A stretch of 56,189 nucleotides of DNA, from assembly GCF_000327285.1 (NCBI RefSeq), contig NZ_HE998567.1, positions 925,186 through 981,374 of the forward strand, written 5' to 3'. Under the pieces are notes generated by a model that ran no database searches, was not told the DNA's origin, and saw nothing but the letters and a program-made list of their open reading frames with translations. The translations under genes and the position numbers were made by a program. Below are positions 1 through 56,189 of this stretch, one piece after another. The stretch is from Holdemania massiliensis AP2. Its GTDB lineage: Bacteria > Bacillota_I > Bacilli_A > Erysipelotrichales > Erysipelotrichaceae. Numbering within the stretch: the stretch's first letter is position 1; each line of letters starts with the position of its first letter.

Positions 1-44
1 AGCTGAACGGCGGATCTTTTTTCTGTTTTCTTTGAAGGAATTGT

Positions 45-1385
45 TCAGTCCGGCTGGGATGTTTGAGAAGCGGCCATACTTTGCCGGGCAAGCGCATGCA
101 CCTGCTCCTTGAACTGACGGCCGCGCTGCTCATAGTCGGTAAACTGATCCCAGCTCGCGCAGACCGGCGACAACAGGACAATATCGCCCTCCCCAGCCAG
201 CTGATAGGCCTGATCAACGGCTTCCTGCATTGTTTCCACGACGATGGCATCCGGACGCAGCGCCTTGAGCTGAGCGCGGGTTTCGCCATAGACAATCATC
301 GTTTTAATCCGTTCCAGAACCGGCTTCAATCCTTCAAAGCCGGTTTTTTTGTCATACCCGCCGGCCAACAGGATCACCGGTTTATCAAAGGCATTTAACG
401 CTACACAGGTCGCATCGACGTTGGTGCCTTTGGAATCGTTGTAATAGCGCGCTCCCTGAATTTCAGCCACGAACTCAATGCGGTGTTCCACCCCTTTAAA
501 GGCTTGGATGCCCGCGCGGATCTGATCGGCGCTGACGCCCATTTTTATAGCCATCGCTGCCGCGACCATCGCATTCTGCAGATTGTGCTTGCCCGGCAGA
601 TGCAGATCGCTTAACGCAAACAGCGGCTGATCCAACAGCCAGACCTGATCTTGCTTAACGCATAAGTCAGCCGGTTGCTTCAGCGAAAACGTCACGCCCT
701 GGCAAGGCAGATCGGTACAGCGGCGGACGATTTCCGGATCGTCTAAGTTAATCAGAAACCAATCGTCATCGCGCTGATTTTTCCAAACCCGCATCTTGGC
801 CTCATAATAGGCGTCCAACGATCCGAAATAATCCAGATGATCCGGGGTCAAATTCATACAGACGGAAACAACCGGATGAAATTTTTCCATGGCGACTAAC
901 TGAAACGCTGCCACTTCCAAGGCGATATCCGTCTTCTGATCTCCCTGTTCGCGCACGATTTCACTTAACGGCACGCCGATATTGCCGGCGGCCCGGGCAT
1001 TGGGACGCTTGCGCTGAAGCAATTCCGCCAGCAGCGTCGTTGTCGTCGTTTTGCCGTTGGTCCCGGTCACCGCCGCATAGGCAAACTGATCGGTAAACCA
1101 CGAAGCCACTTCGATCTCATTGACAATCCGCACTTGTTTCTCAACAAAGTACTGCACAAATGGAGCCTGATAGGGAATTCCAGGATTTTTCACGATCAGA
1201 TCCCAGTTTTCCATCTTTAAAAACTCCGGATGCCCGTGGTCCAGTACCTGAACCCCGGCTTCTTCCAGTTCCCGCTTGGCATCAATTTGCTTCATATCCG
1301 TCAGCGTCACCGCATGATGATGCGCGGCCAATAACAGAGCCGCCTGAGTTCCGCTGCGGGCAGCACCAATAATTAAGACTTTCAT
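45..1385 (-). CDS. murD: UDP-N-acetylmuramoylalanine--D-glutamate ligase
   Basis: Cytoplasmic Mur ligase that adds D-glutamate to UDP-MurNAc-L-Ala during peptidoglycan precursor synthesis. The 446-residue protein has the usual family length. An N-terminal nucleotide-binding start (GAARSG, residues 7-12), the ATP loop GTNGKTTT (from about residue 108), DHLDYFGS in the central domain and the MurD-typical DSKGTN near residue 317 are visible. The start codon lies one base after the mraY stop, with GGAGTGA just upstream inside mraY, so the two are translationally adjacent. It is the last complete gene of the spoVD-murE-mraY-murD block. In B. subtilis the next gene would be spoVE/ftsW; bases 1-44 show no convincing start for it. 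Identification is secure. Confidence 0.97.
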   Translation of the reverse strand: MKVLIIGAARSGTQAALLLAAHHHAVTLTDMKQIDAKRELEEAGVQVLDHGHPEFLKMENWDLIVKNPGIPYQAPFVQYFVEKQVRIVNEIEVASWFTDQFAYAAVTGTNGKTTTTTLLAELLQRKRPNARAAGNIGVPLSEIVREQGDQKTDIALEVAAFQLVAMEKFHPVVSVCMNLTPDHLDYFGSLDAYYEAKMRVWKNQRDDDWFLINLDDPEIVRRCTDLPCQGVTFSLKQPADLCVKQDQVWLLDQPLFALSDLHLPGKHNLQNAMVAAAMAIKMGVSADQIRAGIQAFKGVEHRIEFVAEIQGARYYNDSKGTNVDATCVALNAFDKPVILLAGGYDKKTGFEGLKPVLERIKTMIVYGETRAQLKALRPDAIVVETMQEAVDQAYQLAGEGDIVLLSPVCASWDQFTDYEQRGRQFKEQVHALARQSMAASQTSQPD

Positions 1386-1386
1386 C

Positions 1387-2349
1387 CTACATCACTCCTA
1401 TCAGAAAGCCGGCCACTGTACAGACCAGCTGCAAAATCCAGAACATCAGAACGACCTGCGTTTCCCGCATGCCGCCTAAAACAAAGCTGTAATGAATCGG
1501 GGTATAGCGGAAGACCCGCTTCCCGCGCAGCTTTACGGAAGAAATCTGAATGATGACGCACAGCGTTTCCCATACGAATACGCCACCGATCACCACGACG
1601 GCAATTTCCTGCTTTAAAATCATGCCAACCGCGGCCAGCGCACCGCCCAAAGCCAGCGAACCGGTATCACCCATAAAGATTTTGGCTGGATGCGAATTGT
1701 ATTTCAGAAACCCCAAAAGCGCCCCCATCACCGCCATGATAAACGTTGCGATCGCCAGTTTTTCCTGCTGCAGCGCAAACATCACAAACGGCGCAAAGGC
1801 CAGAAAGCTGCACCCGGCTGCCAAGCCATCCATGCCGTCCGTCAGATTGACGGCGTTGGAAGCTCCGGTAAACATAAAGAAGACCAGCAGCATATACAGT
1901 GCGCCTAAAGGAATCACCCACCGAACAAACGGAAGGATGACATCGGTCGAAGCATTTTGACGGTACATAAAGAAGAACAGCACCGCCAGAAGCAGCTGCA
2001 GAAAGAACTTGTACTGCGGCTTAAGCCCTTCGTTGTTCTGGCGGATCACGATGATATAATCGTCCAGAAATCCGATCAGTCCATAGCCGACATACGCCAG
2101 CATCACGATCATCGCCTGCAGATCACGGATCGCTGAGGGCTGCAGGATAAGCGTGACCAATAACGGCGTCAGCACAAACACGATGCCGCCCATCGTCGGC
2201 GTCTTCTGCTTCTGCTTGTATTCTTCCAAGGAATACTCGCTGACTGTCTGGTTGTAGTTGATTTTATGTAGATAGGAGATCAGCATCGGCATCGTCACTA
2301 AGACGATGATGAGGCTGATTCCAAAGGCACTGACTAATGTTAGAAACAT
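1387..2349 (-). CDS. mraY: Phospho-N-acetylmuramoyl-pentapeptide transferase
   Basis: Polytopic membrane enzyme that transfers phospho-MurNAc-pentapeptide to undecaprenyl phosphate, making lipid I. The chosen ATG (MFLTLV) has GGAGG eight bases upstream; a longer in-frame start 30 bases earlier lacks such a site. This gives 320 residues, normal for the family, overlapping murE by 10 bases. Visible motifs are PTMGG near the N terminus, FLDDYI, NLTDGMDGLA and MGDTGSLALG, which hold the acidic catalytic and Mg-binding residues. One oddity: the cytoplasmic HHH motif that normally follows TPI/SPL near the C terminus reads TPIHYSF here, so only the first His is kept. The rest is canonical, so I regard it as active MraY with a variant loop. 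Confidence 0.96.
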   Translation of the reverse strand: MFLTLVSAFGISLIIVLVTMPMLISYLHKINYNQTVSEYSLEEYKQKQKTPTMGGIVFVLTPLLVTLILQPSAIRDLQAMIVMLAYVGYGLIGFLDDYIIVIRQNNEGLKPQYKFFLQLLLAVLFFFMYRQNASTDVILPFVRWVIPLGALYMLLVFFMFTGASNAVNLTDGMDGLAAGCSFLAFAPFVMFALQQEKLAIATFIMAVMGALLGFLKYNSHPAKIFMGDTGSLALGGALAAVGMILKQEIAVVVIGGVFVWETLCVIIQISSVKLRGKRVFRYTPIHYSFVLGGMRETQVVLMFWILQLVCTVAGFLIGVM

Positions 2350-3806
2350 GTTTCTTTCCTCCCCGCCTGCCCCAGCCATCGTTCAATCCATTCCCGATCG
2401 CTGAGACAAGTCATTGTCGTGTCCTGGATCAGGGAAGTTTCCCCGCCTTTTCCAGCGACTATTATTATATCATCAGTTTGCGCGCCGTCGAGTACAAATT
2501 TTATCGCTTCTCCCCGCTCGCGGATGATTTTCTGCCGGCCGTCGCAGCCCTCGGCAATCTGCGCTAAAATTCGATTCGGATCTTCAGAGCGCGGATTATC
2601 GTCGCACAGCACGACGTGATCGCAATACGTACAGGCAAGCCTGCCCATCTGCGGCCGTTTGTCCGCTTCCCGATCACCGCCGCAGCCAAACACGACCCAT
2701 AGCTGCCGTCCGCGTTTGTCTGCCATCGTTCGCCAATGCTTCAGCATCGCTTCCATCGCGCTGGCAGTATGGGCATAATCCACAACGGCCAGCACCGGAT
2801 GCTCCGTCACAATTTCCATCCGGCCCTCCGGCAGCCGGGCATGACGGGCAAAGTCCAGCATTTTTTCCCAAGCCAGATCCAAGGCAAATCCGCAAGCCAG
2901 GGCAGCCGTCAGGTTATAGCGGTTAAACGCTCCGGCCAGCGGCGTTTCAATGCGGTGATCGTTCAGCTCAAAGGTCAGTGAATTCCAGGTTTCCGCAATC
3001 GGTTTGATTCTAAAATTGACGCTTTCCTCTCCATAGGTAAACACCGGTCTGCCGATCTTCGCCAGCCAACGCCGAGTAATCGGATCATCCTGGTTGAGAA
3101 TGGCCGTGCCTTTTTCCTTTAATTTTTCAAACAACAGAAATTTCGCCTGTTGATAGGCTTTCAGCGTTTTGTGATAGTCCAGATGATCCTGCTTCAGATT
3201 CGTCAGAACTGCCAGATCAAAAAACAGACCATCTACCCGATGCATTGCCAAAGCCTGCGAACTGACCTCCATAATCACGACCTCAACCCCACGCTGACAA
3301 GCCTCATCCAATAACCGCACCAACGTCAAAGGATCCGGAGTTGTATTGGGACTGGCGCGGTTTTCGCCTTCGATCAAAATCCGGCCGGTGCCGATCAGAC
3401 AGCACCGCCGTCCATTTTCGCAAAACAGATCGTAAAGCAGCTGGGTGACAGTGCTCTTGCCATTGGTTCCGGTCACGCCGATCATCGTCAGCTTCAATGC
3501 TGGATAATCATAATACGCCTGAAGCAAAAGCGGATAAACAGAGCGTGGATCCGGATGCACGAAAGTTCGCTCACCCGGCTGATCGCTCAGAACATACCCG
3601 CCGCGTTGGCGCACGAGCTCTGCCCATTGCCGGCCGTCTGTTCGTGTTCCTTGAAGCGCGACAAACAGACCATTTTCACCAATTTCCTGCGCGCGGTCGC
3701 TGATGCCGCTCAATTCCACCGTTTCCTGACATTCGATTCCGATAACCCGCAACAGCTCATTTAGCCGCCGTCTTCGGGCAGTACAGCCAGACTGTTCCTT
3801 GTTCAT
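2340..3806 (-). CDS. murE: UDP-N-acetylmuramoyl-tripeptide synthetase, MurE
   Basis: Adds the third stem-peptide residue (meso-diaminopimelate or lysine) to UDP-MurNAc-L-Ala-D-Glu. The ATG at 3806 follows a GGGGGTGA ribosome site at about six bases, while the preceding TTG is less likely; the start lies 50 bases inside spoVD. The protein has 488 residues with the ATP loop GTNGKST, the central HLDYH motif and, near residue 400, DNPRSEDP. By family knowledge the Arg in DNPR goes with meso-diaminopimelate-adding enzymes, while typical lysine enzymes carry other residues there; exceptions exist, so substrate is inferred. It belongs to the spoVD-murE-mraY-murD block, the same order as in B. subtilis. 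Confidence 0.95.
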   Translation of the reverse strand: MNKEQSGCTARRRRLNELLRVIGIECQETVELSGISDRAQEIGENGLFVALQGTRTDGRQWAELVRQRGGYVLSDQPGERTFVHPDPRSVYPLLLQAYYDYPALKLTMIGVTGTNGKSTVTQLLYDLFCENGRRCCLIGTGRILIEGENRASPNTTPDPLTLVRLLDEACQRGVEVVIMEVSSQALAMHRVDGLFFDLAVLTNLKQDHLDYHKTLKAYQQAKFLLFEKLKEKGTAILNQDDPITRRWLAKIGRPVFTYGEESVNFRIKPIAETWNSLTFELNDHRIETPLAGAFNRYNLTAALACGFALDLAWEKMLDFARHARLPEGRMEIVTEHPVLAVVDYAHTASAMEAMLKHWRTMADKRGRQLWVVFGCGGDREADKRPQMGRLACTYCDHVVLCDDNPRSEDPNRILAQIAEGCDGRQKIIRERGEAIKFVLDGAQTDDIIIVAGKGGETSLIQDTTMTCLSDREWIERWLGQAGRKETCF

Positions 3807-5673
3807 CAATTTTCACCCCCGGACTTGGCAGCTGATCCACAACGACATCCCCTTCGCCGACCTTCACCAGCTTCAGATTCTCATTTTTCACTTTTTTGTA
3901 TTCCTGACCGATATAATCCCCAACCTCGATTGTGACCGGATCAGTCCACAGCTTGATTTTCGCCATCTGATCATCCGTTCGCTTCACCTCATAAAGCGTC
4001 AGAACATCTTCCAAGACATTGCGGACAATCGGCGAAACAACCGTCCCGCCATACTGAATGTTGGACTTCGGCGCATCCAGCGCAATATAGACGACAATCT
4101 GCGGATCATCAATCGGCGCGGCGGCAATCGTGGACAGAATATACTCGCCGCTCAGATAAGCTCCGTCCTTGGCTTTCTGGGCAGTACCGGTCTTGCCGCC
4201 GATCTTATAGCCGTCGATATAGGCACCTTTGGCTCCGCCCAGCGCAACGACACTTTCCAAAGCATAGCGCATCTTAAAGCTGGTATCCTCGCTGATGACC
4301 TGCCGCACGGCATTCGGCTTAACCTCAACGATCGGATCTTTGGTTGTCGGATGCAGAATGGCCTTGGTGATATAAGGCTGATATAATGTTCCGCCGTTGA
4401 CAATCGCACAGAAGGCTGTGACCAGCTGAATTGCCGTTACGGAAATGCCCTGACCAAACCCCGTTGTCGATTGTTCCAATAAACCCCAATCGTCAGTATT
4501 AAACAGAATACCCTTGGCTTCACCCGGCAGATCAACGCCGGTTTTCTGACCAAATCCGAACTTATCCAAATATTCGCTCAGATTGTCCCCGCCCAGCATC
4601 TGCGCGATATGCACAAAACAGGGATTGGACGAGTTCTGCAGACACTGCATATAGGTCTGCTGCCCATGACCTCCGGCTTTCCATGACTTTAACCGCGCTC
4701 CCTCTACGATTTCATAGCCGCGGTCATAATACCCATCGTGTTCCATATCGAACAAACCTTCTTCCAATCCGGCAGAGAACGTCACCGTCTTAAATGTCGA
4801 ACCTGGCTCATAGCTCATCCAAACCGGCAGATTGCGGTTATAGACCGATTCATCATAATCCTGATAATGATTAGGATCAAAGTCCGGCTTGGACACCATC
4901 GCCAGAATTTCTCCGGTGTTGGGATTCATCGCCATTCCCCAGGCGGAATCCGGATTGTAGCGCTCCATCGCATTGTTTAATTCCCGCTCCAAAATACTTT
5001 GAATCCGCGTATCAATCGTCAGCATGACGTCCATTCCCTGACCCGGTGCTTCATAGCGTTCCGAATAGATCTTGACCGGATGACCCTTGGCGTCAAACGG
5101 AATTTTCATGCTTCCCTTGTTCGCTTTCAGAATTTCCTCATACTGCAGTTCCAGTCCGGCTAAGCCCTGATTGTCAACACCGGTAAAGCCCAAGACCTGA
5201 GCCAGATAGGCGCCGTTGGGATAATAGCGCAGGGAATCCTGAACTAAATACACTCCGGTTAAATCCAAATGATCAATCGCCTTGGCCTGTTCGTTGGAAA
5301 TCAAGCGTCCGTAAGGCACAATTCGTTGTGTTGAAACCTTGCGCGTAATCTGCGTGTAAATTTTATCTTTTTCTGTTTGAAGAATCTCTGCCAGCAGCTG
5401 CGCCGTACTTTCGGGATCTTCAATCTGGGCCGGTACAACCATCACAGAAGTCGAGGGAATATCACTCGCCAGGACTTCGCCGTTGACATCCAGCAGATTG
5501 CCGCGCAGTCCGGAAACTGGAAAATCCCGTTCCCATAGATCCTGCGCTTTGGAGAATAAGCTCTGCCGATCCAAAATTTGAATCCAGGCCAGCTTTCCGA
5601 TGATCAAGGCAAAAATGACCGTACCGCCGATCACGATTTTATTGATGCGTTTTTTGATCCGCGTACTCAGCAT
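3757..5673 (-). CDS. spoVD: Class B penicillin-binding protein, SpoVD type, with PASTA domain
   Basis: Membrane-anchored DD-transpeptidase that cross-links peptidoglycan; SpoVD of B. subtilis acts in the spore cortex, and the position between pbpB and murE matches. The 638-residue protein has a short basic cytoplasmic start, one membrane segment (about residues 13-31), a PBP dimer domain with the RGNLLDVNG motif, and a transpeptidase domain with STFK (Ser near 292), SSN (near 347) and KTGT (near 492). A single PASTA repeat ends the protein (about 580-636). AGAGGTGAT precedes the ATG. An intrinsic terminator sits just upstream (see 5699-5752), so expression may depend on read-through or sporulation control. 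It could instead be a vegetative PBP2B paralog, but sigK in the window supports sporulation. Confidence 0.9.
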   Translation of the reverse strand: MLSTRIKKRINKIVIGGTVIFALIIGKLAWIQILDRQSLFSKAQDLWERDFPVSGLRGNLLDVNGEVLASDIPSTSVMVVPAQIEDPESTAQLLAEILQTEKDKIYTQITRKVSTQRIVPYGRLISNEQAKAIDHLDLTGVYLVQDSLRYYPNGAYLAQVLGFTGVDNQGLAGLELQYEEILKANKGSMKIPFDAKGHPVKIYSERYEAPGQGMDVMLTIDTRIQSILERELNNAMERYNPDSAWGMAMNPNTGEILAMVSKPDFDPNHYQDYDESVYNRNLPVWMSYEPGSTFKTVTFSAGLEEGLFDMEHDGYYDRGYEIVEGARLKSWKAGGHGQQTYMQCLQNSSNPCFVHIAQMLGGDNLSEYLDKFGFGQKTGVDLPGEAKGILFNTDDWGLLEQSTTGFGQGISVTAIQLVTAFCAIVNGGTLYQPYITKAILHPTTKDPIVEVKPNAVRQVISEDTSFKMRYALESVVALGGAKGAYIDGYKIGGKTGTAQKAKDGAYLSGEYILSTIAAAPIDDPQIVVYIALDAPKSNIQYGGTVVSPIVRNVLEDVLTLYEVKRTDDQMAKIKLWTDPVTIEVGDYIGQEYKKVKNENLKLVKVGEGDVVVDQLPSPGVKIDEQGTVWLYCPKTAAK

Positions 5674-5698
5674 TCGATCACCTCTGCTTCATCCTATG

Positions 5699-5752
5699 AA
5701 AAAAGACCCGCAAACATGCGAATCTTTCTTTTGTCTTTTGTTTGCGGATCTT
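5699..5752 (-). terminator. Intrinsic terminator in the spoVD leader
   Basis: On the minus strand a 13-bp stem (arms 5740-5752 and 5703-5715, one G-U pair) is followed by a run of six T. A shorter competing stem using the same 3' arm (AGATTCGC with GCGGGTCT) can also form. The T-run ends only about 25 bases before the spoVD start codon, so the hairpin lies in the spoVD 5' leader. Confidence 0.75.
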
Positions 5753-6009
5753 CAAGATGACATTTTGCTTTTAGGATTCGCCCCCATCAGCCTTCCCCTT
5801 GTTCTGACGCATCTTCTTTCCTTTAAACCCGTTTTTGCGGATGCAATACACAGGAGAATCCGTCAATTCCGGTATGTTTATTCTGTTCAAAAATTGAAGT
5901 ATAAAAGCAAACTCCAATTCAGCGTTCTTCTAATTCAGATGAACTTTTTCATTAATTTACAAAATCAACTCATAAAATCTGTGCTGTAACCTTACTTTTT
6001 TCTATTTTT

Positions 6010-6043
6010 GGCGGGGCTTTTTCCAATTTTCCGCAATATTAAA
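6010..6043 (+). repeat. Dispersed intergenic element, copy A
   Basis: One of three related copies in this window (others at 14408-14444 and 29352-29388). Shared core: a GCGGGGC-like start, a T-run, then CCGCAATAT. The GCGG and CCGC ends can pair as a short hairpin. Confidence 0.6.
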
Positions 6044-6148
6044 CCTGTAGGGTCTTTTGTTTACAGCGGCTGCCCGTCCGGATGGATCATTGTTTGATTC
6101 ATTGTTTTCAAGCTTGTTTTTCTGAGCTTAGGAAAGGAGGGGCTTTTT

Positions 6149-6328
6149 ATGAAGCTATTCATAAAACTTTTGAGCTCTATTTCTCTTTCTGAATTCATAC
6201 TGATCGTCCAAACAACGATCCTGTTTCTTGAATACAGACTGAAAATTATAGATCGAAAAAGAAAAAACGCCGCACTCTCTCACAAAGACCGGCGTTTATC
6301 TGTCCACCACTTCCCTCGTAAGAGGTAG
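6149..6328 (+). CDS. Candidate type I toxin, TxpA/holin-like small membrane peptide
   Basis: A 59-residue peptide with a strong ribosome site (AAGGAGG, eight bases before the ATG). It begins MKLFIKLLSSISLSEFILIV, has a hydrophobic segment at about residues 5-28 and a strongly basic tail (DRKRKN and beyond). Its 3' end overlaps a hairpin (AAACGCCG/CGGCGTTT, 6265-6297), and a minus-strand promoter lies just beyond the stop. Small hydrophobic ORF, basic C terminus, 3' hairpin and convergent antisense promoter together are the layout of Firmicute TxpA/BsrG-like type I toxin-antitoxin loci. Family membership is inferred from layout and recalled resemblance, not alignment. The true stop may be read earlier by comparison with relatives, since typical toxins are shorter. 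Confidence 0.55.
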   Translation: MKLFIKLLSSISLSEFILIVQTTILFLEYRLKIIDRKRKNAALSHKDRRLSVHHFPRKR

Positions 6329-6363
6329 TGAATGACGGGTATCGCTGTTGCAAGCGATCCTAC
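6258..6363 (-). ncRNA. Candidate antisense antitoxin RNA
   Basis: A minus-strand RNA of roughly 100 bases is predicted from the promoter at 6370-6397 to a terminator formed by CGGCGTTT/AAACGCCG (6290-6297 and 6265-6272), which on this strand is followed by a T-run. It is fully complementary to the 3' part of the toxin-like transcript. Internal hairpins ATCGCT/AGCGAT and CCTC/GAGG are visible. This matches the RatA type of antitoxin RNA; expression is inferred. Confidence 0.5.
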
Positions 6364-6369
6364 CTTTAT

Positions 6370-6397
6370 ATTATAGAACATTCCTGAGTTATTTCAA
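6370..6397 (-). promoter_or_regulatory. Promoter of the antisense RNA
   Basis: On the minus strand TTGAAA (6392-6397), a 16-base spacer and a perfect TATAAT (6370-6375). No protein start follows, and transcription would run into the 3' end of the toxin-like gene. Confidence 0.6.
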
Positions 6398-6507
6398 GTT
6401 CTTTTGTTTACTTTCACCGGGGATAGAGGAAAAAGAAAACTGTATCAACTTAAAACTGCCGATTGATCTGCAGTCTCTCTGAATTCAGAATAATCTTACG
6501 GTCTTCC

Positions 6508-6918
6508 CTAGCTTCTTTGTTTCATAATCGATGGATAAACCGAGGTTAGATTATGGGTGTTAATGGTATCCGTAAACCGATATTTCTTTAATTGTCTGCG
6601 TAGCTCGTTTATGATCTCATCCTGATTTTGAATGATCTTTTCCTGTTCTTCGATCATTGTATCCCGGTTTGTAATTTGGTCATTGAGTATATCATGGATT
6701 TCTTCGATTTCCTGTTTAATATCCTCAACGGTATTTCCCTTATCCAAATCCTTTGTTTTCAGATTATAAAGCTGAACTTTCACCTCTTTTGTTCTGAGCA
6801 TTACTTCTTGATTCACTAGGAATAAAATAAATCCCTCATCAAAATAATCAGCATGCACAAAGTACAGTTCCGATGATAAACGATTTACATTTTGCGTTAA
6901 AACATTGGTGTTTTTCAT
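6508..6918 (-). CDS. Hypothetical coiled-coil protein
   Basis: I do not recognise a family. The protein has 136 residues from the start MKNTNV at 6918; an ATG 18 bases further upstream overlaps the -10 box and is unlikely. The N-terminal third is mixed (about 1-55), followed by a long acidic and basic heptad-like coiled coil (about residues 60-112, e.g. EDIKQEIEEIHDILNDQI) and a polar tail. No ribosome site precedes the start. Instead a good sigma-A promoter ends seven bases before the ATG, which predicts a leaderless mRNA. It lies alone between pbpB and spoVD, where B. subtilis has nothing, and is more AT-rich than its neighbours. The fold suggests an oligomer or regulator; function unknown. 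Confidence 0.7.
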   Translation of the reverse strand: MKNTNVLTQNVNRLSSELYFVHADYFDEGFILFLVNQEVMLRTKEVKVQLYNLKTKDLDKGNTVEDIKQEIEEIHDILNDQITNRDTMIEEQEKIIQNQDEIINELRRQLKKYRFTDTINTHNLTSVYPSIMKQRS

Positions 6919-6924
6919 ATTTTC

Positions 6925-6953
6925 AGTGTAGCACACGAAAGCAAAGTGTGCAA
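6925..6953 (-). promoter_or_regulatory. Promoter with embedded inverted repeat, predicts leaderless mRNA
   Basis: Minus-strand TTGCAC (6948-6953), a 17-base spacer and TACACT (6925-6930). The spacer contains the inverted repeat GCACAC/GTGTGC (6931-6936 and 6946-6951), a plausible operator. The expected transcription start coincides with the A of the ATG at 6918. Confidence 0.6.
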
Positions 6954-7008
6954 CGGAAACGACTTTTGAAAAACAAGAACAGGTATAGAAGTCTTTGTTA
7001 TGTGGATT

Positions 7009-7041
7009 TAAAAAAGGTCATCCGCGTTTTGCCGATGACCT
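7009..7041 (-). terminator. Intrinsic terminator of mraZ-rsmH-ftsL-pbpB
   Basis: Stem AGGTCATC/GATGACCT (7015-7022 and 7034-7041) with a T-run on the minus strand, about 60 bases after the pbpB stop. It separates the first dcw block from the spoVD block. Confidence 0.85.
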
Positions 7042-7099
7042 ATCCGGATTTTTCAATTTTTTCGTTGAATCCCTCAGGAACTATTTAAACAGCTTTTTC

Positions 7100-9283
7100 C
7101 TATTCCTGCAGTACAACTTCAATCGCGGTCTGTTTGTTCACCAATGTGCCCGGCGGAATGTTCTGCGAAGTCACTTTGCCATACCCGTCAATCTTGACTG
7201 GCAGACCGCTGGCTTTCCAGAAACCGCTGACTTCCTTACGCGTCCAGCCGGTCATATCCGGCATGCTGATCTGATAGGTATCCGTTAATAAGAACACCTT
7301 CTGACGGGTGACGACCAGGTCTCCCTCCTGCGGAAACTGATCGATAATCTCATCACCGCCGCCGAGGACAATCACCTCACATTCGCTCTCCGCCATCTTG
7401 TTTTGAGCATACTCCAATGAGTGATTGATCAGAGAAGGCATCGTTGATTCATGGATCGGAACGATTTCCGCGGATGGTTCTTTGGGTTCAGCCGCCTCCA
7501 GCTGTCCGGCAAAATTATAAGTCATTGCGACTTTGCGCAGCACGGATTTAATCGCATCGGACTTGACATGGGCATTCTTATCATATTCCGCCTGAAAGGC
7601 ATAATACACTAATATTTTCGGATCTTCTGCCGGCATCGCCGCCATTAAAGAAACAATCGTCTTGCCGGTACTGTAACCACCGCCGCCCACAGCTGCCAGC
7701 TGCGTTGTTCCCGTTTTGGCAATGATCGTCGTCTCAGGAATCTGATAAAAACGAGCGGTACCGTCCTCGCGATTGGCCGTATCGTACATCAGCTGCTGCA
7801 CCTGCTGTGATGTTTCATAGCTGATCGGATTGCCGACAACCTGCGTCTGTCCCTGATACAGGACATTCTGATCATCATAGGAGGAGCGCACCTGATCAAT
7901 GACATACGGTTTGACCATCGTACCATCATTGAAAATAGCGGAATACGCCTGAATCATCTGCAGCATTGTTACTGTCGAGCCCTGTCCGTATGTCAGCGCC
8001 AGTTTATCCGCCGGCCAAGTGAAGTTTTTAACACCGGTGGTTTCCGCAATGCCATCCGTATCAACCAGCTTAAAAAAGCCGAAGCGGTCCAGATAGTCCT
8101 CATAAACCTCCGGTTCAATCAGACTTGTAATAATGCTTGCGGTAACAACGTTGGAGGAATACACCAATCCCAAGTCATACGGAATCATGCCCCAGCTTTT
8201 TCCGGAAGCATTGCCGATACATCCGATTTTGCGGGAATCTCCCTGCGAAACGCGATACGGCTTACGGTTGGAGGCCGCATAACAAAACTTAGAGCTGTCA
8301 ACCAGCGCGCTGCCGTCATACGCCCCGCTGTCGATCGCGGCGGCATACGTAAATACCTTCATCGTTGACCCCGGCTCATACGGCATCTGTGAAACATAGT
8401 TGACATAATCATCAATATTCATCGTGTTTGGGTCAAAAGAAGGCGACTGACCCCAAGCCAGAATCTTGCCGGTTTCCACTTCCATGACCGAACCCCATAC
8501 CTTATCCGGATTGAATTCAGCCTGCGTCTGGACAAATGCGGACTCCAGCGCTTCCTGAATCCCCTGATCCAAGGTTAAAATCACGTCGTTGCCGTTCACG
8601 GCGCTTTTTTCTTCCATCTTCATACCCGGCAGAATATTGCCATTTTTATCAGCCTGATACCGTTTATAACCATCTTCACCGCTTAGTGCGGCGTTCATAT
8701 ACTGTTCAATTCCCATCTTGCCGCTGACTTCTCCGCTGTCATCGGCCTGGGCAAACCCAATCAAATAAGAAGCAAAGGTCCCCAGGGGATAGGAACGTTT
8801 TGTCGTCTGAACGAATTCAATGCCGTTAAGGTCCAGCGCTTCGATCGCTTCCTTAGTTTCCCGCGGCAGATTTCGGCCTTTATTGCCCAGTTCAACCTGC
8901 TTGGCGTTCTTGGTCAGATAGCCGTAAATCGTAGATTCCTCCATGCCTAAAATGGGCGCCAGCGCCCGCGCGGTTGCCAGCGGATCGTCCACATAGGCAA
9001 TTTCACCCTTGCGGCTCTGCCGGTCCTTATCCAGCACGGCGATAATATTATAAGTCACGTTATCCTGGGCAATGATCGTTCCATTGCGGTCTAAAATATA
9101 TCCCCGGCGCGCCTGCTGAACCTGACGATGGACATTGCTCGCAGAAACATAGTCCGTCAAATCCGTGCCGCTGCGGGCGTGAACCTTGACGACGGCCACT
9201 AAAAAAACATTCGCCGTGACCAGTCCGCTGATCAGCAAAATTGCCAGCAGAATCAGCAGTATCATGCGATTGCTTTGCCGCAT
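7100..9283 (-). CDS. pbpB: Division transpeptidase PBP2B type with two PASTA domains
   Basis: Class B penicillin-binding protein of the divisome, cross-linking septal peptidoglycan with FtsW as glycosyltransferase partner. The 727-residue protein has one membrane segment (about residues 7-31), the RRGYILDRNG motif of the dimer domain, and the transpeptidase motifs STMK (Ser near 304), SSN (near 375) and AKTGTTQ (near 521). Two PASTA repeats (about 605-665 and 668-727) end the protein, as in PBP2x/PBP2B proteins. It starts six bases after ftsL, is the fourth gene of mraZ-rsmH-ftsL-pbpB and is followed by a terminator. Identity as a division PBP is secure; the gene symbol follows the B. subtilis order. 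Confidence 0.94.
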   Translation of the reverse strand: MRQSNRMILLILLAILLISGLVTANVFLVAVVKVHARSGTDLTDYVSASNVHRQVQQARRGYILDRNGTIIAQDNVTYNIIAVLDKDRQSRKGEIAYVDDPLATARALAPILGMEESTIYGYLTKNAKQVELGNKGRNLPRETKEAIEALDLNGIEFVQTTKRSYPLGTFASYLIGFAQADDSGEVSGKMGIEQYMNAALSGEDGYKRYQADKNGNILPGMKMEEKSAVNGNDVILTLDQGIQEALESAFVQTQAEFNPDKVWGSVMEVETGKILAWGQSPSFDPNTMNIDDYVNYVSQMPYEPGSTMKVFTYAAAIDSGAYDGSALVDSSKFCYAASNRKPYRVSQGDSRKIGCIGNASGKSWGMIPYDLGLVYSSNVVTASIITSLIEPEVYEDYLDRFGFFKLVDTDGIAETTGVKNFTWPADKLALTYGQGSTVTMLQMIQAYSAIFNDGTMVKPYVIDQVRSSYDDQNVLYQGQTQVVGNPISYETSQQVQQLMYDTANREDGTARFYQIPETTIIAKTGTTQLAAVGGGGYSTGKTIVSLMAAMPAEDPKILVYYAFQAEYDKNAHVKSDAIKSVLRKVAMTYNFAGQLEAAEPKEPSAEIVPIHESTMPSLINHSLEYAQNKMAESECEVIVLGGGDEIIDQFPQEGDLVVTRQKVFLLTDTYQISMPDMTGWTRKEVSGFWKASGLPVKIDGYGKVTSQNIPPGTLVNKQTAIEVVLQE

Positions 9284-9289
9284 TTCTGA

Positions 9290-9592
9290 CTACTCTCCAG
9301 TTTTGGCAATGGTCACAATGTTCCCCTGATTTTGGGTCATGCCATCCTCGGCGGCGATGCCGGTGACGCGGTCGCGGGTGCTCAAGCTCTGAACTTCAAT
9401 CTTTAAAGCGTCATTTTCAGTCTGCAGTGCCGCGATATCGCGGGATACGCTCTGTTGGCGCGCGCTCAGTGAGTTGTTATATGTCCGTAAGAATAATGAA
9501 GAAGAAACATAACAAACTGAGGCGAAAAAAAGCAGCACTGCAGCAAATCCTTCTAACCTTAGCTTCTTCTTCTTTTTCACTAACTTAGCCAT
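9290..9592 (-). CDS. ftsL: Cell division protein FtsL-like
   Basis: Small bitopic divisome protein of 100 residues. A lysine-rich cytoplasmic start (KLVKKKKKLRLEG), one membrane segment (about 14-35) and an extracellular coiled coil (about 42-75, SRDIAALQTENDALKIEVQ) fit the FtsL/DivIC fold, which pairs with DivIC and DivIB to activate FtsW-PBP2B. FtsL sequences diverge strongly, so the call rests mainly on topology and on its place between rsmH and pbpB, exactly as in B. subtilis. It starts four bases after the rsmH stop. Confidence 0.88.
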   Translation of the reverse strand: MAKLVKKKKKLRLEGFAAVLLFFASVCYVSSSLFLRTYNNSLSARQQSVSRDIAALQTENDALKIEVQSLSTRDRVTGIAAEDGMTQNQGNIVTIAKTGE

Positions 9593-9596
9593 GATT

Positions 9597-10535
9597 CTAA
9601 TCCCCTATCCTTTCTAAAACGCGTAATTTCGCGGAATGTGATCGATTGTTTTCCGCCAGTTCTTCACCGCTTGGCAAAATCGGCTTGCGGCTGATCAGAC
9701 GGAATTTCGGCTGTGTGATCTGACTTGGCAAAAGCGGTATCCGCGGATCAATTTTCTCCACGCTGGAGGCTTGTCGGAAGGCTTCCTTCACGATTCGATC
9801 TTCCAGTGAATGAAAAGTGATGACCGCGATCCGGCCGTTGAGATTCAGCAGAGACATCGCCGCCTGCAGGCCTGTTTCTAACGAATCCAGTTCGCGGTTG
9901 ACCGCGATCCTCAAAGCCTGGAACGTCTGCTTGGCAGGATGTCCTTTCTTATTGAGCACTTTGGCTGGCAGCGCCTTTTTGATCACATCCACTAATTCAA
10001 AGGTGGTGTTGATCGGGCTGACAGCTCTCGCTTTGACAATCTGCCGGGCAATGGAGCGGGAATAGCTTTCCTCGCCATATTTCCACAGCAGTGCACTTAA
10101 TTCTTTTTCTTCCAGTTCATTGACGAGATTCCAGGCTGAGATCGGCTGGCTCTGATCCATCCGCATGTCCAGCTGCGCCTCATAGCGATAGCTGAAACCC
10201 CGCTGGGCATCGTCAAACTGCGGTGAAGAAACGCCCAGATCCATGACGACTCCATCAACGCCATGCACACCCCGCAAATTCAGCTCATCCTGCATCTGAG
10301 CGAAATTAGCACGGATCAGAGTCACGCGATCCGCAACTTCCGCCAAACGCTGCCGGGATTCTGTTAAGGCCTGTTCATCTAAATCAAAAGCGTATAATTG
10401 ACCGGTCTGCAGCCGCCGGGCAATTTCCAGGCTGTGACCGCCCCGTCCCAACGTTCCGTCAACATAAATTCCGTCCGGCCTGCAATTCAAAGCATCGACG
10501 GACTCTTTAAGCAACACACTGTAATGTTTTATCAT
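9597..10535 (-). CDS. rsmH: 16S rRNA (cytosine1402-N4)-methyltransferase
   Basis: SAM-dependent methyltransferase that modifies C1402 in the ribosomal P site. The 312 residues are the usual length. The start HYSVLLKESVDAL, the SAM motif YVDGTLGRGGHS, the DLGVSSPQFDDAQRGFSYR segment and ITFHSLEDRIVK are all hallmark RsmH (MraW) sequences. The ATG overlaps the mraZ stop as ATGA, indicating translational coupling. Second gene of the dcw operon. Confidence 0.98.
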   Translation of the reverse strand: MIKHYSVLLKESVDALNCRPDGIYVDGTLGRGGHSLEIARRLQTGQLYAFDLDEQALTESRQRLAEVADRVTLIRANFAQMQDELNLRGVHGVDGVVMDLGVSSPQFDDAQRGFSYRYEAQLDMRMDQSQPISAWNLVNELEEKELSALLWKYGEESYSRSIARQIVKARAVSPINTTFELVDVIKKALPAKVLNKKGHPAKQTFQALRIAVNRELDSLETGLQAAMSLLNLNGRIAVITFHSLEDRIVKEAFRQASSVEKIDPRIPLLPSQITQPKFRLISRKPILPSGEELAENNRSHSAKLRVLERIGD

Positions 10536-10963
10536 ACGAGAAACTCCGTGAGCTGTTCGGCAACATCCTCAAATGAAGCGCTGGCTTCATTGTAGTAGTC
10601 GTCCCAGCGTTCCTTAGCCCAAATTTCCACGTGATCCGCAACTCCGACCACAACACATTCTTTTTCAATTTTGGACTCTGTGATTAAAGCGGCAGGCAAT
10701 AAAATTCGTCCCTGGCTGTCCAGTTCACACTCCGCCGCTTTGGACGTCAGCATGTGAATATACATCCGGGTTTCCCGTTTAGTGGAAGGCAGCCGTTTCA
10801 GCTGCTCAAACACGGCGTCCCACTGCGCCATCGTATAGGTGCGCAGGCAGCCGTCAAGACCGCGGGTAACGACAAAGCGATTGCCCAGTTCATCGCGAAA
10901 GCGGGCAGGAATGATCATTCTGCCCTTGGCGTCAATGTTATGTCTGTATTCGCCCATGAACAC
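10532..10963 (-). CDS. mraZ: Transcriptional regulator MraZ
   Basis: DNA-binding regulator of the dcw operon with two AbrB-like (SpoVT) domains. The GTG at 10963 is chosen because it gives the family start MFMGEY and has GGGTG seven bases upstream; an in-frame TTG two codons earlier would be too close to that site. The 143-residue protein shows the paired family motifs DAKGRMIIPARFR (domain 1) and DSQGRILLPA (domain 2), and EKECVVVGV. Four GTGG boxes at 10-bp spacing lie just upstream, the arrangement MraZ is known to bind, so autoregulation is likely. Confidence 0.96.
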   Translation of the reverse strand: MFMGEYRHNIDAKGRMIIPARFRDELGNRFVVTRGLDGCLRTYTMAQWDAVFEQLKRLPSTKRETRMYIHMLTSKAAECELDSQGRILLPAALITESKIEKECVVVGVADHVEIWAKERWDDYYNEASASFEDVAEQLTEFLV

Positions 10964-10973
10964 GATCAATCAC

Positions 10974-11007
10974 CCACAATCTACCACTTTATGCCACTTC
11001 ACACCAC
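10974..11007 (-). promoter_or_regulatory. Four MraZ boxes
   Basis: On the minus strand GTGG occurs at 11004-11007, 10994-10997, 10984-10987 and 10974-10977, exactly 10 bp apart. Tandem TGG-core repeats at helical-turn spacing are the known MraZ operator. They overlap the transcription start region and the last one supplies the ribosome site of mraZ. Confidence 0.85.
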
Positions 11008-11008
11008 A

Positions 11009-11036
11009 ATTATAACACTGTACACGCAAATGCCAA
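11009..11036 (-). promoter_or_regulatory. dcw operon promoter
   Basis: Minus-strand TTGGCA, a 16-base spacer and an extended -10 TGTTATAAT (TATAAT at 11009-11014). It sits directly upstream of the MraZ boxes. Confidence 0.8.
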
Positions 11037-11188
11037 GAATTTATTTTAATAAAACGTCATTAAGTTGTCATAATTTGTTAACCAATTTTTACCATTTGGC
11101 TTAAACACAGGCTTTTTGTCGAAGATGATCAAAATAAATCAAGTTTTGTTTCTTAATCTAATTGAATTATTTTCAACTTATCTATTAA

Positions 11189-11233
11189 AATAAAAAAAGA
11201 TACCGGATTTGATCTTCCGATATCTTCTTTTTG
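11189..11233 (-). terminator. Terminator after rpmF
   Basis: Stem AAGATA-CGG/CCG-TATCTT with T-runs on both sides, immediately after the rpmF stop. Confidence 0.8.
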
Positions 11234-11235
11234 TT

Positions 11236-11391
11236 TTATTTGCCGTTGTAGGAACCGCAGGAGCAAACGCGATGCGGCAGCTTGTATTCACCGCAAGCCG
11301 GGCATTTAACCAGCGTCGGAGCCGTCAGCTTGAAATGCGTTCTGCGTTTTGCCTTTCTTGTCTTAGAATTTCTTCTCTGTTGTACAGCCAT
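11236..11391 (-). CDS. rpmF: 50S ribosomal protein L32
   Basis: A 51-residue ribosomal protein of the large subunit. It starts [17 protein letters not shown], the typical L32 basic N terminus, and carries a zinc-ribbon (CPACGEYK and CSCGSYNGK; the second pair is CxC rather than the commoner CxxC). AGGAGGTG lies eight bases before the ATG. It follows the DUF177 gene by 13 bases, the conserved yceD-rpmF pair, and is followed by an intrinsic terminator. Confidence 0.97.
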
Positions 11392-11404
11392 GTGTCAGCA
11401 CCTC

Positions 11405-11908
11405 CTAATCATCAAACTTGAATTCTTTCAGTTTCGCTAAACGAGGGTCAATTTCTTGTTTTTTCTGCCGGTTGTAATCTTCTTCCCTGATGACTTCCCA
11501 GCCTTCTCCCTTGGGATAGGAAATTCCGCTTTTGACTACTTTGAGCGGAACTTCGGCCAGGATCAGCTGAAAGACGACCGGGTAGAGTTCAAGTACATCC
11601 TTCTTCAGAACATGAACCTCATCTTCCTCGCACGGAAGGAAAGAGAACACTTCGTGAGAAGAAGTCTCAAACGGCACGATGACGTCTTCCAACGACACCG
11701 CGCAGGGAACCACCATATCACCCGTGATCTTGAGATCCGCTTCAAAACGCTGCAGGTCAGGATCATAATGTCCGCTGCCTGTCACCGTTACGTTCTTCAA
11801 ATCCCGAAGACGATCCGTTGCCCAACTTGTCGGATCAAAAGTTACAGCCTCGTTAATTGTGAGTTCTTGATTCCCTTGATTGATCAGTTCAGCCTTAGAC
11901 CATTTCAC
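11405..11908 (-). CDS. YceD/DUF177 family protein
   Basis: A 167-residue member of the DUF177 (YceD) family, which is almost always encoded just before rpmF and is linked to 23S rRNA or ribosome assembly in other organisms. A GTG start at 11908 has AGGGTGA seven bases upstream. The core segment VPCAVSLEDVIVPFE, with the single family Cys, the acidic LPCEEDEVHVL and the charged C terminus PRLAKLKEF are visible. A clear sigma-A promoter (11941-11969) drives the pair. Confidence 0.9.
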   Translation of the reverse strand: MKWSKAELINQGNQELTINEAVTFDPTSWATDRLRDLKNVTVTGSGHYDPDLQRFEADLKITGDMVVPCAVSLEDVIVPFETSSHEVFSFLPCEEDEVHVLKKDVLELYPVVFQLILAEVPLKVVKSGISYPKGEGWEVIREEDYNRQKKQEIDPRLAKLKEFKFDD

Positions 11909-11940
11909 GCGCAGTTCACCCTATTTCGTTAACAGCCTTT

Positions 11941-11969
11941 ATTATATGTAAAAACCAGACTAAAGTCAA
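11941..11969 (-). promoter_or_regulatory. Promoter of yceD-rpmF
   Basis: Minus-strand TTGACT (11964-11969), a 17-base spacer and TATAAT (11941-11946). Confidence 0.8.
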
Positions 11970-12053
11970 TGATAACTTTTAAAGCTTAACATCGGGTTTT
12001 TTCGCCAGTCTGAAAACGCTGCAGCTGGAGTTTTTAAGGTAATTTTCAGATGA

Positions 12054-12986
12054 TTATTCCGCCTTTGAAGCCGGCTGCAGATCAGCACAGCCCTCCACCT
12101 TGCGGCTGATCCAGTCGAGAATCTCCGCCATGACCTGATCCTTTTCTTTTTCATTGAGCAGTTCATGCCGCAGGCTTTTAAACACCCGCATCTCAATATC
12201 GTCATACCCAGCTTCCCGCAGCGTCGCCGCCGAGCTTTCCAAGCCCTTGCGACCGCCGGTAACCGGATCATCGCCTCCGGCAATAAACAGCACCGGCAGC
12301 TTCGGGTTTTTAAGATTCCACCGCATCAGATCATGCATGTCCTGAATTCCATAGAACATATCGTCATAGGCTGAAGCCGTAAACATGAAGCCGCACAGCG
12401 GATCCGTCATGTAGGCATCAACGTTGTCCGGATTTTTGCTCAGCCAATCCAGAGAGGTACGGGGATTGGGAATTTGCTTATTAAAGGATCCCTGAACCAG
12501 CTGATCGAGAAACTTGCTGCGGTAATGATCGCCTTTGAACGTGATGATTGTTTTCGCCGCGATCCGACCGAGTGATGCCGCCGGATTGTAGTTTGGCGCT
12601 CCGCATAAAATCAGTCCGTTAAGCAGGGCATCGTAGCGTTTGACAAAGCTGCGCGCCATGATCGATCCCATGCTGTGGCCGAACAGGATCACAGGGATAT
12701 CCGGATATTCCTGTTTGACCTGAATCATTAATTCATACAGATCATTGACGCATTTCTGCCAGCCTTTATGCTTATTGAAATATCCCAGCTCATTCGCATT
12801 AACGGCACTGCCGCCATGTCCGCGATGATCGCTGGTGACGACGACAAATCCCCGCTCTGCCAGAAACTGGGCAAATTCGGCATACCGCAGCCGATGTTCT
12901 GCCATCCCATGCGAAATCTGGAAAATCGCCCGCGGCTGGCCTTTCGGACGATAAATCGTAGTCGCTATCTTTTGTTTTTCATCCAT
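12054..12986 (-). CDS. Alpha/beta hydrolase, lysophospholipase/monoacylglycerol lipase type
   Basis: Cytosolic serine hydrolase of 310 residues in the hydrolase-4 (serine aminopeptidase S33) family, whose members often cleave monoacylglycerols or lysophospholipids. The oxyanion region ISHGMAEH, the nucleophile elbow GHSMGS (Ser near residue 106), an acidic residue in GGDDPVTGG (near 240) and the His in SLRHELLNE (near 272) form a complete triad. No signal peptide. It is monocistronic, divergent from tmcAL. Substrate cannot be told from the sequence. Confidence 0.88.
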   Translation of the reverse strand: MDEKQKIATTIYRPKGQPRAIFQISHGMAEHRLRYAEFAQFLAERGFVVVTSDHRGHGGSAVNANELGYFNKHKGWQKCVNDLYELMIQVKQEYPDIPVILFGHSMGSIMARSFVKRYDALLNGLILCGAPNYNPAASLGRIAAKTIITFKGDHYRSKFLDQLVQGSFNKQIPNPRTSLDWLSKNPDNVDAYMTDPLCGFMFTASAYDDMFYGIQDMHDLMRWNLKNPKLPVLFIAGGDDPVTGGRKGLESSAATLREAGYDDIEMRVFKSLRHELLNEKEKDQVMAEILDWISRKVEGCADLQPASKAE

Positions 12987-13016
12987 TATTTTTGTTTCAC
13001 CTCGGATTCCGTGTTT

Positions 13017-13025
13017 ATTATATCA
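13017..13025 (-). promoter_or_regulatory. Extended -10 promoter of the hydrolase
   Basis: Minus-strand TGATATAAT, a TG-N-TATAAT extended -10 with a weak -35, about 30 bases upstream of the start codon. Confidence 0.5.
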
Positions 13026-13144
13026 TAGCGATTCTCTGGTTTGTGAGCATTTCACGAATGTTTATGGTATCATAGTGAACGATAGCGGAAAATACTGCTG
13101 CAGTTCTGCTTAAGTCAGGGCTTGGAAAGATCTGGAGGTTGCTT

Positions 13145-14257
13145 ATGAAAGCATGCGGAATCATCGTTGAATACAATCCGTTTCATCACGGACATGAATA
13201 TCATATTGAGCGGGCGCGCGCACTCACCGGCTGTGATGTTTTGGTCGCAGTCATGTCAGGAAACTTTGTTCAGCGTGGGGAACCGGCGATTTTGGATAAA
13301 TGGAAGCGGGCGGAAACCGCTGTCCGGCATGGAGTTGATTTGATTATCGAGCTGCCCTATCCCTGGGTAACTCAAAGCGCCTCGCATTTTGCCCAAGGCG
13401 CGGTGACGTTGTTAAAACAGGCGCAGGTTTCAGCGCTGGTCTTTGGATCGGAAAGCAATAACCTGCAGGAACTGATGGAAATCGCCGCAATGCCGATCAA
13501 TCCTGATCATCTTAAGGAGTCCATGGGTGAAGGTTTGGCATTTCCGAAGGCTTACGGACTGTGGGCAAAAGCGATGCTGCCTAACGATATCCTGGGCGTC
13601 GCTTATCTGAAGCAGCTGCAGGACAGTTCCATTACTCCGTATACAATTCAGCGCACCGTTGGCTATCATGATACAGAGCTGCAGGGCCCTATCGCCAGCG
13701 CCAAAGCGATACGCCTAGCCGCAAACGAAGGGTATTATTCCAACGAACAGACACCCATGGCCGAAGCTCTGGAAAACGGCCCGCGTGTTCAATTAGCCCA
13801 GTTCTATCCTTATTTAAGAACTTTGCTTCTGACGATGCCTGCCTCCAACTTAAAAACCTATTTTCTGTTCTGCGAAGGCATTGAAGTCCATTTGGCTCAC
13901 TGTGCAGAAGTTTCACCGGATTGGGACAGCTTCATTAACGCTGCAGTGAACCGCCGTTATACTCGTTCACGGATTCAGCGAACCTGCCTGCAGCTGTTGT
14001 GTCAAATTCATTGGGACGAGATCCGCAGCCTGCCGCCGTTAGATACCCTTCGTCCGCTGGCCTTCAACGAAACGGGAAGACGTTATCTAAAACAGCTGCG
14101 TGCCAGTGAAGTCCGCATCGCTTCCCGCTTCGCTGCCGTTGCTGAGCCTTACCGACGACTGGAATATCGTACAACCCAGCTGTATGCTTCCCAAATGGAG
14201 GAACCTCAGCGACAGGCCTTGTTAAAAAAAGAAATCGGCGGACCGATTTTACTTTAA
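13145..14257 (+). CDS. tmcAL: tRNA(Met) cytidine acetate ligase TmcAL (YlbM family)
   Basis: Enzyme that uses acetate and ATP to acetylate the wobble cytidine (ac4C34) of elongator tRNA-Met in Firmicutes. The ATG at 13145 has GGAGG six bases upstream; an in-frame TTG two codons earlier would overlap it. The 370-residue protein begins with the nucleotidyltransferase signature GIIVEYNPFHHGHEYHI, followed by MSGNFVQRGEPA and ELP, which are hallmarks of the family. The C-terminal part (about 200-370) is the tRNA-binding region. Followed by an intrinsic terminator. Confidence 0.94.
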   Translation: MKACGIIVEYNPFHHGHEYHIERARALTGCDVLVAVMSGNFVQRGEPAILDKWKRAETAVRHGVDLIIELPYPWVTQSASHFAQGAVTLLKQAQVSALVFGSESNNLQELMEIAAMPINPDHLKESMGEGLAFPKAYGLWAKAMLPNDILGVAYLKQLQDSSITPYTIQRTVGYHDTELQGPIASAKAIRLAANEGYYSNEQTPMAEALENGPRVQLAQFYPYLRTLLLTMPASNLKTYFLFCEGIEVHLAHCAEVSPDWDSFINAAVNRRYTRSRIQRTCLQLLCQIHWDEIRSLPPLDTLRPLAFNETGRRYLKQLRASEVRIASRFAAVAEPYRRLEYRTTQLYASQMEEPQRQALLKKEIGGPILL

Positions 14258-14277
14258 TCAAGGATAACGGATCAAGG

Positions 14278-14307
14278 AAACTGCGGCATGGACTGCAGTT
14301 TTTTTTG
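14278..14307 (+). terminator. Terminator of tmcAL
   Basis: Stem AAACTGC/GCAGTTT (14278-14284 and 14295-14301) followed by a T-run. Confidence 0.85.
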
Positions 14308-14504
14308 TATTTTAAGCAAGTAATCTTGCCCATTATTGATCCTTTTTAAAACAAGTTTCATAAAAATTTGAATTTCTGGTATAAAAGTTCAACTTTCTTC
14401 GATTATCAGTGGGACTTTTTCCATTTTTCCGCAATATGTATAATGGAGAGTTAATGATAAACATGATTTACAAGTTTATAAGCTCATCTTAAAAAGCAGC
14501 AAAA
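14308..14504. other. Intergenic region with dispersed element
   Basis: Between the convergent tmcAL and tagD-like genes. It holds only copy B of the dispersed element (14408-14444), which here runs into a TATAAT, and a 12-codon open frame (14456 onward) that I do not count as a gene. Confidence 0.5.
14408..14444 (+). repeat. Dispersed intergenic element, copy B
   Basis: Shares the GTGGGAC-T-run-CCGCAATAT core with copies A and C. The change of GCGG to GTGG keeps pairing with CCGC through G-U. Confidence 0.55.
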
Positions 14505-14505
14505 G

Positions 14506-14561
14506 AAAAGAAGTCTGCATTTCTGTAAGTTTTATTTTCAGAAATAGCCCAGACTTCTTTT
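14506..14561 (-). terminator. Bidirectional terminator, tagD-like gene
   Basis: Long stem AAAAGAAGTCTG/CAGACTTCTTTT (14506-14517 and 14550-14561) with an inner ATTTCTG/CAGAAAT pair, between convergent genes. Confidence 0.85.
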
Positions 14562-14602
14562 TTTACTGGAACCTCTGATTCAGCTGCGATGAATCGGCTT
14601 CC

Positions 14603-14995
14603 TTATTTCAGCTTCTCCAGATCTTCTTTAATTTTCGTTGTCGATATTCCTTCTGTCCGCGGTAGATACACCACTTCGCAATAAGCTTTCAGTTCGTCAA
14701 ACTTGCCTTCCCAATCATCGCCCATGACAAAGACATCCGCATGATATTCCTGGATATCCTTGGCCTTTTGACCCCATTCATTCTCAGGAATAACTAAATC
14801 TACATAGCGAATAGCCTCCAGCATCATCTTGCGTTCTTCATAGCTGTGATAAGCCTTCTTGCCTTTAATCGCATTAAACTCATCAGTTGATAAACCGACG
14901 ATCAAATAATCCCCCAATTGTTTCGCGCGCTTTAATAAACGGATATGTCCCCAATGCAGAAGATCATAGGTACCGTAAGTCAATATTCGTTTCAT
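14603..14995 (-). CDS. tagD: Glycerol-3-phosphate cytidylyltransferase-like (TagD family)
   Basis: A 130-residue cytidylyltransferase that by family makes CDP-glycerol from CTP and glycerol-3-phosphate for teichoic acid synthesis. The ATG at 14995 follows AGGAAAGGA; a longer reading adds nine non-conserved residues. Motifs: GTYDLLHWGH (the HxGH nucleotide site), VGLSTDEFN, YEERKMMLEAIRYVD and RTEGISTT, the family C-terminal signature. It stands alone here, without other teichoic acid genes, so the pathway role is inferred. Close relatives act on other polyol phosphates. Confidence 0.9.
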   Translation of the reverse strand: MKRILTYGTYDLLHWGHIRLLKRAKQLGDYLIVGLSTDEFNAIKGKKAYHSYEERKMMLEAIRYVDLVIPENEWGQKAKDIQEYHADVFVMGDDWEGKFDELKAYCEVVYLPRTEGISTTKIKEDLEKLK

Positions 14996-15184
14996 GATGA
15001 ATTCCTTTCCTTCATTTATCATTATAACAAAAAACTAACTTGAAGGAAAACTTTCATTCATCCGTCGACGGTTTCGATTATTTTCAAGCTTTCCTTCAGA
15101 TCACTTTGTGAATATGATGCACTACTTAACAAAACGATTGTTTTCCCTTCCTGCTGAGCGTACAGTTAAATTAAAAGAGGGATC

Positions 15185-15955
15185 GTGTTGAAAATCTTAG
15201 ATGGAAAAGTAGCCCTGATTACAGGGTGCAGCGGCGGAATCGGCAGAGAAACCGCCATTCGCTTCGCAGAAGAAGGAGCATCGCTGGCGATTTGCGCCCG
15301 AACCGCGTCCAAGTTGGAGGAAACGGCTGAAGCCTGCCGGCAGAGAGACGCGCAGGTACTGGCTGTCGTCTGCGATATTACAGACAAGACTCAGCTTGAA
15401 AACCTGGTTCATCAAACTACCGATCAATTCGGACGCATTGACATTCTGATCAACAATGCTGTCAATGCCAAACCGGGCAGTCCGTTTCTTGAACAAACGG
15501 AAGCGGATCTGATGACTGTATTTGAAAGCGGCTATCTGGCTACATGGCGCTTAATGCGTCTCTGCTATCCCTATTTAAAAGAATCCAAAGGCAAAATCAT
15601 TAACTTTGCCTCCCCTGCCGGCCTAACGGGTGCGGAAGGTTATGCCGCCTACGCTTCAATCAAGGAAGCCATCCGCGGACTGACTATGGTTACGGCACGG
15701 GAATGGGGCAAGGATGGCATTAACGTCAACTGCATCAGCCCAACTGCGATCACACCAAAAATGCAGATGATTATTGATTCCTTTCCGGAAGGCCAGCGCA
15801 AACCGGAAACACTGGGTTTTAAAGTTCCAGCCATCGGCCGAATCGGTACCGCTTATGAAGATCTGACGCCAATTCTTGTCTTCTTAGCCAGCGAAGCTTC
15901 CAATTACATCACCGGTCAGACTCTTCGTGCTGACGGCGGTGGTACCATTTTCTAA
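15185..15955 (+). CDS. SDR family oxidoreductase
   Basis: A 256-residue classical short-chain dehydrogenase/reductase. The cofactor motif TGCSGGIG (residues 14-21), NNA (about 90-92), a Ser in NFASPAG (about 140) and YAAYASIKEA holding the catalytic Tyr and Lys are present. The C-terminal end ASNYITGQTLRADGGGT is typical of FabG-like enzymes. Substrate unknown. The start may be GTG at 15185 or the next codon, TTG at 15188, which has better spacing from GAGGG. It is monocistronic with its own terminator. Confidence 0.88.
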   Translation: MLKILDGKVALITGCSGGIGRETAIRFAEEGASLAICARTASKLEETAEACRQRDAQVLAVVCDITDKTQLENLVHQTTDQFGRIDILINNAVNAKPGSPFLEQTEADLMTVFESGYLATWRLMRLCYPYLKESKGKIINFASPAGLTGAEGYAAYASIKEAIRGLTMVTAREWGKDGINVNCISPTAITPKMQMIIDSFPEGQRKPETLGFKVPAIGRIGTAYEDLTPILVFLASEASNYITGQTLRADGGGTIF

Positions 15956-15978
15956 ACCGCAAGTTTTCTGTCCCACAG

Positions 15979-16007
15979 AAAAACGGCTTTCAATCAGCCG
16001 TTTTTTC
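15979..16007. terminator. Bidirectional terminator
   Basis: Stem AAAAACGGCT/AGCCGTTTTTT between the convergent SDR and yebC genes. Confidence 0.85.
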
Positions 16008-16011
16008 TTTC

Positions 16012-16734
16012 TTATTCAGACTGTACGTTGTGATAAACCTTCTGAACGTCGTCGCAGTCATCCAGCATCGTCAGTAAACGATTCCAGGATTCTTTATCCT
16101 CATCGCTGTCCAGCGTAACATATTCCTGCGGCAGCATTGTAATTTCGCAGGCTTCGTATTCCACCTCCGGAATTAATCCATCAATCGCTTCCTTCGCTTT
16201 ATGGAAATCCGTCGGATCCACAGTTACGGTCATACTGCCTTCTTCGCTTTCAATATCAATGACATTGACTTCAGCCATGATCAGCGTGTCCAGCATGCCT
16301 TCCTCATCTTCATAAGGGAAGTTGAACAGACCCACGTTATCATAGCTGTGCGAAACACAGCCGGCGACGCCCATTTTGCAATGAGCCTTGTTGAAGCATG
16401 TTTTTACAGCGCTGACGCTGCGGTTGGTATTGTCGGTCAGACAGTCGATAATGATTGTCGCTGCCCCTGGACCAAAACCCTCGTAACGGCAGGAATCATA
16501 GTTTTCCCCACTGCCGCCCTTAGCCTTTTCAATCGCTCTTTTGATGACATCCGCCGGCACCTGATTGGCTTTGGCTTCGGCAATCTTCCGCTTCAGACCC
16601 AGGTTCATTTCCGGATCCGGAACCCCCGCTTTTGCCGCAATCAACAATTCTTTGCCATAACGCGAATATAATTTGGATTTCGCTGCAGCTGTTTTGGCCA
16701 TGGCTGCCGCACGGACTTCATGTGCTCGTCCCAT
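16012..16734 (-). CDS. YebC/PmpR (TACO1) family protein
   Basis: A 240-residue member of the YebC family, known as a transcription regulator in some bacteria and more recently as a helper in translating proline-rich stretches. It begins MGRAHEVRAAAMAKTAAAKS, the YeeN-like branch rather than the GHSKW start of canonical YebC. GFGPGAATIIIDCLTDN, NRSVSAVKTCFNKA and the C-terminal YVTLDSDEDKESWNRLLTML are family segments. Single gene; the terminator is shared with the SDR gene. Confidence 0.9.
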   Translation of the reverse strand: MGRAHEVRAAAMAKTAAAKSKLYSRYGKELLIAAKAGVPDPEMNLGLKRKIAEAKANQVPADVIKRAIEKAKGGSGENYDSCRYEGFGPGAATIIIDCLTDNTNRSVSAVKTCFNKAHCKMGVAGCVSHSYDNVGLFNFPYEDEEGMLDTLIMAEVNVIDIESEEGSMTVTVDPTDFHKAKEAIDGLIPEVEYEACEITMLPQEYVTLDSDEDKESWNRLLTMLDDCDDVQKVYHNVQSE

Positions 16735-16817
16735 AATTAATAACCACCTTCCAAAATTGACTTTATCATTATATCAAAGCAGCCTGTAAAAATCACGAAA
16801 AAGTTGTAAAACAGGGC

Positions 16818-17687
16818 TTAAAAGCGATGAATTTCCGCTTCATCCTTCAGATAAGGCAAGCCGCCGATGCGAATAGCCGGCTTGTGGTGTCCATGGAAAT
16901 CACTGCCGCAGCTCATCCACAGGTGATGATCCAGCGCCATCTGCCGATAATGCAAAGTTTCAGCTTCGCTGTGATAGCTGCTGTAAACCTCCAAACCGTC
17001 AACACCGCTGTCCAGTAACCGTGCCAGAACTTCATCTTTTCCTTTGAAATTCGCTCCTGGATGAGCAACGACCGCTGCCCCATGGGTTTGATGGATAAGT
17101 TCAATAACTTCCGCTGCCGTCTTCTTGGATCCGGCCGTATAACCCGGTTTTCCCTGTGAAAAGAAATCCCAGAAAAAATTCACGTTTGGATTATCGCTGC
17201 GGCTGCCGCCTTCACGATAAGGGTCCAGCCAGGCCAAACCATCAAATTCAGCATGACTTAACAAATAGGCACCGATGTCCTCCGGCACAAGAATGTTATC
17301 CTTGGCAATTGATTTTAACGCTGCATCCGGCAGATCCAGATGCATCGCCTCACAGAACTGATGTTTGGCTTTCCATGTATTTTCAACAGACTGATCGTAA
17401 TAATAATGGAACAACGCATCATAGCGCGGATCGGTATAATCAATTTGATAGGCCGTCATATGCAGACCGACGCCTTCAAATTCACAGTCAATTTCAATTC
17501 CCGGAATCACGCGAATTCCATTCTGCGCCCCCAACTGCATCGCTTCTGCGATACTGGCTACATTGTTATGATCCGTAATCGCCAGGGTTTTCACACCGTT
17601 TTCCTTAGCCATGGCAATGATTTCAGCCGGTGTGTAATCCGCATCCGTGCTGACGATCGTATGAATATGATAGTCTAGGGTACTCAT
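16818..17687 (-). CDS. PHP domain phosphoesterase
   Basis: A 289-residue metal-dependent phosphoesterase of the PHP family (TrpH/YciV-like), whose relatives remove nucleotides from 3'-phosphoadenosine 5'-phosphate or short RNAs. Metal-binding motifs are visible: YHIHT near the N terminus, TDHNNV (about 38-43), an acidic site in GIEIDCE (about 63-69), VAHPGA and GSDFHGHH near the C terminus. AGGAGG precedes the ATG. No membrane segment. Substrate is inferred only from family. Confidence 0.88.
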   Translation of the reverse strand: MSTLDYHIHTIVSTDADYTPAEIIAMAKENGVKTLAITDHNNVASIAEAMQLGAQNGIRVIPGIEIDCEFEGVGLHMTAYQIDYTDPRYDALFHYYYDQSVENTWKAKHQFCEAMHLDLPDAALKSIAKDNILVPEDIGAYLLSHAEFDGLAWLDPYREGGSRSDNPNVNFFWDFFSQGKPGYTAGSKKTAAEVIELIHQTHGAAVVAHPGANFKGKDEVLARLLDSGVDGLEVYSSYHSEAETLHYRQMALDHHLWMSCGSDFHGHHKPAIRIGGLPYLKDEAEIHRF

Positions 17688-17744
17688 AAATATCCTCCTT
17701 CACCTTTAGGCTCAGTATATCGTGAATCCGCTTTCTGAGCAACA

Positions 17745-17771
17745 AAAGAACTCGGTTTTTCCGAGTTCTTT
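17745..17771 (-). terminator. Terminator of the blaI-M56 operon
   Basis: Perfect 11-bp stem AAAGAACTCGG/CCGAGTTCTTT right after the stop of the second M56 gene. Confidence 0.85.
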
Positions 17772-17781
17772 CATAATCTTT

Positions 17782-19512
17782 CTATTCTTCAAACAATCCG
17801 GATGGATCCAAAGCGATGCCGTCCTGCATGAAATAGAAATGAACATGCGGTCCGGTCGCACGGCCCGTCATTCCCATCACCCCCAGGGTTTGTCCCTGGT
17901 TAACCTGATCGCCCTCTTGAACCTGAATCTCATCCAAATGGCCGTAAAAGCTCTGAATCCCCTCACTGTGTTCCAAAATCACATAATTTCCCTGAATCGT
18001 ATTATAACCGGTTGCAAAAACCTGACCGTCAGCAGTTGCCAGAATTGGTGCTCGTTTATTATCAGGATCCGTAATGTCCAGAGCCTGATGATCCGCATAA
18101 CAGTTCCAGCCGCAGGTAATTTTCCAATTTTCAACCGGGGATATTGCATTCAGCAGCTGCACTGTTTCATCGCCGTCGGCTTCCGGATAAGGTCTTTGAA
18201 GCTGATCCTCAGTTAACTTCACCAAGATCTTGCCCTGAGGCATAAAGCATTCCACAGAGTTGGGTATTTCACCCCATTCCAAGCTGACTGCCGATTCCGC
18301 TCCCAGCTGCATGTCTCTCAGTGTCAACGGCTCACCGAAAGGTGTCTGCCAAACCTCGGCATGGGCGATCACCGGGACCTGCATCCCCATCGATTCAAGG
18401 GCCTTTTTAGATCCTTCGCACCACACCATCTGATCTGGATCTCCAACCAATTCTACAGGATTCGTTTCATTTTGGATTAACGTCAGCTGCATCTTCATTT
18501 CCCATCCTGACTGAGCTTCTGGTTTCAGCATCAAGCCGACGCTGCCGACCAGAACGAGAATGACAACTCCTGCGGCAATCAGTCCTGGTGTTCGTTTTTT
18601 ATTCACAATCCATCCCAACCTTTCTTTTAAGCGTGTTTGTGTCCGCTGGCTGTTCAGACACTGCAAAGCGTGCTGATCCTTATCCGCCGCTAACGAAAGC
18701 AGCAGCTGCGCATAGCGAATCCGTACTGTCTGCGGTTTGTCTTCCAGCAGTTTTTCATCAATAAAATATTCCAGATCCAGCCGCAGCTGATTCATCATCA
18801 GTCCGACTAAAGGATTGAACCAATAAACGATTTCCAAGATTTGAATCAAGCCCAGAAACCACGGATGTCCATATCTCAAATGCAGACATTCGTGCAAAAG
18901 CATCGTTTGTCTTTCTTCCGCGGTTCTTTGCTTAAAGTCAGTTCCCAAAACCAGGTGCGGCTTCCAATTTCCGTAAATGGCACAGCTGTGTACAGCCGCG
19001 CTTTGATCTACCTGAACGCTAAGACAACGGCTTTGACGCATCAACTGCCGTGATTCTTCCTCCAGCTCCCTGCTGCAGGGCTGCAAATTCAGACGACGTT
19101 TCAAGCGAAGGCGGCCAATTCCATTCACAGACGCAGCCACAAAGACTCCGAAAATCCAAATCCAAGACGCGATCCCACTGAGCGTCCAGACCTTTTTCTG
19201 CGGCATGACCCATGCGTCATCAGAGGTTTTTCCCTCTGGCTGCACGGGCTGGCGCTGGACAAATATGGGCTGGTTAGCCAGCGTGTCCATTTTCTCCTTT
19301 ACTCCTGTTTCATCCAGCTTCTGATAAGGGCTGTAAACAGAGGTCAGCTGAATCGGAACCATCAGCTGAAGCAGCAGCGGCACCCAGATCAGCAGTCTTG
19401 CGGTTTTGCCGAGATGCCGGAAAACCTTGCTGCGCAAAACCAGTAAGACAAGAATCAACGGACTGCTTAAAAGCGAAATTTCAATCAGACAAACAGCACC
19501 CCGTTCAAGCAT
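17782..19512 (-). CDS. M23/M56 fusion metallopeptidase, copy 2 (M23 site intact)
   Basis: A 576-residue membrane protein. The N-terminal half (about 1-320) is an M56 (BlaR1/MecR1) integral-membrane protease with several membrane segments and the zinc motif HECLH in LLHECLHLRYGHPW, then an FIDEKLL segment. After a last membrane segment (about 304-322) comes an extracellular region ending in an M23 (LytM-type) peptidase, with HQALD (zinc His and Asp), YGHL and GPHVHF (catalytic and zinc His). In BlaR1 this position holds a penicillin-sensor domain. It is the third gene of a blaI-M56-M56 unit, so I infer a cell-wall sensor that relays signal by cleaving the repressor, or an anchored endopeptidase. 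The family is annotated as M23/M56, but its function is not established to my knowledge. Confidence 0.85.
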   Translation of the reverse strand: MLERGAVCLIEISLLSSPLILVLLVLRSKVFRHLGKTARLLIWVPLLLQLMVPIQLTSVYSPYQKLDETGVKEKMDTLANQPIFVQRQPVQPEGKTSDDAWVMPQKKVWTLSGIASWIWIFGVFVAASVNGIGRLRLKRRLNLQPCSRELEEESRQLMRQSRCLSVQVDQSAAVHSCAIYGNWKPHLVLGTDFKQRTAEERQTMLLHECLHLRYGHPWFLGLIQILEIVYWFNPLVGLMMNQLRLDLEYFIDEKLLEDKPQTVRIRYAQLLLSLAADKDQHALQCLNSQRTQTRLKERLGWIVNKKRTPGLIAAGVVILVLVGSVGLMLKPEAQSGWEMKMQLTLIQNETNPVELVGDPDQMVWCEGSKKALESMGMQVPVIAHAEVWQTPFGEPLTLRDMQLGAESAVSLEWGEIPNSVECFMPQGKILVKLTEDQLQRPYPEADGDETVQLLNAISPVENWKITCGWNCYADHQALDITDPDNKRAPILATADGQVFATGYNTIQGNYVILEHSEGIQSFYGHLDEIQVQEGDQVNQGQTLGVMGMTGRATGPHVHFYFMQDGIALDPSGLFEE

Positions 19513-19567
19513 TTATTTCCCTCCTTTCCATTTTTCTCGCTGCCGCCGATTGTCGGCAAACAGCGAC

Positions 19568-21289
19568 TTAACGAAGCAGCGCTTCCGGATTATACCGAAT
19601 TCCATCAACCATAAGAAAGAAATGCAAGGAAATCGTTTGAGCCGCTCCGGTAGATCCGATCTTTCCAAGTTTATCACCCTGCTGAACTGATTGTCCCTGA
19701 CTCACATCAAGACTTTCCAAATGCATATAATAGCTCTGCACATCGTCGCCATGATCCAAAACAAGATAATTTCCATTGACTGCCGAATAGCCGGCTTCCG
19801 CTACAATCCCCTTTGATACCGCCAATACAGCGGCATGATCATCATCTGGATCAAAGATATCCACAGCCTCATGTCCAAGATGACAACCCCAGCCGCACAG
19901 AACCACAGGGTTTTTAAGCGGCGCTGTCATTTCCTTCTGGGCTGCTTTTTCCGGAAGAACAGGGGCAGGTTGGTCTTTGGGCAGCAGACTTACGGTCAGT
20001 GGTACAGTCGTTTCTTTTCCAGTACATACCCAGGCATCAGATTCGGGCAGCATCCACTGAATCTCAGCGCTTACCCGTCCCGCCTGCAATTCATTCAGCT
20101 GAACTGGTTTTCCGTTTTGCCGAAGCGCGGATGCGGAGAGTGACGCTTTAAGATCTTTTTCCTGGATCTGTTTCAACGCTTCAGGTTTGCCCTGGCATTG
20201 AACATGAACCTGCAAAGATTCCAGATAGAGCGAATACTCATAATCCGCTAAGTCAGAAACATCCAATGTTACTGTGTTCATCTGAGAAGCTAACGGTTGT
20301 GGCCTTTGCAGCATAAATCCGCAGAAGCCAATCACCGGGATGACGATCATCCCGGCAAGCAGCCAGGGGGTCCGTTTCTGATGCACAATCAATCCCAACC
20401 TTTCTTTAAGCCGTTGTTTAGAGCTTTGACTGCTCAGACACTGCAGTGCTTTGTGCTGCGGATCAGTCGCGGCAGATAGAATCATCGCAGCGTAATGACA
20501 GCGTTTCTGCGGCGGCTGGTCCTGCAGAAGACGGTCGTCAATGAAGGTTTCAAGATCCTGACGAATTTGCCTGATCATTAATCTGACAAAGGGATTGAAC
20601 CAATACAGGATTTCCAACAGCCGGAATATTCCGCATAACCACGGATGGCCGTAACGCAGATGGTAGCATTCGTGCCAGATCATCAGCTGCTGATCCTCCA
20701 ATGACCACTGATCCCAATTTTCACCGATGACTAACTGCGGAAACAGGTTGCCGTAAATTGCGCAGCTGTTCAGCACCGGACTCTCCAGAACCGGAACACG
20801 CAGGCATCGTGTCTGACGCATTTGTTCCTGAATCCACTGAGTTTTCTTTGGCGTGCTGGCATGCAGCTGAAGCCGTCTGCGGCAAAATATCTGCGACAGA
20901 CCATTAACCAGAAGTGATCCAAGCAGGCCAAGAATCCAGATTCCCGTCGCAATCTCCAGAGATGAAACTGACGTCACAGGCTGCGGCAATAACGCATCGG
21001 TCTTCTCAGCATGATCCTGTTGTGAATCTTCCAACAGTGGCTGCTGATCCGCGGAAGCGGTCTGCGCAAAATGCAGCTGAATCTGATCTGTCAGCGGTTG
21101 GTAAGGACTGCTGGATGAAGACCAGGAAATAGGAACCATCAGCTGAAGCAGCAGCGGCACCCAGATCAGCAGCCGTGCGGTTTTGCCTAATCGCTTAAGA
21201 AACTTTCTCCGCAAAATCAATACAATAAGAATCAGCGGACTGACCAGCAATGAAATTTCCAAGAGTGCCCGAAGACTATTTTTCAGCAT
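19568..21289 (-). CDS. M23/M56 fusion metallopeptidase, copy 1 (M23 site degenerate)
   Basis: A 573-residue tandem paralog of the next gene, with the same design: membrane segments, HECYH zinc motif in IWHECYHLRYGHPW, FIDDRLL, a last membrane segment (about 300-320) and a C-terminal M23 domain. Several stretches are near-identical to the paralog (KTARLLIWVPLLLQLMVPI). The M23 domain keeps HEAVD and YYMHL, but the HxH motif reads SLH (TISLHF) where the paralog has HVH. The first, catalytic His is therefore Ser while the zinc His is kept, which suggests a substrate-binding or sensing role without peptidase activity. It overlaps blaI by 14 bases, indicating translational coupling. Confidence 0.85.
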   Translation of the reverse strand: MLKNSLRALLEISLLVSPLILIVLILRRKFLKRLGKTARLLIWVPLLLQLMVPISWSSSSSPYQPLTDQIQLHFAQTASADQQPLLEDSQQDHAEKTDALLPQPVTSVSSLEIATGIWILGLLGSLLVNGLSQIFCRRRLQLHASTPKKTQWIQEQMRQTRCLRVPVLESPVLNSCAIYGNLFPQLVIGENWDQWSLEDQQLMIWHECYHLRYGHPWLCGIFRLLEILYWFNPFVRLMIRQIRQDLETFIDDRLLQDQPPQKRCHYAAMILSAATDPQHKALQCLSSQSSKQRLKERLGLIVHQKRTPWLLAGMIVIPVIGFCGFMLQRPQPLASQMNTVTLDVSDLADYEYSLYLESLQVHVQCQGKPEALKQIQEKDLKASLSASALRQNGKPVQLNELQAGRVSAEIQWMLPESDAWVCTGKETTVPLTVSLLPKDQPAPVLPEKAAQKEMTAPLKNPVVLCGWGCHLGHEAVDIFDPDDDHAAVLAVSKGIVAEAGYSAVNGNYLVLDHGDDVQSYYMHLESLDVSQGQSVQQGDKLGKIGSTGAAQTISLHFFLMVDGIRYNPEALLR

Positions 21290-21647
21290 GACGGATCATT
21301 TCCTTTAACTCTGCCAGTTCCTCTTCACTCAGTTCAACTTCTTCCATAAAATTCAGCATCATCCGGCTCATTGAACCGTTAAACAGCTTATCCGCCAGAC
21401 TTCTCTGTGTTTGACGAGTATAGTCCTTGCGGCTGATCGCCGGCCGGTATAAAATTTCACGCTGGCTGCGGTCCGCAAATACAGCTTCTTTTTCTTCACA
21501 GCGATAGATCAGCGTGCGGATTGTTTTGACATTCCACGCTTTGTGCCGCGATACCTCATCCACGATTTGATTGGCCGTCAGCGGTTCATTCTGCCAAAGC
21601 ACCTTGAGAATTTCCAGTTCAGCATCAGTAATTTTTTCTGCTTTCAT
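21276..21647 (-). CDS. BlaI/MecI/CopY family repressor
   Basis: A 123-residue winged-helix repressor of the penicillinase-repressor family. The start ITDAELEILKVLWQ, the wing segment NVKTIRTLIYRCEEK and the dimerising C terminus rich in Glu and Leu are typical. In known systems, an M56 protease cleaves this repressor to induce the operon; here the partners are the two M23/M56 proteins downstream. Two TTACA-NN-TGTAA palindromes overlap the promoter, so autoregulation is likely. No beta-lactamase gene is nearby, so resistance is not implied. Confidence 0.93.
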   Translation of the reverse strand: MKAEKITDAELEILKVLWQNEPLTANQIVDEVSRHKAWNVKTIRTLIYRCEEKEAVFADRSQREILYRPAISRKDYTRQTQRSLADKLFNGSMSRMMLNFMEEVELSEEELAELKEMIRHAEK

Positions 21648-21664
21648 AAGTCCACCTCTTTTAG

Positions 21665-21702
21665 ATTACAGTTGTAATACAATTACATATTACATTTGTA
21701 AT
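21665..21702 (-). promoter_or_regulatory. Paired BlaI-type operators
   Basis: Two 14-bp palindromes, ATTACAGTTGTAAT (21665-21678) and ATTACATTTGTAAT (21689-21702), centred 24 bp apart. They match the TACA-NN-TGTA core of known BlaI/MecI operators. One lies across the -10 box and spacer, the other just downstream near the transcription start. Confidence 0.85.
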
Positions 21703-21715
21703 CTATTTTTGTCAA
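21687..21715 (-). promoter_or_regulatory. Promoter of blaI-M56-M56
   Basis: Minus-strand consensus TTGACA (21710-21715), a 17-base spacer and TAATAT (21687-21692), overlapped by the upstream operator. Confidence 0.85.
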
Positions 21716-21730
21716 GCTTTCCTGCAACAT

Positions 21731-21753
21731 AAAAACAGCGGGTATTCCCGCTG
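21731..21753 (-). terminator. Terminator of the epimerase gene
   Basis: Stem CAGCGGG/CCCGCTG with a four-base loop and a T-run on the minus strand. Confidence 0.8.
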
Positions 21754-21800
21754 CTTTCGTATCTAATCTTCGCTGTCACTGAGCTTATTCAGTTGAACTG

Positions 21801-22754
21801 TTATTTTACTCCCAGCTCGCTTAGAATCTGTTTCTCATTCGCTGTCAGTTTCGGCTTAAATAAAATTTCATGTTGGTTTTCACAATACCATTGATAAGCT
21901 TTGGCCAGCCCTGTTTCAAATAGCGTATCTTCCATTACAATCTGATGGATTTTAGACACATCCAGCACGTTATCATAATCGCGGAAAGGAAAGTAATCCT
22001 TAGCCTTCCATTTAGCGTCATGGACCGGGATAATATTAGCTTGGATGCCGCAGACATTTGCGCAATGTTGAATCCATTCACTGAAGCTCACACCCTGCTT
22101 GTCGCCAACATTATAAATTTCAATGCCCTGCGCTGGCAGCGCTAGCAAAGTGGTAATTACGCTCGCCAAATCCCCGGTATAGCAGAATTGAATGCGATTG
22201 TCTGAGGCAGGAATCAAAATTGGCTGGTTTTGTGTCAAATGATGAAAGATAAAACTTTCCCGCTGAACATAATTGTATTCGCCATACATATACGGCGGAC
22301 GCAGAATCGTCAAAGCGGTCCCCCGCTTCGTGCAGCTGCTGATCAGCGCCGCTTCCGCAGCGATTTTGTCTGCACCGTATTGTCCCCAATATGGATTTTC
22401 GCCCAGCGGTTCAGTTTCTGCGATCGGCAGCGCACACCGGTCCACATCGTAAACTGCGCTGGAACTGATGAAAACCCAATGCTGAACCGGACAATCCAGG
22501 CTGCCGCAGACGATTTCAATCTGCTTTCGGTTCAACCCTGAAACATCAATAACTGCCTCAAAAGCTTTGCCCTTCAGCGCTTGCTTCATCGCCGCTGCAT
22601 CATCCCGATCACAGATCAGCTGAGTGACGGGTTCACCTGTCCATGGCCGGCTGCCGCGGTTTAACAGGGTTACTGCCCAGCCTTCCTTTAAGCATTGTTC
22701 TGTAATTCGTCTGCCGATAAAATAACTGCCTCCCAAAATCAATACATTCTGCAT
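21801..22754 (-). CDS. NAD-dependent epimerase/dehydratase family protein
   Basis: A 317-residue extended SDR-type protein. The N terminus LILGGSYFIGRR is the nucleotide-binding turn, and a Ser-rich FISSSAVYD (about 95-103) and YGADK hold the catalytic Ser, Tyr and Lys. ILRPPYMYGEYN and YNVGDKQGVSFSEW are typical of sugar-nucleotide epimerases and of plant CSP41-like relatives. GGAGAGG precedes the ATG. No sugar-nucleotide genes are adjacent, so its substrate is unknown. Confidence 0.85.
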   Translation of the reverse strand: MQNVLILGGSYFIGRRITEQCLKEGWAVTLLNRGSRPWTGEPVTQLICDRDDAAAMKQALKGKAFEAVIDVSGLNRKQIEIVCGSLDCPVQHWVFISSSAVYDVDRCALPIAETEPLGENPYWGQYGADKIAAEAALISSCTKRGTALTILRPPYMYGEYNYVQRESFIFHHLTQNQPILIPASDNRIQFCYTGDLASVITTLLALPAQGIEIYNVGDKQGVSFSEWIQHCANVCGIQANIIPVHDAKWKAKDYFPFRDYDNVLDVSKIHQIVMEDTLFETGLAKAYQWYCENQHEILFKPKLTANEKQILSELGVK

Positions 22755-22975
22755 CGTGCCTCTCCTTTTTCATCTTATTCTATCATTGATGAATGTTTTT
22801 TCCAATCCTTGCAGATTATATAAAAGTATTCAAAAAGAGATCTGCGGTATGATAACCGCCTGTTTCCCAATTATCACATCAAGTCGCGGTTTTGCCGTTG
22901 ACATAATCTCTTTTTATTCTGCCTGACAAGTCCCAGTCCTAGAGTTCTGCAGTCTTAAAATTGACTATATAAGCA

Positions 22976-23012
22976 AAAAAACGCCCGCTTTTTATAAGCA
23001 GCGCTTTTTTAT
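22976..23012 (-). terminator. Terminator of parE-parC
   Basis: GC-rich imperfect stem (AGCGCTGCTT with AAGCGGGCG) followed by a run of seven T on the minus strand, just after the parC stop. Confidence 0.7.
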
Positions 23013-23026
23013 CAGAGTTATGAAAT

Positions 23027-25570
23027 TTATTCTTCTTCAAACAAGCTCATCATTTCAACATCGGAATGAACTTTTTCATCTCCGTCTTCTTCATAGTCTT
23101 CAAACGGAATTTCATCTTCACCGACTGGATGATCGACGATCCGCACTTCTTCAATTCCCTTGATCAGACCCCATTCCGGTTTCAATTCCAAAGGTGTTGA
23201 GAAGGTTGCTTCCCGACTCATCATCGGCACGTCCTTCGCCTGCAGAATCTGAACCTGCGGATCCATCAAAATCAGGCTGTCATAAGGCTGAACGCATTGA
23301 CAGTAAGCGATATGATAAGGGTTGGTCTTCAGCCGCTTCACTACAATTTCCCCTTTGACCGGGCGGGCAGTGATACTGACATCGCTCATTTTCACCCGTT
23401 TCATATTGCCTTTATCCGACAGCACCCACAAACTCTGGCGTTCATCGCCATAGCTGCAGGCCGCGGCCAGATTGTCGTCTTTAGCTAAATTTAAGGCCTT
23501 GACTCCCTGCGACTTGGTCCCCGTTGAAGGCACAAGATCGGAAGAATAACGGCTGATCCAGCCGCTGCGGCTGATCATGATCAGATCTTCATGCGCATAC
23601 ACAACAAACGCCCGGATCATAGCGTCGTCTTTTTTCAGATTCATCGCCGTCATCATCTTGTTGTTGCGCTGCACCTGCCATTGGCTGACTGGTGTTTTCT
23701 TCACCTGACCGCGCCGGCTGACCGTAACGATCCAAGCATAGCTGCTGAAATTTTTGACAAGAATCGCATTGATGATCTTATCATCTCCATCAATGCTGAC
23801 ATATTTATTCAGATGGGATCCAATGTCTTTCCACTTAGCTTCGTCAATCTGATAAACTGGCAAATACGCATAATTGCCCTTGCTTGTAAACAGCAGCAGC
23901 GTATCCAGGGTATCGACTTCCAACTGTCCGACTAGCAGATCGCCCTCTTTCAAACCGGTCATCGCATTGTCGCTGGCGCCATAGGAGCGCAGTGAGACCC
24001 GTTTGACATAACCATCGCGGGAAACCGTAATCATCACCCGTTCGTTTGGAATCATCGCGGTTTTGTCAATGACAATTTCTTCGACTTCTTCCTGAATCTC
24101 GCTGCGGCGCGGATCAGCGTATTCCTTTTTGATCTCCTTCAGTTCCTTGATCAAAACGCTTTTCAGCACCGTTTCGCTTTCCAGAATCGTCCTGAGCATT
24201 TCCATCTCATTGACCAGCTGCGCAAATTCCTCGCGCAAAGCGACGATGTCGGTGGATGTCAACCGGTACAGCCGCAGCGTGACGATGGCTTCCGCCTGCG
24301 TTTCACTGAACTGAAAGGAATCCATCAGGTTGCGCTTGGCGTCGCCTTTATCCTTGGACTGACGAATTACGGCGATCACTTCGTCCATGATCGACACCGC
24401 CTTCATCAAACCTTCCAGAATATGGCAGCGTTCCTCCATCTTGTTATAAAGATAGCGGCTGCGCCGCAGCACAACTTCCTCCCGATGGGCAATGAAAGCG
24501 TCGAGCATCCCGATCAGCCCCATCTGGACCGGACGCTTATTGACGATGGAAACCATGTTGTAGCTGTAATAGATCTGCAAGTCGGTATTCTTATAGAAGT
24601 AATTCAGAATGATGTTGGGATCGACATCCTTTTTGACATCGATCACAATGCGCAGACCCGTACGGTCTGTTTCATCCCGGATATCCATGATCCCCTCAAT
24701 TTCCCGCGACAACCGGATATCATCCATTTTTCGGACCATGGATGATTTAATGACTTCATATGGAATCTCGCGGATCACGATTTGATTGCATGTCTTGCCG
24801 GTCACGATTTCGGTCCGGGCCCGGATGACAATCCGGCCTTTTCCGGTTGTAAAGGCATCGACAATTCCCTTTTTGCCCATCACAATGCCGCCGGTTGGAA
24901 AGTCCGGACCCGGCAGGATTTCCATCAGCTCCTCCAGCGTGCATTTCGGCCGCTGCATGCGCAGAATGGCTGCATCAATAACCTCACTTAGATTATGCGG
25001 CGGAATATTGGTTGCATAACCGGCTGCAATCCCCGTCGCCCCATTGACCAATAAGACCGGAAAACGCGCCGGAAGCACCGTCGGCTCATTTTCCGTATCG
25101 TCAAAGTTCGGGGCGAACAGGACCGTATCCTTGTCGATATCCTCCAGCATCGTCCCGGCAATTTTCGCCAACCGCGCTTCGGTATATCGCATCGCCGCTG
25201 CCGGATCATCATCAATCGAGCCGTTGTTGCCGTGCATGTCGATCAACGGCATGCGGATTTTCCAATCCTGCGACATCCGCACCATTGCGTCATAAACAGA
25301 GCTGTCGCCGTGAGGATGGTAATTACCGATGACCAGACCGACGGTTTTCGCCGATTTGCGGTGCTGGTGATCAAACGTATTGCCGTCATGGAACATTGCG
25401 TACAGAATCCGCCGCTGAACCGGCTTAAGTCCGTCACGCGCATCCGGCAGCGCCCGTTCCTGAATAATATATTTTGAATAGCGGCCAAACCGCTCGCCCA
25501 TGATTTCTTCTAAAGGAGAAATCACCAGACTGGGTTCTTTAACCGGAGCCTTATTTTCTTTCTTCTTCAT
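23027..25570 (-). CDS. parC: DNA topoisomerase IV subunit A
   Basis: Breakage-reunion subunit of topoisomerase IV, which decatenates daughter chromosomes. The 847-residue protein has the N-terminal GRYSKYIIQERALPD, the quinolone-determining region GNYHPHGDSSVYDAM with the drug-sensitive Ser retained, AAMRYTEARLA with the active-site Tyr, and a C-terminal beta-pinwheel (about 500-815) with KGNYAYLPV repeats. Its ATG overlaps the parE stop as ATGA. The pairing with parE and lack of a GyrA-box support ParC over GyrA. An acidic tail ends the protein. Confidence 0.93.
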   Translation of the reverse strand: MKKKENKAPVKEPSLVISPLEEIMGERFGRYSKYIIQERALPDARDGLKPVQRRILYAMFHDGNTFDHQHRKSAKTVGLVIGNYHPHGDSSVYDAMVRMSQDWKIRMPLIDMHGNNGSIDDDPAAAMRYTEARLAKIAGTMLEDIDKDTVLFAPNFDDTENEPTVLPARFPVLLVNGATGIAAGYATNIPPHNLSEVIDAAILRMQRPKCTLEELMEILPGPDFPTGGIVMGKKGIVDAFTTGKGRIVIRARTEIVTGKTCNQIVIREIPYEVIKSSMVRKMDDIRLSREIEGIMDIRDETDRTGLRIVIDVKKDVDPNIILNYFYKNTDLQIYYSYNMVSIVNKRPVQMGLIGMLDAFIAHREEVVLRRSRYLYNKMEERCHILEGLMKAVSIMDEVIAVIRQSKDKGDAKRNLMDSFQFSETQAEAIVTLRLYRLTSTDIVALREEFAQLVNEMEMLRTILESETVLKSVLIKELKEIKKEYADPRRSEIQEEVEEIVIDKTAMIPNERVMITVSRDGYVKRVSLRSYGASDNAMTGLKEGDLLVGQLEVDTLDTLLLFTSKGNYAYLPVYQIDEAKWKDIGSHLNKYVSIDGDDKIINAILVKNFSSYAWIVTVSRRGQVKKTPVSQWQVQRNNKMMTAMNLKKDDAMIRAFVVYAHEDLIMISRSGWISRYSSDLVPSTGTKSQGVKALNLAKDDNLAAACSYGDERQSLWVLSDKGNMKRVKMSDVSITARPVKGEIVVKRLKTNPYHIAYCQCVQPYDSLILMDPQVQILQAKDVPMMSREATFSTPLELKPEWGLIKGIEEVRIVDHPVGEDEIPFEDYEEDGDEKVHSDVEMMSLFEEE

Positions 25571-27489
25571 CCTTGATCCACCTTAAACGTATCTTCGAGC
25601 GTAAACGCCACATTCTGTTCAATCCAAGTGCGGCGCAAATTGGCTTTGTCGCCCATCAAAATCGAAACGTTGCGTTCAGCCTGTACCGCATCTTCAATCG
25701 AAACCTGAATCAGTGTTCGTGTTTGGGGATCCATGGTCGTTTCCCACAGCTGAGACGCGTTCATTTCACCCAAACCTTTATACCGCTGGATCTCGACCTT
25801 GCCCCACTGCTGCTTGACTTCGTCGAGTTCTTCATCAGTATAGGCGTAGCGCAGCTGCTTGCCCTTGGTCACTTTATAAAGCGGAGGCAAAGCGATGTAA
25901 ACCATACCATGCTCGATCAGCGGCCGCATATAACGGTAAAAGAATGTCAGCAGCAAAACCTGAATATGCGCTCCGTCGGTATCAGCATCAGTCATAATAA
26001 TAATTTTTTTGTAGTTGCTGTCGGAGTAGTCAAAACCAGAACCGATGCCTGCCCCCAGGGCATGAACAATCGTATTCAGTTCCTCATTCTTTTCAATTTC
26101 CGACAATCCGGCTTTTTCAGTATTCAGCACTTTACCCCGCAGCGGCAGAATTGCCTGATACTTGGAATCCCGGCCTTGTTTGGCGGAACCGCCGGCCGAA
26201 TCACCTTCCACCAAAAACAATTCTTTGCGGCTGGCATCTTTGGATTGTGCAGGAGCCAGCTTGCCGGAAAGCACCTTTTCACTCTTGCCGGCCTTCTTGC
26301 CCTTGCGTGCTTCTTCCCGCGCTTTCCGGGCCGCTTCCCGAGCCTGTGAGGCTTTCTGCATCTTTTTGATCAGCATCGTGGACAGCTCTTTATTTTCTTC
26401 CAGATAAAAGCTCAGCTTTTCGCCGACAATGCTTTCCACCGCACTTTTAGCTTCCGCCGTGCCCAGCTTGCCTTTCGTCTGCCCTTCAAACTGAAGCAGA
26501 TTTTCCGGAATGGAGACCGATACGATCGAAGTCAGACCTTCCCGAACGTCGCTGCCTTCAAAGTTTTTATCCTTTTCCTTTAATAGCCCCAGCTTGCGGG
26601 CATAATCGTTAAATGCCTTGGTAAACGCTGTCCGAAAACCCATTTCATGCGTTCCGCCATCCTTGGTACGAACAAGATTGACAAACGAAACCATGCTTTC
26701 CTGATAATCATCGGTATATTGGAAAGCGCATTGAACTTCGATGTCATTCGCTGCTCCGGTAAAGACAACCGGATCATGCAGCACAGTGCGGTCTTCGTGC
26801 AGATACTCCAAAAAGGCCTTTAAACCATCTTCATAATGGAATGTTTCGGTTTTGCCGGCCCGTTCATCCTTGACAACCATCGTGATATTCTTTAACAAGA
26901 AGGCATTTTCCCTAGCCCGTTCGCAAATCAATCCGGCATTGAATTCAATCGTTGAGAAAATCCGCTTATCCGGCATGAATCGAATCTTACTTCCGGTCCG
27001 TGTACTTTTGCCCAGCTTTTCCAGTTTGCCAATCTTCTTGCCCCCGTCTTCAAAACGCATTGAAACCATCTGTCCATCCTGACAGACCGTTACCTCCACC
27101 CATTCGCTGAGTGCGTTAACCACGGAGGCCCCGACCCCATGCAGTCCTCCTGACGTTTTATAACCGCCTTCGGAAGAAAACTTGCCGCCGGCATGCAGCA
27201 CTGTGAAAATAACCTGAATTGTAGGAACACCGCTGGCATGCATACCGATCGGCATACCGCGCCCCTCATCCTCTACGCAGACCGCACCGCATTTTTCCAG
27301 TGTGATCGTTATTTTTTTGCCAAATCCGTTCAATGCTTCATCGATTGCATTATCGACAGTTTCCCAGACCAGATGATGCAGACCGCGGGCATCCGTGGAT
27401 CCGATATACATCCCCGGACGTTTTCTGACCGCTTCTAATCCTTCCAGAATCTGGATTGAATTTTCATCGTATTTCTGTGTTTTTGCCAT
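25567..27489 (-). CDS. parE: DNA topoisomerase IV subunit B
   Basis: ATPase subunit of topoisomerase IV. The 640-residue protein shows the GHKL ATPase motifs (VDNAIDEAL, DEGRGMPIGMH, GGLHGVGASVVNALS), the Toprim motifs LVEGDSAGGSAKQGRD and MTDADTDGAHI, and the C-terminal RYKGLGEMNASQLWETTMDP. The start KYDENSIQILEGLEAVRKRP resembles ParE of Firmicutes more than GyrB. It is translationally coupled to parC and divergent from plsY. Confidence 0.95.
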   Translation of the reverse strand: MAKTQKYDENSIQILEGLEAVRKRPGMYIGSTDARGLHHLVWETVDNAIDEALNGFGKKITITLEKCGAVCVEDEGRGMPIGMHASGVPTIQVIFTVLHAGGKFSSEGGYKTSGGLHGVGASVVNALSEWVEVTVCQDGQMVSMRFEDGGKKIGKLEKLGKSTRTGSKIRFMPDKRIFSTIEFNAGLICERARENAFLLKNITMVVKDERAGKTETFHYEDGLKAFLEYLHEDRTVLHDPVVFTGAANDIEVQCAFQYTDDYQESMVSFVNLVRTKDGGTHEMGFRTAFTKAFNDYARKLGLLKEKDKNFEGSDVREGLTSIVSVSIPENLLQFEGQTKGKLGTAEAKSAVESIVGEKLSFYLEENKELSTMLIKKMQKASQAREAARKAREEARKGKKAGKSEKVLSGKLAPAQSKDASRKELFLVEGDSAGGSAKQGRDSKYQAILPLRGKVLNTEKAGLSEIEKNEELNTIVHALGAGIGSGFDYSDSNYKKIIIMTDADTDGAHIQVLLLTFFYRYMRPLIEHGMVYIALPPLYKVTKGKQLRYAYTDEELDEVKQQWGKVEIQRYKGLGEMNASQLWETTMDPQTRTLIQVSIEDAVQAERNVSILMGDKANLRRTWIEQNVAFTLEDTFKVDQG

Positions 27490-27604
27490 TAACTATTACG
27501 ATTAGAGAAGAAAAAAATCCTACTCTTTCTCCTTTCCCTTTCAGCTCGATTTTCCTGCTCTTAGCCTTTCCCCGCTTCCTTCATTCCAATCTGCCATAGA
27601 TTAG

Positions 27605-27610
27605 ATTATA
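27605..27610 (-). promoter_or_regulatory. Probable -10 box of parE-parC
   Basis: Minus-strand TATAAT with a poor -35, about 115 bases upstream of the parE start. Confidence 0.4.
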
Positions 27611-27685
27611 CACAAAAACGGCTTAAAATAAAAGTTTACGTACTCTGTTTTTATGATAAAATAGGAGCGAAGGAGTGAAGAGGAA

Positions 27686-28291
27686 ATGATTAAAATTCTT
27701 TTTGCGATGGTCTTGGGTTATCTTTTCGGATCAATCCCCTGGGCGTTAGTCATCGGCAAAGTCTTCTATAAAACGGATGTTCGTAACTTCGGCTCGGGAA
27801 ATCTGGGCGGCACCAATGCCGGACGGGTGTTAGGAAAAAAAGCCGGCGTTACCGTAATTATTCTGGACGGCCTGAAAGCTTTCTTTGTTGTCTGGCTGTG
27901 CGTCTTGTTTGTTCCGGAAGCGGCTATTTACGCCGGTATGTGCTGCTGCGCCGGTCATTGCTTCCCGATATTCGCCAAGTTTAAGGGCGGCAAAGCTGTT
28001 GCGACAACCTTTGGTTATCTGTTGGCAGCCGGCTTATTTGTAACGCATGAACCAATTCAGATGTTTGTCATTCCGTTTGTCATCTTTATGATTACTCTGA
28101 AAATCTGGAAAATGGTTTCCCTGTCTTCCATTATCGGAATTGCCAGTGCAGCACTGATTACAACTTTAACGCAATCCAACCTCATGATGACGGCTTCAAT
28201 CTGGATTCTCTGGGCCTTTGTCACTTACCGCCATAAAACCAATATTGAACGCATTCGCAGTCACGAAGAAAAGAAAATTTCATGGATGTAA
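27686..28291 (+). CDS. plsY: Acyl-phosphate:glycerol-3-phosphate acyltransferase
   Basis: Integral membrane enzyme that makes lysophosphatidic acid from acyl phosphate, the first acylation of phospholipid synthesis in Firmicutes. The 201-residue protein has about five membrane segments and the three PlsY motifs: GSGNLGGTNAGRVLG (glycine-rich loop), GHCFPIFAKFKGGKAVAT and the C-terminal YRHKTNIERI. The start MIKILFAMVLGYLFGSIPWA is typical. Followed by an intrinsic terminator. Confidence 0.96.
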   Translation: MIKILFAMVLGYLFGSIPWALVIGKVFYKTDVRNFGSGNLGGTNAGRVLGKKAGVTVIILDGLKAFFVVWLCVLFVPEAAIYAGMCCCAGHCFPIFAKFKGGKAVATTFGYLLAAGLFVTHEPIQMFVIPFVIFMITLKIWKMVSLSSIIGIASAALITTLTQSNLMMTASIWILWAFVTYRHKTNIERIRSHEEKKISWM

Positions 28292-28322
28292 AAAAACTCG
28301 TTATCATCAGCGAGTTTTTTTA
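28290..28322 (+). terminator. Terminator of plsY
   Basis: AAAAAACTCG/CGAGTTTTTTT hairpin directly after the stop codon. Confidence 0.85.
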
Positions 28323-28344
28323 TACGTTTTTCATATTTCGGAAT

Positions 28345-29334
28345 TCACCGTTCTCTTACCGTATTATGTCCTGTCAAAATTTCAACTGCGATTTCCTGAT
28401 CAGAGTAATCAGGATATTTGTGTTTTATCTCTGAAATTCGCTGAATATAACCCTCTTCTTCCATCAGATCCTCTGCAATTTCTGCAATCGTTAATCCTTT
28501 TTCTAATTTCTTCAGAGTTTGCCTGATCAGTTTAAGAAGCGCGCCTTGCGCCAGGCCCTGCTCCATAGCCCGCTCTCTTGCACGCCGAATCTCTCCATTG
28601 CGTACCATTGCCCGATCTAACCGATCCGTCTCGTTCATGTATTCAATCATATCCATTGGAATTTCCTGCATTTTTTTCACTGCCTTTCTGCAGCCTTCAT
28701 TCATTGACATGATCTGTTCAATCCACTTTTCCTTTTCGGGGTCACCCGCAAATTTAAACACAATTCGCCAATGATCTAAAGCCGATAAGCGATCAAGTGG
28801 TTTTCGTAATAGACGTCCTGCTGTCCCTGCCTCAATAATACTCACTTGAATATGTTTTGTCAAGCTCATTCCTGTCTTTTCCCCTACAAGGTAGAAGAGT
28901 ACATCACTGATCTCCTCTTCCTTTTTTCCTTTAAGTAAAGAAAAATTCGTGATCATGATGACCCGTACCGGCTTTAACTCACTATAATCTTTCCCTTTTG
29001 TAGCCTGACTGGAAAGCAGCCGAGATAAATAAAACACAATCCGAATCTCTTGATCTTCTAAATTTCCTTCTTGTTGAATTTCCAAATCAAAGTAAATTTC
29101 TTCATTGATAATTCCCCGAATATCATAACGGATTGCTTTAGAATCCGGATGCTCAACCCGTTCCTCGTTGGGAAAGAGTCTAATTTTTTTAAAGCTGGGA
29201 TCAACTGCCATTAAAAAGCTAACAAGAATAGATGGATCTTCCAGATCATAAAATACATATTTAAAAACCCAATCCATCATTAACGAAATACGTTTACGCT
29301 TACTTTTCTTAGGCTCAAGCAGATTTGTGGACAT
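28345..29334 (-). CDS. Rpn family recombination-promoting nuclease / putative transposase
   Basis: A 329-residue protein of the PD-(D/E)XK nuclease superfamily (Rpn/PDDEXK_2). The N terminus holds MDWVFKYVF and a DPSILVSFLMAVDP segment, followed by RYDIRGIINEEIYFDLEIQQ with the Asp and Glu-x-Gln catalytic pattern and FYLSRLLSSQ. The C terminus (about 240-329) is charged and helical, typically variable in Rpn proteins. E. coli relatives (RpnA-E) promote RecA-independent recombination and cut DNA. No terminal inverted repeats were seen. Copy C of the dispersed element ends 17 bases before the start codon. GAGGAGG precedes the ATG. Confidence 0.85.
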   Translation of the reverse strand: MSTNLLEPKKSKRKRISLMMDWVFKYVFYDLEDPSILVSFLMAVDPSFKKIRLFPNEERVEHPDSKAIRYDIRGIINEEIYFDLEIQQEGNLEDQEIRIVFYLSRLLSSQATKGKDYSELKPVRVIMITNFSLLKGKKEEEISDVLFYLVGEKTGMSLTKHIQVSIIEAGTAGRLLRKPLDRLSALDHWRIVFKFAGDPEKEKWIEQIMSMNEGCRKAVKKMQEIPMDMIEYMNETDRLDRAMVRNGEIRRARERAMEQGLAQGALLKLIRQTLKKLEKGLTIAEIAEDLMEEEGYIQRISEIKHKYPDYSDQEIAVEILTGHNTVRER

Positions 29335-29351
29335 TGCTCCACCTCCTCTAC

Positions 29352-29388
29352 TTTTAATATTGCGGTTTTTTCAAAAAAGCCCCGCTAA
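29352..29388 (-). repeat. Dispersed intergenic element, copy C
   Basis: Minus-strand GCGGGGC-T-run-CCGCAATATTAAA in the 5' region of the Rpn gene; related to copies at 6010 and 14408. Here T6 and A6 can also pair. Confidence 0.6.
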
Positions 29389-29566
29389 TTTTTGGAAATT
29401 TTGAACAAAAAACGACATAAATCAAGAAATCAATGTAACTATTTTCATTTTATTCATTTATTCAATAAAAAATGAATGCCCTGTTGTTTAAACATCTTTT
29501 AAACAAATTTCTATCAATTACGGACAAAGAAATTTCCAGTCGTTTTAGACATGAGATGATAAGCAA

Positions 29567-29602
29567 CACGAAAAAGCAGAGCGCTCAATCCTCTGCCTTT
29601 TC
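29567..29602 (-). terminator. Terminator overlapping the end of the lipoprotein gene
   Basis: Stem ACGAAAAGGCAGAG/CTCTGCTTTTTCGT on the minus strand. Its 5' arm is made of the last five sense codons of the gene ending at 29585, and the stop codon lies in the loop. Confidence 0.75.
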
Positions 29603-30154
29603 GTGCCAATAATAATAAGAATCTGAATTATATTCTTCTAATTCATTAATCCTCATTTCTTCTAAAACAACATAAGCTTTTCTATCCTTTAAAATCAAAT
29701 AAAAATCAACACTTTCGGATATAGGAGAATTTTTAGATAGCATTGTCGGCATAAACTCTCCCTTAGCGCTGTATATATTTTCAGAAAGTTCAGTCAACGT
29801 TCCTTCATAAATCGATCGGTGCAGTTTAATATAAGCTTCATCATCTTGTTCGGTAATGATATCAAGATCAAGCCCAATTCCGCAGTCTGCTACCCAGCGT
29901 ATATTCTTCGAATCCAAGTTAATGACGATATCCGTAGGATAAAACAAATACTTTTCTTTAATTTGATCTTTGATTGCCAATGTTTCCGGAATCAAGCCAC
30001 CATAATCTCTTTCCGCTGTGTCTTCCTCGACGTTTTGAGTTGGCGGTGGTTCAACCATAACGGTTGGTGCTAAAGAAGATATATCTTCACTCTCTTTGGC
30101 CGAACATTCGCCTAATAAAAACAGAGTTAAACAAAGTATTAAAAATTTTCTCAT
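29585..30154 (-). CDS. Hypothetical exported protein, possible lipoprotein
   Basis: No family recognised. A 189-residue protein with a signal-like N terminus (MRKFLILCLTLFLLGEC). The Cys at residue 17 could be a lipidation site, but Glu precedes it where Gly or Ala is usual, so lipoprotein status is uncertain. The mature part is acidic and rich in Tyr, with an early Pro-Thr-Glu linker (about 20-50). It follows another small lipoprotein by 14 bases, probably one operon, and its last codons form part of a terminator. Confidence 0.7.
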   Translation of the reverse strand: MRKFLILCLTLFLLGECSAKESEDISSLAPTVMVEPPPTQNVEEDTAERDYGGLIPETLAIKDQIKEKYLFYPTDIVINLDSKNIRWVADCGIGLDLDIITEQDDEAYIKLHRSIYEGTLTELSENIYSAKGEFMPTMLSKNSPISESVDFYLILKDRKAYVVLEEMRINELEEYNSDSYYYWHEKAED

Positions 30155-30168
30155 TTCAGAGCTTTTGC

Positions 30169-30582
30169 CTAATTCGCTCCCAGCTGTTCGTTTAAAGCTT
30201 GAAGTATATCCTGGTTTTCACCATAATAAATAATCATCAGCTGATCGTAATAATAAGTATGATAATCCGTATCCAATATTCTTTCTTCACGGGCCTCAGC
30301 CTGACCTTCAATAATATATAAGGTAGAATCTGAAATCGAGAGCGAACCTAGCTGGTCCGCATCTATGGTTTCGACATTCAGCATTTCATAAAAACTATAT
30401 GACTTAAAACGATCTAGCAAACTGCTGATCGAAATCGGAAATCCATCATTATTAATACTGATTTCGGTTTCCTGCTTTACCGTATAATCAGAAGCCAAGG
30501 CAACATTCTTAGGCTGACTGCCGCATCCTGCATTCAATATAAACATGCAGAAAAACAAGAAAGGCAAAACTGACCTTTTCAT
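30169..30582 (-). CDS. Hypothetical lipoprotein
   Basis: No family recognised. A 137-residue protein with a classical lipobox (FILNAGC, Cys at residue 20) after a basic, hydrophobic signal peptide. The mature domain (about 118 residues) contains the segments SLLDRFKSYSFYEML and DYHTYYYDQLMIIYYGE, acidic overall. Preceded by a ribosome site (GGAGG) and paired with the downstream exported protein, suggesting a two-gene surface unit of unknown role. Confidence 0.75.
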   Translation of the reverse strand: MKRSVLPFLFFCMFILNAGCGSQPKNVALASDYTVKQETEISINNDGFPISISSLLDRFKSYSFYEMLNVETIDADQLGSLSISDSTLYIIEGQAEAREERILDTDYHTYYYDQLMIIYYGENQDILQALNEQLGAN

Positions 30583-30687
30583 AGACAGAACCTCCTACCA
30601 CTCTGATTATACCGATCCCAGATGTAAATAGATAGAGGGTTAAGGAATGCTTCATGTCAATTTAAGAAAGGCGTAATAATTATTCAA

Positions 30688-31401
30688 TTACTGATTCAAA
30701 TATGTGGATGACCATTCCAAAGCAGCCTGACTTTGCTCCGAATCGATCAAACCGACGGCCTGCATTGCCTCCAAGACCTGTTGCTGACGCTGCAGTGCCA
30801 GCTCCTTACCGCTGCTTAGCTGATATCGGCTCGGTGACTGAGGTAAACCGGCCAATAAAGTGGCTTCCGCCAACGTTAGTTCCGCGGGTTCTTTATCAAA
30901 ATAACCCCGGCTGGCCTGAGCAATACCATAATGTCCGTCGCCATAATAAATTACATTCACATAAAAAGATAAAATCTCATCTTTACTGTAATTCGCCTCT
31001 AATTCATAGAGGAAGAATACTTCCGCAATCTTTCGGGTCAGAGATGGTTTATGCGTAAAATACAGGTTTTTTGCCAGCTGCTGAGGGATCGTGCTTCCTC
31101 CTTCTCTAACCTCGCCTGTGATCAAATTCGTTAATAAAGCACGCCCCAGCGATATTACATCAACACCGCGGCGGGTATAAAAACGGCGGTCCTCAACAGC
31201 TACGACAGCGTTAACAAAATTGGGGCTGATCTGATCCAGCGGTGTATAATCTTCCCGTTGTTTTACTTCTTCAATCTTTTCTGCCAGCGGGACTTCATCT
31301 ATCGCTTCTTTATATCTCTGATAGCCTAAAACCGTGAGCCAGCCTGCGCCAATCATGATGATAAGCAGCAGTACCAGTACTAAACGTTTTACCCATTTCA
31401 T
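30688..31401 (-). CDS. Monofunctional peptidoglycan glycosyltransferase (GT51)
   Basis: Membrane-anchored enzyme that polymerises lipid II into glycan strands. The 237-residue protein has one N-terminal membrane segment (about 6-27) and the GT51 motifs EDRRFYTRRGVD (catalytic Glu; the usual His is Arg), GGSTIPQQLAKNLYF and RKIAEVFFLYELEANYSKDEIL. It stops after the GT51 domain, with no transpeptidase domain, so it is of MtgA/SgtB type. The ATG at 31401 has AGGTGA five bases upstream and is preferred to a longer in-frame GTG. Confidence 0.9.
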   Translation of the reverse strand: MKWVKRLVLVLLLIIMIGAGWLTVLGYQRYKEAIDEVPLAEKIEEVKQREDYTPLDQISPNFVNAVVAVEDRRFYTRRGVDVISLGRALLTNLITGEVREGGSTIPQQLAKNLYFTHKPSLTRKIAEVFFLYELEANYSKDEILSFYVNVIYYGDGHYGIAQASRGYFDKEPAELTLAEATLLAGLPQSPSRYQLSSGKELALQRQQQVLEAMQAVGLIDSEQSQAALEWSSTYLNQ

Positions 31402-31492
31402 CTTTATCACCTGGCTGCATTATATCATGAACCCAAAGTTTACAGCCTTACAGTTTAGTCATCTTATCGTCATCTTAAGCCCTTTTTTATAG

Positions 31493-31536
31493 AAAAAAAC
31501 TAATATATTGCGGATTAATCTCATCAACATATTAGT
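31493..31536 (-). terminator. Terminator of the yneF gene
   Basis: Stem ACTAATAT/ATATTAGT with T-runs on both sides, after the yneF stop. Confidence 0.75.
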
Positions 31537-31563
31537 TTTTTCTTAACCTCTTTTTCAGTAAGA

Positions 31564-31779
31564 CTACTGCCCCATGGACTTCATGATTGCCCGAATCTGA
31601 GCCTCCGACGGCTTCCGTCCCATCTGCAGGAACATGGCACGAATCATCTTCTCATTTACCGGAGGATGTTCCTTCAACTGCTTTTCAAAATAACGGCGAG
31701 TGAAGAAGAAACCTAATCCACCACCGATAAGCAATCCCAAAATCAGAAATACAATTGAACTCAAAAATTCGCTTCCCAT
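31564..31779 (-). CDS. YneF family protein (UPF0154)
   Basis: A 71-residue protein with one N-terminal membrane segment (about 7-27, FLILGLLIGGGLGFFF) followed by the family signature FTRRYFEKQLKEHPPVNEKM and MGRKPSEAQIRAIMKSM. UPF0154 is conserved across Firmicutes and Mollicutes; function is unknown. Monocistronic with its own terminator. Confidence 0.92.
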   Translation of the reverse strand: MGSEFLSSIVFLILGLLIGGGLGFFFTRRYFEKQLKEHPPVNEKMIRAMFLQMGRKPSEAQIRAIMKSMGQ

Positions 31780-31836
31780 TATTACACCACCTATCTCTGT
31801 GATTATCGTTCTTATTGTATCGTTTTTCAGTCTATT

Positions 31837-32181
31837 TTACAAGTCTATTTCCGTGAGAACCAATGTACCTTGCAGCTGTTTCAGCTCATAGAGAAACGGA
31901 TATTCGTTCCTGTCGGATAAAACTAAATGCCACTGTGCTCTCTTTAACGTACTTGTTCTTTTGGTAAGCGGATTATAATAAGTGATTTTATCCGGCACTA
32001 AAAACAGATCCTCGCGATTTTGAAAACGTGTCCTCAACTGCTGAAAAAGAAATTCTGGTTGGATTAAAATTGCATCGAGCTGATTGTTATATTCTTCTCG
32101 ATCTTCCATCCATTCTAGTACCGACGTACTGTTTTTCATAACGGAGATGAATTCATCCCGAATCATATACCCTTTTAACAT
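31837..32181 (-). CDS. Hypothetical protein
   Basis: No family recognised. A 114-residue soluble, mixed-charge protein with no signal peptide or membrane segment. It contains a WMEDREEYNNQLDAIL helix and a beta-rich C-terminal half (TYYNPLTKRTSTLKRAQW, LYELKQLQGTLVLTEIDL). An initial MLKGYMIRDEF leaves two possible starts. Small, AT-rich and isolated between yneF and the regulatory island. Confidence 0.6.
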   Translation of the reverse strand: MLKGYMIRDEFISVMKNSTSVLEWMEDREEYNNQLDAILIQPEFLFQQLRTRFQNREDLFLVPDKITYYNPLTKRTSTLKRAQWHLVLSDRNEYPFLYELKQLQGTLVLTEIDL

Positions 32182-32506
32182 CTTCTCACCCTTTTCAGTA
32201 TATCAATTTGCATTCTGATTTTTTGTCGAAAAAAAACGATGATGAACCAGACTCCCTATCTGATTCACCATCGTCACTTGTGATCGTTTTTGCACCTAAT
32301 TAATAGACGATCACTCACCAATTTTTTTATCATTTTTCTACAAGCAAGACGTCAAATAAATATCGATTATGTTTTTATTCTCACTGTAGCGGTCCGGTTT
32401 ATCATGCTTTTGTAATTTAGATCATTTACTTGTTTCGCTCTCTCGTTTTCCCGTATAATGCATCACCCATTACGCTGACATAACAAACACTGTTGTAGAT
32501 TTTTAA
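32182..32506. other. Intergenic, long 3' region of the peptide gene
   Basis: No gene seen. It holds a minus-strand terminator (32229-32274) and a plus-strand promoter-like pair TTGTTT / 18 bases / TATAAT (32430-32459) that points at the 3' end of the peptide gene. Confidence 0.5.
32229..32274 (-). terminator. Strand-specific terminator after the peptide gene
   Basis: A 15-bp stem (32236-32250 with 32260-32274). On the minus-strand RNA it pairs fully with two G-U pairs, followed by eight T; on the plus strand those positions would be A-C mismatches. It serves minus-strand transcription. Confidence 0.8.
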
Positions 32507-32668
32507 TTATTGCCACATGCAATCAGGCGACGAGCATCCCATTGGTTCAATGCACAATTCAGGATGTTCTACAGAACAACCATTCTGATCAGTACCTTCA
32601 GCACTAATGGAAGTGCATAACATGCCAACTGTCATGATAGCAATAAGGCTAATTAAAAACTTTTTCAT
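32507..32668 (-). CDS. Small secreted cysteine-containing peptide, candidate signal
   Basis: A 53-residue pre-peptide with a strong ribosome site (AAGGAGG) before the ATG. The N terminus MKKFLISLIAIMTVGMLCTS is a textbook signal peptide, with likely cleavage after ISA (residue 23). The mature part is about 30 residues, acidic, with four Cys (residues 31, 39, 45, 50) and the C terminus SSPDCMWQ. It is not a known bacteriocin that I recognise. It lies 104 bases downstream of an XRE-TPR regulator on the same strand, the usual place of RRNPP signal peptides, and has a good -10 box but a poor -35. Alternatives are a disulfide-bonded antimicrobial or toxin peptide under that regulator. Confidence 0.7.
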   Translation of the reverse strand: MKKFLISLIAIMTVGMLCTSISAEGTDQNGCSVEHPELCIEPMGCSSPDCMWQ

Positions 32669-32696
32669 ATATCCTCCTTTCAACATTTATAATTAT

Positions 32697-32702
32697 ACCT
32701 AT
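32697..32702 (-). promoter_or_regulatory. Probable activator-dependent promoter of the peptide gene
   Basis: Minus-strand TATAAT about 28 bases before the start codon, with no good -35 hexamer at 16-18 bases, suggesting need of an activator. Confidence 0.45.
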
Positions 32703-32772
32703 AAAATATCTTAAACTTGAAATTTGATACAACTACTAGAAATAAGCAATTAATCACTTATAATATTACATA

Positions 32773-34083
32773 TCAGTCAATTTTATGCGAAGTAAAATCA
32801 TTAAAACTTTTCAGATCTTTATAACATTTCGTTATTTTAACAAGTTTATTGAGTTCATATTCAAAATAATTTATTAAGTTATCAGATCTATATTTGTTTA
32901 CTAATACCTTATGTATATCATGCATTATATAAGTTTCTATTTCTTTTTCCGGTGCTTTATTAATCTTTAATAGAAAATATTCAAAGAACACCTTACAAAT
33001 ATCATTTTTCTTATTTTCATCACATTTTAATGCTCTGAAATACTCATCTAATGAATTTGTTTTTAATTCTTCTGCACAATGTAAAATGTATAATATATGC
33101 ATAGTGAACGGCGGTTTATATTCTAAATATTTTTTGAAATACTCTATAGCCGATAAATAATCCTTGTCATAATAGTAATGAAAACCTATATTGAAATAAT
33201 TTTTTTCTAATTTCTTATTACTTAAAACTCCTTTAGCTAAAGAAAGACACTCAATTGATTTATCAAAATAATATTTTACATTTTCTTTATTTCCAGTATG
33301 TAAAGCTAAGGCTTTAGTAAAATACAGTATACCCAATTGATAATCAGACTTCAAATTATCAAAATAATCAATTGCATCATTAGTTATTTCTAATGCATCA
33401 AACCATTTTTCTTTATACATTAACCAACCTGCTATAAAATATGCTGATAGCTTTGAACCATTATCAAAACGAATCAAATCCTGATAAACTTTCTCGGCAA
33501 TAAACATATTACTTTCCCAATAATAGAAATAGTCAAAAAAAATATTTAATAACAATTCCTCTAACTTAGAATTCAGTATAAAACTAATTCTTATCATTAA
33601 ATCAGATTTGTCTTTTTTAGGATATTCTACATATAGATAATAATGTATAATTATTTTCAAAACATCATAAATATCTTTATAATAAAAGTAATTCTTAGCT
33701 TTATAAAAAAGATTCTCCACTTCGTGATCAATCCTTTTTATCCTGTCTACATCATACATTTCAACAGCAGTATATAATTCCTCGCTGATCCGCTCAACAT
33801 TGGACATGATTCCTGGAAAATCATCGACCTGAAAACCTAATTTCTGAATAAAGAAGATATATAGATCATCATCTTTTATACTTTGGCCTCGTTCTAAACG
33901 ATTTAATGTCGCTCGTGAACAAACAGGGGCACCTTCAATGATTTCATAAAAAGGATGTTCCTTTGTCGCCAAAATAAACTCATTACAGCTGAATTGCTTA
34001 TCCTTCGATCTCTGATGCCGCCGTTCACGATATATTTTAATCAGACGTCCACTGTTTTCTCGCATTTTATCATTCGCAAACAT
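32773..34083 (-). CDS. XRE-family regulator with TPR-like C-terminal domain (RRNPP-like)
   Basis: A 436-residue cytosolic regulator. The N-terminal 80 residues are a helix-turn-helix: CSRATLNRLERGQSIKDDD is the recognition region. The rest is all-helical with TPR-like repeats (clear at about 200-345, e.g. LGILYFTKALALHTGN and YFNIGFHYYYDKDYLSAIEY). This design is that of RRNPP receptors (PlcR, Rgg, ComR type) that bind re-imported peptides. A small secreted peptide gene follows directly. The gene is very AT-rich with Asn, Lys, Tyr and Ile codons unlike its neighbours, suggesting transfer. A GGGGGA ribosome site is present, and an inverted repeat lies upstream. Ligand and target are inferred. 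Confidence 0.8.
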   Translation of the reverse strand: MFANDKMRENSGRLIKIYRERRHQRSKDKQFSCNEFILATKEHPFYEIIEGAPVCSRATLNRLERGQSIKDDDLYIFFIQKLGFQVDDFPGIMSNVERISEELYTAVEMYDVDRIKRIDHEVENLFYKAKNYFYYKDIYDVLKIIIHYYLYVEYPKKDKSDLMIRISFILNSKLEELLLNIFFDYFYYWESNMFIAEKVYQDLIRFDNGSKLSAYFIAGWLMYKEKWFDALEITNDAIDYFDNLKSDYQLGILYFTKALALHTGNKENVKYYFDKSIECLSLAKGVLSNKKLEKNYFNIGFHYYYDKDYLSAIEYFKKYLEYKPPFTMHILYILHCAEELKTNSLDEYFRALKCDENKKNDICKVFFEYFLLKINKAPEKEIETYIMHDIHKVLVNKYRSDNLINYFEYELNKLVKITKCYKDLKSFNDFTSHKID

Positions 34084-34136
34084 TTTTATCCCCCTTTACA
34101 AATTCCGGTTATATTCTATCACATAAAATAATGAAC

Positions 34137-34164
34137 ATTGGTATTATTTGGGAATTCTACCAAT
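34137..34164. promoter_or_regulatory. Inverted repeat, candidate operator of the XRE-TPR regulator
   Basis: ATTGGTA (34137-34143) and TACCAAT (34158-34164), perfect 7-base arms 21 bp centre to centre, that is two helical turns. It overlaps the expected -35 region of the regulator gene. Confidence 0.5.
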
Positions 34165-34209
34165 CAAATCATATCATAATTTTATGAATGCAGAACGTTT
34201 TGTAATCAT

Positions 34210-34272
34210 TTTAGAAGCGAAATAAGCAAAGTTGCCAAAACTTTATTCTTCAGCTTCTAAATGCTTTTTTTT
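34210..34272 (+). terminator. Hairpin with T-run upstream of sigK
   Basis: Stem TTTAGAAGC/GCTTCTAAA with a loop of about 36 bases, followed by nine T on the plus strand. No plus-strand gene precedes it, so it is either a leader element of sigK or the end of a small RNA. Confidence 0.45.
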
Positions 34273-34338
34273 TCATAAAATATGTCAGATTTCGACTAAA
34301 TTCTTGTTTTGCTTCATACGCTGAAGAAGGTGATAACA

Positions 34339-35043
34339 ATGTGGACACAACTATTTCAAATGCTACAGGTTTTCTTCAGCTGCTTTATCGGCTCTATCCG
34401 TACAACCTCCTTTCCCCAGCCCTTATCCGCAGAAGAGGAACAGGACGCTCTGCAGAGAATGGCGAAGGGAGATGTGGAAGCCCGCGCGGATCTGATTGAA
34501 CACAATCTTCGCTTGGTTGCGCATATCGTTAAGAAGTTTGATATCCGCCGTGAACAGACTGAAGATCTCATCAGTATTGGCACAATTGGTTTGATTAAAG
34601 GCATTGATACCTTTAAGGTCGACAAAGGTCATAAGTTGGCGACGTATGTTTCACGCTGCATTGAGAATGAAATCTTGATGCATCTGCGCAACAATAAGCA
34701 TGCTTTCCAGACTCGTTCTCTGGATGACGCGATCGGTCAGGATAAGGATGGCAGTGAACTTACGCTCATTGACGTCATTCCGGCTCCGGATGAGCCCGAT
34801 CCCATCGATAAGCTGATGCTGGAAGAAAACAAACGCAAGCTAGCTCAGTTTATGAACTTGCTGGATGATCGTGAATACAGCATCATCGTCCGGCGTTATG
34901 GCTTAGAAGGTCATCAGGAAATGACGCAGCGGGATATTGCCCGTCAGGAACATATCTCACGATCTTATGTGTCGCGAATTGAGAAGCGAGCTTTCATGAA
35001 ACTTCTGCGGGCGTTTATGAAAGAGAATCAGGAAAAGAAGTAG
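34339..35043 (+). CDS. sigK: RNA polymerase sporulation sigma factor SigK, pro-protein form
   Basis: Late mother-cell sigma factor of sporulation. The ATG at 34339 has GAAGGTGATAACA upstream; this start gives 234 residues. The first 20 residues are hydrophobic (WTQLFQMLQVFFSCFIG), like the pro-sequence removed by SpoIVFB in Bacilli, followed by FPQPLS, which is nearly invariant in SigK. Region 2 (LIEHNLRLVAHIVKKF, EDLISIGTIGLIKGI, CIENEILMHLR) and region 4 (YGLEGHQEMTQRDIA, SYVSRIEKRA) are intact in one uninterrupted frame, with no skin-type element. It is strong evidence that the organism can sporulate. Confidence 0.94.
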   Translation: MWTQLFQMLQVFFSCFIGSIRTTSFPQPLSAEEEQDALQRMAKGDVEARADLIEHNLRLVAHIVKKFDIRREQTEDLISIGTIGLIKGIDTFKVDKGHKLATYVSRCIENEILMHLRNNKHAFQTRSLDDAIGQDKDGSELTLIDVIPAPDEPDPIDKLMLEENKRKLAQFMNLLDDREYSIIVRRYGLEGHQEMTQRDIARQEHISRSYVSRIEKRAFMKLLRAFMKENQEKK

Positions 35044-35096
35044 CCATTTGTTTTGAAAACCTTTATAATCATCTTGAGAGATTCGAGGTGGATAAA

Positions 35097-35753
35097 ATGA
35101 GTATAGAATGTGTTATTTTTGATTGTGACGGCCTGATGTTTGATACAGAAAAGGTGGCCAATGAAAACTGGCGGGAAATCGCCGGACAATATGGTATTAC
35201 GCTGGATGATGAATTTTTCTATCAGATCATCGGCTGTGGACACAAATTATTCTTAAAAGCGATGGAGAGTCATCAAGATCTAAAACCGCATCTTCCGGAA
35301 ATCAGTGAAGGACGGTTAAAGAAGATCTTTGGCATGTGCGAAAACAAAGGCAGCCTGAATAAAAAAGGACTGACTGAATTATTAGATTATTTGGACGAAA
35401 GCGGAATAAAAAAATGTGTTGCTTCTTCCAGCCATCGGGAATATGTGGATACCCTGCTGGGAAGCATTGGCAAGCCTTATCAATTCGACAGTGTTGTCTG
35501 CGGTGATGAAGTGACGCATGGCAAGCCGGATCCGGAAATTTTTCTGACAGCCGCGCGCAAAGCCGGAATCGAACCGGAAAAGTGTGTTGTTCTGGAAGAT
35601 TCCAAATTTGGAATTATCGCAGCGAAGCGGGCAGGGATGAAAAGCGTCTGGATCTATGATTTTGTTAAACCGGATGAAGAAATGAAAGAAGCGATTCAGG
35701 AAAGCCGGAATGATTTGCTTGAAGTCATTGATTATTTGAAGGAGCAGGCATAA
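35097..35753 (+). CDS. HAD family hydrolase, beta-phosphoglucomutase-like
   Basis: A 218-residue haloacid dehalogenase-type phosphatase. The ATG at 35097 has GAGGTGG a few bases upstream. Motif I FDCDGLMFDTE holds the nucleophile and acid Asp, motif II is SSSHREYVDTLL, and the C-terminal KPDPEIFL and LEDSKFGIIAAKRAGM hold the catalytic Lys and metal-binding Asp. A helical cap (about 18-85) follows motif I. Likely acts on a sugar phosphate; substrate unknown. Its stop overlaps the next ATG as TAATG, so the two genes are coupled. Confidence 0.9.
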   Translation: MSIECVIFDCDGLMFDTEKVANENWREIAGQYGITLDDEFFYQIIGCGHKLFLKAMESHQDLKPHLPEISEGRLKKIFGMCENKGSLNKKGLTELLDYLDESGIKKCVASSSHREYVDTLLGSIGKPYQFDSVVCGDEVTHGKPDPEIFLTAARKAGIEPEKCVVLEDSKFGIIAAKRAGMKSVWIYDFVKPDEEMKEAIQESRNDLLEVIDYLKEQA

Positions 35754-37522
35754 TGCGCTGTTCCTCAGCTTCTTCTTCATCTTTCAGCGGCCGTCGGTGG
35801 TCGGCGATGATCTTATCGCTGTTCATACTTGCCGGCTGCAGTAACCCCATCCCTGTTCCTACGCCGGAAGCTGCATCGACGCCGGCTCCCTCTTCAGATT
35901 CCATGCCGGATAAAATGAGTGAGCAGCAGTTGAAGGATCTCGTTGCCAAAATGGACGTTCAGGAAAAAGTCGGTCAGCTGGTGATCGTTTCTTTTGAAAC
36001 GACAGAAGTCGATACCAAGACTGAAGCTTGGCTAAGGACAAACAAAATCGGCAATGTCATCGTCTACGCAAAAAATATCGAAAATGCCGAACAGGCTACC
36101 AGTTTAACCGGTCAGCTTCAGAAAACGATCCGCAATGCAACACAGATCCCAGCGTTTATCGGGATTGATCAGGAAGGCGGAATGGTGAACCGCGTCCGGG
36201 AAGGTGTGACCATTTTTCCTTCCCCGATGGCGATTGCGGCCGGACGGCATGAGAATTTATATTCCCTGGCCTGGTCCATGGCCGATGAACTTTCCGGCAT
36301 GGGCTTCAATATGAATTTCGCGCCGGTGCTGGATGTCAACAGCAACCCGGATAATCCGGTCATTCATCTGCGGGCTTATGGAGATGATCCGCAGGCTGCA
36401 GCCAACTTTGCCTCAATCTGGATTAAAGGGCTGCAGGAAGGCGGAATGGTCAGCGTTGCGAAGCATTTTCCAGGCCACGGTGATACCAGTGAAGATTCAC
36501 ACTTTGCTTTGCCGAAGGTCAATAAAACACTGGATGAACTGAAAGCCATGGAACTGATTCCATTTGAAGCGGCGATTCACAGCGGTGTCAGCGCGATTAT
36601 GACTTCGCATATTTTGTTTCCTAAAATTGAAAAGGAAAAAATTCCTGCGACCTTATCCAAAACAATAGTCACGGATCTGTTGAAAGATGAACTGGGCTAC
36701 AATGGAATTGTCATCAGCGACAGTCTGCAGATGGACGCCATCCAGGCGCATTATGGGATGGCAGAAGCTGCTGTGAAAGCCATTCAAGCGGGCGTGGACA
36801 TGTTGATCCTGGGTGATGGCAAAGTCCTGCAGCCGGACAGTGAAGACGTTCAGACACCGGTAATCGAAGCTCTGATTGAAGCTGTCGGCCAGGGAACGAT
36901 TACAGCCGAGCGGCTGGATGATGCCGTGCTTTCGATTCTGCGAATTAAGAATGACTATGGTTTGTTTATTGATCAGGGTGAACAGAATCATGCGCCTTAT
37001 GATATTGATCTTAATGCCCATCAGGTTCTTGTACAGGAAACCTCAGATCAAAGTATGACACTCATTCGGGATGATGTTTCAGCGCTCCCGCTGCCCACAG
37101 ACAGTACTTTGTTTGTTTCCTTCCCCTGCGTCTATCCTTTAGCGTTCGATAAAAAAAGCTTCGGTGAAGTCGCTGCCGATTCCTTGTTTGGCAAAGCTGT
37201 CAATGTTCATCAGGATCCAACGCAGTCAGAAATTGAGGATATTCTGCAGAAGGCAAGTGGTTACGATACGATTGTTCTGTTAGTTTACAACATGGCGGAT
37301 TCCCCCAACCAGCTGAATCTGTTGACTCAGCTGCTGGAAACCGAAAAACCGATCGTTGTGATCTGTGCTGGAAGTCCGTATGATCTGCAGTATCTTGAAG
37401 ACGCGCCGACGGTCTTATGTACCTATGGCTATACCCCATCAGCCGTGCTTTCAGCGATTTCCGTTTTAAATGGAACCCTGCTTCCGGAAGGCAAGCTGCC
37501 GGTCGAAATTCCGGAAAAATAA
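35753..37522 (+). CDS. Glycoside hydrolase family 3 lipoprotein, NagZ-like
   Basis: A 589-residue exported beta-N-acetylhexosaminidase-type enzyme. The N terminus ends in a lipobox LAGC (Cys near residue 29), then a Pro/Ser/Thr-rich linker (about 30-50). The family 3 domain has IGIDQEGGMVNR, KHFPGHGDTSEDSH (the His/Asp acid-base pair of the NagZ subfamily) and ISDSLQMDAI with the nucleophile Asp. A second, C-terminal alpha/beta domain (about 415-589) follows. In Firmicutes such enzymes trim GlcNAc from MurNAc in wall turnover, outside the cell. Coupled to the upstream HAD gene. Confidence 0.92.
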   Translation: MRCSSASSSSFSGRRWSAMILSLFILAGCSNPIPVPTPEAASTPAPSSDSMPDKMSEQQLKDLVAKMDVQEKVGQLVIVSFETTEVDTKTEAWLRTNKIGNVIVYAKNIENAEQATSLTGQLQKTIRNATQIPAFIGIDQEGGMVNRVREGVTIFPSPMAIAAGRHENLYSLAWSMADELSGMGFNMNFAPVLDVNSNPDNPVIHLRAYGDDPQAAANFASIWIKGLQEGGMVSVAKHFPGHGDTSEDSHFALPKVNKTLDELKAMELIPFEAAIHSGVSAIMTSHILFPKIEKEKIPATLSKTIVTDLLKDELGYNGIVISDSLQMDAIQAHYGMAEAAVKAIQAGVDMLILGDGKVLQPDSEDVQTPVIEALIEAVGQGTITAERLDDAVLSILRIKNDYGLFIDQGEQNHAPYDIDLNAHQVLVQETSDQSMTLIRDDVSALPLPTDSTLFVSFPCVYPLAFDKKSFGEVAADSLFGKAVNVHQDPTQSEIEDILQKASGYDTIVLLVYNMADSPNQLNLLTQLLETEKPIVVICAGSPYDLQYLEDAPTVLCTYGYTPSAVLSAISVLNGTLLPEGKLPVEIPEK

Positions 37523-37525
37523 AAT

Positions 37526-37612
37526 AAAAAGCTGATGATTCAGACTTACGATAAACGATTTCCGTATGGAAATTGAATACTCAGTAAGGGTTATCGAATC
37601 ACTCAGCTTTTT
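37526..37612 (+). terminator. Long compound hairpin after the family 3 glycosidase
   Basis: Outer arms AAAAAGCTGA and TCAGCTTTTT (37526-37535 and 37603-37612) enclose a further GATTC/GAATC pair, GATAA/TTATC and ATTTCC/GGAAAT. It ends in a T-run on the plus strand and can terminate the HAD-glycosidase operon, but is much larger than an ordinary terminator. Confidence 0.6.
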
Positions 37613-37706
37613 CTTTTTCTGACATTCTGAAATATCTGACCTGCTCTGTTCAGGCAGGAACGTTGTTTCCTTAACAAGAAAGCAGGTTAATTTTGAAGCC
37701 AATGTA

Positions 37707-37727
37707 AAAGAGCCGAAATGGCTCTTT
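37707..37727 (-). terminator. Terminator of the pyr operon
   Basis: Perfect stem AAAGAGCC/GGCTCTTT with a five-base loop, immediately after the pyrE stop. Confidence 0.85.
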
Positions 37728-37730
37728 GTT

Positions 37731-38369
37731 TTATAAGCTCATCCAGCTGGAATCGGACGGATTGGCGCGGAACGCCTGAAGCTTTTTAACATCATCGGCG
37801 CTGATATAGCCGGTTTCTACGGCAACTTCGATCAGGGCGTCATAATTGGAAGCTGAAACATTCTTGACCTGAGCGGCTGCCAGACGGTCGATTCCTTTCT
37901 GCAGGCCATACGTGAAGATCGAAGCAATGCCTAAGACCTCCGCGCCGGCCTCCCGCAGCACGTTGACAACGTCGATGCAGCTGCCGCCGGTTGAGATCAG
38001 ATCTTCAACGACAACAACTTTCGTTCCCGGTTCGCAGCGGCCCTCAATCTGATTGGTCCGGCCATGATCTTTGGCGCTGGAACGGACATAGCCCATCGGC
38101 AGGTTCAGGATCTGAGCTACCAAGGCGGCATGCGCAATCCCGGCGGTGCTAGTGCCCATTACGGCTTCACATTCCGGATAATGGGTTTTGATGATCTCTG
38201 CGATGGCATGCTCCACATCATCGCGAACCTCAGGATAAGACAAGGTCAGACGATTGTCGCAGTAGATCGGCGCTTTGATGCCGCTGGCCCAGGTAAACGG
38301 GTCATTCGGCTTCAAGAAAACCGCTTTGATATCCAGTAAGTGCTTGGCAATGTTTTTTTCTGTGTTCAT
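37731..38369 (-). CDS. pyrE: Orotate phosphoribosyltransferase
   Basis: Joins orotate to PRPP to give OMP, step five of UMP synthesis. The 212-residue protein has the PRPP-binding motif [17 protein letters not shown], the loop [11 protein letters not shown] and an N-terminal [16 protein letters not shown] substrate segment. It is the last gene of the operon, three bases after pyrF, and is followed by a terminator. Confidence 0.97.
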
Positions 38370-38372
38370 GAT

Positions 38373-39080
38373 TTATTCTCCCTTTACAAATTCCCGGACG
38401 CAGCGGCGATAGCTGGCTACCGGATCTGAACTGGCGGTGATCGAACGGCCGACGACAATGTAATCGGAACCGATCTCGCGGGCTTTGGCCGGCGTCGTTA
38501 CACGAACCTGATCGCCCTTCGCGTCATCCGCAAACCGAATGCCCGGCGTTACCGTGATGAAGTTTTCACCGCAGACCTGATGCACAAGATCAGCTTCCAG
38601 CGGGCTGCAGACAACCCCGGCCAGCCCGGCAATTTCCGCGTTGCGGGCATAATGCTGAACGGTATCGGCAATCGGATGATCAATCCACAGTTCACTGCGC
38701 ATCCGTTCTTCACTGGTGCTGGTCAGCTGAGTGACCGCGATCAGCTGGGTATGCGCGCCGACCTCATCAATCGCTTCCTGCGCCGCTTTCATCATTTCGA
38801 TCGTTCCTGCCGCATGGACGTTAGTCATATCGACGTCCAGCAACGCGATGTTGCGCATTGCTTTTTTTACGGTATTGGGAATGTCATGCAGCTTCAGGTC
38901 GAGGAAAATCTTATGTCCCCGAGCTTTGATTTCACGAACCATATCCGGACCTTCCGCATAAAGCAGTTCCATGCCGATTTTGACATACGGTTTTTCTTCG
39001 GTAAACAGATCCAAAAAGGCCATGGTTTCCGCTTTGGTTGAAAAGTCGCAGGCGATCATTACATCTTTTTCTTTCGTCAT
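38373..39080 (-). CDS. pyrF: Orotidine 5'-phosphate decarboxylase
   Basis: Decarboxylates OMP to UMP, the last step. The 235-residue TIM barrel shows MIACDFSTKAE, the catalytic DLKLHDIPNTV (Lys and Asp array), NVHAAGTIEMM and the phosphate site VTPGIRFADDAKGDQVRV with VVGRSIT. The ATG overlaps the pyrD stop by four bases, and a GGGAGGG site lies inside pyrD. Confidence 0.97.
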   Translation of the reverse strand: MTKEKDVMIACDFSTKAETMAFLDLFTEEKPYVKIGMELLYAEGPDMVREIKARGHKIFLDLKLHDIPNTVKKAMRNIALLDVDMTNVHAAGTIEMMKAAQEAIDEVGAHTQLIAVTQLTSTSEERMRSELWIDHPIADTVQHYARNAEIAGLAGVVCSPLEADLVHQVCGENFITVTPGIRFADDAKGDQVRVTTPAKAREIGSDYIVVGRSITASSDPVASYRRCVREFVKGE

Positions 39081-39994
39081 TGGTGAGCCCTCCCTATAAT
39101 ATCACTCAATTTCTCAATCTTCAGTTCATCCATCAAGGATGGCAGCCGTTCAATAATTTCCTTGCAGACATAGGGGTTGCGCAGGTTTTCCGCGCCGATC
39201 TCCACGGCCGTTGCCCCAGCGCTCATCATCTCGATGACATCTTCAGCACAGGCAATCCCACCGATTCCGATGATCGGCAGCTTCACGGCTTCATACACCT
39301 GATACACCATTCTGAGTGCAACCGGTTTGATCGCCGGGCCGGAGAATCCGCCCATGACGTTGGCGATGATCGGCTTGCCGGTACGCAGGTCGAACCGCGC
39401 TCCCAACAAGGTATTGATCATTGAAATTCCATCCGCGCCGGCTTCCTCACAGGCTTTGGCGATGGCCACGATATCCGTCACGTTCGGCGACAGCTTGATG
39501 TAGACCGGCTTTCTCGTCACCGCTTTGACGGCTTTCGTGATCTGGGCGGCCGCTTCCGGACAAACTCCGAAGCTCATCCCGCCGCCATGCACATTCGGAC
39601 AGCTGATGTTGATTTCCAGAATCCCAACGATGTCCTGAGCATCCATCTTCTTCGCGCATTCGACGTATTCTTCTTCGGAAAATCCGGAAACATTCGCCAC
39701 GACCTGCTTGTGATACACCTGCTTCAGCTTCGCGAATTCTTCGCTGATCACCTTGTCAATTCCCGGATTCTGCAGGCCGACGGCATTGATCATGCCTCTT
39801 TCACACTCTGCGATCCGCGGCGTCGGATTGCCGAAGCGCGGGTCACGGGTTGTGCCCTTGGTTGCGATCGAGCCGAGGATGTTGATATCATAAAACTCCG
39901 TAAATTCATAGCCGAAGCCAAATGTGCCGCTGGCGGGAATGATCGGATTGTCCAGCTGCCAGCCCGACAGACTGACCTTTAATCTTTCGTCCAT
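39077..39994 (-). CDS. pyrD: Dihydroorotate dehydrogenase, class 1B catalytic subunit
   Basis: FMN enzyme that oxidises dihydroorotate to orotate. The 305-residue protein has NPIIPASGTFGFG, NISCPNVHGGGMSFG, the Cys-base loop of class 1B and IGIGGIACAEDVIEMMSAGATAVEIG for FMN phosphate. Partnered by PyrK, encoded just upstream and overlapping by 16 bases, so electrons pass to NAD+. AGGAGG lies four bases before the ATG. Confidence 0.97.
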   Translation of the reverse strand: MDERLKVSLSGWQLDNPIIPASGTFGFGYEFTEFYDINILGSIATKGTTRDPRFGNPTPRIAECERGMINAVGLQNPGIDKVISEEFAKLKQVYHKQVVANVSGFSEEEYVECAKKMDAQDIVGILEINISCPNVHGGGMSFGVCPEAAAQITKAVKAVTRKPVYIKLSPNVTDIVAIAKACEEAGADGISMINTLLGARFDLRTGKPIIANVMGGFSGPAIKPVALRMVYQVYEAVKLPIIGIGGIACAEDVIEMMSAGATAVEIGAENLRNPYVCKEIIERLPSLMDELKIEKLSDIIGRAHQ

Positions 39995-40734
39995 AAGACC
40001 TCCTGACTGGAAAGCACCGGGCCTTCCTTACAGATGCGTTTCGGGCCGGAAATTGTTTCACAGCTGCAGCCCATGCAGGCGCCGAAGCCGCAGCCCATCC
40101 GCTCTTCAAAGGACAGCTGCCCCTGCGCGTTAGAGGTTTTCCATACCGCTTTAAGCATCGGCATCGGTCCGCAGGCAAAATACGGCAAATCAGTCAAGCC
40201 TTCCTGAACCATAACGTCGCTGACAAAGCCTTTCACGCCCTGACTTCCATCGTTGGTACTGAGCTTGACATCGCAGCCCAGATCGGTAAATTTCTTGATG
40301 TAGAAAATATCTTTTTCCGAGGTAAAGCCCAGGATCACCACCGGCTGCTTGCCTTGCTTCAAACAGGTTTTTGCCAGTCCGTAAAGCGGCGGCACGCCGA
40401 CGCCCCCGCCGACTAACAGCACGCGTTTTTCCTCAAACGCTTCCGGTGTAAAGCCGTTGCCCAGACCCACTAAGCATTCCAGCATGGTTCCCGGCGGCTT
40501 TTGCGACATCTGTTTTGTTCCGAAACCGACGACCTTGTAAATCAGCGTCAGACCGTTTTCATTCCAATCGCAGATACTGATCGGACGCTTGAGATAGGCA
40601 TTGTCAATCGTGACGTTGAGAAACTGACCGGGATGGGTGATCCAGGAAGAATCTCCCTCCAGCTCCATTTCAAACACCTGATCCGCCAGCTGCCAGTTGG
40701 AGATGATTCGGTATTGTTGTATACGCTCTTTCAT
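39979..40734 (-). CDS. pyrK: Dihydroorotate dehydrogenase electron transfer subunit
   Basis: Ferredoxin-reductase-like FAD and 2Fe-2S subunit that links PyrD to NAD+. The 251-residue protein has the FAD motif RPISICDW, the NAD-binding GGGVGVPPLYGLAK and the iron-sulfur cysteines CGFGACMGCSC with a further Cys in RICKEGPV. Located between carB and pyrD as in B. subtilis. Confidence 0.96.
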   Translation of the reverse strand: MKERIQQYRIISNWQLADQVFEMELEGDSSWITHPGQFLNVTIDNAYLKRPISICDWNENGLTLIYKVVGFGTKQMSQKPPGTMLECLVGLGNGFTPEAFEEKRVLLVGGGVGVPPLYGLAKTCLKQGKQPVVILGFTSEKDIFYIKKFTDLGCDVKLSTNDGSQGVKGFVSDVMVQEGLTDLPYFACGPMPMLKAVWKTSNAQGQLSFEERMGCGFGACMGCSCETISGPKRICKEGPVLSSQEVLWTKD

Positions 40735-40743
40735 AACTCCTCC

Positions 40744-43700
40744 TTAATTCTGATCTATGGTTGAAACACCCATTGTGATTTCTTCCAGAACATCCAGCAG
40801 GACATTGACCGTATCCAGAGAAGTAAAGACGGTCACGTTGTTTTCCACAGCGCACCGGCGGATCTGATAGCCGTCTTTGGAGGTGTTGGTGTCGCTGGAA
40901 GACAAGGTATTGAGGATGTAGGTGACATGACCCTTGCGGATGGAGTCCAGAATTTCTTCTGAACCCTCGGAAATTTTCTTCTTTTCACGGGTTTTGATGC
41001 CGTGCGCCTTCAACAGTTTCGCCGTGCCCGAAGTCGCTTCGATATTGAAGCCCAGATCGTAGAACCGGCGGACTAACGGAATTGCCCGCGCTTTGTCCTG
41101 ATCGGCCAGCGTCACCAGCACCGTGCCGTAATTGACAACCCGCATGTTGGAGGCCTGCAGGGATTTATACAGGGCGCGGTTGAGCGAATCATCATAGCCG
41201 ATCGCCTCGCCGGTCGATTTCATTTCCGGTGACAGGTAAGCGTCCAGACCGTGCAGCTTCGAGAAGCTGAAGGTCGGGCTCTTGACATAGAAGCGTTTTT
41301 TCTCAGCCATGACTTCCGTTGTAAAGCCTTGGTCTTTCAGGCTGCGGCCCAGCATCACTTTGGTTGCGATATTGGCCATTGGTATGCCCGTTGCCTTTGA
41401 TAAGAACGGGACGGAACGAGAGGAACGCGGATTGACTTCAATCACGGACACCTCATCGTTTTCATCGACGATGAACTGGATGTTGAACAAGCCTTCGATG
41501 CCAATCGCCAGTCCCAGTTTGACCGTGTAGTCACGGATTGTCGCCTTGACCTGTTCACTTAAGGAGTATGGCGGATAGACGCTCATCGAGTCCCCGGAAT
41601 GCACCCCGGTCGCTTCAACCAGCTGCATGATGCCCGGAATGAAGACGTCGTTTCCATCGCAGATCGCATCGACTTCGACTTCACAGCCATGGATGTACTT
41701 ATCGACCAGCACAGGCTGATCCTTGTCAATTTTAACCGCCGTCGTCAGGTATTCGACCAGTTCTTCATCCTGATGAACGATCTGCATCGCCCGGCCGCCC
41801 AGCACATAGCTTGGGCGCACAAGCACCGGATAGCCGATCCGATTGGCCACCTGTAGGCCATCCTCAATGTTGGTCACAGCCTGACCTAACGGCTGCGGAA
41901 TTCCGCATTCCGTGACCACTTTTTCAAATAAGTCGCGGTTTTCCGCCTTATCGATCGCCTCCGTGCCGGTGCCGATGATCGGAACATTGAGCTTGCTCAG
42001 ACGATCGGCCAGATTGATCGCCGTCTGACCGCCCAGCGAAACGATGACGCCCTGCGGTTTTTCCAGTTCAATGACATTCATGACATCTTCGATGCACAGC
42101 GGTTCAAAGTACAGCTTATCGCTGATGGAGTAATCGGTCGATACGGTTTCCGGGTTGTTGTTGATGACAATCGCTTCATAGCCGGCCTGCTGGATCGCCC
42201 AGATGGCATGGACGGTCGAATAGTCAAATTCAACACCCTGACCGATGCGGATCGGTCCGGAACCCAACACGATGATCGACGGCTTATCCGTAACCGCGCT
42301 TTCATTTTCGTCTTCATACGTGGAATAGAAATACGGAACATAGGCGCTGAACTCGCCGGCGCAGGTATCAATCATCTTGTAGACCGGCATCAGTCCATGG
42401 TCTTTGCGCCAGGTGAACATTTCCAGTTCGCTCTTGCCCAGGATTTTGCCCAAGTATTGATCTGAGAAGCCCAAGCGCTTGGCGCGGCGGATATTGGCTT
42501 CGCATGGATCGGCTTTTACCCGTTCTTCCACGGCGATGATGTGATGGATTTTATCGAGGAAGAACGCGTCGATCTTGGTCGCGTCGTAGATCAGCATCAT
42601 ATCGACCTTCCGGCGGAACAGCTCGGCAATCGCATACAGCCGCTCATCCGTCGGGGTTTTGATGTTTTCCAGCAGCTGTTGGGTGGTGAAGCTGTCAAAC
42701 TTCTCCAAATAGAGATGATCGACGCCGATTTCTAATGATCGCACCGCTTTCAAAAGACTTTCTTCCATGGTCCGGCCGATGCTCATGACCTCGCCGGTCG
42801 CTTTCATCTGTGTGCTCAGCGTGTGATCGGCCTTGGCAAACTTATCAAATGGGAAGCGTGCGATCTTGGTGACGACGTAGTCAATCGTCGGTTCAAAGGA
42901 CGCCGGCGTATTGGCGATCGGAATTTCATCGAGCGTCAGGCCGACCGCAATTTTGCTCGAAACGCGCGCGATCGGGAAGCCGGCCGCTTTGGAAGCCAGC
43001 GCCGAGGAACGGGAAACCCGTGGGTTGACTTCGATGACATAGTAATCGAAAGAAAACGGATCAAGCGCAAACTGGACGTTGCAGCCGCCTTCAATTTTCA
43101 GTTCGCGAATCAAGCTTAGCGCCGCATTGCGCAGCAGCTGATATTCTTTGTTGGACAGCGTCTGACACGGCGCGACGACCATCGAATCGCCGGTATGCAC
43201 GCCGACCGGATCAATATTTTCCATGCTGCAGATCACGATGGCCGTATCGTTGTGATCGCGCATGACTTCAAATTCAATTTCCTTATAGCCTTTGATCGAC
43301 TTCTCGACCAGCACCTCATTGACCGGGGACAGCTTCAGCGCGTTCTTGCCCAGCGCCGTGACTTCCTCATCATCGTAAGCAAACCCACCGCCGGTGCCGC
43401 CGAGGGTGAACGCCGGTCTTAAGACGACCGGATAGCCGATTTTATTGGCAAATTCAACGACTTCTTCAATCGTGCGGGCTACGTAGGATTCCAGGCAGGG
43501 CTGCCCGATCCTCAGACACAGATCTTTAAACCGCTGCCGGTCTTCCGCCTGATCGATCGATTCAAAATCCGTACCGAGAATTTCGCACCGGCATTCTTCC
43601 AGCACACCTTTTTTCGCCAGCTGCATCGCCATGTTCAGGCCCGTTTGACCACCCAGGGTTGGCAGGATTGCGTCAGGGCGTTCCTTGCGGATGATGCGGG

Positions 43701-43923
43701 ATACATATTCCAGCGTCAGCGGTTCCATGTAAACTTTATCCGCAATGTGGGTATCGGTCATGATTGTCGCCGGATTGGAATTGATCAGAATGACCTCATA
43801 GCCTTCCTCACGCAGCGCCAGACAGGCCTGGGTACCGGCGTAATCGAATTCGGCGGCCTGGCCGATGACAATCGGTCCGGAACCGATCACCAAGATCTTA
43901 TGGATATCTTCTCTTTTCGGCAT
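40744..43923 (-). CDS. carB: Carbamoyl-phosphate synthase, large subunit
   Basis: Synthesises carbamoyl phosphate from ammonia (supplied by CarA), bicarbonate and two ATP. The 1059-residue protein shows the duplicated ATP-grasp layout: first half with [29 protein letters not shown] and [16 protein letters not shown], second half with [31 protein letters not shown] and [16 protein letters not shown]. The C-terminal MGS-like allosteric domain (about 920-1059) binds regulators such as UMP or PRPP in relatives. It starts one base after carA. Confidence 0.98.
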
Positions 43924-43924
43924 A

Positions 43925-45010
43925 CTAACGGCCCTCCTTCATCGCTTCCATATGGCTGACAAACAATCCGAACAAGTATTTGGAATCCTCCGGCCCGGCT
44001 GAAGATTCCGGATGGTATTGGGTAGAGAAGATCCGATCTTCTTTAATCCGTAAGCCTTCCACGGTCTGATCGAGCAGATTGATATGCGTAATCTCAACCC
44101 GGGAATTCTCCAGTCCTTCGGTGCTGACGGCATAGCTGTGATTCTGCGAGGTAATTTCCACCTTGCCGGTCAACCGATTTTTAACTGGATGGTTGGCCCC
44201 GCGGTGGCCGAATTTCAGCTTGTAGGTTTTTAAGCCGTTGGCTAAAGCAATCAGCTGATGTCCCAGACAGATGCCGAAAATCGGCTTTTTCCCCTGCAGC
44301 CGGCGGATCAGGTCGATGACCTCAGGAACATTTTCCGGATCGCCCGGCCCGTTGGAGAGAAAGATGCCGTCCGGATTGAGCGCCAGGATCGTTTCAAACG
44401 AGGTGTTGTAAGGAACAATCGTCACATTGCAGCCATAGCGGTTCAGTTCACGGATGATGTTGTATTTGATCCCGCAGTCGATGGCGACGACATTAAAGCG
44501 CGGATTGGCACAGCGGGAATACCATTTTTTCTTACAGGAAACCCGCGCGACCAAATCTTTGGGCGCCGAATACGCCGCCAGCTTGGCCATCGCATCTTCA
44601 TGCGTCACGTCAGCATCGCAGATCAGCCCCAGCATGGCTCCCTCATCCCGCAGAATCCGCGTCAGCCTGCGGGTGTCCAGATGCGTAAGCCCCGGCACGT
44701 CATTTTCTTCCAGCAGCTCATTGAGCGTTTTGGTATAACGGAAGTTGCTTGGCTTGTCGTTGTATTCGCGCACGATCAGCCCTTTCGGTCCGATCAGCTT
44801 GGATTCATAATCTTCATCAATGATGCCGTAATTGCCGATCAGCGGATAGGTCATCACGACGATCTGTTCGGTGTAGGAGGGATCGCTGAGGATCTCCTGG
44901 TAACCGACCATCGATGTGTTGAACACCAATTCGGCAATGACCTCCCGATCGCTGCCGAAACCCTTGGCCGCCAGCTCAACACCGTTCTGCAAGACTAATT
45001 TCCGATTCAT
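43925..45010 (-). CDS. carA: Carbamoyl-phosphate synthase, small subunit
   Basis: Glutamine amidotransferase subunit that releases ammonia for CarB. The ATG at 45010 ([10 protein letters not shown]) lies two bases after the pyrC stop with GAGAGGGG upstream; a reading starting further into pyrC is not conserved. The 361-residue protein has the class I amidotransferase triad: [11 protein letters not shown] (nucleophile Cys) and [12 protein letters not shown] (His and Glu). The N-terminal part carries the [11 protein letters not shown] and [18 protein letters not shown] signatures. Confidence 0.97.
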
Positions 45011-45012
45011 AT

Positions 45013-46299
45013 TTATAGCCCCTCTCTGTATACGATCTGTCCATCCGTCACGTTCATCACACAACGGCCCATTGCCCACCAGCCTTCAAAGGGTGTGCTT
45101 TTGCCTTGGGAAACGAAGGTTTTCGGATTGATTTTTTCTCGCTTGTTTAAATCGAAAACCGCCAGGTTGGCTTTTTCAAAATTCACAATTTCACCGCCCT
45201 CAATCCCGAAGAGATCCGCGCAGTTAAAGCTCATTAACTCAAAGCAGCGCTCTAAGGTCAGCTTGCTGGTCTTGACCAGATAGGTATAGATCAGCTCAAA
45301 AGCGGTTTCCAGTCCGACGATGCCCATCGCGCTGCCCTGCAGGCCTTTGCCTTTCTCTTGGGCGCTGTGGGGCGCGTGGTCGGTTGCGATCATATCGATC
45401 GTCCCGTCCAATAAGCCGGCGATCAGAGCTTCCTGATCCGCCTTGGAGCGCAGCGGCGGATTCATTTTAAACCGTCCGTCGTCCGCGGTGATATCGTCCT
45501 CGCACAAAAGCAGATGATGCGGCGTAACTTCACAGCTGACGGAAACACCGCGCTTTTTCGCCTGACGCACCAGCTCGACGGATTCCTTGCAGGAGATGTG
45601 GCAGATATGATATTGACAGCCGGTTTCTTCGGCTAAGCGCAGATCCCGCTCAATCTGACGGTATTCGCTTGCGCTGCTGATGCCTATTAACCCCAGTTCT
45701 TCTGCTTTGCGGCCTTCATGGATGCACGCGCCTTTCGCGATCAGACTTTCATCTTCACAATGCGCGACGATCAGGCAGTTGTTGCGTTGAGCCGCCAACA
45801 TTGCCTCGCGCATCATCGCCTCGTCCTGCACCCCCTTGCCATCATCCGAAAAAGCGATGACCTCCGCAGCTAACGCATCGAAGTCGACCAGCTCGCCGAC
45901 GCCTTTCTGTCCCTTTGTAATCGCCGCATAGGGAATGACCTGAACTTTAGCGTCATAGTGAATCCGTTCCTGCTGGATTTTCAGGTGTTCCAGACTGTCC
46001 GGCACCGGATTGAGGTTGGGCATCGCCATGATCGTCGTATAGCCGCCCTTGGCCGCGGCCAGCGTACCCGACGCGATGGTTTCTTTATATTCAAAACCTG
46101 GTTCGCGCAGATGAACATGCGGATCGATCAGTCCCGGAGCGATCAATAAGCTGGAAGCGTCGATGATTTCATCCACATCCTCGGCGGTTAAATCAATCTG
46201 ATCCGCCACGGTTACCCGTCCGAAATCATCCACCAGCACATCCATTTTGCGGATTTTGCCGCGGTACAGCACATCGCCGTTCTGCATTAAAAAACTCAT
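45013..46299 (-). CDS. pyrC: Dihydroorotase
   Basis: Cyclises carbamoyl aspartate to dihydroorotate. The 428-residue class I amidohydrolase has the zinc motif PHVHLREPG, a metal-site VAHCEDE, CHISCKESV, DMIATDHAPHS with the catalytic Asp and SMGIVGLETAF. It abuts pyrB with no gap and is followed by carA after two bases. Confidence 0.97.
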   Translation of the reverse strand: MSFLMQNGDVLYRGKIRKMDVLVDDFGRVTVADQIDLTAEDVDEIIDASSLLIAPGLIDPHVHLREPGFEYKETIASGTLAAAKGGYTTIMAMPNLNPVPDSLEHLKIQQERIHYDAKVQVIPYAAITKGQKGVGELVDFDALAAEVIAFSDDGKGVQDEAMMREAMLAAQRNNCLIVAHCEDESLIAKGACIHEGRKAEELGLIGISSASEYRQIERDLRLAEETGCQYHICHISCKESVELVRQAKKRGVSVSCEVTPHHLLLCEDDITADDGRFKMNPPLRSKADQEALIAGLLDGTIDMIATDHAPHSAQEKGKGLQGSAMGIVGLETAFELIYTYLVKTSKLTLERCFELMSFNCADLFGIEGGEIVNFEKANLAVFDLNKREKINPKTFVSQGKSTPFEGWWAMGRCVMNVTDGQIVYREGL

Positions 46300-47178
46300 T
46301 TATCGTCCCTCCATCGCCCATTTCAGCACAGCCATCCGAACGAAAACGCCGTTGTTGATCTGTTTGAAGATACGCGACTTATCGCATTCGACAACCTCAT
46401 CGGCGATTTCCACGCCGCGGTTAAACGGCGCCGGATGCATAATGATCGCGGTTTCCTTCATCCGTTTGACCCGTTGGGCGGTCAAGCCGTATTTTTCATG
46501 ATATTCCTGCTTGCTTAAAGACATCGCCTGTTCGTGCCGTTCATGCTGAACACGCAGAAGCATAAGGATGTCCATTTCCTGTACAGCCTGATCAAAATCG
46601 ATGTAATCGTACTGCGGATCGCGGTATTCTTCCGGACCGCTGATCACACACTGCATCCCTAAACGCTGCATCACCTCAATGTTGGTATGCGCGACGCGGG
46701 AATACTTGACATCGCCGACAATCGCGATTTTTAAGCCCTCAAACCGGCCGAACTCCTGCCGTATGGTCAACAGGTCGAGCAAAGACTGCGTCGGATGATC
46801 TTTTTTGCCATCCCCGGCATTGAGAATCGGAATTTGAACGCGGCCGAGCAGTTGTTTGTAATACTCATCTTCCCGATCCCGGATTACCAGCGCATCCAGC
46901 CCGAAGCTTTCAAACGTCTTAACGGTGTCATAGAACGTTTCCCCCTTCTGCATTGAGGACGCCTGCGCGTTGAAGTTAATCACTTTCATGCCCAGCTTTT
47001 CTTCCGCCGTATTGAAGCTGTACTGCGTCCGGGTAGACGGTTCAAAAAACAGATTGGCAACGAGTTTCCCTTTTTCACTGTCCACAAATTGACCCTGACG
47101 GCAAAGCTCCGCCACATCCAGAATATGCTGGATCTTGGCAGTGGAAAGCGAACTGAGTTGAAGCAGATCGTTCATCAT
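46300..47178 (-). CDS. pyrB: Aspartate carbamoyltransferase, catalytic subunit
   Basis: Makes carbamoyl aspartate, the first committed pyrimidine step. The 292-residue protein has FEPSTRTQYSF (carbamoyl phosphate site), GDGKKDHPTQSLLDLLTI and MHPAPFNRGVEI. No pyrI regulatory subunit is present. First gene of the operon; GGAGG precedes the start, and an attenuator-like leader lies just upstream. Confidence 0.97.
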   Translation of the reverse strand: MMNDLLQLSSLSTAKIQHILDVAELCRQGQFVDSEKGKLVANLFFEPSTRTQYSFNTAEEKLGMKVINFNAQASSMQKGETFYDTVKTFESFGLDALVIRDREDEYYKQLLGRVQIPILNAGDGKKDHPTQSLLDLLTIRQEFGRFEGLKIAIVGDVKYSRVAHTNIEVMQRLGMQCVISGPEEYRDPQYDYIDFDQAVQEMDILMLLRVQHERHEQAMSLSKQEYHEKYGLTAQRVKRMKETAIIMHPAPFNRGVEIADEVVECDKSRIFKQINNGVFVRMAVLKWAMEGR

Positions 47179-47194
47179 GGTTCCTCCATTTCCA

Positions 47195-47292
47195 TAAAAA
47201 AAGCCTTCAAAAAAACAGGCTTTTGAAGGTTACACGAAAAGAGCACAGAAATCTTAAGTTTTGTGTATGCCTTCTTAGTGTCGCTGCACTAA
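47195..47292 (-). promoter_or_regulatory. Attenuator-like leader of the pyr operon
   Basis: Minus-strand leader with three elements: hairpin TTAGTG/CACTAA (47287-47292, 47275-47280), an antiterminator GAAGGC-TACAC/GTGTA-CCTTC (47263-47274 with 47225-47235), and a terminator CCTTCAAAA/TTTTGAAGG (47221-47229 and 47204-47212) with a T-run. Antiterminator and terminator share the CCTTC arm and cannot coexist. The standard PyrR-binding loop is not recognisable, so the sensor is unknown. Confidence 0.7.
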
Positions 47293-47307
47293 ATTAAAGC
47301 CATGAAT

Positions 47308-47336
47308 ATTATACCGCAGTTTTCAGATCAGCACAA
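47308..47336 (-). promoter_or_regulatory. Promoter of the pyr operon
   Basis: Minus-strand TTGTGC, a 17-base spacer and TATAAT (47308-47313), giving a leader of about 120 bases. Confidence 0.7.
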
Positions 47337-47566
47337 GCTCCTCAGTTCAATCCAAACGCAAAACTGTTCAAGCGCAAAGGGGATGATCAGAATCCGATTC
47401 CGTTCAGGCATAAACTTGGATGCCGACTGACTTCGATTTAACAAAAGACAGCCCCTTTTGCGAGCCGCCTGAGGGGAAGGACTGTTTATTGAGTCTTCTT
47501 TTTATTCTGTTCACAAAAACAAATTGAATTCCTTTGCTTTCAGCACAAGCAAACAAAAAGAAATAT
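47337..47566. other. Intergenic region with potential RNA structure
   Basis: No gene seen. CGCAAAGGGG near 47373 can pair with CCCCTTTTGCG near 47453, enclosing GGCAT/ATGCC and GAAT/ATTC pairs. An AGGGG at about 47473 competes for the CCCCT arm. No flanking promoter is convincing. Confidence 0.35.
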
Positions 47567-47776
47567 TCAGGGAATGCCAATGACCCCGGCGCAGATCCTA
47601 CAAGCTATAAGTCCTTCAATATCTGGTTTCTTTATTCTTATTTTAGAGCTGCGGACTTTGGGTGATTCCGCTTTTCTCATGCATTCTGCTTCCTGTTTAT
47701 TCTGCAAAACTGAAACAAAATATTTTTTCTTATTCACTGCGGTCAGCGACTTAGGCATGACTTGTTCCCGCTTCAT
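47567..47776 (-). CDS. Doubtful small ORF
   Basis: A 69-residue reading frame starting eight bases after the stop of the XRE membrane regulator, with only a weak GGGATAG upstream. It is basic with three Cys (ECMRK, ACRICAGV). No family recognised; its lack of domain or signal suggests it may not be translated. Confidence 0.2.
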   Translation of the reverse strand: MKREQVMPKSLTAVNKKKYFVSVLQNKQEAECMRKAESPKVRSSKIRIKKPDIEGLIACRICAGVIGIP

Positions 47777-47783
47777 TCTATCC

Positions 47784-48743
47784 CTACCCGATCAAACCCA
47801 TCAGAACCAGCAGGATCCCATCCGCCGCGGCAAGCATCAGCGTATTTCCGCCGAATCGGTAAGATTTTCCCTGCTCGATATCCCGATGCAGTTTATCCTG
47901 TTCGATCATCAGCCAGATGATATTGATCAGCAAATAGGGTAAAAGAATGATCACCTGAAAAGCCGCCTGCGGAGAATTGTGTTTTACTGAGCCTGAAACA
48001 CCGCCGATGATCAAGATTGCAGCCGCCAGAATAACGGCCGTCAGAAAAAAGACGGTGATGCCTATGCCGCCGCGTACTTTCTGCGGATACTGGGGATCCC
48101 GGTAAAGCCGGTTTCGGTATTTCAAATTCACGGTAATGATTGCCAGACCCAAGCAAAACAGATAAGCGATAAACAAAAGCAGCGACAGATCGGATGAAAT
48201 CCAGCTTTCCAACACGCCGGTCAAGATCGAGAATCCCAGCGTATCCAGCAAGATCATCATCGCCAGAGCCGCCGTCATCTCACCCAGAACTTCCTGGTCA
48301 TAAGGGGCATGCGGATCATAACCGGACAACAGCGAATAGTCATGGCTGCGCAGACAAAAAGACAGTGCAAAATAGATGGATGTCGCGATTAAGACAAACA
48401 CGAAGCGAAAACCATAGCGGCCGAAAGCCGCCGTCCAACTGGACGTTTTTTGGACAAGGCTGAGAAAATAGATTAGATTCACGGCCAGAACCGCAGCGTA
48501 CAGCACCGTCAGCCTGCGCGTATCCATCGGCTTCGCCGGATGCTGGACATCGTCCAGCAGTTCATTCATGTCGACTCCAAAAAGCTTTCCGATTTGTTTT
48601 AAGGCCGAAACATCCGGCTCATTCTTATCCCGTTCCCAATTCGATACGGCCTGCCGGCTGACCGACATTCGATCCGCAAATTCCTGCTGGGTCAGCTTTT
48701 TCTCACGGCGCAGCTGCGCGATTTTTTCTCCGAGTGTTTTCAT
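47784..48743 (-). CDS. XRE family regulator with membrane domain
   Basis: A 319-residue protein with an N-terminal helix-turn-helix (about 6-60, LTQQEFADRMSVSRQAVSNWERDKNEPDV) followed by a short linker and about six to seven membrane segments (from 75 to 317). The HTH is a typical Cro/CI type. Membrane-bound XRE proteins of this design are common in gut Firmicutes and are thought to sense membrane or wall state; the signal is not known. It precedes nothing convincing on its strand. Confidence 0.85.
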   Translation of the reverse strand: MKTLGEKIAQLRREKKLTQQEFADRMSVSRQAVSNWERDKNEPDVSALKQIGKLFGVDMNELLDDVQHPAKPMDTRRLTVLYAAVLAVNLIYFLSLVQKTSSWTAAFGRYGFRFVFVLIATSIYFALSFCLRSHDYSLLSGYDPHAPYDQEVLGEMTAALAMMILLDTLGFSILTGVLESWISSDLSLLLFIAYLFCLGLAIITVNLKYRNRLYRDPQYPQKVRGGIGITVFFLTAVILAAAILIIGGVSGSVKHNSPQAAFQVIILLPYLLINIIWLMIEQDKLHRDIEQGKSYRFGGNTLMLAAADGILLVLMGLIG

Positions 48744-48788
48744 TGGGGATCACCTCAACTCCAATTTTAGAAGGAAGCTTCAATTTTG

Positions 48789-49781
48789 TCACGCAACGTT
48801 TTCTTGCATTGCTTCAAAAGCCTTGGCTTTAAGCTTTTTCAGTCCCTCAAGACGAATTTCATCCAATTGCTGAGCACTCAGTGTTCCAGCCTGATACAGC
48901 CGCAAATATTCCTTGGAAACGTCGCTGTCAAAGATCAGCACGTCATCCGAATTGATTGTCACTTCAATCCCCGCCGCTTTGAAGGCGGCGATCGGATGCC
49001 GGGCCAGCGAAGGCACCCGGCCTAAAAGATAGTTGCTGGACGGCGTCAAATTCAGACGCACCTGTCTTGCTTTCAGATAGGCCATCACCGCCGGATCTTG
49101 GGCTGCGGCAAGGCCATGCTGAACCTCGTCCAGATCCAGACAGTCAACCGCCTTCTGCACATCCATCGCGCTGCCCCATTCACCGACATGCGCCTTCAGC
49201 ACCCAGCCGCTTTGGCGGGCGCGGCGATAGATCGGAATAAAATTCTCAATCGGCTGGGCGTTTTCATCACCATACAGATCCAATGCATAAAATTCCGGCC
49301 GATCCCAAAACGGCGCCAGTTTTTCCATCAGATAATCAATTCCGCAATGCCGCGACATCCCTACCTGAAACCGCAGTTCTATCTGCGGCGCCACCGCTTG
49401 TCTGACGGCATCCCAGCTGCTGAGCAGATTCTGAATGTCGCCTTGATAAAAATGCTTTAACGCCCAGACATCCTCACCGATTTCCAGCACCTGTACGCCA
49501 TCCTTGACAGCCTGGCGCAGCGTCGCTTCCAACATGATCAGCCGGCCGCTGCGGCCGCCGAAATGGGCATTGATCTGCTTTTGGCTCCATTGATCCATCT
49601 CTGCCATGGAAGCCAGCGGCTGCGTTACCGGATCAATCTGAATTCCGCAGTTCTCCCTGATCCACTTGCGGTCACCGCCGAGCATGAAATGATTGTGCAG
49701 ATCGGCTTTCGGCACCTTCCGCAAGGCCGCTAAATCCTGACGCTGCAGGGCCTCGATAAATAATCCTGAATCCTGATTCAT
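48789..49781 (-). CDS. Adenosine deaminase family protein
   Basis: A 330-residue cytosolic metal-dependent deaminase. The N-terminal PKADLHNHFMLGG holds the HxH zinc site, KAHVGEWG the third His and catalytic Glu, VQHGLAAAQDP a further His, and TINSDDVLI the zinc/catalytic Asp pair. It likely deaminates adenosine or a related nucleoside in purine salvage; some relatives act on adenine or other substrates, and the typical SLNTDDP reads TINSDDV here. Single gene, 45 bases upstream of the XRE gene on the same strand. Confidence 0.85.
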   Translation of the reverse strand: MNQDSGLFIEALQRQDLAALRKVPKADLHNHFMLGGDRKWIRENCGIQIDPVTQPLASMAEMDQWSQKQINAHFGGRSGRLIMLEATLRQAVKDGVQVLEIGEDVWALKHFYQGDIQNLLSSWDAVRQAVAPQIELRFQVGMSRHCGIDYLMEKLAPFWDRPEFYALDLYGDENAQPIENFIPIYRRARQSGWVLKAHVGEWGSAMDVQKAVDCLDLDEVQHGLAAAQDPAVMAYLKARQVRLNLTPSSNYLLGRVPSLARHPIAAFKAAGIEVTINSDDVLIFDSDVSKEYLRLYQAGTLSAQQLDEIRLEGLKKLKAKAFEAMQENVA

Positions 49782-50174
49782 ATTTTTTCCTCAATTTCTT
49801 TGACTTTATTATACGAAAGAAAATTCACTTCGTCAAAATTGCCCGGTATGCTTCCAAAATTTTCCGCTTTGGATTTCTGTGATTTTTTCCTGGAGTGCAG
49901 TCATTTTTTTCAGACCATGATCAGCTTGCTGTTCCACTTTCCTTTCTGTATCCATACTTATAAAGCCCGTAAGCAAAGGCTTTGCGAATTCTGCACGGGC
50001 AAAGGTTAGGTAAGAGTTATCGCCGCAAATAAGCGAAGCTTGTAAAACTCGACCGCGGACGCTTGTAATTTGCCAAACGACTCGATATAATTTTGATATT
50101 CAACGATGCTTTGACTTTCAAATCGATTTTAAAAAGCAGACGTCAGCGCTGCTGCAGCACAGGGGGAATCTGCC
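49782..50174. other. Intergenic region between deaminase and NRPS
   Basis: No gene seen. It holds a nested hairpin (AGCCCGT/ACGGGC around GCAAAG/CTTTGC, 49972-50004), two GCTTGTAA direct repeats (50038-50045 and 50061-50068) and a promoter for the NRPS gene. Confidence 0.55.
50063..50091 (+). promoter_or_regulatory. Promoter of the NRPS gene
   Basis: TTGTAA (50063-50068), a 17-base spacer and TATAAT (50086-50091), about 84 bases before the start codon. The -35 lies in the second of two GCTTGTAA repeats. Confidence 0.65.
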
Positions 50175-53100
50175 ATGAAAAGCAATTCGGTTAATAATGT
50201 GATGTTTGAGCTGTCCGTCAGCCAACAAAATATCTGGAATTTGGAACAGGCTCTGCCCAACACCCCGATCAACAACATCTGCACAACCTTACTGATTGAA
50301 CAGATTTTTGACGGTGAAGCGCTGCAGCGAGTGCTCAATGCAGTCATCATGCATGATGAAACGCTGCGGATGCGCTTAGTCTTAGAGGGAAACGAACCGC
50401 GGCAGTTTTTTGCTCAGCCGCAGACGCAGCGCTTTCCGCTTTTTGATTTTACCCACAGCGATGAAGAGGGACTAAACAACTGGGAAGAAACTGTTACCCG
50501 TCAGCCGATGACGCTGATCGACAGTCCGCTGATCCAGTTTTATTGTTTTCAAACGGGAGAGAACAGCGGCGGTCTGCTGATCAAAGCGCATCACTTGATC
50601 TCGGATGGCTGGACGCAGGTTCTGCTCAGCAACCGGATCGCCCGTTTATATCTAAAAGCGCTGGACCAGGAAGAACTGGAGGAAGAACCGCTGACGCCGT
50701 ATCGCGAGCATCTGCGCAGCGAACAGATTTATCTCAGTTCCTCCCGCTGCCGCCAGGACCGGGCTTTCTGGGCTGAAAAGGCGCCGCAGATGACTGAATC
50801 GCTGGTGCTTAAGGAAGCGGCCTCTCCCCAGCTCAGCCGGATCGGCCAGCGCCGAACCTACATGCTCTCTGAAAAACTGGGCTATCAGATCCATGCTTTC
50901 TGCACGCAGCAGCGCCTGGCGCCCTTTTCCGCGATGATGCTGGCGCTGGCGGTCTTTCTCAGCCGCTTAAGCCATGAAAAGAAACTGACGATCGGCGTTC
51001 CGGTGATCAACCGGGCTACCTTCGCGGAAAAACAGGCCAGCGGAATGTATGTCAGCACCCTGCCGTTTCCCTGTGAGATCGATGAAAACTGGACGCGCGA
51101 TGCGTTTTATCAATATCTGACCGACAGCTGGCTTACGCTGCTGCGGCATCAAAAATATCCGCTGACAGAAATCCTGCGCTTGGTCCGGGCAGAAAATCCG
51201 CAGACCCAAAGCCTGTTTCGGATCGCCCTGTCCTATCAGAATTCAAGGGTGTACCGCAGTGAAAAAGCCGCGGTGCGCTTTCAGGGACGCTGGCATTACA
51301 GCGGCTGGCAGAATGAAGATTTATGCCTGCATTTGAGCAACCGTGAGGATGTTCACCAGTTTATGATCGACTACGACTATCTTTCCCAGCTGTTCATGCC
51401 TTCGGAAATTGACCTGATCCATCAATGTTTGATGGAAATCTTAAAGGATGCGCTGAATCATCCGGAAAAACCGCTGTGGAAGTTAGGCCTGCTTCAGGAG
51501 CCGCAGGAAAACAAAGTTTTGTTTCAGTTCAACGCGATTCCGGCTGCACCGCTGCCGGAAAGTTCCTTAACCGCACGTTGGCAGCGGATTGTCCGTGAAT
51601 CAGCTCAGCGGGCGGCCTGCATTGAAGCGGGAAATCGGATTCGTTATGATCAGCTGGATCACCAGGCCCGTCAGCTGGCCGGAGCCCTCGCCCAACAAGT
51701 TCCAGCGGGTTCCCGTATTGTTTTATTGATTGAGCGCAGCAGCGCGTTATTGACCGCGATGGTCAGTGTCTTTCTGCATCAGAGCTTGTGGATTACCCTC
51801 GATCCTTCCCAACCGGTTTCCCGAATTCAAGATTTGCTTACGCAGAGCAAACCTGATCTGATTCTGGCCGATCCTGATCTGGCGCAGAAGCTGGATCCGC
51901 AGAAGCAATGGCGCTGGCTTACCCCTTCTGCTCAGGCTGAGAAACTGACGTTGGACCAAGAGCTCGGCAACGATGCCTATATTCTTTATACCTCCGGCAC
52001 TACCGGCAATCCCAAGGGCGTCCGGGTCGGTCAGACAAGCCTGTTGAATTTCATCGAAAACATGGCATCCGTCTACCCTCAGAAAGCGGTCTTGTCGATC
52101 TGCAATCCGGCTTTTGACGCCTTCTTGATCGAGAGCCTGGGTGCTTTGCTGAATGGGCGAACGATTGTGATCGCCAATGATCGGCAGGCCTTGGATCCCC
52201 AGGCGCTGGCGCAGCTGATCCGCAGCTATGGCGTCGGCATGATTTCCACAACGCCATCCCGGCTTCAGGCGTATCTCTACAACGCAGCCTTCCGTCAGGC
52301 GGTCAAAAGTCTGGACTGCCTCTTATGCGGGGGTGAGAAATTCCCAGCCGCTTTGCTGCAGCAGCTGCAGCGGTTAACCCTGGCAAAAATATATAATCAA
52401 TACGGGCCGAGTGAAGCGACGATCGGCGTCAGTCTGAAACAGCTGAATCAATGCCGTCAGATCACGGCCGGCAAGCCGATGCCAGGCTGTCAGCTGTACG
52501 TTCTCGATCAGCACCAACAGCCGCTGCCCTGGGGACTGACCGGTGATCTGTATTTGAGCGGCGTTTGTCTGGCTCGTGGTTACGATGACAATCCGACCCT
52601 CACCTCGCAGTGTTTTATCGATCATCCGTTTATCTACGGGCAGAAGCTCTACCGTACCGGTGATCGGGCCTGTTGGACGGAAGAGGGGGAAATTGTAATC
52701 GCCGGGCGCAGTGATGAACAGATTAAACTCAACGGCTGGCGCATTGATCCGCAGGAGATTGCCGATCTGTTATGCCGCAGCACCCCTATCCGCAGCGCGG
52801 CCGTTGTCCGCTGGCCGCAGTTTCAAGGGCTGTGTGCCTATTACGTCAGCGATGAGCCGTATCCTGAAGCGCAGCTGCGCCAGGCTTTGGCTGATAAGCT
52901 GCCCCCGATCATGATTCCCACTTTCTTTATTCCGCTCTCCGAACTGCCGATGACCTCCAACGGCAAGCTGGACCGCAAACGGCTGCCGCAGCCGCAGCGC
53001 TCGGCCGACAGCGTACTTACGCCGCAGACCGACTTGCAGCGCTGGCTGTTAGAAGCCTGTCAGACGCTTTTGGAACAGCCGCAGATGCAGTTAGACAGCG

Positions 53101-56100
53101 ATTATTTTGCGATGGGCGGTGATTCGCTTAAAGCGATGGAGCTGATCACCCGAATTGAGGAACATTGCGGCGTGCGGTTCAGCGTAGCTGATTTCTATCA
53201 ATACCGCACCGTCCAAGCTCTGGCCTGCGCCCTAGAAGGCAGCCCATCAGCGCGCCAATCCGAAGCGAAAGGGCAGAAGGCTCCTGAATTGGCCGATTAT
53301 CCGCTGACCTTCCAGCAGCAGGCAATCTACACACAGCTGCTGATGAATCCCAAGCAGGACAGCTATCACATGCCTGGATTGTTTTTGCTTCCCGATGACA
53401 TTGATTTACAGCGGCTGAAACAGGCGCTCCGGCAGTTAGTCGCGGAAGAAGAAACGCTCAGGACCTCCTTTCATGAAGTGGAAAATGAGATCCGGATGCG
53501 GATTGCACAACAGGCCGAGCTGAACATCACGGAGAAGGTTTGGGATGAGGGCCTTGATCCGATGACTTTAATTCGGCCGTTTGACCTGCAGAAAGCGCCC
53601 TTAATGCATGTGACGCTGCTGCTTGGGCAAAACCGCCGGGGTTTATGGATCGATACACATCATCTGATCAGCGACGGTTTGTCAACCTTGTTGATCCTGC
53701 GTAAGCTGGATCGAGGAATGAGGAATGAAATATCTCCGGCTTTGCCGCTGAGCTATAAAGATATCAGCTGGGCGCAAACGCAGCAGGACACGCAGGCGGC
53801 GCTGGCTTACTGGAAAAACGCATTGGCCTCAGTCCGTGAGAAAAGCCTGCTGCCAACCGACAAAGGGCTGGAAAAACAAGGGGAGAAAGGGGCTCGGGAA
53901 CAGCTTGATTTTGATCCAGCGCTGGCTGCGGCCATCCTGCCCTTCGTCAAGCAGCATCAAATCACGCCCGCGGTTTTCTTTGCCAGTGCCTTCTTCGTGC
54001 AGATCACCCGTTGGACTGGCATTGAAATGAGCTGCGTCGGAATGCCGGTCAGCGGCCGCAGCCGCCGTGAATGGATGGAAGTGCCGGGCTTGTTCATGCA
54101 CACACTGCCCTTAGCCGCTGAAATTTCTCCGGAAATGACCGTTTCCCAGCTGTTGAAGCAGGTGCAGACAAAGCTGATCGAGATGCAGGATCACCAAGAG
54201 GTTTCCCTGGAACAAATCCTGCGCCAGCTGCCGCGTTCGCAAAGTGTTGAAGGTCATTCGCTGTTTGAGATGATGTTTTCGATGCGGCCGATTCCAGACG
54301 GTGCCTTTACGCTGCAGAACCAGCCGTTGGTCTGTCTGCCGATTGAGGATGGGTTAAGCAAATTTGCTTTAACCCTGGAAATCATTCAGACAAAAACCGG
54401 TTGGCAGGCGCAGATGGAATATCGCTTAAGCCAATATCGCAAAGCGACCGTTCAGCTCTATCTGCGCAGCTTTCAGGCGTTGTGCAAGGCTTTTTTGGAA
54501 GACGCGGATCAGCCGCTGTCGCAGCTGAGCTGTCTGGCTGAGTCGGATCGCTGGCAGCTGTTGGAAAAACCGAACCGGCTGCGGGTGCCCTATTGGGATC
54601 TGCCGTTAGACGAACAGATTGCGCTGCTGGCCAACGCCAAACCGGAAGCGGCGGCGCTTGTCTGCGGCACTCAACGAATAACCCGCCGTCAGCTGCAGCA
54701 GAAAGCAATCCAGATCGCAGGACTGCTCAGGGAGGTCAAACCGAGCAGTAAAATCGGTCTGCTTGCGCACCGCTCCGATACCCTGATCGCCGCGATGCTG
54801 GCGATCATGCATACCGGCTGTGCGTATGTGCCGCTGGATCCGCAGTTTCCGGATTCGCGGATCGCGACGATGCTCCAACAGGCGGAGGCTGCGGCCGTGC
54901 TCGCTGAACCTTCGCTGATTCAGCGCATCGAAGCAAAATTTCATCCGATCGCTCTGATCGTAAAGGATTCCCCCGCCGGCTGGATAAATAACCCTGTACG
55001 TTCTATGGAAGACGATCATTATGTCTTATTCACTTCCGGCTCGACCGGCAAGCCCAAAGGCGTGCGGATCACCCACCGCAATACCGCGGCGTTTCTGGAA
55101 TCCATGCGTCCGCTCATTCAAGCCTGTGATACAGTTCTGTGCTCCACCAATCCGGTGTTCGATGTGTTCTTAACGGAAAGCTTAGTGCCGCTGGCCTTGG
55201 GACAGACTGTCGTCATGGCCCAGGATGAAGAAACCCTGCTGCCATGGAAGCTGGCGGAGCTGATCCAAAAAGAACATTGCGAGCTGATTCAGTTCACACC
55301 GACCCGTATGCAGATGAATCTGGCCGATGCTGCCTTCTGCGCCAGCTTGGCTCAGGTCAAGGTCATCATTCATGTCGGCGAAGTTCTCTCACCGCTCACC
55401 GTTGCCAAAACCAAAACGCTGACGCAGGCGCGGATTTATAATTGCTACGGACCGACAGAAACCACCGTCTATGCCTCCGCTAAAGAGGTTTCCCACTCCG
55501 CCGTGACGATCGGTCAGCCGCTGGCCAACATGCAGATTGAAATCTTAGATTCCACGGGAAACCGCTGTCTGCCGATGCAGACCGGACAATTGTGGATCGG
55601 CGGCGAAGGCGTGGGGCCGGGTTATCTGAACAATCCGGAAGCTACCGCCGCAGTTTTCTGCCCGCGGCAAAATCAGAAGTGGTATAACAGCGGCGATCTG
55701 GCGCGCGTCAACAGCGACGGCGAACTGGAATATGAAGGGCGCCGGGACAGTCAGATCAAATTCAACGGCCATCGGATTGAATTGGAAGAAATTCAGTCCG
55801 TGCTGCTGCAGCAGTCCCAATATCGCGATGCGATCGTGATCGCCGAACAGAAAGACGGCGAAGTCTGTGCGCTGCATGGCTTTGTTCTGAGTGATCAGCC
55901 AGTCGATCCTGATTGGGTCCAACCGCTGCAGGCTCAGCTGCCTGCCTATATGATTCCGGCGACCTTAACGGCGCTGAAACAGCTGCCGCTGACCGCTTCC
56001 GGCAAAGTTGACCGCCAAGCCTTAAGTCAACAGATTCCTATATTGCAGCCGGCCCAGGTTCCTGCAGTGCCGCAGGAAGATGAGCTAAGCGGCTTGTGGC

Positions 56101-56189
56101 GGCAGATTCTGAAAGTTCCAGTCCTTGATCCGGATCGTTCCTTCTTTGATCTGGGCGGCAGCTCGCTGCAGGCGTTGATGTTATTGACG
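50175..56189 (+). CDS. Non-ribosomal peptide synthetase, two modules, truncated by window end
   Basis: A reading frame of 2005 codons that is still open at the last base. The ATG at 50175 follows AGGGGGAA. Domain order: condensation 1 (about 1-440, HHLISDG near 139), adenylation 1 (about 460-935, YTSGTTGNPKG near 604, SNGKLDRK), carrier 1 (MGGDSLKA, phosphopantetheine Ser near 984), condensation 2 (about 1030-1460, HHLISDG near 1162), adenylation 2 (about 1490-1950, FTSGSTGKPKG near 1619, ASGKVDRQ), carrier 2 (LGGSSLQA, Ser near 1997). A condensation domain at the very start suggests an N-acylated (lipo-initiated) product. Both condensation His motifs and both carrier Ser are intact. GC is higher than in neighbours. 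The product and release domain lie beyond the window. Confidence 0.93.
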   Translation, partial: MKSNSVNNVMFELSVSQQNIWNLEQALPNTPINNICTTLLIEQIFDGEALQRVLNAVIMHDETLRMRLVLEGNEPRQFFAQPQTQRFPLFDFTHSDEEGLNNWEETVTRQPMTLIDSPLIQFYCFQTGENSGGLLIKAHHLISDGWTQVLLSNRIARLYLKALDQEELEEEPLTPYREHLRSEQIYLSSSRCRQDRAFWAEKAPQMTESLVLKEAASPQLSRIGQRRTYMLSEKLGYQIHAFCTQQRLAPFSAMMLALAVFLSRLSHEKKLTIGVPVINRATFAEKQASGMYVSTLPFPCEIDENWTRDAFYQYLTDSWLTLLRHQKYPLTEILRLVRAENPQTQSLFRIALSYQNSRVYRSEKAAVRFQGRWHYSGWQNEDLCLHLSNREDVHQFMIDYDYLSQLFMPSEIDLIHQCLMEILKDALNHPEKPLWKLGLLQEPQENKVLFQFNAIPAAPLPESSLTARWQRIVRESAQRAACIEAGNRIRYDQLDHQARQLAGALAQQVPAGSRIVLLIERSSALLTAMVSVFLHQSLWITLDPSQPVSRIQDLLTQSKPDLILADPDLAQKLDPQKQWRWLTPSAQAEKLTLDQELGNDAYILYTSGTTGNPKGVRVGQTSLLNFIENMASVYPQKAVLSICNPAFDAFLIESLGALLNGRTIVIANDRQALDPQALAQLIRSYGVGMISTTPSRLQAYLYNAAFRQAVKSLDCLLCGGEKFPAALLQQLQRLTLAKIYNQYGPSEATIGVSLKQLNQCRQITAGKPMPGCQLYVLDQHQQPLPWGLTGDLYLSGVCLARGYDDNPTLTSQCFIDHPFIYGQKLYRTGDRACWTEEGEIVIAGRSDEQIKLNGWRIDPQEIADLLCRSTPIRSAAVVRWPQFQGLCAYYVSDEPYPEAQLRQALADKLPPIMIPTFFIPLSELPMTSNGKLDRKRLPQPQRSADSVLTPQTDLQRWLLEACQTLLEQPQMQLDSDYFAMGGDSLKAMELITRIEEHCGVRFSVADFYQYRTVQALACALEGSPSARQSEAKGQKAPELADYPLTFQQQAIYTQLLMNPKQDSYHMPGLFLLPDDIDLQRLKQALRQLVAEEETLRTSFHEVENEIRMRIAQQAELNITEKVWDEGLDPMTLIRPFDLQKAPLMHVTLLLGQNRRGLWIDTHHLISDGLSTLLILRKLDRGMRNEISPALPLSYKDISWAQTQQDTQAALAYWKNALASVREKSLLPTDKGLEKQGEKGAREQLDFDPALAAAILPFVKQHQITPAVFFASAFFVQITRWTGIEMSCVGMPVSGRSRREWMEVPGLFMHTLPLAAEISPEMTVSQLLKQVQTKLIEMQDHQEVSLEQILRQLPRSQSVEGHSLFEMMFSMRPIPDGAFTLQNQPLVCLPIEDGLSKFALTLEIIQTKTGWQAQMEYRLSQYRKATVQLYLRSFQALCKAFLEDADQPLSQLSCLAESDRWQLLEKPNRLRVPYWDLPLDEQIALLANAKPEAAALVCGTQRITRRQLQQKAIQIAGLLREVKPSSKIGLLAHRSDTLIAAMLAIMHTGCAYVPLDPQFPDSRIATMLQQAEAAAVLAEPSLIQRIEAKFHPIALIVKDSPAGWINNPVRSMEDDHYVLFTSGSTGKPKGVRITHRNTAAFLESMRPLIQACDTVLCSTNPVFDVFLTESLVPLALGQTVVMAQDEETLLPWKLAELIQKEHCELIQFTPTRMQMNLADAAFCASLAQVKVIIHVGEVLSPLTVAKTKTLTQARIYNCYGPTETTVYASAKEVSHSAVTIGQPLANMQIEILDSTGNRCLPMQTGQLWIGGEGVGPGYLNNPEATAAVFCPRQNQKWYNSGDLARVNSDGELEYEGRRDSQIKFNGHRIELEEIQSVLLQQSQYRDAIVIAEQKDGEVCALHGFVLSDQPVDPDWVQPLQAQLPAYMIPATLTALKQLPLTASGKVDRQALSQQIPILQPAQVPAVPQEDELSGLWRQILKVPVLDPDRSFFDLGGSSLQALMLLT

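Follow-up and report, generated by a model that had tools for sequence, protein, structure and literature searches.

Does the pairing of a regulator gene with a gene for a small, exported, cysteine-bearing peptide in Holdemania (Erysipelotrichaceae) represent a circuit for sensing that peptide, or does the regulator merely control the release of a secreted product? The pair lies within a stretch of 56,189 nucleotides from Holdemania massiliensis AP2, which is referred to here as the window. We consider it likely that the locus encodes a chromosomal RRNPP-type peptide quorum-sensing circuit with a cysteine-pair C-terminal pheromone, its binding, secretion, processing and disulfide formation all being inferred.

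Layout and setting of the locus

An earlier note, made without database searches, had described the anatomy of the locus correctly: a 436-residue HTH and TPR regulator is followed, after a gap of 104 nt and on the same minus strand, by a downstream 53-residue ORF with a signal peptide. The ribosome-binding site (32680-32673), the TATAAT lacking a good -35 (32697-32692) and the strand-specific terminator (about 32275-32230) that it listed are also present. The unit is indeed more AT-rich than its surroundings, with GC contents of 26.9% in the regulator gene and 39.5% in the peptide gene against 48.3% for the window, whose most AT-rich 1.3 kb lies at the regulator-peptide locus. Missed at that stage were a conserved RNA before the terminator, a box at a fixed distance upstream of the -10, and a family-wide pattern of cysteine pairs. 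The features are as follows, with the basis of each in brackets.

32773..34083, minus strand: RRNPP-type receptor/regulator gene, 436 aa, ATG start (ORF, orthologs, AlphaFold model)
33814..34083, minus strand: XRE-type HTH domain, residues 1-90 (separate model, Foldseek)
32776..33813, minus strand: TPR sensor domain, residues 91-436 (VIA-align)
32724..32732, minus strand: conserved box TTGTATCAA, consensus TGTAWCAA, predicted activator site (pattern search)
32692..32697, minus strand: -10 box TATAAT of the peptide promoter (in 4/4 Holdemania genomes)
32673..32680, minus strand: ribosome-binding site AAAGGAGG (sequence)
32507..32668, minus strand: propeptide gene, 53 aa, ATG start (ORF, dN/dS, family-wide C-x4-C or C-x3-C tails)
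32237..32506, minus strand: structured conserved 3' RNA, from the peptide stop to the terminator (conservation, covariation)
32397..32488, minus strand: RNA helix P1, 10 bp, arms 32488-32479 and 32406-32397 (covariation)
32338..32389, minus strand: RNA helix P2, arms 32389-32379 and 32349-32338 (weaker in the most distant species)
About 32230..32275, minus strand: Rho-independent terminator (long GC-containing hairpin, then a T run)

The neighbours of the locus are sigK (34309-35043, plus strand), which is divergent from the regulator gene, a gene for a 114-aa protein, and UPF0154, which lies two genes downstream of the pair. These flanking genes are chromosomal and common to three Holdemania genomes. 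The 114-aa protein (window 31837-32181) follows the terminator in 4/4 Holdemania genomes and has no significant Pfam match. A few kb away lies a PD-(D/E)XK nuclease family transposase (PF12784; window 28345-29334, minus strand). The sigK genes of the window and of H. filiformis are intact; in Holdemania sp. Marseille-P2844 the gene is present as two parts 21 kb apart (G003:C14:127558-127950 and 148917-149291), an arrangement resembling that of a skin-type sigK-intervening element. H. filiformis also carries a decayed partial sigK copy (G002:C30:239757-240077) between the receptor gene and the intact sigK.

A regulator with the predicted fold of a peptide receptor

The suggestion that regulator and peptide form an RRNPP-like sensing pair is supported both by the regulator's predicted fold and by the conservation of the pair. 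Although Pfam recognised weak TPRs alone, an AlphaFold model based on an alignment with 48 homologs (pLDDT 94.1, pTM 0.91) predicts an RRNPP TPR superhelix joined to an XRE HTH. The earlier note had named a fold without a TPR peptide-binding groove as grounds for refutation, and the predicted fold passed that check. When the model was compared with the Protein Data Bank using VIA-align, ranks 1-10 were all RRNPP receptors (Rap and NprR, Z 20.2-16.5), among them RapF-PhrF and phi105 Rap (both 20.2), Rap-CSF (19.6) and NprR (19.1); lower rows held the unrelated TPR protein LGN (15.7), PlcR (14.2) and AimR (14.1). Foldseek returned ComR as its top two matches, with PlcR, Rap, NprR and Rgg2 inside the first 30. 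Rap and NprR are the closest structural matches; ComR, PlcR, Rgg and AimR were matched as well. The first 95 residues were also modelled alone; their top Foldseek matches, whose E-values were weak, were the DNA-binding domains of XRE type and those of lambda cI, Rgg2 and ComR.

Receptor orthologs in other Holdemania are 59-63% identical, and a scan of a public genome collection with the ortholog alignment matched H. filiformis and Holdemania sp. Marseille-P2844 alone. Identity between Holdemania species is 86-97% in the HTH and just 48-56% in the TPR part; a conserved DNA-binding domain joined to a quickly diverging sensor favours the pheromone-receptor reading. Among the receptors more widely, the HTH carries a conserved motif, ICSxxTLxxIExG. 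A conserved peptide-contacting Asn in the TPR groove is typical of RRNPP receptors; the candidate residue here, N298, is only partly conserved (Asn in 24/70 receptors), a point against the receptor reading in so far as N298 is indeed the groove residue. Where the recognition-helix region of the HTH begins, 55/70 receptors have a Cys (C55; window 33919-33921). The DNA-binding domain of Rgg2 reportedly has a notable cysteine of its own, C45, and the structure of a C45S mutant is said to have been solved.

The window's genome also contains a decayed second receptor (L049, G000:C1:1439529-1440278), with two TGA and four TAA inside. It is apparently the ortholog of an intact receptor in genome G003 (L012) with a peptide ending in RCGYPECDFGSY, but the decayed copy was found to have no intact peptide next to it.

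A constrained propeptide and its cysteine-pair tail

Positions 32507-32668 on the minus strand encode MKKFLISLIAIMTVGMLCTSISAEGTDQNGCSVEHPELCIEPMGCSSPDCMWQ, a propeptide composed of the signal peptide MKKFLISLIAIMTVGMLCTSISA followed by EGTDQNGCSVEHPELCIEPMGCSSPDCMWQ, with a putative C-terminal pheromone ending CSSPDCMWQ. In all four Holdemania genomes examined, the gene comes immediately behind that of the receptor, in the same orientation and with a gap of 103-106 nt (in G001, the receptor gene is divided between two contigs). The mature parts align as GCSVEHPELC(I/V)E..GC(S/T)(S/A)PDCM(F/W) in three of these genomes, and the fourth has a shorter version. Pairwise comparison of three Holdemania gave dN values of 0.29-0.31 and dS values of 1.6-2.6 (dN/dS about 0.1-0.2). 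Since dN is low while synonymous sites are near saturation, the peptide is a real, constrained gene. At such a dN/dS, a fast-evolving effector was rejected as a simple picture. The four cysteines are better taken as two pairs, a C-x4-C pair at the C-terminus and, upstream of it, a pair of Holdemania type.

About 70 distant receptor homologs were recovered, centred on the Erysipelotrichaceae: a profile search found related receptors in 56/273 genomes of that family, and a wider profile found receptors in 75/316 genomes of the order, all but two of them Erysipelotrichaceae. Adjoining these receptors are 24 distinct, credible small exported peptides with a C-terminal cysteine pair, 15 spaced C-x4-C and nine C-x3-C. 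The search had allowed spacings of 2-5, and every credible case was 3 or 4; two automatic calls (L014, L064) were judged artefacts on reading. The C-x4-C tails are CSSPDCMWQ, CTAPDCMFG, CSSPDCMFQ, CTSPDCMFQ, CGYPECDFGSY, CSFPECGFGG, CNKPGCNEA, CDSPECLDID, CYGSDCVSLN, CPGPGCDPS, CPQPLCKQL, CFGLGCKDH, CSSPGCWVIA, CILWEC and CLFDECG; the C-x3-C tails are CSPECWGV, CSPECWGI, CTPDCWL, CTLDCWGND, CIGICW, CPRSCW, CGFFCE, CWFNCE and CIVDCY. In the loops, the second cysteine is often preceded by Pro and an acidic residue. Outside the pair, the exported part differs between peptides in both sequence and length, the shortest being about 10 residues. Most of these peptides are encoded 88-162 nt downstream on the same strand, and some upstream or on the opposite strand. 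Conservation of regulator and peptide together, which the earlier note had made a test of its idea, therefore extends from 4/4 Holdemania genomes to Cys-tailed peptides beside about two dozen distant homologs.

This association greatly exceeds background. Of the 67 core receptors with enough downstream sequence to be counted, 22 are followed within 40-220 nt by a small exported ORF, compared with 1/152 same-family control genes (Fisher p 5e-12), and 14 of those 22 ORFs end in a cysteine pair, compared with 0/152 controls (Fisher p 2e-8; L014 is probably an artefact). These p values are uncorrected for relatedness among receptors. In 400 kb of random same-family DNA, five loose candidates and one strict candidate arose, none of them intergenic.

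The cysteine pair has its limits. More than half of the core receptors lack a recognised Cys-pair peptide, and in a quick tree of 96 regulators, whose deep branches are weak, a related XRE-TPR clade (n=26) has no Cys-tailed peptide. Because a sister clade (L027, L031, L032, L035 and L050) has linear basic tails instead (IHIKV, RIPVRC, VGITC, RTRIF), the pair is a major form of the tail without being universal. The UPF0154 gene found near the Holdemania pair recurs in two genomes of another genus (L066 and L069), where the gene immediately upstream of it encodes an XRE-TPR regulator from the peptide-less clade.

Of the alternatives to a pheromone, the one that survives best, though unlikely, is that the cysteine pair is a redox or metal switch, the peptide reporting an external state and the receptor recognising its reduced or metal-bound form. 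Holdemania is an anaerobe, the cytoplasm reduces disulfides, the C-x3-C or C-x4-C spacing also suits metal and redox chemistry, and the receptor's own HTH cysteine at position 55 is conserved. However, the Pro and acidic residue that precede the second cysteine also suit a tight disulfide turn.

Next comes the alternative that the earlier note itself had raised: a secreted, disulfide-stabilised effector, bacteriocin-like or host-facing, with the TPR regulator merely controlling its expression on another ligand. The four cysteines in the Holdemania exported part set it apart from short linear pheromones, and several relatives (L039, L052) have exported parts of 40-50 residues with 5-6 cysteines. 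Against these stand the variability of everything but the C-terminal pair, the pheromone-receptor fold predicted for the regulator, and the neighbourhood, since none of the genes adjoining the Holdemania locus was recognised as serving immunity, transport or modification. We regard an effector as improbable, and less likely than a signal, because the only family-conserved feature is a short C-terminal cysteine pair in the place where an RRNPP pheromone is expected.

A promoter with a predicted activator site

There is no TTGACA-like -35 at normal spacing from the TATAAT of the peptide promoter. Instead, the conserved box and the -10 are exactly 35 nt apart, measured from start to start, a spacing that is fixed across four diverged Holdemania promoters. 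The pattern TGTAWCAA-N25-28-TATAAT occurs once per Holdemania genome, at the peptide promoter, with one extra match in the window's genome; the reversed pattern, used as a control, gave one match. With its centre at about -42, the box would fit an activator that touches polymerase, an inference for which there are no binding data. The idea that the regulator activates the peptide gene thus gains indirect support from the absent -35 and the conserved box, and activation itself has not been shown. In the clade of CSPECW/CTPDCW peptides (L039, L052, L056), the promoters share a ACGAAAAATGGAAAAA-like element upstream of the -10, possibly the operator of that clade.

A structured RNA behind the peptide gene

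At 83-92% identity in three Holdemania species, against 67-68% for the two genes of the unit (67% for the peptide gene), the roughly 270 nt between the peptide stop and the terminator are its most conserved part. All pairs of helix P1 form in 4/4 species, and two of them have changed on both sides. A three-helix structure outperformed 500/500 shuffles and every slid version, in both percentage paired and covariation score, although with four sequences the statistics are thin. The covariance models of Rfam 15 gave nothing near gathering scores across 32000-34400. A covariance model of the RNA itself matched once per Holdemania genome and in 0/269 other genomes searched, that is, in 1 of 60 genera, and it detected no such RNA beside other Cys-pair peptides. 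Because no terminator separates the peptide gene from the RNA, we infer that the peptide transcript probably runs on into it.

Several identities for this region were rejected. It is not a family-wide part of the system, being absent from every other genus, nor is it 6S RNA, whose gene sits elsewhere in the genome. A second small gene is ruled out: the frame that is open in two species is interrupted in the window, where the region has no minus-strand ORF of 30 aa.

Could the RNA be the main product, with the peptide an exported by-product or timer, either as a dual-function RNA like RNAIII/hld or in an order like that of aimP-aimX? Its conservation, covarying helices, single copy and invariable place directly after the peptide invite this reading. 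We nonetheless give it little credence, third among the alternatives: the structural evidence rests on so few sequences, and the RNA cannot be the core of the system because it is confined to Holdemania while the receptor-peptide design is family-wide. Finally, XRE-TPR regulators are common and short ORFs easily over-called, yet a chance meeting of an ordinary regulator with an unrelated small ORF can be dismissed with near certainty, given co-occurrence in 4/4 genomes, purifying selection on the peptide and strong enrichment over same-family controls.

The proposed circuit

In the quorum-sensing circuit that we favour, the precursor would be exported via its signal peptide and trimmed outside the cell to a short C-terminal peptide around CSSPDCMWQ, whose two cysteines probably close a small loop; each of these steps is inferred. 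An oligopeptide permease is presumed to re-import the peptide, and the source genome encodes 12 OppA-type binding proteins (SBP_bac_5). Inside the cell, the peptide may bind the groove of the TPR domain, a step for which the fold is predicted and the binding inferred. The XRE domain would then activate the peptide promoter from the box near -42, replacing the -35; box and spacing are observed, and binding by the regulator is inferred. Such activation would create positive feedback. In Holdemania the transcript probably extends into the structured RNA, which may be a regulatory output; its conservation and structure are documented, its function is inferred. Related Erysipelotrichaceae receptors appear to follow the same design with different Cys-pair tails. 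Since a reducing cytosol would tend to open a disulfide, it may be some form other than the ring that is active.

We advance only tentatively, and at somewhat short of even confidence, the wider proposal that Erysipelotrichaceae pheromones are C-terminal, cysteine-bounded loops of 5-6 residues (C-x3-C or C-x4-C), oxidised or redox-gated, which are sensed by dedicated RRNPP receptors and in Holdemania also drive a dual-function RNA. If this is true, a family-wide cysteine pair at fixed spacing in the tail would make these bacterial signals, sensed inside the cell, chemically a new type; to our knowledge, every RRNPP pheromone yet characterised is a short linear peptide. The analysis supplies some two dozen pairs of receptor and peptide whose predicted ligands can be synthesised, as well as a predicted operator and, in a position suited to a quorum-sensing output, a new structured RNA. 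The host family consists of gut commensals for which no peptide quorum sensing was found described in the literature searched. That search revealed neither an RRNPP system from the Erysipelotrichaceae nor a Cys-pair or disulfide RRNPP pheromone, and it did not cover supplementary tables, including the lists of RRNPP_detector.

Comparison with known systems

RNAIII/hld of the agr system, as generally understood, likewise combines an exported peptide gene with a structured, conserved RNA, apparently on one transcript and near a peptide-sensing system. Holdemania differs in that there is no AgrBDC, no sequence or Rfam match, and the peptide itself is the candidate signal. Arbitrium (AimR-AimP-AimX) offers another parallel, with receptor, peptide and downstream regulatory product in a row and a fold match to AimR (Z 14.1). 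The Holdemania locus, in contrast, is chromosomal and syntenic in a bacterial genus, with no sequence relation to AimX seen. The receptor had no match in phage, plasmid or viral-contig collections, in searches whose sensitivity reaches close relatives only; there is thus no sign of a mobile, arbitrium-like version.

Closest are the systems of the RRNPP group, defined by a cytoplasmic receptor whose gene adjoins that of its propeptide (PMC10075063), a definition that the Holdemania pair meets on anatomy. PlcR-PapR, ComR-ComS and Rgg-SHP share with it XRE HTH and TPR activators adjoining small propeptide genes, as well as Foldseek matches; their pheromones, however, are linear, although one SHP is reported to begin with a single cysteine (PMC12445099). 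Rap-Phr and NprR-NprX provide the best structural match to the Holdemania TPR domain (VIA-align Z 16.5-20) and likewise encode an exported propeptide with a C-terminal signal close behind the receptor gene on the same strand. Sequence identity to them is only about 11-15%, and Holdemania differs in the fixed-spacing cysteine pair of the tail, in the conserved 3' RNA after the peptide gene and, relative to Rap, in possessing an XRE HTH. What is unusual, then, is a Cys-pair signal class common to a bacterial family, with a Holdemania-specific RNA attached to it.
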